64,000 bases of DNA from Watersipora subatra (Eukaryota > Bryozoa > Gymnolaemata > Cheilostomatida > Watersiporidae). The stretch's first letter is position 1, and each line of letters begins with the position of its first letter. Of this stretch, positions 1 to 64,000 are shown piece after piece. The DNA lies in NCBI RefSeq assembly GCF_963576615.1, contig NC_088708.1, positions 49,463,196 through 49,527,195 of the forward strand, in the 5' to 3' direction. Made by a program: the position numbers and the translations under genes. Below the pieces are notes generated by a model that did not search any database, was not told where the DNA came from, and worked only from the letters and a program-made list of their open reading frames with translations.

Positions 1-317
1 CAGATATACTGCTCAACAACCTTCTGCGAGCAGTGTGAAGGTCTCATCTGGGGCATTGGCTACCAGGGATACAATTGCTCAAGTGAGTCCTCACCATTTG
101 GATAGTAGTAAAAATGCGTATTCACGGAATATCATAAGATGGAGCTACATGTAAAATGATTCAGTTTGGTTGTCATGTCTTGTCAAATATGTTTGTGATG
201 CAGACTGCGACATGAACATACATAAAGACTGCCTCAGTCAGGTGGGCAGCTGTAAGAAGAAGAAACGGGGCAAAGGAAGTACCAAGCATCCAGCAATGAG
301 AACCGTAGGATCTACGA
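1..317 (+). CDS. C1 (zinc-binding) domain exons of the RhoGEF
   Basis: Exons 1-82 and 204-317 encode the C-terminal two thirds of a C1 finger: TFCEQC, then WGIGYQGYNC, then CDMNIHKDC and a final VGSC before a Lys-rich stretch. The Cys/His spacing and the WGIG-QGY core match atypical C1 domains of invertebrate RhoGEF2. The first His and upstream residues fall outside the window. The splice inside the finger is phase 1 (GTGAGT donor at 83, TGCAG acceptor ending at 203). Atypical C1 domains of this sort generally serve membrane or protein targeting; diacylglycerol binding cannot be judged here. Confidence 0.85.
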
Positions 318-3300
318 GTAAGTGACTATTAATGATTACCGGCGCTCGACTCGTTTCCTTATATATTATGTGATTGAAAAAACTTGGTTAGTTTTTGTGG
401 ACATCAATTTTGTTCTGACCTCCGATTGGCTGTTAAAATCTATATTCCCTGTTTGTATAGAGTTTCACATACCCATCAGCCCTAGTCTCACGGTGCCGTC
501 AGGTAAACACAGCCATGTTGTGCTTCACATATTCGCTTTTATATGATTGTTGTTCACCTTTGAACAGTTCCATTACCTTACGCAGTCAGTCCATGACCAC
601 AGGCTAAGCATCGGTTACACCAACTCTCAAAAACGCTTGTGACACTACGCTGTTTGTCTGGCATCTTAATCTTTGGAGAATTTTCATCTTTTTCACAAGC
701 CATACATGAGCGTATTTCAATTAATTTAGCCTTCTGTTTACAGTCATGCGGGCAAATGTTGGTCTTTTAAAGAACGTTTGTAAAAATGTTTGTGCACAAA
801 TAATTCCTTCAGTTTGACATGTTTACTATTTTAATTCATGATTAGCCGCTGTTTAAATATTGTTAAGGCTCTGAAATAAGAAACAAATATCAATCAATTA
901 CATTAGATCATGCACTTTACTGTGCTCTTCATGTGATTCTCTGATTCTCTATTTACTATTAGAATTGTTAACAAATATAGTTGCAGTACACCATCCTTTT
1001 TATTAGAATGTGTGTGAATATTTTGAACAAAAGAAAGGTACTAGGCAGTTGGCCATGTGTCATGCTGTGACATCTACAATAAGGTTCCTCATACTGTATA
1101 CATGTTTATTTACTCTAAAGAGGGGAATTATAAAGGACAAGTCGTGTCATCGTCGCTTGCACAAGTAACTATATTGACATTACTAAAACACTACACATTT
1201 CTCATAACAAAAAACTTAGTTATTTTCAGACTGTATTAATTGACACACCCGTGTCATACCATTTCTGTAATGAGCAATTGGCAGTTTATGGCATTATAGT
1301 ATTACGGTTCGGTCGTACGTCAGCGGTGTACTGATAAAATCCTGTTATTAACCTGTTGACAAATGCTATAAAAGTTTTTGTAATCGGTGCCAGGCTCAGT
1401 ACTTGTTTGGCGGTAACAAATTGTGCATCCTGACAGACAGCGGTCATCGACCATGGCTTGTAGGCTTGATTATAGAATGTTGTTTCTAGTTAAATTTGTT
1501 TTTGAGATGTCGGAGTGAGCCGTATTGTTTTAGTGCATCTGTTGGTCACGAATTGAGAGTTGGTGTAATCAGTGTTCTCAGCCTGTGTAAGATTAGATTT
1601 GTCATACCAATTAATGACTCCTGATTGTACCAGTAGCTTTTCACCGATCTTTGATTTAAACACATATGATTTCGTCTACACACATATCTGGTACAAATGG
1701 ATTGAACTGCCCTCCGTTATAGTAGTAAGGCAGACTTTTACCTGTTTGCCTAGCAAAGCTGCTCAGCGCTCATGAATTTTGTTCACCATTGAATGATGGT
1801 TTGTATGCTCTCGTTTAGGCGCCTTAGGCTCCGCTTTAGGAGTGCCTCATCATCAGCCTACGCGTTCGCACTCATTTGGTAGGTCGGCTTTCCTATTGCC
1901 TCTTTTGCTTTCGGTAGCATCGTAGTTGTCTACTCTTTTACTCTTCAACTCTATTTCTCAAGTTGCCAGTTAGAATAAAACTCTTCTCTCTCTCACCAGT
2001 TCTGTCTTCTTTTTTGTGATTGCTCGATCAGAGGCTTTGGTGATAACCTTCTCTCTCACTAATATGGCAGGATCTCCAGCAATCGCTGAGCTGATAGGTA
2101 AATAATAGTCGCTCAGCTCAATAATTGTTGAATTTCTCTTCGCTTGTAATTAACCATTCGATGACTTATATTTTATTCACGCTTCAGTCACACTCACTGA
2201 TTTGTTTGTCTTCCGCAGCCTTTCCTACTTCTACACATGTCCCACTTAACTAGCACTGTCTCAAATCAATGCATAACTCCCGCTATCTCAGGGCTTATGG
2301 TGATTACTCTAGGTTTACACAAACTGTTGGGATAAGGGTCACTTTTTGTAACATTAACTTTGAGCAGCAGTCGCAGGTGCTTTCAGTGTCATTTTTGACC
2401 ATTGCACTCTTGAGTGTTTATATCGCATGCTTTTTATAGATGTGTTAGATTTACATATTAACACCGGTTAGTCTTGATGTATTGTAACACTTGTTAGCAC
2501 TGGGGAGTGAACTACTAACATAACTTGACTGGCTGATTGTAAAGTTCAATGGCATGAAATTGAGTTGGAATGGAATTGTGGTTTATGTTTAATCAGACAG
2601 TGCAGTCGTAATGTCTATAGAAGTGAGCACATTATAAATTGCATGATCGGATGTAATTAAATAGTGTATGCCTGTCAGAGCTGGTGGCTTGTGCGAAGTT
2701 CCTCTTGCCTGCCTGCTGAGCAGCTTGATGATAGTGTATTCACCTGTTTGCATTACAGGTTCGACAACCACTATGCCCGAAGATTTGAAGGAAGTGACAT
2801 CACCAGCTACGGATGAAGGTTAGTAACCAACACTGCAAAGCTGGCATAGTTAACTTCATTTTGGAATCGTAAACCAACCGCATTTGGCTGTTTTAATTGT
2901 TGATATTTATATGCCTATTTACTATACAGCTATTTATCTTTTTATCATGTATCGATGAACATTCTCTGAATGAAGACATGATTTGTTATATTCATAGATA
3001 GTGCATAACAAACCTGTATGTACAATGAAAGTGTCATGTTTGCATTGCTCCTGTATGCTGCCTATCACCGCTTCTTAGCTGATCTTGCAGAGACTGAAGG
3101 TCACTCTGTCGCTGACCTCAAGCGAAAGTTCGAAGCGCCGGTGAGTCCTGTGACGGTAGACAAGCCCAAGCCCGGTGTTGGTCGGTCTGAGAGCTTTCGC
3201 GTAAGTTGTGGTCTTTTTCACTATCACAACTACAGTGTCAGTTATTGCGCTTTCACATCCGTCAGCCCATTAAGGCGCTGAAATCATCCTGGATTAGCCC

Positions 3301-6300
3301 TAGTGTAAATACACCATAAATTTTTGTAGAAGGAGTCTAAAAAGTCAGGAAAGGATGCTCGGCGATCTCACAGTGATGTTGACAAAGATGGAGGAGAGAA
3401 GATTATCACTGCTATTGGCAGAGCTTCGTCAGGCTCATCTATGTCGAGTCTGTCCAACAGGTAAGAGGATGTAAGAATGAGAGTGAGGAGGGAAGTGAGA
3501 ATGAGAGTGAGAATGAGAGATAACATAGATGCAAATTGAGATGAAAATAGAAAGTAGATGAAACTATCAAAGTAAGACAACAATAAATGTTTGTGTGGTA
3601 GGAATGGCATAAGTTGTGGTTAGGGACGACAGGGTCGGGAGCTAAAGGATGAGGTTTGAGAGTAGAAAAAACATTGATTGGACATAGAGAATATGTGGAT
3701 TGGCAGTAGAAAAGATGAGGGTTGGACATAGGGAAGACGGCCTGGACATACAGAAGGGCTGGGTTAGGAATAGGAAGGAGGAGGGTTGAGGTTAGGGAAG
3801 ACCAGGGTTGAATGTACAAAAGAGAGATCAGAATAATGTTATTTAACTGGATAATAGCTAGCATTGCTTTTTCTGGAAGCCACACTTGCAGGCTTTAATT
3901 TTAATCTCTCCTATCACATTTTCCACTGTTCAATTGGACAAGCTTTAAATAGCATGACTTGTTAGAGTGGGACTCTGTTTGTCATGGTGGAGAAGTCATT
4001 GAGAAACATTTTTGCCTTCACGTGGCTTAGACTGAAGACAGCAATTGCCAGTGCTTTCTCGCCTTATGTACGGGCTCGGCGGTGAGTTTTTCTCACCACT
4101 TGGTATGAAATTTGGGTTGCTTACACTCTTTTTGTCTGTGTTGAGTTTCACAAGTAGTGGTGGAGAGAAAGGACAGGAATTTTACTTTAAGGTAATTGAC
4201 CATTTGGTTAGACTATGTATCAAGGTTCGGTTCGGAAAGGGGTGGTGAGCCGCCTCCTCGCTTTTTTTTTAGTTTCACTGGTTTTATGATCCTTCTTCAC
4301 TTGTAGGAGTGACTCGAGCTCAACTGAGAAAGTTAATGATGTATCTGTGAAGGCTACATCTATTGATGAAGAAGTTGACAGTGATCTAGAAGTGGAGGAC
4401 TCCTTACCTCCTCTAGACGCCGTCATTAAAAAGGAGTTGCTCAGAAAAATGCACCCGAATCAGAAGAAATTGCAAGAAGTTATAAACGGTGAGTTTTGAG
4501 TCACTCCCAGATGCATTTCAGGTTGGCGTCAGGCTAGTGGTCTCATAGCATAATTGCTATTTGTTAGGATTGTCTTTCCTTGAATCTATCTTGTAATTCT
4601 TAAAGGTTGACTTGCAACAAAATTCATATCACAGTTATTTAGTATCATAAGATTCACCATGTTTTACTCTGTTGTATTGTAGGTGCAAAATATGTGGAAA
4701 TGTGATTACAAGCTCTTAAAAGCTTAAAACCGGACAGTTAATCGCCGCCATCACAAAACCGCCGTATATTGGAATCAATTTATTTCTCTGAAGTACTCAA
4801 ACCATTTGGTTATTGTTTTGACACGTGATGTTTTCACGTAAATTGAAAGGCCAATAAAAGACTCAATATAAAACTTTTCGTAGCACTAGTTTATGACAAA
4901 CACTTCGGGTTTTACCGAATAGCCCGTATCAAATATAGATGCTCGCTACTTTACAGTTTTGTTTCAGCTTGGTCTAGTCGTCATCTGATCATGTGACCCA
5001 TACTTGCTGCCGAACAGCGCGAATAATTTTTGCAGCATTTTTCGACTATCACAGGTGACCAACAGGCTTGTCATGTTTATTAGAAGATGGTATGCACTCC
5101 TTCGAGCTAAGGTTAACAAATTAAACGAATTTTTACAGTGGGTTTTGAGATATCAGTGCTCAAAATGACAGCATTACATTGATGATGAAATAGACATGTA
5201 AGGACAATAGACATGGTTTTATTGAATGCGAGAAGTATATTTGTGAAAATATTTCGACGAATGAGGTTGCATGAAAGTGTAAACAGAAGCCATCTTGTTC
5301 AATTACGTTCCATTTGCGCCGTTTTGGAGAGGGTTTCTTGTATATGGCAGTTTCGTGATGGCGGCGGATGAACTGTGCGTTTTTGAGTTTTTAAGACTTT
5401 GTAATCACATGTCCACATATTTTGCACCTACAACACAGCAGAGTAAAACATGGTGAATATTTTGATACCAAATAACTGTAATGTGAATTTTGTTACAAGT
5501 CAACCTTTAAAACTTGGGTGCAAATGAAAACTGCTCAAATTATACTGATAAAAAGAAAGCAGAGCTTGTATCATTTCTCTCTGACAAATTGTTGTAACAA
5601 AGGCTAGTCTAATCCAATTTGAGAAGTTCTTTAATGCGGTCTCGCTGTTTGTTTGATGAATATGTTTGCATCATTGACTTGGACACATTTGTCTCTGATA
5701 ATAAGAATCAGTCATTGTTTAAAAGTTTTGACAAATTTCTTATTTTATGTATTAATTCTAGTTGCTACTAAGTTTTGAATAATTTTCTTTTTGCAACTGT
5801 AAAAATCTCTCTACTTCTTCGAAGGTATTTATTAGATCAAAATGTGCGAAAGTATTCAGTAATGCTTAGATTTTGCTACTTTTGCAGAGTTGTTATACAC
5901 AGAAAAATCACACGTTAGGAATCTGAAGCTACTGGACTTACTGTTCCATCGGCCAATGGCAAGGGCAAGCTTTTGTAGCAAAGAGCTTGTCGAGCTTGTA
6001 TTCCCTGACATAAGTTCCCTCATTGATATGCATGTTCAAATCAACAATGAGATGAAGGAGAAGATGAAGGAGGACCCCTTAGTTTCAATCAAACATGTCG
6101 CCCATATTCTCCTTAACAGAGTAAGTATGCCCGTAGCCGGTGCTTGTGGGGCGTAAAGCTGCTTTCTCATGTGTATTCAGTTTTCATTTGAGGGAGTATT
6201 TGTATCGCAAAGGGATGATGACAGAAGCTCTGGAAATGTATTAATATATATATATATAATAATATATAATAAATATTATTATATGTAATTATATATATAA

Positions 6301-9300
6301 TATTTTATATAATAATATATATTTTATAATTATATATTATTATATGTTAATTATAAATTTTATATATAATTAATTATATATTATTACATATTTTTAACAT
6401 ATAATAATATATAATTTATAATTATATATTATTATATATTAATTATAAATTATATATATAATTAATTATATATTATTACATATTATTAATATATAATAAT
6501 ATATAATTTATAATTGTATATTATTATATATTGATTATAAGTTATATATATAATTTATTATATAATTAGTTATATTTATAAATTAATATATATAATATAT
6601 TATTCATATATATATTAGTTATGTATATATATAATTAATATCTATATATATAATTAATATAATTGATGAGGAAGTTGTTCATATGCTTTAATTATCAATT
6701 GAATAGGAGGTATTTGTACTCGGTCTCTCACTGTCGCTATGTTTCCATGGCGCGTTTAATCCGTAAGTTTGTGTCATCAGCAAGATGAAAACGTCAAAAA
6801 TCTGCAAGCCGAACAAGTTTTGTTACTCTCAAATTTTTAACGAATTTTTCATTAATGCGAAAGATAGAAACGGCACTTCAAAGGATTCGCGAGAAAATGC
6901 CGGGCAGGCTATTCCATTTTAAATATTTTTTACATTCAAGTCATTCCTATCTGTAAATCGTGCTGCTAAGTGAGACAGAAGTGCATCGCTATAACCTCTG
7001 GCTTTAAATTTCTTACCTTTTTAAAAAAGCTGCTGTGTTAATCCACAACACGCGAAAGCATGAGCGAGTTGCAAGAAATGGCTCTCTGATAGGAAGTGTC
7101 AACGAGTAGACAACTTATCTGTTCTTTATACGTCATGTTGAGCAAGGAGCAGACAAATCTTCAATAGCAATGTAACAATAGAGATAGTGTTCCAACTTAA
7201 AATTGAATAACAAGTTATGAACAATACTAAAGCGTTATACACTATATATAATGAATATAATATTAAATGAATATAGTTCTTGACTAAATATTGATAAACA
7301 ATTATGAATAACGCACAAAAATTAAATGGTTAAAGCTTTTAGCTTATTTTTCCACTGCATTGATTAGTTGACATTTACGAATAGTGCAAGTATTCACTTG
7401 TTGATCTACCCAACTCGTCCCTTCCTGTTGAGTTGATTATTTTTTATTCATGAGTGATAAGCTTCAAACAGATTGTGTACACAACTGCGAGCGATTGCGT
7501 GTAAGTTTATACATTGTAGTTAGTCAAGGGTTAGTTGTGAAGCGTGTAAGTTTATACGTTGTAGTGAGTCCAGGGATAGTTGTGAAGCGTGTAAGTTTAT
7601 ATGTTGTAGTGAGTCAAGGGTTAGTTGGGAAGCGTGTAAGTTTATACGTTGTAGTGAGTCAAGGGTTAGTTGTGAAGCGTGTAAGTTTATACGTTGTAGT
7701 GAGTCAAGGGTTAGTTGTGAAGCGTGTAAGTTTATACGTTGTGGTGAGTCGAGGGTTAGTTGTGAAGCGTGTAAGTTTATACGTTGTAGTGAGTCAAGGG
7801 TTAGTTGTGAAGCGTGTAAGTTTATACGTTGTAGTGAGTCGAGGGTTAGTTGTGAAGCGTGTAAGTTTATACGTTGTAGTGAGTCGAGGGTTAGTTGTGA
7901 AGCGTGTAAGTTTATACGTTGTAGTGAGTCGAGGGTTAGTTGTGAAGCGTGTAAGTTTATACGTTGTAGTGAGTCGAGGGTTAGTTGTGAAGCGTGTAAG
8001 TTTATACGTTGTAGTGAGTCAAGGGTTAGTTGTGAAGCGTGTAAGTTTATACGTTGTAGTGAGTCGAGGGTTAGTTGTGAAGCGTGTAAGTTTATACGTT
8101 GTAGTGAGTCGAGGGTTAGTTGTGAAGCGTGTAAGTTTATACGTTGTAGTGAGTCGAGGGTTAGTTGTGAAGCGTGTAAGTTTATACGTTGTAGTGAGTC
8201 AAGGGTTAGTTGTGAAGCGTGTAAGTTTATACGTTGTAGTGAGTCGAGGGTTAGTTGTGAAGCGTGTAAGTTTATACGTTGTAGTGAGTCGAGGGTTAGT
8301 TGTGAAGCGTGTAAGTTTATACGTTGTAGTGAGTCAAGGGTTAGTTGTGAAGCGTGTAAGTTTATACGTTATAGTGAGTCGAAGTTTAGTTGTGAAGCGT
8401 GTAAGTTTATACGTTGTAGTGAGTCGAGGGTTAGTTGTGAAGCGTGTAAGTTTATACGTTGTAGTGAGTCGAGGGTTAGTTGTGAAGCAAGCATCGGTGT
8501 TACCTGACTGTATAATGATCAGTATACCGTTAATTCTTCTATTACTGGTAAATGTGGTACTCGCTGGCATTAGATGGTATCGTAATCACCCTGTCATTTT
8601 GTTGCAGCTGGACGGGGAGGCGGGTGAGAAAATGAAAGAAGTTTGCGCCAACTTCTGTCGAAACCACTCTTACGCACTCAATGCTATCAGAGACAAGCGG
8701 AAGCGAGACCCTAAGCTCCATGAACTCCTCACGGTTAGTTCGTCAGGCGAACAGTTTTTGGGTGTGCGGATCACTTGCTGTGATTCATCAGTCAGTATAT
8801 CAGCCCCTTGTAAGAGGTCATCAATGTGCAGTTTATTGATCAGGTTTATGAACCTCTTTCCCGTCAGCAATAGCAAAAATCGATTTTTGCAGTTATTTAC
8901 TATGTAGGCTAGTACGCTTGCAGTCCCATAAAAGGTCATCCGGTGTAATAAGTATGTGAACAGTTATTCTTCAATTGGGCAAGGCGGTTGAGTGGCACAG
9001 TGCTAGCATGCCTGGCTGTATAATATAATATGTGAGTTCAAATCTTGAGTAGTGCAGTCTTTTTCCTAACGCTATAAGCATGGCCACAGATGAACTGACA
9101 CGACTCTTATTATAGTAAAGGTTGGTACAAGCCCCCCCCCCCATCATTATGACTAGTAAGCAATGGTTATCGTTGCAGGCAGCGGAGACGAATCCAATGT
9201 GTCGGAGACTGCAGTTCAAGGATCTCATGATAAGCCAAGTTCACAGGCTGACCAAATACCCTCTACTCATAGATTCAATGTGCAATTATACAAGTCGTGA

Positions 9301-12300
9301 GTGCCTAGCCTCTGTTCTCTATTGTTGACATATCATACCTTAGCTACTTTATCTGCCCCTTGTCCGTTTAGCCTTGGCATCAACTGAACTATACTTTACC
9401 CATATCCTATATCAGTGATTTTATATCTTACCTATGTTTTGTTCCAGTTATACTATGGCCTACCTAGTCCCTCTACCGCACATATTGACCATTATTTGTC
9501 ATTATATGTTCATTTTGTAGCTGTATTTTACTTGCATATCGTCTATTCGTGTCAAGGTATACTGACAACCTCATCCATAGCTGTTGTAGTTGCTCGTTGC
9601 CAGGAAATATCGTCATGAGTTGTCAACATTGTAATATAGATAAGCTATTGTTAAATCGTAGCGCAAAGTGGTGAACGCGAGCTTCTAGTCAAGGCTTCCA
9701 AATGCAGCAGACAGATTCTAGACCATGTCAATCTGGCGGTGAAGGACTGTGAGAACCATCACAAGCTTGTCGCTTTGCAAAAGAGATTGGACACAAAACC
9801 TATACAGAACTCCCAGAATCCTCTAGTTGCTGATTACAAGGTACAATCTACGATCTACACTCCACGGTTATATATTTATCTTCAGCATATTTAATACCGG
9901 AGTGGTCCTGTCGTGGTCCTTGCTGCGGTAGTCCATTAATAGTTCATAGCTAATGGATTTGTCTTCTCACTGATATCTTGTCTTCATCGAGGAGGGCTGC
10001 CACTTTCCCAGCTAGAATGTCTGAAAGCTGTTTAGGTCAAGCACTAAACCACTCAAGATTTTATGATATTTATCAGAGCAGACCTGGGAATGGTTGTGTG
10101 TTCGGTCTCTGATGTTATATTAGATTTATCATAAGCGCACAACAGGATTGCTGCCTGTTTGTTCCTAATACCAGCTTGTGGGCTATAAACCCTTTATCTT
10201 TATTACGGCTTAAATAAGCGTGTTCAACTATGGCTGCCATTCTCAGTACTACCATAGCATTTTAACATACTGTTTTCTTGTGATAATCTGTCTATTCACT
10301 CATTTTTCACTCGGGGCCAAGGTCGAATGTGCGGCTTCGTATAATCAGCTTGAGTATTAGTTGACTAGAGAAGGGTTCTCTTGTATCGTATTCATATCTG
10401 TATTCAATTTCTCAGTTGAAAAATGTTGTTTTAGAATAAGTCATGACTCTCTTTGAACCTCGTCAAATCCAAAAAGACAACCCTTGCACCTTGTTTTATT
10501 GCCATGACTTATTTGTGTTTCGCCAAGTCTACACAAACATGTGATAAACTATACTTTTCCTCTAGTTTACTGACCGCTTGTTGCACATATTACAATAATG
10601 CTTCTAAAACTTACCCTTCTGACTGATAAATGTGCCCAGTTACACACATACATGTACATTGATAAGTATCATTTACTCTATAACAAGGGGAAGGTTGGCA
10701 CTCTGCCTGGTTTTTAGGCTAATCTAAAATTAGTTGTTGGTAGAGGGCTTTCTCGCAGTCATGGTATCCAGTTGTACTGCGGTATATGATTGTATCACTG
10801 TATCCGTTTGTACCATGTTACCCTGTTCTACTACAGTACTTATTTGTATCAGTTTTACCATTGCTGCTGCTACTACTGTTATCAAATCTTAGCTTTCCAT
10901 TAAAGATGTGATTGCGTCAAATTTTAGTTGATTTTAACGGAAAGTATTTATTTTTTCTATCAGTTGATATGTTGTTTGTTGTTTTAGGCGATCTAATTGT
11001 CAAGATATTTGAAGATTAAATCGACAAAATTTGATCGCGGTAAAAATGCTCCGAGAAATAAATGTGCCAGACTTGCCCAAAATGATGTAACGAGTGATAA
11101 AACCTGTCGCTATCTTTCGCATTCACATTGGCTATTACCATAAGTTTAGTCCTACGCGGCTCTATTGGCATATATTTTATTTAATATTTGCTCGTGACTG
11201 CTAGGACAAAATTTTAAATCTAGCTACAGATACATTATTATAAATGTCTCAAACGCCTCAAATCAGGGAAATTAAAAATTTGTCATACTATTTTCCTCTA
11301 AATGCTGTGTACACATGTGAGTACCGACTATGATTCTGCCAGACTATGGTAATTAGGTCGACGAGTTAACGCATTTCATCGCGGCTTTTGTATCAGTGAA
11401 GTTCTCAGTTGCTACCCACAACGGAAACTGGTTACTAAAGAAAATAAGCAAGCTGCATTTTTGAAAATAATGTTCGAATACATGGGGAAACGCACTGCAT
11501 CCCTAAAAAAGCTATGTATAGTTTACGTTATCTAGTCATTATTAATACCAATTTGTAAAAACAATATTCTGGTCACATTTGATTAGTTGATTCAAGTACA
11601 AAACAAATGGTTTTATGAGTTGACCAAAATAGTGAACACAAAACGTCAATTTCTTTGCAATCAATCAACAAACCGATTCTGGAAAAGGGTTATTAAAGCC
11701 ATTCTTGCAACTGGTTGGCGGTTTGTGGACTTGCCTATTTTCATTTAGTAGCGTGGAGCATAAAAAATTTTCAGATTTTATTATTTGGTCCATTGGAATT
11801 GAGTAAAACTATGCAAAAGTACCTGTCGATCCAGCTCTGATTACACTTCATAAATCCATCTATCCGACAAGATTTCAGCACAGGTGGCAACGGAGCAATG
11901 ATGTATTCAATATGTTCTGCAAATCATGTTTTGCATGATCTTCAACAATATTATTTTATTATATAATTTTTACAAGCCAAAAGATTTTCATTTTGGCATA
12001 AAGCTTTTATTAAAAACATCCATCCAAGTCGTGGCCACTCACATAGTTTCAGCTTATATAATAGGACAAATCAATCTATTGCAGCAAAATCAAACAAAAC
12101 ATATCATGGTTTGTGCAGCACACATTCATGTCTCTCTTTCCCATTTATGGCAGTTTTTACACTGACCCAACTGCTCCGTTGGTGGCATCACATAAATATC
12201 CTGTAATCAATAAAACAAATATAATAAATATGTCATTCATAGATATGTCGTTCTAACGTGTATCTACTCAAAGCTTTCAAATTGGGTGTTAAATAGATTG

Positions 12301-15300
12301 CTAGTGGAATTTTAAAAATGAATAAATGTTTAACAAAAGCAAAAGTGTGCCAAGCCAAAATTCGAAGCTTTGTTTCTGGGAGTTGAAGATGAGCATTGAT
12401 CAATCAATTTTCCTCGCTTTCTACAAGTGAGAAGTGAACATAAATTCATTCTAATCATAAATCTAATTTACTAGCTAAAGCTGCCAAAGAAAATTTCAAG
12501 CAAATATTATAGCTAGGTGAAACGATAAAATTGTTATGGAACCATGATTGGTGATAGCAAGAAGTTATAATTTTATCAATTAGTATATGTATTCATGAGT
12601 ACTAAAATTATTACCTTTAGTATATTTAACACTTGTTCATCAATCTAAGCCATTATATTGCTAGATGCTATAGATTAATTAAGAAGCTGTCAATTTAACA
12701 ATCAACACTGTTTATTTTGTACCAAGAACTCAGTGTGCATCCGTATCACGCATGCGCAGGACGTTACATTATAGTCTCAAACAGGGAAATATAATCTGAA
12801 TGTAAACACAACAGTATATATATAGGAGACTCAAAGTTAAAAATAAATTTACCTCCATTTTCCTATCTTCCTCTGCAGCATAACGCTGCTGACACCTGTC
12901 AGCTCTAACCATAAGCTGTCTGCCTGCCCTCTTCACTTCAACTTTAACCACCTGATGCTCAGAAAACTCTGAGTAACCTTCGTAGGAACTGTAAGCGTTG
13001 TTACAATTCTGTTGTTCGTCAATAAAACATGTCAATCCAGTAATTCAGTAAATTAACGATGGCAATTAATTCGGTAAATAGCGATGTCGATGCGCATTTT
13101 AGTAATTGAGTAAAATTCCCAACTTCGAGATCACAGACAACGGGTTTTACGAGCGATAACATTTATTATGACCTATATAAAAATTTTGTGCTGACGATTG
13201 GCTAAAGAAGAAATCTTATATTTATCGCTCGTGGAATCTTTTCACATGTATCACTATACATGTCACAAATAAAGCACCTGCTCGAATCTGAGTGTTTCAA
13301 AAAATTATCTCATTCAAACGCTCATATCTCTGGACAGAGTTAGTCTACAAAGACAAAAATGACATCAAATTGTAGCTGACGTTTCAGCCTTTTATTGGTC
13401 TTAATACCATTTGATCGACTTTTTTGACACAATCACATCTTTAAGTCAGTATTTTAACAAGAAGGCTGATACCAAGGTTTAAGTTGGACTAACATGAGAA
13501 CATGACTTTAATGAGTCTATAAAAATGAATTTAAATCCAAATTTAATAAGATTTAAATCCATTAGAAATTTTGTTAGCTCAAAATCACTTCCTTGATGTC
13601 TTGGAGGTAATGTAAATGATCGATCATATACAATGTGACTCGCCTGCCGTTTGATTCACACTGCTCAATATCAGTCCATGTTGCATGGCCTTCTCTGTCA
13701 TTGGTTATGTTCACATACAAGTATACCAAGATCTTTGACTGGCTGGTCTTAACCTATTGGAGAATCTGCAGGTTTAGTTCAAAATTAACATAGATTATAA
13801 TAGTCATCATAATGACTAGCTTTCAGAATTGGTAGTTTTTTTTCTTAGACAGAACTTACCCTTACGTTGTGTAGGTGGGAAATTCAGCTTTTAGTGCAAA
13901 ATAACCAGCCGTACCGGCAGTACCATTCATTATAGCTAACCATAAAAATCAATGAAATATGTTATGTATACTTGGGAAATGTACATGGTGTTAATTAGTA
14001 ACATGGACTCATAACTGTTAATACATGTACTACTGGAATATTTTGCCTTAAAACTGTTTGGGTGTTGGTAGACTATGAAATATAGGATAAATTACATTGC
14101 CAAAATATTAGTAACGTTTTATTTTAATTTAATTAAGTAATTATTTTAGTATCTCATTTTGTTAGTAAGACATTTTTAAACATTTGAAATGTTTCGCATA
14201 TTTTGCTTTAGTAAGTGTGTTGCAATTCTGCGTACAACGACTCCAATTTCACATTAGTCCAAGCAGTGCAGAAAAGTTGGCCCAAACAGGATATTTTTGT
14301 GTGCATCAACCGACAAGCCTACGTTCTTTATGCCCATGTTCACACGCAAGTACAAACAGTGTACCATGATAACTAAATTCTGACAGATCGCCTGCTCGCA
14401 GCACTGCATTGGTTTCTAAGACTATCCGTTTGTCAGCTTGGGTAGTCAGGAGGTTGTTAGTATGGGCCGACTCATTATTTTACAAGAATGAAGTTCTAAC
14501 GAAATAATCGGTTGTATTATTGATTGTAGTGAGGATAAAGCTATTTTTATGGTTAGCATGCTTTCAACCGGGGTTCTCTCAAAACTGATGGCCACAGTAT
14601 CAGTTTGAAGACTTGAAACAATTATATTTGCATATAATGTTATGAAGGATGGCTGGAAGTGTGATCAGCATTTCTTACAATAAATTTAAAATGTCTTGAT
14701 GGAGTTTAATGCTGCCAACTTTTAACTAGAGCAAAAGTGAAATAAAAAGTGTGCATTCAGCTGTAATCATACAATTTTCCTCCAGATGTTGATTTTTCGC
14801 TGATTTGAAAATAATTATCTTTCTCTTTTTTAGAACCTAAATCTGCAAGACTACAAGCTGGTGTACGATGGTGCACTTACCTGGCGCATGAGTACTAACC
14901 GTTCTAAGCAAATCGACTTGCACGTGATCCTCCTTGAGGAAATGCTCGTCCTCCTCCAGGTCCAGGACGATGGGCGTCTCGTTCTCAAGTGTCAGAGCCC
15001 GATAGCGACTCAGTCACGAGACGATAGCAAGTTTGGTCACAGTCCAATCATTACACTCAACAGTATGCTAGTACGGCAGGTGGCAACAGGTGTGTATCAC
15101 GGTGTGTCGCCTCTTCACAGCCTCAAAGTTTAATCTACATGTGAAAACACACTTGGCGATATTTAGCGCGATATTGCGCTGCGTGGCGCTGGAACTTGCT
15201 CATGCAGAGCGATAACGCTAGACATTCTCTATCACAACTTTATCGCGAGCGAGATGCATTTCGATTGGTCGGTTTTTTCCCAAAATGCATTTTTATGGCG

Positions 15301-18300
15301 AGTAATTATTTCTTATCGATGTTCATCAACGTACAGCAGCCACATTTTGTTATTTTGTAACGATTGAAACATCATCAGAATGAACACTGAATTGTTCATA
15401 AATTTAATAAAAGCACTCTGTCCTGTAGGACATAACACACAAAAATTACAGAAAACCAGTTGAAAACTAACATTTGGTTAATATTCAATATATTAAATAT
15501 AAAAAATTACAATAAAGTAAACTACTGTATATATGAAAATCGTAAAATATTACTGTTGAAAATACAAATATAAGAATCGTTTTTTCTTATGTCTTGTAGT
15601 GTACAATCCGTGAAAGCGATAGGCCTAATAACAAAAGCAAAAGTTGTTTACGTCGTTGACTAGACAGCGCCATATTGACCTACCTAAATTTATTAACAAC
15701 TCCGAAGAAACTAATGATACGGAATTTTATTGGCAGTTTGTGAGCGTGCCCACGTTATCGTTTGCTGGTGAATCGCTCAAGTGTGTTTAGGCACACACCG
15801 TCGATATCTCCGCGCTCCTCATGATTCACGCGATGAAATCGCCTAGTGTGTTTGAACCTTAACAATCTGGCTTTATATAAATATCTCACAAGGCTTCGTT
15901 CTTAGTGTGAAGTATCTTTGTGAAAATTAGTTTGCAATATTGTATTAAAAAATGAGTTAAGAATTTTTATAGCCTGTGGTCATTGTTATCGCTAGTGTGA
16001 GTAATAAAACCAACTTTGTAGAAAGCCGTGTGTCAAAATTCTGCTGGCCATTACTAGCTTACATGAACATTTTATGCACTTTTCCCCCGGTCATGAGTTT
16101 GCTATGTGTCGGTGAATAGTACTTAGATAATATACTGTAACGGTTGTTGAGCTCTGTGATAATTACTTCTTGTCCGACATTTGGACAGATTCCTACATGT
16201 TATGGGCAGCAAAGTGCAAATTGGCTGCATTAACGGTCTCTTGACACATATACAGGCCCTAATTGCATGGGAAATGTGTTCCCTAGATACCTTTAGCCAT
16301 AGCTTTGAGATGTCCTCCATGTTTTAGACAAGAAGGCCATCTTCATTATTAACACTTCTCAGCTCGGGCCGCAGATATACGACTTGGTAGCCAACTCGGA
16401 GCAAGAGAAGAAAAGGTGAGTAGAGGACAAGCGCAGCCTTACGTATCTTTCTATACGAGTTATATCTGTCTAGCAGCTGTTTCTACTCGCTCGTCGAACG
16501 AGCTTTAATAAGCTCATCTCCAGTCAAGAGCTTTTGCGCTGAAGGCCCGGGGCTTGTGCCTGATGCAATAGCAATCGACGAGGGATTTAATTGAACAGCA
16601 CTGATTGGCTAGTTTCTTGCATTAAAAAACTGGGCGGAGTTGGGCTGTGTCTATACTCTATATAGTCAAGATTATTCACTCATTTCTTTCGTGAAGTAGT
16701 AGTTTGCCATGGCTGGTGGGTTGTTAAAGATGATTGATTGGTGACTCGAGGTGAATGCCATAGGTTGTGGCATGGCTGCGGCAGCTGACGAGCAACCTGA
16801 GCAAAAACGGCAGCAGAAGAAATTGAAGCGGCGAGATAGTTTCTTGTCAAGGTTTGAATGTGACGGCACTGCATCGGACTAGCTAGCGTCGTGTGTAGAT
16901 AAATGGAGATCATATGGGGTGCTCGGGCCATTCCAATGCAGTTTAAACCAAGTATCAACATTAATAGCCTAAGTTTTTATGCTCTAAAAGAATTACTAGC
17001 TTGAGGTAGCGGGTCATTATAACTTTCATTGCAGCTTCATATAGTTTTATAGCTTGTCCGTTGGTTATGATCTTTCCTGTGTCCAGGTGGTTCCGTTCCA
17101 TCACTGATGCGGCCGATAGCCAGAAGAAGTCAGCGTCACTTCGGCGACCTACGCGTCGGGCTCACGTGAATAAATCAAAGCTGACGCTGACAGAAACCAG
17201 CACAGACGAATCGCCGCCAGAAGAAAAAAGCAACGAGGTAGATGTCAATTCATCAGCTGAGCCAAACATCACAACTAACAAGTGAGTGTATCTGTCGGAG
17301 ATGCGAGTATGGCATTTGATTGACCCGCTCTCTATTGTCAGTGTTTATTAACATTGCTCACATCATCCCGGCTGCATTTCTCTTGTCTGGCAAGTGGGTG
17401 ATATTGACCTTTTTGGTGACGCTAATCCAGTGTCGTCTTTGACCGGTCCGTGCTTGCCATTCAGTAAACTTGCATAGACCTTGTGCAGCGTTTTCATTCA
17501 TTGCGCATCAATCGACGGGCTTTGCTAGGAACCTGGGGCACTCTCTCGCTCCATCCCTTTTATATCTATCGTTTTGTTTCCAAGCGTTTGTGATTTCTGA
17601 TGTGCACTAGTCGGCCCATGCTGACCCTCCTTTATCAGTTCTAAGATCTTATGTAAATAACAGCTCGCTAGCGGTATGAAGTTTGAATTCTCTTATTCTA
17701 CGTTGAACCGTGTTTGCATACACTCAAGCATGACCATCCGATATTCATCATACGCCTAAAGCTAAGCTTTCCTTATTGTTATGGCCCGTATGATTGTACT
17801 TTGCACCGTTAGTCCACCGATTTGCCTTGGCCTCTATGACATCTCTCTAATCGCCTTAATCTGAAAAAACATGTCATTTCTATTTGTCACCGCAATAACA
17901 GCATTCCTTTCTACTAAAGTATTTATGGGCTATAATAGTTTTCAATGCATCTTTGTTGTAGTAATGTGAGACCCGAGACTTGGTCTCACTCTCTACTACT
18001 TGAGCCTTCACATGAGTCGGGTAAGGTTCTTTCTATTACCTTTTTTTATTCTTATTATAATTGCCTCATCATAAACAATATTGTTTGAATGATAAATTAG
18101 GTTTTGCATGTAAATAGAGATACATTTTTATGGATAACCAACTGATCATGGACAAGGCACCGATAACTAGTATGCGCTTCCTTTGATAGTGAATATAATT
18201 TCATTTTCCTCGTAGTTTCTTGTTGTGTAACGTTTTCCCAAGTCACTTTTTGTTTATAGATCTATTCTCTATGTTGATTCAATGCAATAAGCTAAGTGGT

Positions 18301-21124
18301 TAGTCAATAAGTGAAACCGTTGCTGTAGCTGTATACAGCTGTGATTTATTGCAGAGCCTCTGGGCAACTCGCAAGGGGACAGAGCTGATGCAGCTGATGA
18401 GGTTAGTATATCCCCTGCAGCTTCATCTGCATGGCTTCCATTATCCGCGTTGGTGTTTTACGCTGCATAGCCCTTTCTATTCACCTAACTTGGCATGGGT
18501 CGGGCTCGCTGGTCCCTTAATTTTCACTTTTGAATGGTTGATGGTCGCACTCTGCACGTATCTTAAAAGCCTAGGGGTGAGGGGCAAGACTGCAGTCGCG
18601 TGTGTCTGTTGGTAGGGGCTTGTTGACAGTCACAACTGCTAGCCGTTTGGAAGAGTGGGTTGGTTACTAGTGCTGCGTCACTATCTCTCTCTCTCACACG
18701 CACTCTGTTTCTCCTAACAAACAGGTTTCCAAATTCGAGAGCTCGCAAGAGGAGGGTGAAAGGGATGCCAAATCTCTCCTTGTAGCCTCCATATCTGATA
18801 CAACGCTTCTCAAGCAATTCTTGTCTGTCAGTACACAAGCCGCTGCATTGAATGCCGCCCCCTCCCCCACACCTATCTTGTCTTCACCTGGCTCGGCTTC
18901 TAAGCAAGAGTCGAGTGTGACTACCGCTGCATCAACCGCGTATGAACAGTGCAACTCTGTGTTGAACAATCTCTCTCGGAGATTAAACTGTCTTTTGGTA
19001 GGTGGAGTTGTCTGATCCCATTCTGCCATGTGCATAGACATGGACATTGGCATGGATAATGTAATTACATCTCGTTATTGCGTTCATGTCGCTTAGGCAT
19101 CCGCCTCCTCTTAGGCTTGATTCTCCAGATTGGTTGGGCTAGGTAGCTGCTACATTTCATAGCGATTGCTAGCTTCTGATTGATTGGGCTAGGTAGCTGC
19201 TACATTTCATAGCGATTGCTAGCTTCTGATTGATTTATTTATTTGATGAACTTGCACAACTTTTAGTAGATTTTATCAGAAAGTATCAGTATTTTTCCAT
19301 CATTTGTGATTGTTTAGAATGTTTGAAGTGATCTGACTGCCAGGATGTTTCAAGATTAAAATCTACAAAACTTGATCGCGGTTAGAACCCTCAGATCAAG
19401 CCAAAGTACTATTATAGTTGCAAAAAGGCCGAGAGAATAGAGACGCACAGTGCTGCAACTTGAATGCATAAACCGATATCAACCATGGCAACTAGTGACG
19501 CCATTTCACATGTATTGTTCGTCTGAACATTTTCACTGCGATCAAGTTTTATAGGTTTTAATCTCGAAACATCCTGGCAGCCAGATCACCTCAAACATAA
19601 AAACAATCGCAAATGATTGAAAAATACCGATAATTTCTGATAAAATATATTAAATCTTGTGTAAGTTGATCTTGAAGAGCAGAGCATGTGCTAGCTGATC
19701 ATTGACTTATGCGTTCCCCTTTCATGCGTAACTTCAGCTTATTTGTCTTATTCACTGGTAACAGTTTCTATTGTCCCTAACTACATATATGACAAGATTT
19801 CCGTACTCTTAAAAACCAAATTGAAATGATTCGCCAGCATTCTCTGTACATCCGTAGCTTACTACCTTATTTTTTCTCTACTAACATGTGTTGGTGGCTA
19901 TTATTCTTGTCTCTCATCGCAACACCGCACACTCATGCGTGATTGGTGGGCGTTACAGGAAGTCGTGGAAGAGCAGGACAATGAACGAGCACGCTTGCAG
20001 CATCAGCTAAAAACGGCCGAGCAGCTCCTTACAGAGGCACCAAAAGATTCAGTTGACAGCAGACCCAATAGTTTCGTTTCAAATTCTTCATCTAGCACGT
20101 CAGTTGGCGATGCTGCCGACTCGCAGCCGCATGGTTAGTTTTTAGACTAAAAATGCCTTTCAGTGTGTTTGTGCTTTTGGTGGAAAATTAATTCATTAAT
20201 TCATGTCTAGCTTCTTTGTCTTTGGAAGACTTGTAGAAGCTTATAAGAATGGCATAGTTACATATTTGTGTAAATACTCTAGGTTATGATATTACCTGCT
20301 GTAACTTGTTTGGCACGTTGTAAGGTTTTTGTTGCTATCATCTGACATTGTTGGCTATGTCAAAAGTTTTCTGCTTGATTCGTGAAAACTCGTATCTCTT
20401 CATTCACTCTAATTCCTTGTTTATAGCAGCACCAAGCGACATGTCGGTTGCGATCAAAGGTAACCCTCCTCACCACTCCGCCCCTTCTCGAGCTGATATG
20501 ACTGACTCGGCTCATTCCTCGGCAGCCGAAAGTGACAGCGACGAAGAAGGCACTGTGTACGCTGACTCCAAGGAAGATTTTGCTGATGTTTGTAAAGACA
20601 ACAAACATGGCGTTCAGCGGCCAGAGAGCTCATTGTCGAATGTATCCAATGCACTGACAGATAATACATTAGTATCAGCAGACAATCTTTCTGATGACGT
20701 TGCGGACCATCCAACCGCTAAGGACGATCATATAATCAATGTTGGCAATGGTGACAATACAGCTGACAACATTCCCCACATACGAGTGAACAGCACAAGT
20801 CTGAGCATAGGGTCGGACTCCGACATAGAAAACACAAATATTGACGATGTTGTGACTGAAAACGCTTCTACCAATACCTTGACAGGGAGTGAACACACTG
20901 CCGCAGCCATGATAGTGCAGGAGGCCATGGAGGCAGCATTGGACATTATGAAAGCTGAATCTGCTAATGCAAATGAAACGGATTTGCCAGCCATCAGCTC
21001 TAACAATATAGATGTTAACTTTGTGCCTCTAGGCGCAAAGACTGTCGGCACCAGGTTATTATCAGACAGCGACATTGATGACAGCGACGAAACAGATGCA
21101 CTATCAGTTAACTCCCTAGATTAA
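1..21124 (+). CDS. ARHGEF12: Rho guanine nucleotide exchange factor, ARHGEF11/12 (RhoGEF2) type, 5'-incomplete
   Basis: Family role: activates RhoA downstream of G-alpha12/13 at the plasma membrane by GDP/GTP exchange. Exons read from the sequence: 1-82, 204-317, 2071-2097, 2759-2818, 3091-3200, 3330-3460, 4307-4488, 5888-6120, 8608-8733, 9179-9296, 9662-9840, 14834-15089, 16328-16415, 17087-17281, 17962-18020, 18355-18401, 18725-18997, 19959-20133, 20427-21124. All junctions are GT-AG and phases agree throughout, giving 1050 codons plus TAA. Domain order is C1, linker, DH, PH, Ser/acidic-rich tail with a short coiled coil (exon 19959). The N-terminal PDZ and RGS-like domains expected for the family would lie left of the window. 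The C1 argues for the invertebrate RhoGEF2 form rather than a vertebrate ARHGEF11 or 12; the symbol marks the family, not proven orthology. The 27-nt exon 2071-2097 is least certain, although skipping it would also keep the frame. Confidence 0.9.
318..2758 (+). other. RhoGEF introns, no other gene seen
   Basis: Apart from the 27-nt exon at 2071-2097 (in-phase, flanked by GGCAG and GTAAAT) this stretch shows only short open frames without recognisable coding character. No transposon termini or tandem arrays were spotted. Confidence 0.5.
3461..3560 (+). repeat. degenerate 12-bp donor-like tandem repeat at a splice donor
   Basis: Directly after the exon ending at 3460 the intron reads GTAAGAGGAT, then GTAAGAATGAGA, then several GTGAGAATGAGA-like units. 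The unit is about 12 bp and each begins with a 5'-splice-site-like GTAAGA or GTGAGA. About five imperfect copies precede ordinary intron sequence. Confidence 0.55.
4307..9840 (+). CDS. DH (RhoGEF catalytic) domain exons
   Basis: Exons 4307-4488 (end), 5888-6120, 8608-8733, 9179-9296 and 9662-9840 encode a complete Dbl-homology domain. It begins QEVINELLYTEKSHVRNL (conserved region 1), continues through FCRNHSYAL, and contains the conserved region 3 helix RRLQFKDLMISQVHRLTKYP that contacts Rho switch regions. It ends with QILDHVNLAVKDCENH. The match to LARG/PDZ-RhoGEF is close. The introns between these exons carry a MITE (4604-5506), an AT-rich block, a 45-bp minisatellite and a SINE-like fragment. 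Confidence 0.92.
4604..5506. mobile_element. TTAA-flanked MITE, copy 1 (903 bp)
   Basis: The left end reads AGGTTGACTTGCAACAAAA and the right end is its inverted complement, ending in GTCAACCT. Both ends abut TTAA (4600-4603 and 5507-5510). The inverted repeats continue inward, imperfectly, for over 100 bp (GTGATTACAAGC versus a TTGTAATCAC counterpart). A second copy sits at 57300-58173 with the same interior, including GATCATGTGACCCA and a CACAGGTGACCAACAGGC segment. There is no coding capacity, so it is non-autonomous. A TTAA duplication points to a piggyBac-type mobiliser, though a TA duplication (mariner type) reads almost as well because the ends are TTAAA/TTTAA. Confidence 0.8.
6236..6665. 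repeat. AT-only low-complexity block
   Basis: About 430 bp of almost pure A/T with internal self-similarity at roughly 105 bp (TAATTATAAATT...TATATTATTACATATT recurring). It is rich in short palindromes and lies in a RhoGEF intron. No gene. Confidence 0.8.
7498..8489. repeat. 45-bp minisatellite, about 22 copies
   Basis: The unit begins GTGTAAGTTTATACGTTG, then TAGTGAGTCGAGGGTTAG and TTGTGAAGC. Copies are near identical, with one common variant (GTCGAG/GTCAAG). Because 45 is a multiple of three, an open frame runs through the array, giving a spurious 15-residue repeat (VSLYVVVSRGLVVKR). Each unit contains two perfect 5'-splice-site cores on the sense strand of the RhoGEF gene, GTAAGT and GTGAGT. 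The array sits in the intron between DH exons 5888-6120 and 8608-8733. Confidence 0.95.
8978..9065 (+). mobile_element. tRNA-derived SINE-like fragment
   Basis: A pol III A-box-like element (TGGCACAGTGCTAGC) is followed about 40 bp downstream by a B-box match (GAGTTCAAATC). Spacing and motifs resemble the tRNA head of a SINE. No cloverleaf could be made convincing, so it is not called a tRNA gene. It lies in a RhoGEF intron. Confidence 0.4.
10905..11050. mobile_element. half copy of the 19245-19671 fold-back element
   Basis: It shares a segment with the arms of the element at 19245: a GGAAAGTATT...TATCAG-like part, then CAAGATATTTGAAGATTAAA and AAAATTTGATCGCGGT. Only one arm is evident. It lies in the 5-kb RhoGEF intron. 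Confidence 0.5.
12126..13030 (-). CDS. possible nested gene: two minus-strand exons in a RhoGEF intron
   Basis: Two segments with coding character lie on the strand opposite the RhoGEF. The first, about 13020-12853, encodes EGYSEFSEHQVVKVEVKRAG and a basic/acidic RADRCQQRYAAEEDRKME, ending at a GTAAAT donor. The second, 12200-12126, is preceded by a TTACAG acceptor and encodes MPPTEQLGQCKNCHKWERET before TGA. The phase (0) is consistent. CKNC could be part of a small zinc site. No start codon is evident, so an upstream exon or a pseudogene is possible. The product is not recognised; it could be a fragment of a transposon-encoded protein. Confidence 0.35.
14834..16415 (+). CDS. PH domain exons of the RhoGEF
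   Basis: Exons 14834-15089 and 16328-16415, completed by the start of 17087-17281, encode the PH domain directly C-terminal to the DH. Key stretches are LVYDGALTWRM, IDLHVILLEEMLVLLQ, RLVLKCQSP, SMLVRQVAT, AIFIINTS and QIYDLVANSEQEKKRW, in the same order as in LARG. The PH of this family supports exchange and binds activated RhoA through a hydrophobic patch. About 5 kb of intron (9841-14833) separates DH from PH. Confidence 0.9.
15139..15858. mobile_element. putative 0.7-kb TIR element
   Basis: The left end AAAACACACTTGGCGATA is mirrored at the right end by ATCGCCTAGTGTGTTTGA, about 18 bp of imperfect inverted repeat. Next to each end are CG-rich words (TTTAGCGCGATATTGCGC; CTCCGCGCTCC). The interior contains an AT-rich non-coding segment. 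The target duplication was not determined. It lies in the RhoGEF intron between the two PH exons. Confidence 0.45.
17087..21124 (+). CDS. C-terminal tail exons of the RhoGEF
   Basis: Seven exons encode a low-complexity Ser/Thr/Asp-rich tail after the PH. Exon 19959-20133 contains a short heptad-like segment (EEQDNERARLQHQLKTAEQ) that may be the homologue of the C-terminal coiled coil used for dimerisation in PDZ-RhoGEF and LARG. The final exon (233 codons incl. stop) is rich in S, D and N, with repeated acidic clusters such as SDSDEE and SDSDIDDSDE typical of casein-kinase-2 sites. The tail is the least conserved part and the homology call rests on the upstream domains. Confidence 0.75.
19131..19230. 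repeat. two-copy 50-bp tandem duplication
   Basis: TTGGGCTAGGTAGCTGCTAC and the following TTTCATAGCGATTGCTAGC occur twice in direct succession with a 50-bp period, almost identically. It lies immediately left of the fold-back element at 19245. Confidence 0.85.
19245..19671. mobile_element. fold-back MITE, 427 bp
   Basis: The two ends form an inverted repeat of about 165 bp per arm. The left arm runs GATGAACTTGCACAAC, through TTTTATCAGAAAGTATC and GCCAGGATGTTTC, to AAAACTTGATCGCGGT. The right arm is its complement with roughly 15 percent differences. About 80 bp of unique DNA separates the arms. It lies in a RhoGEF intron, and a related half copy is at 10905-11050. Confidence 0.75.
20318..20398 (+). 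repeat. 75-bp segment duplicated at 22111-22182
   Basis: The intron just before the last RhoGEF exon contains TGACATTGTTGGCTATG, then CAAAAGTTTTCTGCTTGATT and CGTGAAAACTCGTAT. The same words recur, nearly identical, at 22111-22182 beyond the gene end. Confidence 0.85.
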
Positions 21125-21747
21125 TATTATTCCTAGGTAGTTCTTCTCTAAGGGCAGCCTTTCAGGAGTTATGTCCCCACAGTGTACACAGTGTACTTGT
21201 AATGGGAGACCTGCCTGGTCGCACCTCAACCTCGTGTATTATATAACTTCTACCTTGTTAGATAACAAAATAACAAAACTATTTTTGTATGTTTGCCCTC
21301 ATTCCACTCATTTTCGTGTAAGCAATCGACATTGCCGGAATTCATGTTGAAATGGCCACGATCGTCTTAGTATTTATTTATATTCTTGAAAATTCGTGAG
21401 AGAAGCTGGTGCATACATTATATTTATAATTGTTAGCATGCCCGTGCAATGACACAGAGTGAATTCTCGCCTCATCCATAGATAGGCAAGATACAATAAG
21501 GATTGTCTAATTGTTATTGCTCTCTCTGTACCATAATGCATCAGCTATATCATTGATTCATTGGGTTATTGTGGGTGCCTCGGAGATACGATAGATTAGG
21601 TTTTTTATCACATGTACATACCTATATGCTAAGTACTCTATTATTGTTACAAAGATTTATGGAGTTGTCTATTACTGGCAGTGATTACTTAACTTTGTGC
21701 TTATTACTCGTCACCCAACATTCATTTGAGCTCTGAGAAATAATAAA
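21125..21747 (+). other. 3' UTR and poly(A) signal of the RhoGEF gene
   Basis: After the TAA at 21122-21124 there is about 0.6 kb of non-coding AT-rich sequence with a canonical AATAAA at 21742-21747, the first one found downstream of the stop. Cleavage would be expected shortly after. Confidence 0.55.
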
Positions 21748-22029
21748 TCTTGTATATCTATTTTTGTGTGTCCCTATTTTCTCATGCTCGACGTGGTCGT
21801 ACCGTACAGCATCGCGATTGCTGCATGGATGTGCAAGAAATATTGTTTCTTTCACCGCATTTATACGATTTGCTTGTTCTGTTTGCGCCATCTCTGTGTG
21901 ACGTGGCAGCGCTAAGTATTCGTTCGTTCATAGCGTCAATTATCTGGTATCCTGAAACTGCTCGCTCCTTTTGGCAAGGCGGCTCCAATTTCTACAATGA
22001 ACGATGTTATACAAGGTTAGTGTGTGTCA

Positions 22030-22270
22030 TAATCATAATTTGTATAATAGCGGCATATAGCAATATTGAACCGTTTATTTGCTGATAGTTCATTATTTAA
22101 AATTGTAAAGTTTTTGTTACTACCATATGACATTGTTGGCTATGCCAAAAGTTTTCTGCTTGATTCGTGAAAACTCGTATTTCAAATTATACATAATTTG
22201 TATAATAGCGATATCAATCGCAATATTGAACCGTTTATGTGCTGATAATTCATTATTTAAAATTACTCGA
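22030..22270. repeat. 80-bp repeat pair flanking the duplicated intron segment
   Basis: AATTTGTATAATAGCG, CAATATTGAACCGTTTAT and GCTGATA-TTCATTATTTAA occur at about 22037-22104 and again at about 22193-22264. The copy of the 20318-20398 segment lies between them. Confidence 0.75.
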
Positions 22271-22298
22271 AGCTGTTTACATTTATTAAATGCACCTA

Positions 22299-22388
22299 CA
22301 GTCGCGGCCGAAAGTATTAGCGTAATAGCGCGATAAATAAATTAATACGAAAAATGTTGGGAGGTGTTAATACATTTGGCCACGACTG
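22299..22388. mobile_element. 90-bp Tc1/mariner-type MITE
   Basis: Ends CAGTCGCGGCCGAAAGTATT and its complement (ATTTGGCCACGACTG) match the well-known Tc1-family terminal motif CAGTCGTGGCCAAAAGT. TA dinucleotides flank both sides (22297-22298 and 22389-22390). The interior is too short to code. Confidence 0.8.
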
Positions 22389-22903
22389 TAGATATGATAG
22401 GTTGCTTTTCAAGAAAAGAAAAACGTAATGAAATTTTGTCTTGCTATTCAAATATTTTGTGTAATACATAAGACTAGCAATTGATATGGTCAGCTAACAG
22501 CTCTCTTTCTCTACACCAATCAATTACTAGTGTTCGTCTACTTGCTTACTAGATTTTTAATGTTCTTCAAGTCCCAAAAATAGTTGATGCCTACAGCTAC
22601 ATGTAATTACTTCAAATGCCTACTTCCATAGCCGAGACTGATCATAACCAAATTGGTTTGTAAAATAGAGTTGGTTATATCTTAGCCTATTATATAGCAA
22701 ATGTTGCAGGTGGTCAGCATAGCTACAGAAGATACACGCATGTTGATATTACCTTAGATAAGGTTCAACTTTAATTCTATTACGTCTAATCGGAGGTGAT
22801 CAATTGATAAAGAGATTTAGGCTTCAATTGCAATTATTTTAAAAGATCAAATTCATCAGTTTTTACCTGTATCAAACTGGAGATATTGTAATATAAAACC
22901 TAC

Positions 22904-24597
22904 CATTTCTTTTACGATCGTGTCATAGTTTACAGCTTTATATACAAGACTCTGTTGATTCTGTACGTAATAAATGCTGTAGGTGAAGTAGACCATGGCA
23001 AATGCTGTGATGACAACTCCAACACTGCTAGAAATATCCTACAAGATATAGACAAGCAAAGACAGCTGTGAGATGAAGTGAAACAAAAATTGTTAGCTTT
23101 AAGGTTGTTAGAATAAAGTGTAGAGTAGATACGATATAAATAAATAAACATTTTTAATCTTAAGAAAATATACTCAAGATGAAATGGCTTGAAATTCACT
23201 GCAAGCTGCGGTTTAATTTATAGCGGAGTTGTTTGGATTTGTATTTAATTTTTAAAAGTCTTGCGTTGATAGCGTCAAAAACCGGACCCTTCATCAAAAG
23301 AAGTGCATATTTCAATCTATATCCATGTGTATAAATCTCAATATTTGTGTTTTGTTTGTTGGTCTGGCATCCATGTGTCAACTTAGAGCGATAAAGTTTT
23401 AAGAACAAAAAATCTACTTAGCAGATAGTTTGATCTTTGAACCTTCAGGTCTGCAGACCAGCAACTAATCTACTATAATATCCAACTGAACGTACAGTTG
23501 AAATAATCACGCTTGAAGTTATTAACCAGCACAGTTGATCATTACGCTTAACGTAATGATTATTAAGCTGGCTTCAATTATTGCCATTGTTTTAGTAAAG
23601 ATTTATATTACTAGCTTACCAGGTAAGTCACTCAAATTCATTAAGTAATTATTTAATTTCCTGTGCAACCCCTGGCATTCGGTTAGTCTATCAATATAAT
23701 ATCTACGCGGCAATATAATGCTTTTATATATTGCATTAACAGAGTTTAACAAATGTTCATTATGTGCTTTTTTCTTAACTGATGACACAAGAGTAGAACA
23801 AACCACAACAAGTGTTAAGAGTTGTAGTGCAAGCGTTAACTTGTGCAATATGTCATCACATACAGTTTATTAGATAGGAGTAGTCAACCCATGTTGAGTC
23901 ATACCAAATTAAACCAGAAGTGATCAAGCCATCTATTTTTTGCAAACTACAAATAAAATGTGCATAATAATAATTTTCAAGTTTTATTGATTTTTTCTCA
24001 TAATGTGTTTATGTTGTTATTAATGGATTCAGCGTTATCATTCCAAATATTAAAACATCATTGGAACATTTTTTGCCACCAACTAAAATTTTCTAGGTTT
24101 CTGTTAAACGTAATTATACACTAAAGTTTTATAGATCATGCTATGAATTATATATTTGTTTCATTTTTATATTCATGTCATAAGAGAGATTACGAATAGT
24201 TCAGAAATCTCACCTCATTTGAGATCATAGGGAAGGAGCTGCAGAGCTCAGATATTGCTGCGTCTCTGATATATAGTGGGAACTTCATTACCATGAACTC
24301 ATATGCCAGCAGTACCAACACAATCCTGCCAGATACATAAATTGTTTTGATTAATAAATCTAGACAAATCTGCCATATTGGTTTATGATGAACCATCTGC
24401 AAGGCAGCAAATAAGACCAGCCACGAGCTGACCGTCATGAATAGACCTAAGTTGAAGGTGAAAAGGGATTGAACAAATTCTTTCCATAGCTCACTGCTCT
24501 GCCAGGTGAAGGAGAAACATCGATATGCCAGAGAAAACCCTCCAGAGTTGGGATACCAGTAGAAATATTTGTCCATTTTACCATACTGCTCATGACA
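22904..24597 (-). CDS. unrecognised multi-pass membrane protein, partial (two exons)
   Basis: Exon about 24597-24214 encodes MDKYFYWYPNSGG, LAYRCFSFTWQSSELW and hydrophobic segments LGLFMTVSSWLVLFAAL and RIVLVLLAYEFMVMKFPLYI, ending at a GTGAGA donor in phase 0. Exon 23038-22904 (TTGTAG acceptor, GTAGGT donor, 45 codons) adds another hydrophobic segment, VGVVITAFAMVYFTYSIYYV. At least three membrane helices are therefore visible. Upstream in another frame (24689-24590) is LHKATERITASVFHIKLSLH, which also looks coding. Either an acceptor lies at CAG before 24597 or there is a frameshift. No later exon or stop was found before the RhoGEF 3' end. Family not recognised. Confidence 0.5.
23490..23640. 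repeat. interspersed repeat shared with 49055-49170
   Basis: Both places read GTTGA..TTACGC.TAACG, then a GATTNTTAAGC-like word, then TCTAGTAAAGATTT or TTTAGTAAAGATTT, and end at AGGTAAGT-ACNCAAATTCATT. The left copy overlaps a signal-peptide-like minus frame (23848-23603), which I therefore do not call a gene. Confidence 0.6.
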
Positions 24598-24969
24598 TCA
24601 TCAAAAAGTGCATGAAGACTGAGTTTTATATGAAAAACACTTGCAGTGATTCTCTCAGTAGCTTTATGCAAGTCTAGCATAGTTGTCAAATTATATTAGT
24701 TGAGGGTTGTGCTCTCCTTTTATAGATCTGAGCTTAACTCCAGAATTAAACCAACATTTGTTACTTTAAAAAATCTGACTGACAACCATCTTGTTCAGAA
24801 CTGAGCTCTAGACAGAAGCTAAATAGATAGATAGATATTAACATTATTCACCCTGGTCATTGCTGTTTAGAGCAAATAAGACCCTGAAATAAAAAACAAA
24901 AAGTAGTAAAGCAGATTATGTGTACTGAAAGAAAAAGTTCTTTTCGGGTCATAGTGTTCTGTAATGCAG

Positions 24970-25566
24970 TTTTGGGGAGGTGTTGGTGTCTGGTATAAGA
25001 TATTGTTGACAAGATGTTGGTGTCTGGTATAAGGTATTGTTGGCAAGGTGTTGGTGACTGGTATAAGGTTTTGTTGGCAAGGTGTTGGTGTCTGGTATAA
25101 GGTATTGTTGGCAAGATCTTGGTGGCTGGTATAAGGTATTGTTGGCAAGGTGTTGTGTCTTGTATAAGGTATTGTTGGCAAGGTGTTGGTGTCCTGTATA
25201 AGGTATTGTTGGCAAGGTGTTGGTGTCTTGTATAAGGTATTGTTGGCGAGGTGTTGGTGTCTGGTATAAGGTATTGTTGGCAAGATCTTGGTGGTTGGTA
25301 TATGGTATTGTTGGCAAGGTTTTAGTGTCTTGTATAAGGTATTGTTGGCAAGGTGTTGGTGTCCTGTATAAGGTATTGTTGGCAAGATGTTGGTGTCTGG
25401 TATAAGGTATTGTTGGCGAGGTGTTGGTGTCTGGTATAAGGTATTGTTGGCAAGGTGTTGGTGTCTTGTTTAAGGTATTGTTGGCGAGGTGTTGGTGTCT
25501 TGTATAAGGTATTGTTGGAGAGGTGTTGGTGTCTGGTATAAGGTATTGTTGGCAAGGTGTTGGTGT
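24970..25566. repeat. 34-bp minisatellite, about 17 copies
   Basis: The unit is GGTGTTGGTGTCTGGTATAA followed by GGTATTGTTGGCAA, with variants (TCTTG, TCCTG, GATCTTGGTGG). The period is not a multiple of three, so three reading frames alternate and generate long spurious Gln/Thr/Pro-rich minus-strand frames. It lies between the membrane-protein gene and the kinase gene. Confidence 0.95.
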
Positions 25567-25572
25567 AAGCTG

Positions 25573-25765
25573 GTCTTGCATAGCTACACACTGACAATGT
25601 ACAACCACACAGTCTGATATCGCACAGCCACACACTCTAATGTTGCATAGCCACAAACTTTGATATTGCGTAGCCAGATAGTCTGATATTGCCTAGCCAC
25701 ATACCCAATATTGCATAGGTACACACCCTAATAATGCATAGCCATACACTCTGATAATGTAAAGC
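25573..25765. repeat. degenerate tandem repeat around ATTGCATAGCCACACAC
   Basis: Six to seven imperfect units of about 24-28 bp containing GATATTGCATAGCCACACA follow directly on the 34-bp array. Confidence 0.75.
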
Positions 25766-26909
25766 TCGAACAAACAATTTGGGTTGTCAAGAATGCAGAA
25801 ATAAGCAACATATAAATTGTACCTACATGAAAATGCTTACGAATACTTGTTTCTATGTTTAGTAGTTTGCATCATCATCAAACAATCCTTGCTTAATTTG
25901 CATCCTTTGTATTTAAATAGCAAAATCTAGAAAAAGGTCTGATGTAGATTGTGACTTTTGAGTTGGCCGTGTAGGTAGTTGTGTGATGATACTAACATGT
26001 GTAGTCAATAGGATTGCCCCGATTTGTCTCTTTCAAATGATGTCTAACTGTTCGCCTGAACTTAAGTGGTTTCAAATAGTGATACCACTAAGGGTCGTTA
26101 TCATTAATTAAATGTATTTTCCGCCACTATACCAACACTTTCAGAAAATGTGTCATCTATTTATGTTCATATACATTTATTTACCTTAATTCAAGTAAAC
26201 TCTCATGCTGTTGATTCTTTAATAAAGGATTAACAGATTTTATTCTATGCATTTACCTCTATTGTTATTATTTTTACAGAAAACATAAGTCAGGTTTATT
26301 TCAGAATGTAGAATCAATAATAAAGCTGAATAATTTATTATATAATAAGAAGCAGTAAGTGCGCTGACCCAACAGAGAGTTGTTCAGCAATACACGTACA
26401 GAATTAATGCTCAAAAAAGGAGCTAAAAACCCAATGGAACATAGCAATGTTTTATATATAGTCTAGCCAGCTATTTAAACAAAAAGAAAATAAAATAGCA
26501 AAGCTGTAGCTGTTTTATGAAGTTTAGTGATTTCGTTTGAGATATGAAATGCTAATTGTAGAAAATAAATTATATTTTTATATGCACCACATTTAAATTA
26601 GAATACAATAGAAATATATTATTTTAGGCAGTCAGCTCACGAGATTAATACGATTTCTAGATGTTTCTGCCAAGCCACTTTGTTACGCAATACATCCGAG
26701 TCTGTGCATAGTTTATAATCAGCTGCCAAAATTGAGAAACTAGTCTTTCTGTGAAGATGACAACAAGCATCCTGAAAAGAAGCTTGCCTTTGAAAATATT
26801 TGATTTTGACTTCAGTAGAGGGACATGATTTCTACTCGCGATGTAGGCAATTATAAAAAACAAAGGTAGATCTCAAGGGAATGGCAAACTGAAACGGCAG
26901 AGGTTTGCT
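25766..26909. other. non-coding stretch, kinase 3' flank
   Basis: AT-rich DNA without coding character. On the minus strand, AATAAA motifs near 26295-26300 and 26334-26339 could terminate the kinase transcript about 0.6 kb after its stop codon. Confidence 0.4.
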
Positions 26910-29628
26910 TCAAATTCGTTTCCCACCAGATATGGCAGCCAATCTACTCTGTCTAGTTCCAGAAGTCGTATCATTGTCACTCGCTCTGCTTTCATGCAAA
27001 TTTCTTCTTCTTGTTCTGGGAGAACCTGTCGATTGTTGTCTGTTTCTATCAGGTAACAGGCCTCGACTAGGTGAGCCATACAACTGCAGGCTGCCGTCAC
27101 TGCCAGTTCGGGCTTTCCTACCTGAACCGGCGTCACCATCTAAACGAAGTCTGCCTATTCTACTGTCATTTTGGGTATTTTTCTCCGCTTGCCCTGATCT
27201 AGAGGAAAGTGGTCCATTTAACTTGCTTCTACTGTCAGCACTTTTATCTGTCTCTCGTTGTTTCTTTCTGGCTTCCAAATTAGCTCGCCAGTCATATTTC
27301 TCATCTTTTTTTTCAGGTTCTGGTTTTTTTGGCTGCATATTGCCGATCGGCTTGCATTCAGCTCCAACTATAGTGTTAGACTTTCTTGACATAAACTTAG
27401 CGCTGCAACGCTCGAGTCTGTTCATTGCGACAATTGCACGTATTGCTTTCTATAAAGAGAAATAGAAAATAGACAAAATCGATAGAAAATTTTGCAACTG
27501 TATTCATGATTTTCATCAGCTAGTCGCATCATATGATCACAAATAATATAGAGCCATTTAAGATGAACTCTGTTTAAATGTAAAAAATGATATATTACAT
27601 TGATGTGTATGCAAAGCATGTGAAAATGTTACCTTTTGCAAAAAGGTAACGGTGCATCTTAGGTCGGTACAACGCGCATACAACGCAAGCGCAACACACA
27701 TACAAGGCACTTGCAACGCACAAACATTGTGGATACAACACCGACACAATTACCAACGCATGCGTCACAACATGACACTGTTAACACACTAATATTATTA
27801 ATAATATCAATGTGTAATAATAATAGTAGTAATAATATTATATTATTATTCAATATTCTATTTATATTTATAGTCTGTTAATAAAACAGGTCTAAAACAT
27901 TACGCAAAGTATTCTATTTATTTTCCATTGACCGTTGTATGTGCGTTGTGATGATAGTGTATGCGCGTTGTATCCACAATGTTTGTGCGTTTCAAGTGCC
28001 TTGTATGTGTATTGCGCATGCGTTGTATGCGCGTTGTACCGACGTAAGATGCACCGTTACTTACAAAAACAGATGACAATCAAGTTCCATCTAACAACCA
28101 AGCTAATATCATTGTAGACTTGTTTTTGACAGTTCAGTATGCTGACATTTTCAAGCTGAAGTGATACAATAACATTAGCATATCTATTTCTTCTTATATA
28201 TTCAGAGTTCTAGCAACTAGCTCAGTGGTTAGCAACTAGTACAGTAACTAGCAACTAGTACAGGCACTAGCAACTAGTACAGTAACTAGCTACTAGTACA
28301 GTGATTAGCAACTATTAGAGTGACTAACAACTAGTACAGTGACTAGCAACTAGTACAGTAACTAGCAACTAGTACAGTGACTAGCAACTAGTACAGTGAC
28401 TAGCAACTAGCTCAGTAACTAGCAACTAGTACAGGCACTAGCAACTAGTACAGTAACTAGCAACTAGTACAGCAACTAGCAACTAGTACAGTGAGTGGCG
28501 GACTAGTGCAAAATCTAGGAATTAAAAACTTCTAGGAACTAGCACCTCCAAACTAACAACTAACAACTCACTATTAGCAACTAACAATTGGCTATTAGCA
28601 ATTAGCTACTGGTAGCTACCGAGACTATTGGTTAAAGCCTAATAAAGGATCAGGTTCAAACTCAAGATTGAAGCATGTAACAGTACCTTCCATTTTCTCC
28701 TAGCAAAGAACTTGACATGGAACTTCTTGGACAAGTGTCTTGTAGTCTGACTCCGAGATATCGTCTGCAGCCAGCCGTGTTTCATACATTCACTCGCTGT
28801 CAGACGATCTCTGAATGAAAGCGTACAAGCTTCAGTGGAATGCATAAAAAAAGATCCTTCAACAGAAGATAAGTAAATAAAGTGAGGTAAGTAAAATGCA
28901 CAAACAAGTTCAGTTTTAACATTGTGCAGCATTAGATTAAAAATTATCATTCTGTTTTGTCTAAACGATATACATGTAGAAGCTAATGCATACAATAAAA
29001 ATAACTCAAAATGTCAGAATATACTGCTTTAGCAAGAATTCTATCTTCTATCTATATATACGGTATATATTTCTCAAAGGTCGTTGCATGCACGGGCTAG
29101 CCTAGTCACCCACTGAAGGATTTCCGGCACACACAAAACACAACACAAACAACAGGATAGACCCACTATTCGCGGTCTTCCGTACGAATATTTAAAAATA
29201 CCAACATATGTCAATTCTATCGGCCAAACACAACCTACTAATGGATGAGCAACCTATTAATGCATCCGAATACCTCATATAAAATAGGCCAACCAAGTTA
29301 CATAATGGTTAATACTCATTTTTTCTCTGGAAATATGCCTGCCTGCGATTTTTGGCCAAGAATAACCAGGGTTCATCATACACCAAAATGTCTCTCACGG
29401 GTTCCGGAGGTAGTCCATTATCTGGCAATATCGGGTGGGTCCATTGCTCTCGTACCGAAACTTAAACTATTTTTAAGCTAATCAAATTCAACTGCAGTCA
29501 AAACAGCAGCGGTAAATTCAAGCAGGCGTTAGTATGAACACTATTAATTTGATTAGCTTAAAAATAGCTATCAGCTATATTATTATATATGTATAGCCGG
29601 AATGACTGATCCACAGACATACTTTGAG

Positions 29629-29715
<87 letters not shown>

Positions 29716-32700
29716 TGTATAAGTGTATGTGTACTTGTATGTTCATGTGTCTAAAAGATAATATATAAAATAAACATTTTAAATAAAAATAATAAATATT
29801 GCTACTGATTCATAAAATGCTAACATAACTGTGATTGGGAGTAATCCTACCATGTTTGGTTGCAATTAGTCATGAACTGAAGAAACAGTGTACCTCTTGA
29901 TGGTAGTAAAGCATATTTACTCACTCTGGTTTTTTAACAAGTAGTTTTGAAATAAAGTTTTTGCAGGAAGCTGTGATGGCATCAAATTCTTCAGCGTCAT
30001 AGTCATAGGAGCACTTGAGTATGCTGGACGTCGTCTCGTTGTCATTGTTTCCCAAGAATGGAGATAAGCCAGACACGCTAAAGCAGAAAAGTTATTTGAA
30101 TGAATTATTCTATTCACAGCTGTATCTGTGCTGCTTTTGTACCAATATATCAACATGTAACCGATTGCTATCTATATGAAGAAATGTTGTATTTAGAAAC
30201 TGTCAAGACCATATTTGCACTTTTTTCTAATAATAGCCGTTAGAATGCCATGAAGTTTAGATTATATTATTAAATGGGGTTTTGAAAGAATGACAGAAGT
30301 GCTGTCATATAAGGTTATGTCAATGTAAGGAGGCAAAGCTAAAAGTCTGGAAACTGATTTGTTATAACACAACTAATCAAAGTGATTTATATGATTTCCT
30401 AAAACATATTTTGGCGTGACAGTCTGAGATTGACGAATGAAACATTTAATTTGAACATGCACCAGCATTGCAACATTGTTTTTTTTCTCGCTGTTTAGAC
30501 TAAATACTTTTGTCACTTAGCCAAGGAAGACAATCACCATTCTTTTGCAAGCTCGACAAATGGGAACTAATGGATTTTGTCATAGATGGATTTTTCATAT
30601 ATATTTTTTTTCATAAATATTTTTTATAATATTTAATATAACTCGTAGGTTGTAACATATAATTTGTTCATGTGTATGCCTACTTTTAATAATGAGCAGA
30701 AAACTCCTTTTAGATCAGATGGTTAACAATAGTTCAATATGGGAGAAAAACAAAACACAAGCACTATAATTAACATGATGAAGCTCCGGCATAAACTAGG
30801 GGTTAAGTAGAGTACTAGGGCAAAAGCACTGTTTATAAGCATTCTACCCAAATACAGATTAGAAAATGGTTTTTGTAAAAACACATTTAATGAGTAAGTA
30901 TGTTTGTGGTACAATATGCAAAAATACTTACAGTACATAACATATCACACCAACACTCCACATGTCTGTTGCTGGAGAAACATCTTCAAAATTAGCTACT
31001 TCAGGAGCCATAAACTCTAAAGTACCGGCCATTGTTCGGATTCCGCATCCAGTATCGTAGCGGAGTGCCAAACCAAAGTCTATAATCTTTATTCGGGTGC
31101 CCGTAGTTGCCACACAAACTATATTCTCAGGCTATAAACTCGAGCAAGACAACAGAATTACAAGATTAATGCATGCTAGGTACGAAGGTTAGAGCTTACT
31201 TAGCATGCAAGGGTGGGTAATTTCCATTTTGCTACAAGATTTACACAGAATGTGTTACAATATGTAGTTATGCAGATATAAAAGGTTTTTTTTATGTTTT
31301 AGGTGTATATCTTCAAGAATGAATGAGTTAAATTGTACAAAAGCAGCATATACATGTAGCGTGAGTTTGGCAAGAGGGAAACATTAACTACAAGCCAGCA
31401 AATGTGAGTCTGCTTTGGTAATGGTCAGCTAGAGGAAGGGGCTAGCTAGACAAACTTACAAAGAGTTACAAGCTGTCAATTATTTGCAGAAACCATTTCC
31501 TGCACTAGCGGCAGACGGCAGGGAAATGCACAACAGGAAGTAGAGATATAGCAAATGACAGACCTTCATATCAAGATGGATGATGTGTTGACTGTGTATG
31601 AATGACATCCCGTCTACAATTTGTCGCATGAAAAGAATGGCGACTCTTTCTGTGAGATCAAATTTGGGGTCAACGACCCTGTCGAACAGCTCACCTCCTT
31701 CCACCCTGCAGATATGCAGAGAATGTCATGTAGTGTACAGCCATATAAACCATTCACAGCATCATCACATCACCACACAGCATCATTGTTAATATTCAGA
31801 ATAAACAACTTATGCACAAAGCATGTAGATAACATCAAATTTTGGAGTTATTTTTTCAACATAGATTTTTTCTGTCTAGAGTTGCCTGAAAGTTTCATTT
31901 CCTTCTAATTTATCAAATTAACCCGCAGGATGCGTGAAGATTTTCAGCAGAAATTGCTACACTGCTGTGACCACAAGAAATCCATGAATGCGTTCATTGA
32001 AGGCAACTGTAGTAAATGCATGCAAAGGTGTTTTTTAGAGTTTCTAAATCAGATGGATTGTGAGGCATTTATACGGAAAATGAAAGTTCTAGTAATGCCA
32101 TTTGAGCTCGGCATTACTAGAAGTGAACCTGCTCTTTTAAAGTTTCACAGGCTATAGCGTGTGAAGCCCTGGTGGTTCATTATTATAACTCTTCCATCAC
32201 ACGAGAATTTGTCATCGACACGGAACGTCGCTTTTATTACGGTAAAAGTTATTTATTTTTCAACTTTGCAAAGAAATCAAGCGGCGCGTGCAGTAGGCTG
32301 TTCGTCTTCCAACATAAATGTGGGATCGACACCCGTACAAAGCAATATTTTATGAAGCAGTAATCAATTCTTTGGTGCAACAGTTTCAAGGAGGGTTACA
32401 AGTTCAGAGTTTTACAATATAGTAAATTTCAGCAATGGTATTATACATTAGTTACTCTGTAGTCTCATATTACTGAGTTGAATGTCCTTTCTATTTTTTT
32501 GATTAGTCACTTGGGGCTGATGCAATCCTATCGTGTCACAAAAAGGTATTCCAAGGTTTCACAGATGGAGCTAAGGTCTACATAACACACATGCTTACAG
32601 ACAAACAGGAAGAACATCTTACCTAATGAGATAATTAACTTTTATGTACACGCTAATTACTATCTAAACTAGCTATCAAAAACTTCTCCGTTCACTCATG

Positions 32701-35700
32701 AGCTCTGCGAGGAGTAACAAAGAGGCAGCCGAGTTGCTGTCGGTGCACTTACACGGTCGCTGACTTAAGTTTCAGCAGATTAAGATTCCTGCTTGTGATT
32801 CAGAGAGCTGCATAAATGAGTTGATGGACAGATGTTTGTCTGCTGATCGCCAGTATTTGATTAGACGTACCTTCGTGTTTAACATGTCAGCCATTGTGAG
32901 TAGACCAGCACAAGGTCTATCAGATATCACAACAACAGCGCTAGTTGTTTACAATGCCACTTTAAGAACTCTGATCACATAGTTTAGGAAGAATATTCTC
33001 AGAGTAATAGTGTGAGCAGAGCTGCGTTTACAGATGGAGTTGTCTTCTTTATCTTTTGTACTTAATTTTTACGCTGATTTTTGCTGTGAAAGAATATACC
33101 AGATGTATTTTTTGTATACCTTTCTATACACCAAAGTAGTGCTTGTAGCTGTGCACTATGAGGATACTCTCTACATACCTTTCTACACAAAATTGCGCTT
33201 CAGATCTGAGTTAATTAGGAACCAGCATATATGCGGTGTGGCGCATCCACTTTCCACATTTCATCTTTGCAATCAAGATCTTTTTAGTTGCTCACTCCTT
33301 GTTTGTAGCAATAAAAAGCACTCTTCTAGACAACTGCGCCCAAAACAGTTAGATTTCTGTTTACTGCGATATCATAATAGTTTAACAAACTTACAGCTCC
33401 ATGACGATACACATCTGCCTATCCTTTTCAAATGCATCATAGAGTTGCAGCACCTTAGTATGGTGTAGTGTAGACTGCAGCTCAATCTCTTTGATGACTG
33501 CTGACTTATCTCTGTCGCAGTGTATGGCTATGAACTTAGCAGCTAATTTCAGACCTGTGGTCTTTTCCACACACTTTTTCACTTCTCCAAACTTCCCCCT
33601 AATAACAATAATTTGTACCAGCATGTTCGGTACGTAGAGCTCATTACTCCCTAGAGGTCAGTGACCAGTATCATTAAAGTATATAAATTAGCTCTCCTTC
33701 ATTATTAGAAAGACGTGTTTTTCTAATAAGAAAAACTTAAACATACACTTGAATAGATCCTGAAGCATATTGGGTAGAGCTGCTAGTGGATATCACAAGC
33801 CGTTTAAATGAGCTCAAGAGAATGAAAAGCATCTTCAATAATGGCCAGCAAATAGTTGAATGTGATCATACAGCGAATACAATACAATTTTTAGGTGAAC
33901 ACAACTCTAGCATGTGATTGGACACCGGTCTTATTTCAAGGTAGGAAACTATAAGTTGTCAATCTTCCACAGGGAATGCTTATGCTTCTGAAGTTTATCT
34001 TTTTTTTACTGCTGTCGGAGGCATGAGACAGCTAATTGATTCTGAGATGTCCTTATTTATTCCTCCAGCGTCATTAACACAATTTAAAGCTTCACCAAGT
34101 GTTTGTAATATGTAATGGGTTTCATTAGCTCACTGGTTGAACACCCAAAGACTAACGTGAAATAGTTCTTATCCTGTACTTACGGAGACATTTTTTCTAT
34201 GGACCAATATAGTTGTCTGTGTTTAAAAGGAAGTTACATTAGATCATTAAGCTTTAGCAGGTAAAAATTTTACCTGCCGTAAAATACGAGGCTTCGTTAA
34301 AAGCTTGCATTAACAATACTAAATATGAAGTTCTGTGCAGTGGTGAGTGAGTCATGGGTGAGTGGTGAGTGAGTCATGGGTGAGTGGTGGTCGAGTGTTA
34401 GGTGAGTGGTGGGTGGTGGGTGAGTAGTTGGTGAGTGATGGGCAAGTTGTGGGAAAGTCATGGTAGAGTTGTGAGCAAGTGGTGGGTGAGTGGTGGGTAA
34501 GTGAAATGAGTGGAAGGTGAATTATGGGCGAGTTGTGGGAAAATTGTTGGAAGGTTTTGAGAGAGTTGTGGGCAAAAAATGAGTGAGTGATGAGCGAGGG
34601 GTGAGCGCATGGTGAGGGAGAAGTTGGTGAGTGATGGGTCAATTGTGGGAAAGTCATGGCATAGTGTTGTGGGCGAGTGATAGATGAGTGCTGAACGAGT
34701 GGTGGGTGATTGGTGGACAAGTGATGGGTGAGTGGTGGGTGAGCGGTGGGTGAGCGGTGGGTGAGTGGTGGGTGAGTCGTGGGTGAGTCGTGGGTGAGTC
34801 GTGGGCGAGTCGTGGGTGAGTGGTGGGTGAGTGGTGGGTGAGTGGTGGGTGAGTGGTGGGTGAGTCGTGGGCGAGTCGTGGGCGAGTGATGGGTGAGTTA
34901 TATACAGCAAAAAGTAGCAGCTAAAGTAAAAGGTGGAGTTTCTACATGAACAATGATTTTTGTTCGCTGCCAGCTCTGAAGCAATTAAAGAAACATTAAC
35001 TACTACTCAAGGAATAATGAGCAGAAGGAAGGTCAGCCATAAAAGATTTGCCTTGCCTGCCGAGTATTTCTCCTGTTGTAAAATCTTTAGTGACCCATCT
35101 ATCTGTACGCACTGTGATGTTCCGAGGCTCGAAAGGAAGTTTCTCTCCTGAATACAACAGTAACATTAGCGTAACTAAAGTATACCGCACGCAAATTGGA
35201 TGACTTTCCTAGTGTTAAAGACAGTGAACCTAGCTGACTGAAACTAGCTGCCTATGAAAGATGTTTATGTATTTCAGCCGCAACAAAAACCATTTGTAAA
35301 AGGCTAGTCAGTACTCACATTGTAATTATACTAGTGATAAAACTAAGTACTGTTTATGCTTTTCACTTTATCTCCTTAAAATAGTTCGAATGTAAATTTT
35401 AAAATACTTTCTAAAGTTATCCAATGGGATTCACTCATCAAAGCATGTTTTGCTTTAATGAGTGAATCAAATATTGCTTTGTTTATACTTGCAGTCTTCA
35501 ACTCATTGAATACTTAAAATCTATTTATTTAAATTAGTTCTAATTATAATAATATTTATTTCATCAGTATTCACAGTTTTGCTTTTAAAAAGCTTTTAAC
35601 AGATAGTGAAAACCAAATTTAAATGCATTTCATATTACGCAATATCAAGTAATAATAGCTAAAGCAAACCTTTACACTAGTGATAGGTTATTAAATAGGA

Positions 35701-36713
35701 AACTGGAAACCTTATTGAAGTAAGTCTGTAGATGCTGTAAGTCAGTAAGTGCTGTCTGTAAGTTATATAAAGTTACCACTATTATCGTCAAATGGTACAG
35801 CCAGAGATCGAACACAGACAGCGCATTGTACTAGCAATATAAGAATTTCTTTTAATTTAGGTTAATTTTTTAAGTTCTCTCTTATCTTGAAGGATAAAAA
35901 TCTACTCACAACAACAGCCCTGAGTTACCTTGACAAAGGAGTATTCTAATGACGCCATTGTTGTCCCTAGTGGCCCATGTTTCACAAAATTGTCATATTT
36001 AAATATTGGTAGGCTAGTGTCCCTGAGTACCCTTTAAATTTATCGGATGTCTATGACATGAAGAGTTGTACAGTGTGAATTATAGCGATGGAAAGTTAAA
36101 TTGTATCCTTTTCAGTTATTTACCTTTTGAACCCTTGAAAACCGCAGAAGGTACACGAGAAACTGCTTCGGAAAAGCATATGGTATCTCAACAACCAGCT
36201 AAACTTTTGCATTATATAGCACTCTGAGGCTCAACGTCAAAATGTTAGAATTTTTGATAGACTTTAAAAGATGGTAAGCGTTACTGCGGCAGTGACTTAG
36301 ATTGTTCTGAAACTCATATTGATACTGATTTTTCAAAGCGTGAACCTAAATAATAAGTAATAATATTAATAATGGCTAATAATAACGATTGGCTTCTACT
36401 TAAAACTAGTGAATGTTGATTCACTGATATCCAGCGTAGCTTGATATAAGTTCGAGTAGCCGTAACCCTAACCAGTAACTGACAGCTATGCTGTCTCTTA
36501 GCATCAAGTTTTCTCATTTTTCATCGTGTTTATCATCCCATTTGAAGCTACATGCGCTACAAGTCTACAGCTCAGTCTTCCACCTGTTTACAGCGAATTT
36601 TTGAAAATGATTTAACAAAGCTTACCCTCTTCTTCCGGATCGATGCAGTTCTTTTTCGCGTATGCTACTTTACGTCTGCTCATGTTGGCTCTTCTACTCG
36701 CGACGAACGCCTC
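26910..36713 (-). CDS. MYLK: myosin light chain kinase-like Ser/Thr kinase with calmodulin-binding tail
   Basis: Predicted to phosphorylate myosin regulatory light chain under Ca2+/calmodulin control. Exons on the minus strand: 36713-36626, 35147-35057, 33598-33395, 31705-31564, 31131-30932, 30077-29925, 28810-28687, 27449-26910; phases match and give 513 codons plus stop. The kinase domain is complete: LGRGKFGEV loop, AAK lysine, HLDMKPEN catalytic loop, DFG, MAPEV, MWSVGVICYVL. It is followed by ARRKWK then KAIRAIVAMNRL, the MLCK calmodulin-binding helix, and a basic Ser/Arg-rich tail of about 150 residues ending GGKRI. No Ig or FN3 domains are seen on either side, so it resembles short MLCKs (MYLK2/3/4-like). 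The first Met visible is in exon 36713 (NMSRRKVAY). Upstream coding or 5' UTR exons may exist. The paralogue is not resolved. Confidence 0.88.
27647..28061. mobile_element. fold-back element, about 415 bp, in a kinase intron
   Basis: The left arm starts GTAACGGTGCATCTTAGGTC, then GGTACAACGCGCATACAACG, and includes CACAAACATTGTGGATACAA. The right arm is the inverted complement (ending TAAGATGCACCGTTAC), over 110 bp per arm with a few mismatches. The loop is AT-rich. It is non-coding; the target duplication is not clear. Confidence 0.8.
28206..28505. repeat. 19-bp minisatellite (CTAGCAACTAGTACAGTGA)
   Basis: About 15 copies with GTGA/GTAA variation, tailing into a degenerate AACTA-rich stretch to about 28615. 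It lies in the same kinase intron as the 27647 fold-back element. Confidence 0.9.
29467..29567. repeat. perfect 22-bp inverted repeat around 57 bp
   Basis: The left arm (29467-29488) begins CTATTTTTAAGCTAATC. The right arm (29546-29567) is its exact complement over 22 bp. The interior is non-coding. It may be a short palindromic mobile element; a structured RNA is less likely. Confidence 0.75.
29630..29712. repeat. (AT)n microsatellite
   Basis: About 40 uninterrupted AT dinucleotides in a kinase intron. Confidence 0.98.
34338..34900. repeat. 11-bp minisatellite (GTGAGTGGTGG)
   Basis: About 50 units of 11 bp, regular on the right (GGTGAGTGGTG/GGTGAGTCGTG) and degenerate on the left. The + strand carries a GGTGAGT splice-donor consensus in almost every unit. 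The host kinase gene is on the minus strand, so these donors are antisense to it. Minus frames give a spurious Thr/His/Pro repeat. Confidence 0.92.
35055..35057 (-). promoter_or_regulatory. non-canonical GC 5' splice site (AG|GCAAGG)
   Basis: The exon encoding GEILGR ends CTCGGCAG followed by GCAAGG. Joining at this GC donor to the acceptor at 33599-33600 restores the glycine-rich loop LGRGKFGEV exactly. No GT donor nearby does so. AG|GCAAG is the known consensus for the minor GC-AG class of U2 introns. Confidence 0.8.
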
Positions 36714-37972
36714 CTAAAATTACTTCTCTAACATCAGACTCATGAATCTGGAGAATCTAACAAAGCCTAGTTTATAACCAATATATGTAGACACGTAATG
36801 TGTGTAATTATTCCACAACGCTGCCATGTAATAAATGAGATGAGCAGCAAACGGATAGTTAATACTATACAGGGAGCGGAGTCAGCGTTATTAGTCTCTA
36901 ATTAACTTGTGTGCGGAGTGAGTTCCTTTCTGTCGAAGATAAAGAATTTCTAAGGAGAATTATGAGCTTGTTTTTTCTTGGATCCCGTACATTAGTGCTA
37001 TGGGCACTGTGGCATCACTGAATGGAAATTGAAGGGCTGGCTTCTCTGAATCTGGATTGCTATAGCTAGCTATAAATATATCTGTATGTAAACAACTGAG
37101 AGGTGCACAAAGTTGGGGCTGTACCATTTACACTTAGCCTCAGTTTCATACAGGAACAGGGACAGTTATTTTTCATCGAGTTGAGTTAAATTATCGAATA
37201 ACTTAACTCATCGAGTTAAGTTATCCGGTGAGTAACTTAACTCATTGAGTTAAGTTACTCACCTGTACAACAGGTGTAACTTGTTGTACAGGTTACACCT
37301 GTACAACAGGTGTAACTTGTTGTACAGGCGTAACCTGTACTAGTTGTACAGTTACACCTTTACAACTAGTACAGGTGTAACTACTAGAACCTGTATCGAT
37401 AATTACATATACATATATACCTGTATATATGTATGTATGTATGTATTATACATGTATGATGCTTTGCGACCAAATGCTTGTAACAATCTGGTGGAAGGCT
37501 CTGAACATATGGGTGCAATTTTTGCGTGAAGTCTGACATAAAATGTGGAAACTCAGAGAGTGTACACAGACAAACAGACACACATCGTTGTGTGCGTGCG
37601 AGTGGGTGCGTGTGTGTGAAAAAAATGTGGAAGTAAACTTCGAAATTTCTATGGCTCTTTCTGCAAGAAATACCTTTATAAGAGGTACTAGATTAAAGGT
37701 ATTCTAAAGAATGTTTCGTATTTGGCCCGCAAAATATTCTAATAGTACATTGTAGAACAAAAATCTATAGTCCCACAAGAGGAGACAATTCATAGCTTTC
37801 ATACAATTTAATTAACTACTAGATCTAAAGACATACTATTTCTTGCTGTCGACTCATGACAAATTGCACTTTATTCATTTAGAAACAGTATCATAAATTG
37901 AAATAGCTTGTGATTATAAACACAAATTTGAGGAGTTAATTTCAAGGACTTTGGGAATTTTTGTAAAAGTTG
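36714..37972. other. region upstream of the kinase exons
   Basis: No further coding exon was recognised. It includes the palindrome cluster at 37165-37385 and short TA/TG repeats. Any kinase promoter or 5' exon would be expected here or beyond. Confidence 0.4.
37165..37385. repeat. cluster of nested short palindromes
   Basis: Three motif families recur in inverted orientation. GTGAGTAACTTAACTCA is paired with its exact complement around one central base (37228-37262). GTTACACCTGT is mirrored by ACAGGTGTAAC more than once. TAACTTAACTCATCGAGTTA precedes them. About 220 bp is almost wholly self-complementary. Confidence 0.85.
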
Positions 37973-38078
37973 ATGTAGCTTTATTAGTAGTTTAAAATGC
38001 TATTAGTACAAATTATTCTGATTGTTTTAAAATTACTGCAGATGTACTTTGTACTGTTATATTATGGACTGTTTTATA

Positions 38079-40711
38079 TCCCTTTGAGTCCTTATGTCCC
38101 CCTCAGAGGACAGTCATAAACTATACAGTATCATCAACAAAAATGAATTATAGAAACTAAGAACCATATTTCCTATTTAAGGGACAAATTGTGAGTTGTT
38201 CTCTCACAATTTTATATTTGCTACCTCCTTCAGTAGAGAACTACAACAAAAACAAAATGGCTGCTTCCTGTTCTGATCCATGTGCCTCAACTTCTTCAGG
38301 TAAATTCTTCAATTAACTAAGTTTTTCTAGTGTTTAAAAAGTTTTGATTAGTTATTGTTGCTGTGAACATATTCCTCTATCACAAGCTCAAAAAAGCTTT
38401 GCAAAAACGTTTTTGCTACTGTTTTTATTGAAAATAATTTTTCAATGTCCCCCACAAGGGACATTGGGTTTTGATGCCTATGAATTAGATCAACTATAAA
38501 TTTAAAGTTATGGTGAATGTTTCTTTCTAACAGCTTTTTCATCTTATTTAATGGTTTTTATTTCATGTTAGCTAAAAAAGTCTTTCACATTCCCACTAAA
38601 TATTTTGCTGAATAGCTATAATTAAAAATACTGAAATAAAATAAATTTCGATTATCTTTACTATTAGGATTAATGTTAAACCTGAAGCATTTTTGTTTTT
38701 ATTCATTTTAGGACTACCAAGGAAAAGACCATCAGGAAATTTAACTGACATTGATGCCATTGATGTATTAGAACGGCTTGACGACTCTGACCTAGACTTA
38801 TGTTCAGATGACAGTGATGCAGATGTAGATTATGACCCTAGCAGTGCATCCCTATTGAATCATTCCGAGGAATCAGATGATGATGTTGAGCCACCACCAT
38901 CAAAAAGGAGCAAAAAATCTTTAAAAAAAACATGCTCTTTCCGCAAAAGTGATAGCTTTGCCAGCAAGTTCAAAGTATTACATCAAACTGCTGAGATGGA
39001 TGATTGTGAAAGCCCAGTAGAAGCCATTGGCAAGTATTTTTCTAATAAAATATTTGAGTCAATGGCGGATTTAACCAATCGCTATCATACTCAGCATTCA
39101 GGTAAATCTCTGAAGGTTACGCCTGCTGAGATCAAAACGTTTTTTGGGATCAGCTTGGTAATCGGATGCATCGGCATGAAGCGCCTCAGGATGTATTGGG
39201 AAAAGAAAACCAAAGTGCCTATTGTTGCAAATGCGATGACTAGAAATCGTTTTTTTAAGATACGGAACAACTTGAAAGTTGTAGATAATGCGCTCATAAG
39301 TGAAGAAGCTAAAAAAGAGGACAGGTTGTGGAAAGTTACACCATTAGTGGAGCATATCAGAAATATCTGCACTGAATTACCGCGAGAAAATTTCTTAAGC
39401 ATTGACGAGCAGATGATTTCATTCACAGGCAGGTGTCCAGCACGGCAGTATGTTCCAAGGAAACCAAACCCCACAGGTTTAAAAAACTTTGTTTTGGCGG
39501 GTTCAAGTGGACTAGTTTATGATTTTGAAATTTATAGAGGAGAAGGAACATTTGCTAAATTCAAGTTAAAAGATGGATCAGGAGGGCAAGGAGTAGGAGC
39601 GGTGCTTCGTTTAACAAAAGATTTAGGGCCAGGCAAGCATGTGTTCTGTGACAGGTTTTTTACAACAATTCCACTGATTGAGCATTTAGCCAAGCAAAGT
39701 ATCTCTCTTACTGGAACGATAAGTGCTAAATATGTGCCAGTGCAGTTCTCTTCTGACAAGGTCATGAAATCAAAAGGAAGGGGCACAATGGAGCAATTTG
39801 TTACAGTGAGTAGAGGGAATGAACCAATTAGCATCGTAAAATGGTTCGACACAAAAAGCATTTTAATGGCGTCTTCTTTGCATGGATTGCATCCAGTTGA
39901 AGATTGTAAAAGATGGTGTAAGCAAAAAAAGCAATTCATTACTGTACCCAGACCAGCGGTTGTTCAAAAATACAACTTATCGATGGGTGGTGTTGATCTT
40001 TGTGACCAAGCCATTTCTTACCACAGAGTAACAGCAAGGTCAAAACGATGGCCCATTCGTGTGATAAATCATCTTCTAGACTTAGCAGTTAACAACTGCT
40101 GGCTTACTCAGAGACAATCCAACTCTTCAAACAAACTCATGCAGTTATTTGACTATCGTTTCATTATGGGCGAACAAATAATAGCATCAGCAGCAAAGGA
40201 AGCTGATAGTGATTACTTGACGGATGACGAGCTACAAACTACCAGAAAAATAGTTCCACTTCCAATGGCGTACAATCGGGAAAAGGGAGCAAAACATTTG
40301 CCAGAAGCAGTGAAACTGAATAATAGTGGTCGTTGTAGACGAGAAGGTTGCTCGAACAAAACTAGCATACGCTGCACAAAATGCAATGTTTTTTTGTGTA
40401 TCAATGCAAGCAGAAATTGCTTCATGTTATTTCATAAAAGTACCTGCTAGTTTTGCTTACAATTTTAAATTGTTGATTTCTGTTTCATGCCTTTATGCTT
40501 AGTTTTAATGTTGCATCTATAACAAGTGTTTTAGACCACTTTTATAGTCACCGAGTTCCAGTGTCCTCTACAGGGGACAGTCAGTAGTGCTGCCGATAAT
40601 ATACATTTAGAAAGAAAACTTGGTTTTATGTGTTATTTTGTCTAATTTTGTCATAGAAACATAATTGCAAGTTTAAAATATTTACTCAAAATCTCTTGGG
40701 TCTCAAAGGGA
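38079..40711 (+). mobile_element. piggyBac-like transposon, 2.6 kb, apparently complete
   Basis: Terminal inverted repeats start TCCCTTTGAG at both ends and the same tetranucleotide TATA flanks each end (38075-38078, 40712-40715). The GTCC..GGAC hairpin words near each end (ATGTCCCCCTCAGAGGACA; GTGTCCTCTACAGGGGACA) look like subterminal repeats. The element encloses a transposase gene without stop codons or frameshifts. The related right arm of the surrounding inverted repeat lacks the insertion, which confirms the limits. piggyBac normally duplicates TTAA; here the flanks are TATA. Confidence 0.8.
38257..40450 (+). CDS. piggyBac-family transposase, two exons, 593 aa
   Basis: DDE transposase that excises and inserts its element. 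Exon 1 (38257-38299) encodes MAASCSDPCASTSS and ends at GTAAAT. A 412-bp intron closes at TTTTAG and exon 2 (38712-40450) continues GLPRKRPSGN in phase. This start is preferred over the in-frame TTG at 38693, whose first codons are simply the intron's pyrimidine tract. An acidic N-terminal region precedes the DDE_Tnp_1_7 core, with DEQM (D246), CDRFFTT (D328) and GGVDLCDQ (D443, D446) in the expected catalytic positions. The C-terminal Cys-rich finger reads CRREGCSNKTSIRC, CTKC, C..C..FH. The length is typical (T. ni transposase is about 594 aa). It is intact, so the element may be active or recently so. Confidence 0.9.
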
Positions 40712-42112
40712 TATAGTATATTTTATCATAATACATCAAATCATTTTTCATATCTTCTTTTTTATTTATACCTTTCAAACATTGTGCTAAGTGGTGCCAA
40801 ATCATATTATGTACAGAAATGCATATATATATGGATTTCTCATACACAACAAGAACAGCAACAAGATGACAAGGAAGTGAGTAATGCAGAAGAGATGAAT
40901 AATGATGAGTGATGAGTCACATGGCTACTTAGCCTCAGACCCTCTGGTGCCATTCTGGTTATATTTCCTTATTTACCTCTCGATGACAACCAGCAATGCA
41001 AAGCTATGTTAATCATTCTAACATAATAAGAAACTGTTCAATAGTGACTGCTTTGTCATTTTCTATGGTTGAGACAAATTAGTGTTGCTAATGAAGCCAC
41101 TTTTTCTTCTTTCTTCAGTGTTCAATCACATCCATTTTACTTTATATTCTAGTTTATTAGCCAATAGTTGTCCTGAGCAACCACTGTTAAGTTCATTAAA
41201 TAATTCAAAGAATGCTTGAAGTAGCTGGCTTCATTTCAGCAAACTCCTTGAGACTGTCTGCAGAATAATGAGCTCTGTGAGAAGTCATTAAAACTAGTGA
41301 CACTCCATGATGGACTGTATGTAATCCTTCAAATGACGAATCCTACACATGTAGGTATAAACTCATAATAGCTCGTGTAATAAAGTGTTATATAACAAAA
41401 ATATTGGACATAATTATTATTTCCTTACGGCGTAGATAAGCATTTTCAGTGCGTATGGCTGAATGCTGAAGTGATTGTCTTAATATTTTGCAAGTAAAAG
41501 TGATGCGAGGAAAATCCCTTTAAAGTAAAGTAGTACACATTTTATTAAGGTGAACATTTTTGACAGCAGTGCACATGTGAATTGTTGTACTTCGGGTAGT
41601 CACTGAAAAAAAACACTTTCTCTCATAATTTTTTGTAAGACCTTTTGTAAAAAAAATCTTTTAGGAAAAATTACAAAAAAAGGGTTCTTTTTTGCATAAA
41701 AATTTTTGTAATGAAAATTCTCACAGACCTGTATGGAAATATTTGATACAAATGAATTTTTTTGCTTCAATTTAGTAGAGTGACCAATTCAATCTTTAGC
41801 TGAAGGCCTTTAATTACATACAACATAACACTATGTAGTTATTAGTACTGTGAAGTCACTCCTCATATGTACCTACAACATAACACTCTCCAGTTACTAG
41901 TACTGTGAAGTTAGTCATCAGAAGTAAATGTACATGTATATAGTAATTCTTAGAGTTGGTTAGCATGTACAACTAGATGCATTTTAGGAGAAGGCCAGTA
42001 GAGAGTTTCTCGTGAGTTAATTGTAGACTGTATGTTTTCCCTTTAGTACTTTGCAATTTCTTCTTTTACAGGAAAGATGGAAAAGCCGCTGCATTGTGTT
42101 TTGTTAGCCTCT

Positions 42113-42228
42113 CTCCTGAGTACAGTTAAAACTCTCTCCTGAGTAGAGTCAAGACTCTCTCTCTTGAGCAGAGTCAAGACTCTCTCCTGAGTAGAGTCAC
42201 GTCTCTCCTGAGTAGATTCAAGACAAAT
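42113..42228. repeat. five imperfect copies of CTCTCCTGAGTAGAGTCAAGA
   Basis: A short tandem of about 22 bp in the spacer between the inverted-repeat arms. Each unit contains ACTCT...AGAGT, able to form a small hairpin. Confidence 0.8.
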
Positions 42229-43269
42229 GGTAAACCTGCTTATAATATTAAAAAGTTAAGAACGCATTGTCTATAATATTATAGATTAGGAACACATATA
42301 CTGGCATATGCTTTTTGTTGCCTTTTCTTTTGTATGTCTTTAAGAAGGTCATTTAAAAGTACACATTAATATTTCTCACATTGTGTCAAAGCTGAACTGT
42401 TCAAGGCTCATAAGCAACCGTGCTTGTTTGATGACAAATGGAACTCAACGAAGACCGTCATATAGTTTGGTAACTTGAAATGTTTTACAATGTTTTAACC
42501 GAGTTTCGTTATTCTGAACAAGCAGAATAGCTGCTAGCTAACGTAAGGATGTTCTTAACTATTGTTTTGGTTGGAGATTTTGAAGGAAAATTGCTATGTA
42601 CACAGGTTCAATTAATCATGAGTGCACTCACATTGGCACAGACATGAACATGCACCAAAACTGTACAAGCAGCATCGCTTATAATTACAAGGTTGTGGTG
42701 GCGCTCACATATTTAAAAACTTTGAGATGATCTGCTATTTTTTATAGTCAAAATTGTTGCATTTTAGCTGCTTATAATTCTAGGAGTGTCTTTTTCTTTT
42801 TAAGACCATTAAACTTTACCAATGACAGATTGTCGTTTTTTATTGATTATTTGACAGCAAGACTGTTATAGTGTGAAAAGGCAGCAATGAGCAGACAAGG
42901 AATTATTAGTTTTTGCCTCAACTCATTGAACTTTGATGTATGCACAGATTCTTAACATCGTCAAGGTTTCGTTGGCTCTTTGATTTTTTATGTTGCCAAG
43001 CTTCCCTTTCCTTCTGGTCAAAGATGATATTATTATGATATGGAAAGTTAAGCTATATGTAGGTAGGCTTCTAGTTGCAATTAACCTTGACATAAAGTTA
43101 CTCAGTTCCAATATTTCCTGTATATTGACACTGCTGTATGTTGCAGCAAATAGGTTTTCAACAATATTTCGTTTAATTCAAATTTGAACTTTGTTCATTT
43201 GAAACCAGGGATAGCAAATTTCCATTGCATGCTGTATTTCTAAAACGGTTTTTTACAGTATTTTCACAT

Positions 43270-43520
43270 TAGTATACCTGTTATATACCTGTTTACACCT
43301 GTTATACACCTGTTTACACCTGTTATACACCTGTTATACACCTGTTATACACCTGTTATACACCTGTTATACACCTGTTATACACCTGTTATACACCTGT
43401 TATACACCTGTTATACACCTGTTATACACCTGTTATACACCTGTTATACACCTGTTATACACCTGGTATACACCTGTTATACACCTGTTATACACCTGTT
43501 ATACCCATGTTCACACCTGT
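43270..43520. repeat. 11-bp minisatellite (ACACCTGTTAT)
   Basis: About 22 nearly perfect copies between the inverted-repeat arms. It is non-coding. Confidence 0.95.
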
Positions 43521-43934
43521 ATCTACATACTTGCATTTGGTTCAATTGGGGTTTAAACGGACAAAGAGTTCTTTGCACGAACATACATATTTTGCGGAGA
43601 AGACTAATCTCTTCCTGTTTGGTCAAGTTAATTGTGACTTGATTCAAATATTTTTAATACACACATATTTATTACTGAACACTGCAATTTCAACCATTTT
43701 AAACGTACTTGTTTATCTGGCTATCAGTAGGTTGTCAGTTAGGATGTTCAGGTGTGGCCTTAAAAACATGATAGGTTTACCAAACATTGTATATATTATT
43801 TGAAATACTATAGGGATTCATGGTGAGTAATAGAAAGCATAGAAGAGCTAAAACCACTGACTTATAATTTATAACTCAGTCATGAGATACGGTATTCTTT
43901 TCTGATATACTTTTTGCTAGCATCTATCTACTTG

Positions 43935-45502
43935 CAGATACTATGTTACTATATGTAATAGTTATTACTTATATGAACTTATAATGACTAACTTCACAGT
44001 ACTAGTAACTACAGAATGTTATGTTGTATGTTTTTATGAGGGCTGACTTCACAGTACTAGTAACTACAGAGTGTTATGCTGTATGTACTTATGAGGGCTG
44101 ACTTCACAGTACTAGTAACTACAGAATGTTATGTTGTATGTACTTATGAGGGCTGACTTCACAGTACTAGTAACTACAGAATGTTATGTTGTATGTACTT
44201 ATGAGGGCTGACTTCACAGTACTAGTAACTACAGAGTGTTATGTTGTATGTACTTATGAGGGCTGACTTCACAGTACTAGTAACTACAGAGTGTTTTGTT
44301 GTATGTACTTACATGTATGAGGGCTAACTTCACAGTACTAGTAACTACAGAGTGTTATGTTGTATGTACTTATGAGAACTACTTCAAAGCACGAGTAACC
44401 ACAGAATGAATTAGTCACTCTATTAATTAACTGAAGCAAAGGATTTTATTTGTATCAAATGTTTCATTACAGTTAAGTGAGATTATCTATGACTAAAATA
44501 GTTTTTGTCTTTTTAGTGACTACAGAAGGTTCAACACTGCACCCGCCCGCTGCAGTTATAGCTGGTATTTTTTGTAAACTGTGAACAACTTTTTCTTAAA
44601 GTGATTTTTCTTGCATATTTTCGACTAGCAAAAATTTAAGCCATTTACTTCAACACCCAATCATACACGCTGAAGTTTCTGATCTACACCATAAAGAAAT
44701 ACATTATACAATTTTTTTTTTGTAACGCTGTATTACAGCAACTATAATAGAGTTAAATTTACATGGGTATGATTCGTGTGAAAGACTACATGTATACAGT
44801 AGATCATCAGCTAAAATGGCTGCTCACAAAGCTCATCATTCTGCAGACAAAAAAGTTCGCTGAAATGAAGCCAGCCATTTTAAGCATTCTTTGAACTGTT
44901 TGATGAACTTAACAGTTGTTTCTCAGAACTACTATTGGCTAATAGTCAACTAGAATATACACTAACACAAATGTGATTGGACACTGAAGAAAGAAGTGAA
45001 GGCACCAGTCACTACTGGTGATGCTAATGTGTGTCAACTAACAGGCCATTGCTAATACATAGAAAATGACAAAGCAGTCACTATTGAACAGTTTCTTATT
45101 ATGTTAGCTTTGCATTGCTGGTTGTCATCGAGAGGTAAATAAGGAAATATAATCAGAATGGCACCAGAGGGTCTGAGGCTAAGTAGCCATGTGACTCATC
45201 ACTCATCATTATTCATCTCTTCTGCATTATTCACTTCCTTGTCATCTAGTTGCTGTTCTTGTTGTGCATGAGATATCCATATATATATGCATTTCTGTAC
45301 ATAATATGATTTGACACAATTTAGCACCATGTTTTGAAGGTATGAGTGAAAAGACAGGTATGAAAAATGATTTGATGTATTATGGTAAAATATGGTATGT
45401 AAAATATGCCATAATATAACAGTATAAAGTACAACTGCAGTAATTTGAAAAAATCAGAATAATTTGTACTAATAGCATTTTAAACTACTAATAAAGCTAC
45501 AT
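43935..45502. repeat. right arm of the long inverted repeat
   Basis: Inverse counterpart of the left arm. It ends at GCTACAT (45502) and is uninterrupted at the position where piggyBac sits on the left (about 45380-45425). Its inner end contains a 55-bp tandem expansion represented by about two units on the left arm. Confidence 0.85.
43990..44395. repeat. 55-bp tandem repeat, about 7 copies
   Basis: The unit is GAGGGCTGACTTCACAGTAC, then TAGTAACTACAGAATGTTAT, then GTTGTATGTACTTAT. It lies in the inner part of the right arm. The left arm (41810-41920) has about two inverse units, so expansion followed the arm duplication. Confidence 0.9.
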
Positions 45503-46257
45503 AAATATTTAATTATTATAATTGGCAGACGCCTTTTCATGCTGTGTGTGGGATGTTTATGTACATACATGTGCATAAACATAACGTGAGTTGACACTGC
45601 TTCGACCCATGTCTTGCCTTGTGTCAAAACATTTTTTACCAAGTGCTTCTAACCTCCTATTTAATATGGCTCTTCAGTTTATTCCAAAATCTTTGTACTC
45701 ACTGTCTCTGATTAGCCCTTTTTTCCTTTGGTTTCATTAGCCTTGTCCATTCTGATAAGAAGTTGTGCCAAGTGGCCATAACTAGCTAAATCTTTGTGCA
45801 TTTATTGTATCATTGCTCATAAATAATCATTACTTTTTATATAAACCTTTTTACACACTTTACTATTAAAAAATTATTTTCAGGCACAGCCGTATCCACA
45901 GCTGATTAATATATCTTATTATTTTGGGTAAATAGAGTTGTGTATATGAATACCACTCAGATGTTCCAAGTTAATTTTTCATACAAAGTTTTTACAATAG
46001 TTGTGCTTAAAAACTTATTTACTTGAGAGATTTATGTAAAAATTTAATGTTGCTAAAAATAAGGTTGATATGTAAAATAGGTTTTTTCAAAAATGGAACT
46101 AAAGCACTTTCAACAGAAAGCTCCTCAATTGCCTTTAGCCTTTTTCAAATTTAACTAAAACGTAAGCGTACATAATAGCAGTAATACAGTAAGTTGCACT
46201 TTATATTTGTTGCAAAAGCTCCGTATGTCCATCTGTCAGGCTAAAGTCACACTTAGA
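45503..46257. other. no gene seen
   Basis: AT-rich DNA with no exon, transposon end or tandem array that I could support. Confidence 0.4.
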
Positions 46258-46279
46258 GTGTTAAGAAACAAATGCATCC

Positions 46280-46348
46280 CACAGGTATCAAACTAGAATA
46301 ACCTGCTTTGCAACCAAGCGCTCTACAGACTGTGCCACTGAATCACCT
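46280..46348 (-). mobile_element. tRNA-derived SINE-like head
   Basis: Read on the minus strand, GATTCAGTGGCACAGTCTG, then TAGAGCGC (A-box-like) is followed about 35 bp later by GTTTGATACC (B-box-like, one mismatch). It resembles a tRNA-derived SINE head. Not a convincing tRNA gene. Confidence 0.4.
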
Positions 46349-46744
46349 ACTACCATTTTGGAATAATCATGTGCAGACACGATGATCTCTCATGGCGTAC
46401 AGAACTGCCTGTTCACTAGCAGAACTATTAAAATCTGTATTATTGACACTGAACCTGTCGCTGATTTCACTAACACTGCTGTCAGTGCTGCTATGCACAA
46501 CATATTATGTAATGAAACACTGTTTACTGATATCTGTAGTTGGATGCTATATGAAACAGTATGTGATGAATTCAAGGTCAACATCATTGAACCAGCAGCT
46601 ATAACTTCATAAAGACCACAGATCTTTGATAATCAGTTTCAGAGAGGCAGTCAACTCAAGCTAGAATTCATAAAGTATAAGAAGTGCACCTTTTTTTATT
46701 TTATGTTTTTCCATTGTTTTAGTAACATCTTTAAATTTGTAAAG

Positions 46745-46925
46745 TGCATTGTCTATTTATATATATAAATGTCAAAGTCGGTGTGTATCTGTGAGTCATT
46801 CAGTTTGCCCAGATATAGCTACTAAAATATTGTCATTGAAGTCTGCATCCCAGAAGATTTAATCTCGGAACCTCCTGTTCTCCACGCAAATGCCTTACCA
46901 ATTTAGCTGCGTGAGATTGATGGAT
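46745..46925 (-). mobile_element. tRNA-derived SINE ending in (TA)n
   Basis: On the minus strand an A-box-like GCAGCTAAATTGGTAAGGC and a B-box-like GGTTCCGAGATT are followed by a body (TTTTAGTAGCTATATCTGG) and a TATATATA tail. A related copy is at 48830-48985, and a plus-strand head of similar type is at 50490. Confidence 0.45.
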
Positions 46926-47159
46926 TCATTAAGGTAGGTGAAAATACGCTACCGCTCTCCGTTACGGCGCAACGTCATTCTATGTATTAGCAAGAGCCTT
47001 CGATAACTAGCTTACTTAAATTAGTCATTGGCAATTTGCCAAGCTAATAGCAACTGACAGGCAACTACATTATAAGCTGGTTTTTAATACCCATACAACG
47101 CTGGGCATTCTGCTAATTGATTATAAACTAAACAAGATAGAATGTTTTTTCTCACAAGA

Positions 47160-47645
47160 AGTTGCCCTCTCTTACTTGACATAGTATTTGAATATACAAG
47201 TATAAGGTGAAAGTATAAAAGTTAATATCTCTTGGTGACATAGATGAGTGAACTCCACTCTGGGAATACAGTATTAAACAGTATAATAAGCTTGCTGTGG
47301 TAATATTAACCATATTTGTCTCATGTTTTTTAACATGAATTTGCCCTCTTTTACTTGACATATGTAAAAGTTTAGGCCACTTGATTAGTGCTTTATAACA
47401 TTTATCGGACTTTGGAAGTTCATAAGATGATTTCATTACTAGTTTTCATATCATTATCATTGATTGTAAACAGGTTTCCTTTGAGTATGACACCATGTAT
47501 TACATTACGTTTGAGAGTTTTAGCACTTGTTAGTAAACATTATTCAAGGCAAGATTACCAGTTGTTGAAACTTTACAAGTTGTGGACCAGCATTGAGCGT
47601 AGCTAAAAAGATAGCTTGTAGTTGCCCTCTCTTACGTGACATAGT
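47160..47645. repeat. 22-bp motif TTGCCCTCTCTTACTTGACA, three dispersed copies
   Basis: Copies lie at 47162, 47341 and 47622 in the same orientation, each followed by TA(G/T). They are spaced about 180 and 280 bp, with unrelated DNA between. Confidence 0.8.
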
Positions 47646-47749
47646 TTGGTGCGTTTTAATTAAGATAAGCTGTGTCATCTGGTTTGACCATGAAGTAAAA
47701 CCTACCGTGTAAAACTCTAACTGCGTTGGCATTCATAAGTTGTGGTATT

Positions 47750-47812
47750 TTTTGCTACAGTAAGTTGTTGCTACAGTAAGTTGTTGCTACAGTAAGTTGT
47801 TGCTACAGTAAG
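47750..47812. repeat. 16-bp tandem TTGCTACAGTAAGTTG, four copies
   Basis: Four near-perfect units, each containing CAGTAAGT, a consensus 5' splice site on the + strand. The location is between the kinase and QRICH2-like genes. Confidence 0.9.
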
Positions 47813-48393
47813 ACTAGCTATATACTAGCTTGACTAGTTTTTTGGATAAATTTTTTGGCAGAAGAAAGTTCAAAGAGCTAATATAATTATGATGCCAGTA
47901 GAAATATATTCTTGTTATGAAAAAAGTAATTCAACTATGGAAAGCATTGCAGCCCAAAATTAGAACTTCATTTTTATTGTGGCCACACTCTGTTAATACT
48001 TGTCCTTTTGAGAAGAGCCTTTCATGAGTTTGAATATAACATGTTTATATTAGGAGATGTAAACTTGATGAATCTGATCCAACCAATCGCAAGATACCAT
48101 GACAGTCGCCAGGGCAACAGCGCATATGATGTTGTTAATTTATTTAGAAAAGCAATTAAAATATTATTTTGGTTTGTATTCAGAATCTGAGAGATTTGTA
48201 TCCAGAATCAACTTCCATTTTTACTCACCCAAGTGTGTTAACTTGCTGTATTTGCATTTTTTAATTGTCTCATTGCAAGTTTTGATTCTAGAATATTCCT
48301 TTTTAGAAGTGTATTAGGTCTTCCCTAGGTATGACAGCAAATACCCTGGCAGCATTTTTCATAATTCCTACTGCGTAATTTGAGCATGACAAT

Positions 48394-51300
48394 TTAGAGA
48401 CTGCGAATAGAAGGTGGCTCCGGTGTAGGGCTATGCGTGGGGGGAGGCGCCTTATTCCTGTCTGTCACTTTAGGAAGCTTGCTAGACTGATTTCCTTTAT
48501 ATATTTTACCATCATGACCAAATACTATGTGATTGTGTACATTAATACTTTGCTGCGAAGGACCACCGGTAGGCAAAGGTGATGCCTTTCCATTCAGGAT
48601 CTCTTCATGAATCTGTTAAATGAGAAATAAAACACATTAGTCATGCAGCCATTTCATGGGCAACCTTTTTATTTATAGCCACTCAAATATTTTACATAAA
48701 GTACAGCTTTAATCAAATTATCAAAACTCCTAGACAGAAACGCTAACTTGAACAATTATTTTTAGAGTTGTCTGCTCTTATCGGATGTATACCGCTACAG
48801 AAGGGTTGTGATTGTGCCTGCAGGCTAAACAATATATATATATATATATAAATCTCAGTGTTTGTCTTTTTGTTAAACTCTATGTCCAGTTATAGCAATT
48901 AAAATCTAACAACGAAAAATCTTCATGCATTTGGTCTGGAGACCTACAGATGTAGCCAACTTGATCATTAAGCTACACTGAACAAAATGGAATAATTGAG
49001 CAAATAGTCATTGCATTGGTTAAGATGTTTGCGCCTACAGCGCTGGCATGGAGTTAATAGTTAGCACTGTTGACTGTTACGCGTAACGATTGTTAAGCCA
49101 GTCCAAAACGTGGGTATCGTTCTAGTAAAGATTTTAGTAAATATCTAGCTTTGCAGGTAAGTTACACAAATTCATTGCATAATCCCACGACCAAACACGA
49201 GCGAAGCGTGTGTTTGGGAGCTTTATGATAAATGCATATGTGCACACAACTCCCGAAAATTATCTGTCAATCGTCATAACCAAACCCTTGTACTGAAATC
49301 CCATCAAAAAATTTAACCATTTTTGTGTAAAGTCGTTTAAGTATAATAATGATATGAAATACGTATAAACCTATTTAAATATGTTACCAAGTCTTTGAAA
49401 AGTTGAGACAATATCCTAAAACTTACTCGTCTGATCAGATAATACATAACTAGACAGATTAATTTGGCCTAAAATCGCCATTAAAACCTGACAAGCCTTT
49501 TTTAATCAAAATTAAGACCGGCAAACAAAACGCCAATAAAGCTGTGCGACAGATAGTAGAACTATTAAGCCGTACGCATTTCACGAAAAAAACATGCACA
49601 TTTCACCAGTCTATGGCATTGTCCAATTACCGAAGGTTTCTGCAATTAACGTAAAAGTACAGCAAGATAATCGCTTCTTTTTTGCCTATTTTATTATTCG
49701 ATTAAATTATTCAATTTTATAAGACTATTATAAGATTTAATTATAAGAATAATCATTCGAATTTACAAGATCGAAGTATATAGTGATCGATAGTGTGCAA
49801 TATGTTACTGTTAATACTTTTCTAAAGATTTTGTTGATGATATTACGGCTGTGCTCAATATCGCTGTACTGCCAAGCCGTTTTTAATATTTGCAAAATTA
49901 AGTAATAGGCCTACATTTCCTTATAGACATACAGCTATTTCTATGACAACCACTTAAAATCTGTTTAGATTTTTAAATTCAGCATAATTTTTTGGATATA
50001 AATTCAAAAACCTATATAAATATCACAACTTCTTGATATTGGTTGCTATGACGTTTTGAAATGTAAACCAAATTGTTTAAATTTCATTGGTTTTCGTTTC
50101 TCAAACTTTAACACCAGTTTTCTCAGAACTATTCTTTTGCACTAATGGTAAACATGCATTCAGTTTATTGACCATAAAACCTGTTGTAATTAAACTGAAA
50201 TAAAATTTTTTTTGCAAAATAACTGAGAATTTTCTCCTTCTGCCTGTGTAGATAACTCTAAATCTCACCCACCCGACTTAACCATGGTTTCTGTGATCAT
50301 GACCCATTTCTTCATTTTGCTCCAGTTTGCAAAAAACTTGAGAAGACTCCAGTTTGCAAAGATCTTGAGGCGAGTGCTCAAACTCCCAGGTCTCTGGTAG
50401 GAGACCCGAGTTAGAGCAGAATTTACCACCCATACGGAGTATCCGGGGTGAGGAAATAATTTTTTATATATATATCTATGTATATATATATACTGGACAG
50501 ATAGCGTAGTTGGTAAGGTATCATAACAGTGATCAATAGGTCCTCAGTTCAAACCCCAACAACTGCACTTTTCTGGTGGTCCTTAGACAAGACCCTTGCT
50601 TGTATAATGTCTACGACCTCTATGATGAGTGCAATAACCAAAGCCATGCCGGCTCGGACGTCGCCCGGTCAAACAAGGTCCGCGCTGCCTGTAGCTGAAC
50701 CAGGACAAGGCAGTGAAAAATAGACTACTGGTTTAAAACGGATGAAATGGACTCGGACTGATGACATGGACCTCATGCAGTGCTACTTTATGAGTGAACC
50801 TCAAGAGTGGGGTTACATGGGAAAGATGCACCAACTGTGGATAAACATGCGCTCTGAATTGTCACTAACCGCTAAGCAACTTGTAGCTCAGAGGAGTAAC
50901 ATAATCAAGCGGCATCTCATACACTGGTTCAAGTGTATTTATACTACCGGATATGTTTCTAATGGCTTTTCTGAAAACTGGTTGAGACATCCTGTAAGTT
51001 GCCTGCTTATTCTGGCAAGTTTATCCCATTGCTGGTTGTTGTACATGTACTTGAGATGTGTAGGTCGAAAAACAGTGCGCTAGTGCTTTTTTATATCACT
51101 AAAAGGGGTTGCGATATTATAGATATAGATGCTATCAAGCCTACTGAATTTAAACTGTGAATTTAGAAGAGTAACATAATCAAGCAGCATCTCATATCGG
51201 AACTTGAGGTAGATGAAATTAGGGAACAGTTCACCCAGGTAACCTTCAGTTCACCCAGGTAACCTTGACCAACGAGGAGTGCATATCAACACACACTGTC

Positions 51301-54300
51301 ACACATACACAATCTTGTGTTGTGTTGACTCACGGGTTGAAGAAGACATGCACTTTAACCTTGACCCAAGGGAGAAAGATCTTGCGGAAAATATCATCAA
51401 CAAAATGCCAGCTTCTAATGATGATGGAAGCAGGGTACCAATACGAAGAGTTGGTCATACCTAAGAAGCTGTTAGAAGACATTAACTTGGCACTGGGGTC
51501 AATCTCAACTGTATCGATCAGTGAGACTAATGCCCTAATCTACAGTACAGCAACTGTCATCTTGGAGGAGATGGGTATTAAGCGTTCAACAAGCGTTCAA
51601 CAAGGCTTCAAGCCATTCCATCCTGGCAGCTGAGGCTACAAAAGGACTTGCGCAAGAAAGTTAGTAGGCTCAGTGAGAGATCTAACTACTGTTTGGAGCG
51701 TCCAAAAAGGGAAGCCACAATAGAAGCTCTAGAATCTGCCAAACATCAGCTAGTAGCACTCTCGGCACGACTGAAGCGGTACACCAAAGAGCGGGATAAC
51801 AAGAGAATGAACAAACTGTTCATCAATAATCCACCTAGAGTGTATTCCCAGTTCAAAGGTGAACTGCAGAGGCCAATGTCAGATCCTCCCCGATCCAGCA
51901 CTTGAAAGTTCTGGAAGGACATTTGGGAGAAAGAGACTACTCATAACACCACTGCAAGTTGGCTGAAGAGGCTTAAAGAGAGCCATCAACACACTGTGAC
52001 TCAGCAAGGACTCACCATCAGCAAAGTGGAAATCAAGTGCAGAGTGCAGCGTATGAAGAGCTGGGCAGCACCTGGCCATGACATGATTCAAGCCTTCTGG
52101 TTGAAGAAATTGACTCCACTTCACACTAGAATGGCTAAGCAGATGGAATGCCTAATAGAACAAGGTGACCATCCAGAATGGCTGACCAAAGGATGAACTG
52201 TACTTCTGATAAAAGATCCTAAGCAGGGGCCGACTCCCAAAAACTATCGACCAATAACGCTCTTGCCCACCACCTGGAAACTGCTCTCAGGAATAGTTGC
52301 AGACAAACTGGAAGAGCACATGAGTCACTATATGACCAGTGCTCAGAAAGGAATTGGGCGCAACACCCGAGGAACCAAACATCAGTTACTGGTGGATCGG
52401 ACGGTCTGTCAAGACAGCAGGAGAAGGCAAACCAATCTTGCCATGGCTTGGATTGACTACAAAAAGGCCTATGACTCAATTCCCCATAGTTGGATACTTG
52501 AGTGCCTCAGTATTTACAATGTTCACCCTGCTCTAGTGGCATTCATCAAGATATCAATGACCAAATGGAAGACGGAACTGGAGGCTAATGGCAAAAAGCT
52601 GGCGAGTGTAAAAATTAAGCGAAGCATCTATCAAGGTGACTCCTTATCACCGCTGCTCTTTTGCATATGCCTAAACCTTTTAAGCAATATGCTGGAGAAG
52701 GCTCAATATGGGTACTAGTTTAAGAGTGGCACCAAGATAAACCACCTCTTCTACATGGATGACATCAAGCTGTACGCTAACAAAGAAAGGGACATTGATT
52801 CGCTAATACACCTCACTCAGGTATATAGCAAGAACATCAGAATGACCTTCGGTATTGAGAAATGTGGAAGGCTAATTCTTAAGAAAGACCATTCTGTGCT
52901 CACAGATGACCTAAGAATGCCAAATGGTACCATCAAAGATATAGAAGAAGGGTACAAGTACTTGGGGATTATGCAAAGCAACACCAACCACGAAGCCGAG
53001 GTACGTCACAAAGCCATTACCGAATACAAGAAACGCCTTCGGCAGGTCCTACGGAGCCAGCTCAATGCCAAGAACCAAGTCATGGCAATAAATACCTACT
53101 CACTGCCAGTAATAAGATATCCAGCAGGCATAATAAAGTAGACTGAGGAAGGCATCAAGGAAACAGATATAGCAACTCGTAAACTGCTGACCATGCATGG
53201 AGCACTCCACCCAAAATCTGATACTACTAGATTGTATCTCGATAGGGAAGATAGCGGTAGGAGACTCAAAAGTGTACAGCAGACAGTGAAAGAGGAGGAG
53301 CAAAGCATCAAAGCATATGCAGCCTCCATGGCCACTTCAGATAAGTTGCTAGCTGAATTTCAATCGGCTGCTCTTACAATGGACCTACGCTCTGATGATG
53401 AGGAAATTGACTGGCACACGAACCCTCTTCATGGTGCTTACCACCGACAAATATCTAAGGTTGGCGATCTTCACCAGACATATATGTGGCTAAACAAAGG
53501 AAACCTAACGGCCAATACAGAGTCGCTAATCATGGCAGCCCAGGAGCAAGTGCTCCCAACAAGGCAACTCCAAACAAAAATCTATCACACTAGAGACGAT
53601 ACTAGATGCAGACTGTGCAAAGATGCACCTGAGACCATCCAACACATCATCAGTGGATGCATGCAGCTAGCAAGAAACGCATACACCGAGCGGCACAATC
53701 ATGTCGCAGGTGTTGTGTATGGAAGTCTATGTGACGAGTATGGCCTTAATAAACCACAACACTGGTGGGAAGCTCCTGGTAAGGTGAATCAAAATGACTG
53801 TGCTAAGATCCTCTGGGACTTCTACATCCGGACTGACAAGCATGTCCTAGCAAACCAACCAGATATAGTGGTGGTAGACAAGGAGAACAAGAGGGCTACT
53901 ATAATAGATATAGCAGTACCCAATGACTACAATATAGCGAGCAAAGAAAAAGAAAATGTAGAGAAATATCTCCTTCTTGGAGAAGAGATTGAAAAATGCT
54001 GGGATGTAAGAACAACTGTAATCCCAGTAGTCATTGGGGCACTGGGCGCAATAACACCGGTGCATAAAATGTGGCTTGCCCAAATACCAACAGCAATCAA
54101 CTCAGGTGAGTTGCAGAAAAGTGCGCTAATGGGAACAGCTAAGATCTTGAGGCGAGTGCTCAAACTCCCAGGTCTCTGGTAGGAGACCCAAGTTAGAGCA
54201 GAAATTACTACCCATCTGGGGTGAGGAAACAATTTTTTTTTATATATTTATATATACATACAAAAACAAAAATCAGTTAGTTGTACCTACAGTCGATAAA

Positions 54301-57300
54301 ACAAAATACAATAAAAGCACTTACAGCAATATTACGAGCATTTCTTTGCTGTCTCAACGGGTCGATCATAGTGTAGTTTCCACCAACAGGTCGAGGAGCG
54401 CTAAAGGGGTCATATATGTCATCTCGATTTTGGAGTTGTTCTCTGATGCTTTTCAATTCATACGATGTATACGGTCTGTGCGACTTATGGCCAGAAATGC
54501 CACCCTCCATGGGTAAATTGACGCTTCTGTGGAAAACAATCAGATTGGGTAAAAATTCTAGCAATCATCTAATGCTTGGTGGCCTATATTATTGTTTATC
54601 TTGCCAGATAAGCCTGACATCATTCTCACTACTATCTCATTGCTCTTCAAACCTACTAGATTGGCTGTAAAAGAATTAAATATTCATTCAGCTTACATTT
54701 TATTAGGGTCTAAACTAACATTCTTGTTGCAGGCAAGGCAGTTGAATGGCATCATTTGTTTCTTGAAGGCGGTAGCATCGTCAGCGTGTAACTACAACAC
54801 AGCACTTACGTATACAATGTGACCTGTTATGTTACATACCATACTACACACAGTATTACATATAACCCTACTTAGTCTGATACATGCCATGTCACATGTA
54901 CATACTGTACTACACTACGTGTGACATGTACATACTGTACTATACTGCCTGTCACATGTACATACTGTACTATACTACATGCCACATGTACATACTGTAC
55001 CATACTACATGCCACATGTACATACTGTACCATACTACATGCCACATGTACATACCGTACCACACTACATGTCACATTTACATACTGTACTATACTGCCT
55101 GTCACATGTACATACTGTACCACACTACATGCCACATGTACATACTGTACCACACTACATGCCACATGTACATACTGTACCATACTACATGCCACATGTA
55201 CATACTGTACCATACTACATGCCACATGTACATACTGTACCACACTACATGCCACATGTACATACTGTACCATGCTACATGCCACATGTACATACTGTAC
55301 CATACTACATGCCACATGTACATGCTGTACCGCACTACATACCACAGACAATGCTTTACACCAAGCTACATGTGACATGGCACACTACCTAACAAAAAAT
55401 ACTGACTGCAGAGAAGTGTACTTAAAGACATACAAAACTGGTTGGCTTTATCATGTTATAAAACAAATACAAACCCTATAATCTGTCATCATCAGCTTTT
55501 GCAGTTTTGCCTCAAAGTTTTGAAGTATCTTTTTAATAGACAGCACCTCTTCCTGCTCTGCTTTGCTGTTCATTTTTGACAGCACTTTGTCTATTGTTTC
55601 TCTGCAGCATGATAAACACACATAGTATCACATAACAATCCCAGATCTCAGCTCTCTCTTTTAAAGACAATGCAATGTAACAGTTAGGTAATCAACTAGT
55701 CACTTCTAATCAGGTATTGAATATTCTAAATACACATATTAAACTATTTGTTATGCTAAAATTAAAGGAATAATCACTGTAGGTTTTTAATAATAGTAAC
55801 AATGTGACAATATGAAACATTCACTAATTGATCAAGTGACATTTTGCAATTGCAATTTATTTATCGATTTTGTTACAGTTTAAAGTTTTTACAATTTTTG
55901 CTCACCTCAAATATCACGAAAATGGAAATAACTTGGTATTCCATTATTTTTATGCTAATATATGTAGTATCAATATTAAAAACTGCTAGCAAGTCAGCAT
56001 TAGAATGCTAGATTCTACAAATGAATGATGAGAAAATATTTCTTATTTTGAAAAGACAAGCAGAAAAGTCATAAAAACCTTACTGACTTAATATAATTAT
56101 CTTTCAGTCAATAGATGGGTTTGAAAATCTTGAGGGACAAATGCAACTTTGGAGTTATCTGCTCATACAGTTTGCATGCAAAAATCATGGGTGTTGCAAA
56201 TATAAAATGTAACAAGGTTTTTACAATACACAACTTCAGGGCAAAATATAGTGAATAACAGAAACTTACCTTAAAGCCATTCAAAGGATTCACGCAATGG
56301 TTTCCATGAGTTAGAGATGCCCCGATTCTAATTTCACCAGCCGATTCAGATACCGATTCGATATACGTACCGATTCTTATTGAAAAATAATCCGATTCAG
56401 ATCTTTTGTGTTGCATAGATAATTGGTAATTTTGTTATGCAAATATAAATATAATGCAAAGAAAATATAAATATTGAGGTATTTATTTGTTTGTGTTTAT
56501 GGAAAAAAGATATACATGTATGTATTTTCACATACTGCCATACCATGCATTTAGTAACATAAAAGTCCATGTTTCTTGAAATCAGTTATCAATAATGATA
56601 ATTACTGTTAGGGGTACAGCTTTCTCTGTGATAATGAAGTCTCTCTTCTATTGCTGAACGAACTGCTGTGCATTTTTAAGTTTAGAGCAAATAGATTTTT
56701 CTTTTAATTACCGTTAGTGATTCAATTCTCTCAGCGAGACGTTTTTATCTTTTATCACTATCGATGTAGCCAGTCATACTGAAGACGGACTCACTTGCCA
56801 CAGATGATGGAGGACAGGCTAAATACCGATAAGTCACTGAGGTTATTTTATGCAGTACAAACAATAAATCATATCGTCAGTATCAAGCGAGAGATAGATA
56901 ACTTTATGCATCAACTGCTCAAATTACTTTCGTAATGCTAGTAAATAGAAGCATTACACCACATTCTTGTTTCTCATCATTATTCTCTTTTTCGTGATTG
57001 GCTGCAATAAATCATATTGCTGTAATTGGGAAATACCGCACTTTGTGATTACGTCCTGACGAAAGCCAAAATATTCCTCAGTTGTGTGGATGTTTATTAG
57101 GCTATAGATATGAAATAGATTGTGTGACAGGCCTGGAATTCGTTAGGTAAAAGTAAGGAATTTGCAGCTGATTATTTTTTATTTGTGTAGCAGGCCAAAA
57201 TATGGTTTTCTGCTAAATAGTTGATCTGTAAAAAGTATCTGAAGTTTCCGATCTTTTAAAAAAAGATCGGCTGATACCGATTCAGATACATGTACTTAAA

Positions 57301-60300
57301 GGTTGACTTGCAACAAAATTCACATTACAGTTATTTGGTATCAAAAGATTCACCATGTCTTACTCTGTTGTGTTGTAAGAGCCAAATATATGGAAATGTG
57401 ATTACAAGCTCTTAAAAGCTCAAAAACGAAAAGCCGTCATAGATTGGAATCTCTTTATTTCGATGACGTAACCACGAAATTTGGTTATCGTCTTGTCACG
57501 TATGTTCTCACGTGAATTGAAAGGCCAATACAAAGCTCAATATAAAACTTATCGTAGTACTAGTTTCTGACAAACACTTCGAGTTTTACCGAAGACCCCG
57601 TATCAAATATAGATGCTCGCTATTTTACAGTTTTGTTTCGGTTTGGTCTAGTCGGCAAGTCGTAATCTGATCATGTGACCCAATACTTTGCAAATAATTT
57701 TTGCAGCAGTTTTCGATTATCACAGGTGACCAACAGGCTCGTCATGATTATCAGACAATGATATGTACTGCTTCAAGCTAAGGCTAAAAATTAAACAAAT
57801 TTTTACAGTAAGTTATAAGATATCACTGCTAAAAGTGACAGCATTACGATGACGACAAAACAGACGCGTAAGAACAATAGACATGGTTTTATTGAATGCG
57901 TGAAGTATATTTGTGAAAATATTCGACGAATAAGGTTGCATGAAAGTGTAAACAGAAACCATCTTTCACAACTACATCACATTTGAGCCGTTTTGGAAAG
58001 GGAATCCAAACTATGGCGGTCTCATGTGGCTGCGATTTTCTGTTCGTTTTTGAGCTTTTAAGAGCTTGTAATCACCTTTCCACATATTTTGCACCTACCA
58101 CACAACAGAGTAAGACATAGTAAATTTTTTCATATCAAATAACTGTAATATGAATTTTGTTGCAAGTCAACCTTTAACACCCATATCGGCACCGATACCG
58201 ATTCCGATATTGAAATCGGGGCAACTCTATCATGAGTAAAAGGTCACCTTGTAAGAGCAGACAACTTTATAACTGCATTTTTCACCTAAAGGCTGTGAAA
58301 CTGGTAGAAAATGTTACATATAGTTTGTGTATTAAACAAATTTGAGGTAGAAATCCAAAATTAAGGTTGAGAGATCTGAGTCCAACCTACCTCCAATTAA
58401 ATTCTTGCTCCAAATTTTTGACCTTAAATCTGAGCCCGTTGATCGAATCTTCTAGAATTTTGTTGGTTCGTTTAAAATACTTCATATCGACTAACTCAGC
58501 TATGTCTCTTTTGTCACTCTTCATGGACAGTGCAAACTTGAGATAGTCTCTGTCTACCTTCTGTGATGAAACATGCCTGTAAATAACTCATACTTACTGT
58601 AGTTATATTAGATGTGTTACTTCCTGTAGTTATATTAGATGTGTTACTTACTGTAGTTATATTAGATGTGTTACTTACTGCAGTTATATTAGATGTGTTA
58701 CTTACTGTAGTTATATTAGATGTGTTACTTACTGTAGTTATATTAGATGTGTTACTTCCTGTAGTTATATTAGATGTGTTACTTACTGTAGTTATATTAG
58801 ATGTGTTACTTCCTGTAGTTATATTAGATGTGTTACTTACTGTAGTTATATTAGATGTGTTACTTACTGCAGTTATATTAGATGTGTTACTTACTGTAGT
58901 TATATTAGATGTGTTACTTACTGTAGTTATATTAGATGTGTTACTTACTGCAGTTATATTAGATGTGTTACTTACTGCAGTTATATTAGATGTGTTACTT
59001 ACTGCAGTTATATTAGATGTGTTACTTACTGTAGTTATATTAGATGTGTTACTTACTGCAGTTATATTAGATGTGTTACTTACTGTAGTTATATTAGATG
59101 TGTTACTGACTGCAGTTATATTAGATGTGTTACTTACTGCAGTTATATTAGATGTGTTACTTACTGCAGTTATATTAGATGTGTTACTTACTGCAGTTAT
59201 ATTAGATGTGTTACTTACTGTAGTTATATTAGATGTGTTACTTACTGCAGTTATATTAGATGTGTTACTTACTGTAGTTATATTAGATGTGTTACTTACT
59301 GTAGTTATATTAGATGTGTTACTTACTGCAGTTATATTAGATGTGTTACTTACTGCAGTTATATTAGATGTGTTACTTACTGCAGTTATATTAGATGTGT
59401 TACTTACTGTAGTTATATTAGATGTGTTACTTACTGCAGTTATATTAGATGTGTTACTTACTGTAGTTATATTAGATGTGTTACTGACTGCAGTTATATT
59501 AGATGTGTTACTTACTGCAGTTATATTAGATGTGTTACTTACTGCAGTTATATTAGATGTGTTACTTACTGCAGTTATATTAGATGTGTTACTTACTGTA
59601 GTTATATTACTGTTTGTTTGTATTATCATCAAAAAATAAAAAAAACATAATAGAAAAATCAATCTATATTTAATGATGAGGGCCCACATGCACAATAGCG
59701 TAGCTAGTCAAGGTGCAGAGCCCGGGTAGACAGTCAACAAAAATAAAAGTTCATTTACTGCAAAAAAAGCTATGTCAGAGAGTCAAGGAGCCATTGTTTC
59801 AGAGTAGTTCGGAAAACAGTGCGATTTCCAATCCGCCTTAATCCGACCGGCAGTCCGTTCCAGGCAGACGCCAGCTGGTAAGCCCAATGCCTGTGGCCAA
59901 CAGCGGAGGTCGAAGGTGGCAAGGGAAGAGAAAATTGAGAGTTTCTGGTATCATAAGGCGGATCTGGCTTAGATTTAATATAGCTTTTAAATTCAGAATG
60001 AGCCAATGTGCAAATATGTAAAAATATAATTCATGAATAGGTAGAATATTTGCTTTTTTGTAAAGATCAGAAGTACGATAGGTGGGGGGTTTATTAAAAA
60101 TTATTCTCAATAGTTGATTTTGAATTACCAAAATTTTATTAAGGTGACTCTGTGGTGCAGTTCCCCAAGCCTCAATACAATAGATAATTTTACTGTTGAT
60201 CAGACTGTTGTAATGCAAAATCAAAACATTTCTAGGCAATAAACCTGATGCTATATAAATCAGACCTAAGCTTTGTCTAAGTTTTGAACGGAGGCTGTCA

Positions 60301-63300
60301 ATATGGTCTTTCCAGCTTAATGAGCTATCAATGATAATTCCAAGAAATTTAACGTTATCTGAGTAATTCAGTTGTCTGTCATTTAAATAAACCACTTCGT
60401 TTAATTGAAATCTGTTTTGGGATTTTGAATTATCATGTAATTAGTTTTATCTACGTTTAACGTCAGTTTATTAGCAAAACACCAAAATTTTAACTTCTCT
60501 AGGTTCAGGGTGATTTGAGCCATGTCTCTCTTTAGATTGTTACTCTCAAAAAATAAAGTGGTATCGTCTGCAAACAAAATTGTTTCAAAAGAATTGATAT
60601 AGAGGAGGAATAAGGTAGGACCCAAGATAGATCCCTGGGGTACCCCACAGGTAATGTTTAGAGACTGAGATCTGACTTTGTTTACATTTACACATTGTGT
60701 TCTATTAGTTAGGTAGTGTTTTATTAGATCAATAGAGTTGTATTCAAAGTTTAGGTTTTGAAGTTTATGCAAGAGGATTGTATGGTCAAGGGTATTAAAT
60801 GCCTTCGAAAAGTCTATAAATATACCAATAATCACCAAGCTGGAGTTTAGCGCTGCAAATGCATTGTTCACAAATTCTATTAAGGCATGGTGCGTACCTT
60901 TGTTTGTTTGGAAACCATATTGGGAGCTAGATACTATATTTTCTTCTTGAATGTGCAATTGTAGCTGGGTGTTTAATACTGATTCGAACACTTTAGAAAA
61001 AATTGGGAGTATGGAAATAGGGCGATAATTAGTTAGACTGGATTTACTACCTTTGTTTTTATATATAGGTAAAACTTTGGCACATTTCATTTTAGAAGGC
61101 ACTGAACTAGTCAGGATAGATTGATTTATTATGTGCGCTAAAGGAGCGGCAATGAAGTCCGCGCTATCCCTAACTAACCCCGCAGGAATTCCATCGATAC
61201 CTTCAGCTTTGTGCTCATTTAAATTTTTTAGAGTTTGGCAACCAAGTCAGCATCAATTAGATGGAAAGTAAATGGTTTATGTTGCTTTTGCTCAGAGTAT
61301 GGATAGCTTGGACAGGATGGAATTTTCCTAGCTAGATTTGGCCCTATTTCAGTAAAGAAAGTGTTAAAAGAATTTGCTATATCTAAGGGTTCACAAAGGG
61401 TGTGTTTATCATTATCTATAAGCTTTTCAATAGTCGAATGACAGCTATTTTTGCGTCCACAAGCTTCGTTAATAGCTTTCCATAGCTTTCTAGGATTACC
61501 AGTCAAATCATTTACTAATTGAGTGTAATAGTCAGTTTTAGCCTGTCTTATTAAGCTAGACACTTTATTTCGTTGTTTAATATAGCGTGGTTTTAATAAC
61601 GGGCTAAAGGGGTAAGTTTTATGCTTTTGAAATAGCGCATTTTTTTTCGTATTTTTTTTAGAAGCGCTTGGTTAATCCACGGATTTTTAAATGTTTATAA
61701 ATGATTAGATGTGTTACTTACTGTAGTTATATTACATGTGTTACTTACTGTAGTTATATTAGATGTGTTACTGCAGTTATATTAGATGTGTTACTCACTG
61801 TACTTATATTAGATGTGTGACTTACTGTAGTTATATTAGATGTGTTACTTACTGCAGTTATATTAGATGTGTTACTTACTGCAGTTATATTAGATGTGTT
61901 ACTTACTGCAGTTATATTAGATGTGTTACTTACTGTAGTTATATTAGATGTGTTACTTACTGTAGTTATATTATATGTGTGACTTACTGTAGTTATATTA
62001 GATGTGTTACTTACTGTAGTTATATTAGATGTGTTACTTACTGTAGTTATATTAGATGTGTTACTTACTGTAGTTATATTATATGTGTGACTTACTGTAG
62101 TTATATTATATGTGTGACTTACTGTAGTTATATTAGATGTGTTACTTACTGTAGTTATATTAGATGCGCAACTTACTGTAGTTATATTAGATGTGTTACT
62201 TACTGTAGTTATATTAGATGTGTTACTTACTGTAGTTATATTAGATGCGCAACTTACTGAACAATCTCCCGGAAGGCTGTCAGCTCGCTATCATGCCTTC
62301 CAACTTTTTCTTCAACTCGATCAAACCGTTCATCATTTCGCTGTTCCGCCCGCTCTAATAGCAGTTTCTCAGCTTTGGACCTGTTTATATTATCTACAAC
62401 TTTAGAGAGCACCTGCTGCCTGTTAGGAGTGTCACCTGCAACAGGTGTCAATCAAATGTATTCCATCTACCAAAACTCATTTCTTCATCTATAACTGTGA
62501 TTTAGAAGTGTTATCACTGTTTAAAGGACAGATAATAGAAGAAGAGCCAAGCCAACATAGTTGTATACAAGCAAGGGTTAGTTGAATGTATGTGTTGCTA
62601 TTGATTATACAAGGAGAGTGCATGTGAAAGTTTGGGAGTAAATTTTAATTGGTAGTTGTGGCTCATGTAATAATAATTGCTTGACCTAGCATTAGTTCTT
62701 GTTATTCACTTGTGTAGTGAGTACTGTTAGTATTAAGTAAACCTAACTTTCATCTTCAGTTAAAAAGAAACAGTTGTATAAATAAAAAGATAAATAATGA
62801 CTGAACACAAACCATAATCATATTTTTAACAAACATAATTGTATAAAATAAATTAAGGTAAATGAAGTCTACTCAATGATTCCAAAGTTTTCTGTAAGTG
62901 GTAAGATGGACCATCTTTCCTCCCTTCATATTCAGCATCTGAAGACGGAACACCTTGAATTGAGCTTTGCTGCCTGTATCTTCTTGATGTATCCTCAGTT
63001 GTTCCTATCTATAAATAAGGCAAAGATAGGAAACCAGACAAACATTTAAGGTGCATTTTCTAATGAGAAAAGTTAACATTGACTTCATGTGATTCAACAG
63101 CCACCATTTAACCATTTAACTGTCTAACCGTTTCTTCATCTAACCATCTAACCGTCTCACAGTCCAACTCTCTGACCGTCGGACCATTTGACTGTCTCAC
63201 TGTCTAACCACCTAACTGTCTAACTCTCTCATTGTCCAACCATCTCACTGTCTCACCATCCAAGCATACTGTCCAGCCCTTGAAACCTATTCTCCCTGCC

Positions 63301-64000
63301 CACCGTCCATCTTCTGCTGAGCACCGTTGACCATCTATCAGTTACTGCCTAACACCTGTTGCCTTCCATTTAAGACATAAAGACTGACACATAAGTTCTA
63401 ACGCTTACAGATAATATGGTAAAAGTTCTTGCAAAATCTTACAAAACATGTGGCATCATATCTGATGACCAGCCAACTGCAAACATAAGGAAACACTATA
63501 ACAAGTACAAGAGAAATAGGTTACTCTTGAGTAGCTGGTAACTTTTCTACAAGTCCATGTTTTGTTATTCTTACCTGAGGTTGTTGAACCCATTGTGTTT
63601 TTCCCATCTTATCATTGCCTTGTTCAAAGGTCTCTGTTATCTCCATTTGTTGAGAATTATTTTTTCTTGAAGACTTACGCGTTCCATCCCTACTGCCGCC
63701 AGACCATGTAGCAGAAAAGTTCAACTCAGACCCACCTTGCCAATCATGTAGCTGTTCAGTATCCTCAGTATGGACGGCAGAAGTTATGTCCTCCACAAAG
63801 ATCCCTTCCTTTTCTATATACTTTTTTTTTGCTTCCCCTCTATCTAGTTCTTTCTCTTGCAGTTGTATATCAGTTGTACTTTCTCTTTCGTTATACTCAA
63901 GTCTTGTCCCTTTGTAAGTTGTTTTTCCTTTAGATGCTTCATCATATCCATTTATTAACTTTTTACTAGAATTTTCAGATGTTTCTTCATCATATCTAAA
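48394..64000 (-). CDS. QRICH2: QRICH2-like protein with DUF4795 coiled-coil domain, 5'-incomplete
   Basis: Family role: QRICH2 is needed for sperm flagellum assembly. Exons on the minus strand: 64000-63575 (cut by the window edge), 63008-62873, 62435-62258, 58576-58391, 55601-55475, 54791-54697, 54526-54325, 48612-48394 with a stop codon. All phases agree (522 codons plus stop). The GTAGAC donor at 62872 is weak. Order: a charged low-complexity region; a long coiled coil with DUF4795 features (SMKSDKRDIAELVDMKYF, LRFKVKNLEQEFNWRETIDK); a CxxC segment FNCLACNKNVSLDPNK; then SHRPYTSYELKSIREQ; and finally IVFGHDGKIYKGNQ. The zinc-like CxxC after the coiled coil and a DG-IYKG motif near the C-terminus fit QRICH2 as I recall it. 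C16orf96-type DUF4795 proteins are the alternative. Introns hold three large transposon insertions. Confidence 0.68.
48830..48985 (-). mobile_element. second copy of the tRNA-like SINE with (TA)n tail
   Basis: On the minus strand a decayed A-box (TAGCTTAATGATCAAGTTGG) precedes ATTTTAATTGCTATAACTGG and a (TA)n tail at 48833-48850, paralleling 46745-46925. Confidence 0.4.
49000..50354. other. QRICH2-like intron, mostly unique AT-rich DNA
   Basis: It contains the interspersed repeat 49055-49170 (partner at 23490-23640) and a small hairpin CCAAACACG/CGTGTGTTTGG at 49192-49218. No coding exon was recognised. Confidence 0.45.
50355..50465 (+). mobile_element. orphan 3' end of an R2-type retrotransposon
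   Basis: GATCTTGAGGCGAGTGCTCA, AACTCCCAGGTCTCTGGTAG, then GAGACCCGAGTTAGAGCAG and GGGGTGAGGAAA match, almost base for base, the last coding bases and 3' UTR of the element at 54143-54230. It ends in T and TA repeats and is followed directly by the start of the next copy in the same orientation. Confidence 0.85.
50488..50560 (+). promoter_or_regulatory. tRNA-like pol III promoter at the 5' end of the retroelement
   Basis: TAGCGTAGTTGGTAAGG fits an A box and CAGTTCAAACCCC fits a B box, 45 bp apart. It could be a tRNA-derived SINE head fused to the retroelement, or a part of its 5' UTR. Confidence 0.5.
50742..54182 (+). pseudogene. retroelement polyprotein, decayed (RT plus restriction-like endonuclease)
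   Basis: N-terminal WTRTDDMDLMQCYFMSEP is a Myb/SANT-like opening seen in such elements. The RT core has AWIDYKKAYDSIPHSW, YQGDSLSPLLFCI and the catalytic FYMDD. After RT come CRLCKDAPETIQHIISGC (Cys/His knuckle) and PDIVVVDKENKRATIIDIAV, the restriction-like endonuclease motif. From about 51640 to 54182 the frame is constant, broken only by stops at 51903, 52194, 52716 and 53139. Upstream, the region 51465-51640 is read in a different frame, so two frameshifts are present. It cannot make a full product. Confidence 0.85.
54882..55355. repeat. 30-bp minisatellite, about 16 copies
   Basis: The unit is TGCCACATGTACATACTGTA followed by CCATACTACA. Copies are in register; the length allows open frames on both strands which are spurious. 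It lies in the 0.7-kb QRICH2-like intron between exons 55601-55475 and 54791-54697. On the gene's strand each unit contains CAGTATGT, a weak donor-like word. Confidence 0.95.
55602..56303. other. QRICH2-like intron, no other feature
   Basis: AT-rich DNA up to the hAT element at 56312. No exon or repeat was recognised. Confidence 0.4.
56682..56819 (-). pseudogene. hAT transposase C-terminal (dimerisation) remnant
   Basis: On the minus strand the frame reads PPSSVASESVFSMTGYIDSD, stop, KRLAERIESLTVIK. This is the conserved hAT dimerisation motif (family form PPSS-ASERVFS-AG). An internal TAA and the loss of the rest of the gene mark it as dead. It supports the minus orientation of the element. 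Confidence 0.85.
57300..58173. mobile_element. TTAA-flanked MITE, copy 2 (874 bp), nested in the hAT element
   Basis: Same termini (AGGTTGACTTGCAACAA... complement) and interior as the element at 4604-5506, with TTAA at 57296-57299 and 58174-58177. It splits the CCGATTCAGATAC/CATATCGGCACC subterminal region of the hAT element, so it jumped later. Confidence 0.88.
58600..59609. repeat. 27-bp splice-donor minisatellite, left block (about 37 copies)
   Basis: Read on the minus (gene) strand the unit is CAGTAAGTAACACATCTAAT followed by ATAACTA. It differs mainly at one base (TACAGT/TGCAGT). The block runs up to the acceptor of exon 58576-58391. The minus frame gives a spurious NTSNITAVS repeat of 27 nt periodicity. 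Confidence 0.97.
59610..61703 (-). mobile_element. 5'-truncated CR1/Jockey-like LINE inserted in the minisatellite
   Basis: A 2.1-kb insertion interrupts the 27-bp array. ATTA at 59606-59609 and 61704-61707 is a plausible short target duplication. The minus-strand 3' end is AT-rich and finishes in ACAAACAAACAG rather than poly(A). The apurinic endonuclease domain is absent, as expected for a 5'-truncated copy. Confidence 0.88.
59770..61563 (-). pseudogene. LINE reverse transcriptase, frameshifted
   Basis: Minus-strand segments in successive frames: 61563-61228 (YYTQLVNDLTGNPRKLWKAI), 61102-60401 (NYRPISILPIFSKVFE, IFIDFSKAFNTLDH, CGVPQGSILGPTLF, ILFADDTTLF), 60395-59838 (FLGIIIDSSLSWKDHI) and 60006-59770 (LASAWNGLPVGLRR). 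Together they give RT motifs in order plus the characteristic C-terminal tail of CR1/Jockey-like LINEs. At least three frameshifts are present, and a few residues before FADD are missing. It is non-functional. Confidence 0.88.
61704..62257. repeat. 27-bp splice-donor minisatellite, right block (about 20 copies)
   Basis: Continuation of the same array beyond the LINE. On the minus strand its first unit is the splice junction itself: exon 62435-62258 ends TTCA and the intron starts GTAAGTTGCGCATC, followed by GTAAGTAACACATC in the next unit. Confidence 0.97.

What the first reader, a model, noticed from the sequence alone, without database searches (positions are those of the whole stretch)
58577..62257. 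An intron built almost wholly of tandem 5' splice sites
Seen: on the gene strand the QRICH2-like intron starts CA|GTAAGTTGCGCATC and then repeats CA|GTAAGTAACACATC every 27 bp, about 58 times in two blocks, ending just before the acceptor. Leaving out the LINE, nothing else is in the intron. The first unit overlaps the exon end, so the array seems to have grown from the splice junction. Every unit is a consensus U1-binding donor. Known: minisatellites arising at intron 5' ends have, from memory, been reported in amphioxus as mirages. Inference: the array may act as a U1 sink or offer many alternative donors; any donor beyond the first would add in-frame 9-residue units.
Basis: partly seen in the sequence, partly recalled or inferred. 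Interest (0 to 1): 0.78.

Follow-up and report, generated by a model that had tools for sequence, protein, structure and literature searches.

The report
Minisatellite intron grown from splice site
An intron of an animal gene consists almost entirely of some 58 copies of its own start signal for splicing, most likely a harmless repeat that grew from the exon edge in a genome full of such repeats; it could serve as a natural test of how cells pick the right splice site among many similar ones.

Summary
On the gene strand the intron runs 62257..58577 (3681 nt): a 27-nt array from the donor on, one LINE inside it, and a last GTAAGT that begins 21 nt before the intron end. Of 57 full units, 51 keep GTRAGT and 6 do not. 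The exons, joined at the first donor, match DUF4795 across the junction.

The reading is partly right. The array begins at the junction, but only 2 nt of exon lie in the unit. Later donors cannot add nine-residue units: the true frame gives CAG TAA. Downstream donors show no conservation.

This is a mirage-type junction minisatellite, as described in amphioxus. The same genome has others: at a FIH exon, a FAM135-like exon, a patatin-like exon and a GLDC acceptor.

No special affinity for splice sites is needed. Arrays cover 3.9% of 80 kb sampled; 1 of 37 unselected junctions lay in one. GTAAGT arrays exceed five control words 1.3 to 3.4 fold.

A U1 sink or regulatory role is unsupported. Donor choice stays open: decoys are predicted to pair with U1 no worse than the real donor.

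The parts
62258..62435 (-). upstream exon of the QRICH2-like gene, ending ...ELTAFREIV-CA in phase 2
   Evidence: joined with the downstream exon it matches PF16043 DUF4795, 33 bits, E 5.1e-8, residues 23-121 across the junction; just under the 34.8-bit cut-off. The acceptor was chosen by eye (TTGCAG|GTGACACTCC); position.
62252..62257 (-). authentic 5' splice site, TTCA|GTAAGTTG
   Evidence: sequence and reading frame; use in RNA not tested
61704..62259 (-). first array block: 27-nt unit GTAAGTAACACATCTAATATAACTACA, 20.7 copies by TRF
   Evidence: TRF, unit table
59610..61703 (-). LINE-like retrotransposon inserted inside one unit; the flanks share TAAT. Edges approximate
   Evidence: reverse transcriptase PF00078, 98.6 bits, in the frame 60404-61246; flanks
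58591..59609 (-). second array block: 37.7 copies by TRF, with a 14-unit (378-nt) higher-order repeat
   Evidence: TRF; 16 of 23 unit pairs identical at lag 14
58577..58597 (-). intron end: last GTAAGT plus ATGAGTTATTTACAG acceptor; a CTAAT branch-point-like motif lies 31 nt before the intron end, in the last full unit
   Evidence: the branch point is inferred
58391..58576 (-). downstream exon, HVSSQKVDRDYLKF... to ...QEFNW
   Evidence: DUF4795 match across the junction; donor AATTGGAG|GTAGGT chosen by eye, position

Best explanation
This is a junction minisatellite of the kind called a mirage. A segment starting at the intron's own 5' splice site was duplicated in tandem, by slippage or unequal exchange, until it made up nearly all of an intron that may once have been short; a LINE later inserted in it. 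It arose in a genome rich in minisatellites, so some fall on splice junctions. The copies inside the intron are neutral. The first donor is most likely the one used, picked by position next to the exon (exon definition), while the later donors are mostly ignored or their products destroyed. Shown: the array, its start at the donor, the reading frame, the lack of conservation of later donors, and further junction arrays in the genome. Inferred: the mode of growth, the former intron length, which donor is used, and neutrality.
For: Array and junction. Frame. The first unit's variant (TTGCGC) recurs in unit 4, so the junction unit took part in duplication. Other junction arrays in the genome: FIH, where the unit is the last 23 nt of the exon plus GTAA (the exon matches FIH with 49.9 bits and identity over GDVLYIPMYW); a FAM135-like exon with 11 exon nt in the array and a 34-nt unit (next exon DUF676 18 bits, cut-off 20.3); a patatin-like exon with 6 exon nt (Patatin 12.3 bits, cut-off 27.7); a GLDC acceptor, 42-nt unit x4 including exon start. 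Background: 29 arrays in 80 kb of eight arbitrary stretches, 3.9% of sequence, against 1 of 37 unselected junctions inside an array. Without the starting case I read the 5' edge of 16 GTAAGT arrays (3 in the window; 5; 8): 3 of 16 start at a supported exon end, 5 of 16 with two ORF-only candidates. A rough neutral estimate gives 12 to 29%.
Against: No RNA data: which donor is used is unknown. Exonic homology of the unit here is only 2 nt, so growth from the junction rests on position and on GTAAGT, not on copied exon. The exon calls for FAM135 and patatin rest on sub-threshold Pfam scores and on recalled gene identity; the PDB sequences gave no relevant hit for either. The neutral estimate uses assumed donor numbers, a 30-nt period (the random sample's median is 21) and an assumed 20% share of GTAAGT donors. 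GTAAGT arrays are still the commonest of the six words counted, and at 26-27 nt spacing they number 2914 against 1345 for the reversed word. The edge test has no matched control.
Confidence: 0.72

Rival explanations
1. An ordinary intronic minisatellite that arose elsewhere in the intron, holds GTAAGT by chance, and spread until it met the two splice sites, which selection protected.
For: The unit shares only 2 nt with the exon tail. Most GTAAGT arrays read do not touch an exon: 11 of 16 edges showed no exon end, one of them antisense to a VTI1-like gene.
Against: The array is in register with the authentic donor, and a chance sense GTAAGT in a 27-nt unit at this base composition is about 1% (my estimate from the word frequency). 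Other genes show units that copy exon sequence.
Confidence: 0.15
2. Splice junctions are preferred birthplaces of minisatellites in this genome, through transcription-linked or RNA-linked breakage, rather than random targets.
For: GTAAGT triples are the most frequent of six words counted. At 26-27 nt spacing they number 2914 against 1345 for the reversed word. The nine-base CAGGTAAGT triple gives 363 places against 73 for its reverse.
Against: Divided by single-word frequency in 108.5 kb, GTAAGT scores 68.8 against 48.7 to 62.9 for four controls and 16.5 for TGAATG. The CAGGTAAGT places that were listed lie in only two arrays. 1 of 37 unselected junctions is close to the 3.9% random expectation, though 37 is few.
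Confidence: 0.12
3. The array is a regulator: use of distal donors retains intron sequence with stop codons, so the gene can be lowered by nonsense-mediated decay, or U1 bound to the array suppresses premature polyadenylation.
For: Retained units carry in-frame TAA. The common units' donors are predicted to pair with U1 slightly better than the first donor, -7.2 against -5.6 kcal/mol (U1 5' end recalled).
Against: Donors in the array are not conserved relative to the rest of the unit; 6 of 57 are lost. No expression data.
Confidence: 0.07
4. The later donors add in-frame nine-residue repeats to the protein.
For: 27 is a multiple of 3, and one frame of the array on the gene strand is open.
Against: The open frame is not the gene's frame; the gene's frame reads CAG TAA at once.
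Confidence: 0.01

Closest known systems
Mirages of amphioxus (Adh3; globin genes BflGb6 and BflGb9; also mentioned for PGBD5 and TnC)
   Same: Minisatellite-like tandem repeats at exon-intron boundaries, 10-72 bp units in Adh3, many with AG/GT splice signals, at both 5' and 3' boundaries (passages of PMC3087553 and PMC3902484). This genome shows both kinds.
   Different: Here the array takes up nearly the whole intron (57 full units), shares only 2 nt with the exon, and holds a LINE. Normal splicing and instability, reported for mirages, were not tested. The founding Adh paper was not seen.
Tandem-duplication model of intron gain (Rogers 1989, as cited in PMC3087553; paper itself not seen)
   Same: Duplication of AG/GT-bearing segments places extra splice signals in tandem.
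   Different: Here an intron seems to have grown; no new intron is shown.
Intronic minisatellites such as that in the first intron of earthworm metallothionein genes (PMC12783039, passages read)
   Same: Long tandem repeats inside an intron.
   Different: Monomers there average about 180 nt, and the passages I read do not tie them to the splice site.

Membership tests
Amphioxus-type mirage | tandem minisatellite repeat at an exon-intron boundary | tested here: met
   27-nt array starting at the donor
Amphioxus-type mirage | the repeat unit spans the boundary and copies exon sequence | tested here: inconclusive
   only CA of the exon lies in the unit; met in FIH (23 nt) and in the FAM135-like gene (11 nt)
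Amphioxus-type mirage | repeat units carry splice signals | tested here: met
   51 of 57 full units carry GTRAGT
Amphioxus-type mirage | mRNA is spliced normally despite the repeats | not testable with these tools
   no RNA data
Amphioxus-type mirage | length instability between haplotypes or somatically | not testable with these tools
   one assembly only
Amphioxus-type mirage | cephalochordate host (where mirages were described) | tested here: inconclusive
   genome unnamed; PF00115 gave no match and PF01353 did not complete
Recursive splice site (ratchet point; consensus recalled) | acceptor directly joined to donor, AG|GTAAGT | tested here: not met
   the QRICH2-like unit reads CAGTAAGT with one G; the FAM135-like and patatin-like units do read ACAG|GTAAGT

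The most novel reading that the evidence does not exclude
In this genome splice junctions are a recurrent seed of minisatellites, at donors and acceptors alike, and the spliceosome keeps using the exon-proximal site against tens of downstream donors of equal or greater predicted U1 pairing. That would make these introns natural tandem-competition assays showing that position next to the exon outranks donor strength; in some genes the units even have recursive-splice form (CTACAG|GTAAGT).
Probability: 0.3. Interest if true: 0.65.

Novelty: new member of a known kind. Interest (0 to 1): 0.45.

Why it matters
If RNA shows that only the first donor is used, introns like this one test the rule of 5' splice site choice directly: tens of donors of equal or better predicted U1 pairing, in one transcript, at 27-nt steps. 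The genome also suggests that mirage-type arrays can be an expected by-product of abundant minisatellites, so neither function nor a special mechanism should be assumed. They would be a standing source of intron length change.

Tried and rejected
Rejected: in-frame peptide units (stop codon at once). Rejected as a strong claim: genome-wide excess of GTAAGT arrays. The first control gave a 3.4-fold excess; further control words brought it down to as little as 1.3 fold. Rejected: my early impression that many arrays of the window start at exon ends. Of the window's three other GTAAGT arrays (7497-8488, 35720-35755, 47752-47812) none has a supported exon at its start. Rejected: that the chance rate of a GTAAGT array edge at a donor is well under 1%; given 362 arrays per Mb, my rough neutral share is 12 to 29%. 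A control with edges of GATAGT arrays could not be fetched, so the edge test has no matched control. Tried without result: naming the organism (PF00115 no match); PF16043, PF00063, PF03028 and PF01353 in the genome (not completed). PMC2871265, on placozoan repeats, does not use the word splice (passages). The founding mirage paper is not held. For a printed genome-wide survey of junction minisatellites I ran searches (and 84 on competing donors); I saw none in the rows listed, and one search listed 20 of 250 papers.
Full report
What is there. The intron lies on the minus strand, 62257 to 58577, 3681 nt. It opens with GTAAGTTGCGCATCTAATATAACTACA, continues in 27-nt units, is split once by a LINE (59610-61703) whose flanks share TAAT inside a unit, and ends GTAAGTATGAGTTATTTACAG. 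I count 57 full units: 50 GTAAGT, 1 GTGAGT and 6 without a donor. The distal block has a 14-unit higher-order repeat: 16 of 23 unit pairs are identical at lag 14. A two-unit pattern of the array has 34 exact matches in the 784-Mb genome, all in this intron.

Gene and frame. The two exons joined at the first donor give 123 residues that match DUF4795 (PF16043), 33 bits, E 5.1e-8, residues 23-121, across the junction; the curated cut-off is 34.8 bits, so this is just below it. DUF4795 as the QRICH2 domain is recalled. The PDB sequences held nothing relevant. The intron is in phase 2 (CA|G). Reading on gives CAG TAA, and each of the three added units that I translated gives another TAA.

Does the array keep its donors? 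Substitution types are 3 in the 6 donor positions and 8 in the other 21, one unit with a deletion left out. That is no sign of selection on the donors. Predicted pairing with a recalled U1 5' end is -5.6 kcal/mol for the first donor and -7.2 for the common units. In the FAM135-like gene it is -11.6 (first) against -13.7 (unit); in the patatin-like gene -6.0 against -12.6. So the decoys are no weaker. The energy is a crude measure: it also gave -9.3 to a broken GGAAGT unit, and four array units (TACAGTAAGTCA) score -5.6 like the first donor.

Other junction arrays in the same genome. A search for CAGGTAAGT triples led to a FAM135-like exon ending CCACCTCTATAG|GTAGGTGG, where the array starts 11 nt inside the exon and the unit is 34 nt. 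The next exon shows DUF676 at 18 bits, under its cut-off, and the intron after it also carries an array, starting 16 nt past its donor. The same search's other listed array, at 3.48 Mb, has no exon at its edge (L049). A search at 26-27 nt spacing listed ten arrays in the first 30 Mb of C1; I fetched nine edges. Of eight edges that were reached, two start at a supported exon end: FIH, whose last 23 exon nt plus GTAA form the unit, and a patatin-like exon (weak). One more is a candidate by open frame and acceptor only (L073). One lies 179 nt beyond the donor of an unidentified exon (L078; no Pfam match), one is antisense in an intron of a VTI1-like gene (L079; V-SNARE 30.9 bits), and three show nothing (L072, L074, L075). 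Of five earlier edges, one is the FAM135-like case, one is an ORF-only candidate (L051) and three show nothing (L009, L049, L050). Of three further GTAAGT arrays in the window none is at a supported exon end. Together that is 3 of 16 supported, 5 of 16 with candidates, starting case excluded; L077, whose edge was not reached, and the tenth array, not fetched, are left out. The exons were judged by eye, and gene names other than FIH rest partly on recall.

An unselected sample. Using E. coli GcvP and CarB as queries I read a 24-kb GLDC gene and 4.5 kb of one carbamoyl-phosphate synthase gene. By eye these hold 29 junctions (15 acceptors, 14 donors; the exons for GcvP residues 374-479 were not found) and 8 junctions (four exons; one weaker match not counted). 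1 of 37 lies in an array: the acceptor of the GLDC exon GYNAHEFIIDF, with four 42-nt copies that include exon start. A methionine synthase gene was located but could not be fetched, and the second synthase gene was not read.

Is a special affinity for splice sites needed? In 80 kb of eight arbitrary stretches there are 29 arrays of period 9 or more, covering 3.9%; the window itself has 10.5%. If arrays fall at random, about 4% of junctions should lie in one. Triples of GTAAGT number 46318; five control words number 13804, 24339, 34701, 31973 and 35441. At 26-27 nt spacing the count is 2914 against 1345 for the reversed word, and for CAGGTAAGT 363 against 73, though the places listed lie in two arrays. 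These counts weigh long arrays heavily. Divided by single-word frequency, GTAAGT scores 68.8 against 62.9, 56.2, 51.0, 48.7 and 16.5. A rough estimate with 100,000 to 300,000 donors, of which I assume 20% to be GTAAGT, predicts that 12 to 29% of GTAAGT arrays start at a donor. The observed share fits, so random birth in a minisatellite-rich genome is enough, though a mild preference is not excluded and the samples are small.

Mechanism. Growth from the junction by slippage or unequal exchange is inferred from register, from the recurrence of the first unit's variant in unit 4, and from the other genes where exon is copied. Use of the first donor by exon definition is inferred. The amphioxus papers say that mirages do not disturb splicing (passages).

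Verdict. A real and striking member of a known kind. The best value is as a natural assay of donor choice.

Noticed in passing
L067-L069 joined (G000:C1:22279501-22303500), gene-strand 19012-19181: Acceptor-side mirage in a GLDC gene: four 42-nt copies of intron end plus exon start; the real exon is the last copy.
   Followed up: yes
L076 (G000:C1:19956133-19956832): FIH (HIF1AN-like) exon end repeated in the following intron: 23 coding nt plus GTAA per unit, 10.3 copies within the fetched stretch, which ends inside the array.
   Followed up: yes
L047 and L071: Units of recursive-splice form, pyrimidine-rich CTACAG|GTAAGT, in tandem at the starts of a FAM135-like and a patatin-like intron.
   Followed up: partly
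L047 1-430 (gene on minus strand), intron after HGLDG: The next FAM135-like intron also carries a 37-nt array (11.6 copies in the fetched stretch), starting 16 nt after its donor.
   Followed up: partly
window 38645-40447 +: Open piggyBac-type transposase frame of 601 codons (PF13843, 233.7 bits).
   Followed up: no
window about 58030-58160 and L009 upstream of its array: A shared stretch (CGTTTTTGAGCTTTTAAGAGCTTGTAATCAC...) occurs in both, seen by eye; apparently an unnamed dispersed repeat.
   Followed up: no
window 7497-8488 +: 45-nt array, 22 copies, 97% matches, three frames open over hundreds of codons (two on +, one on -); not at a supported exon end.
   Followed up: partly
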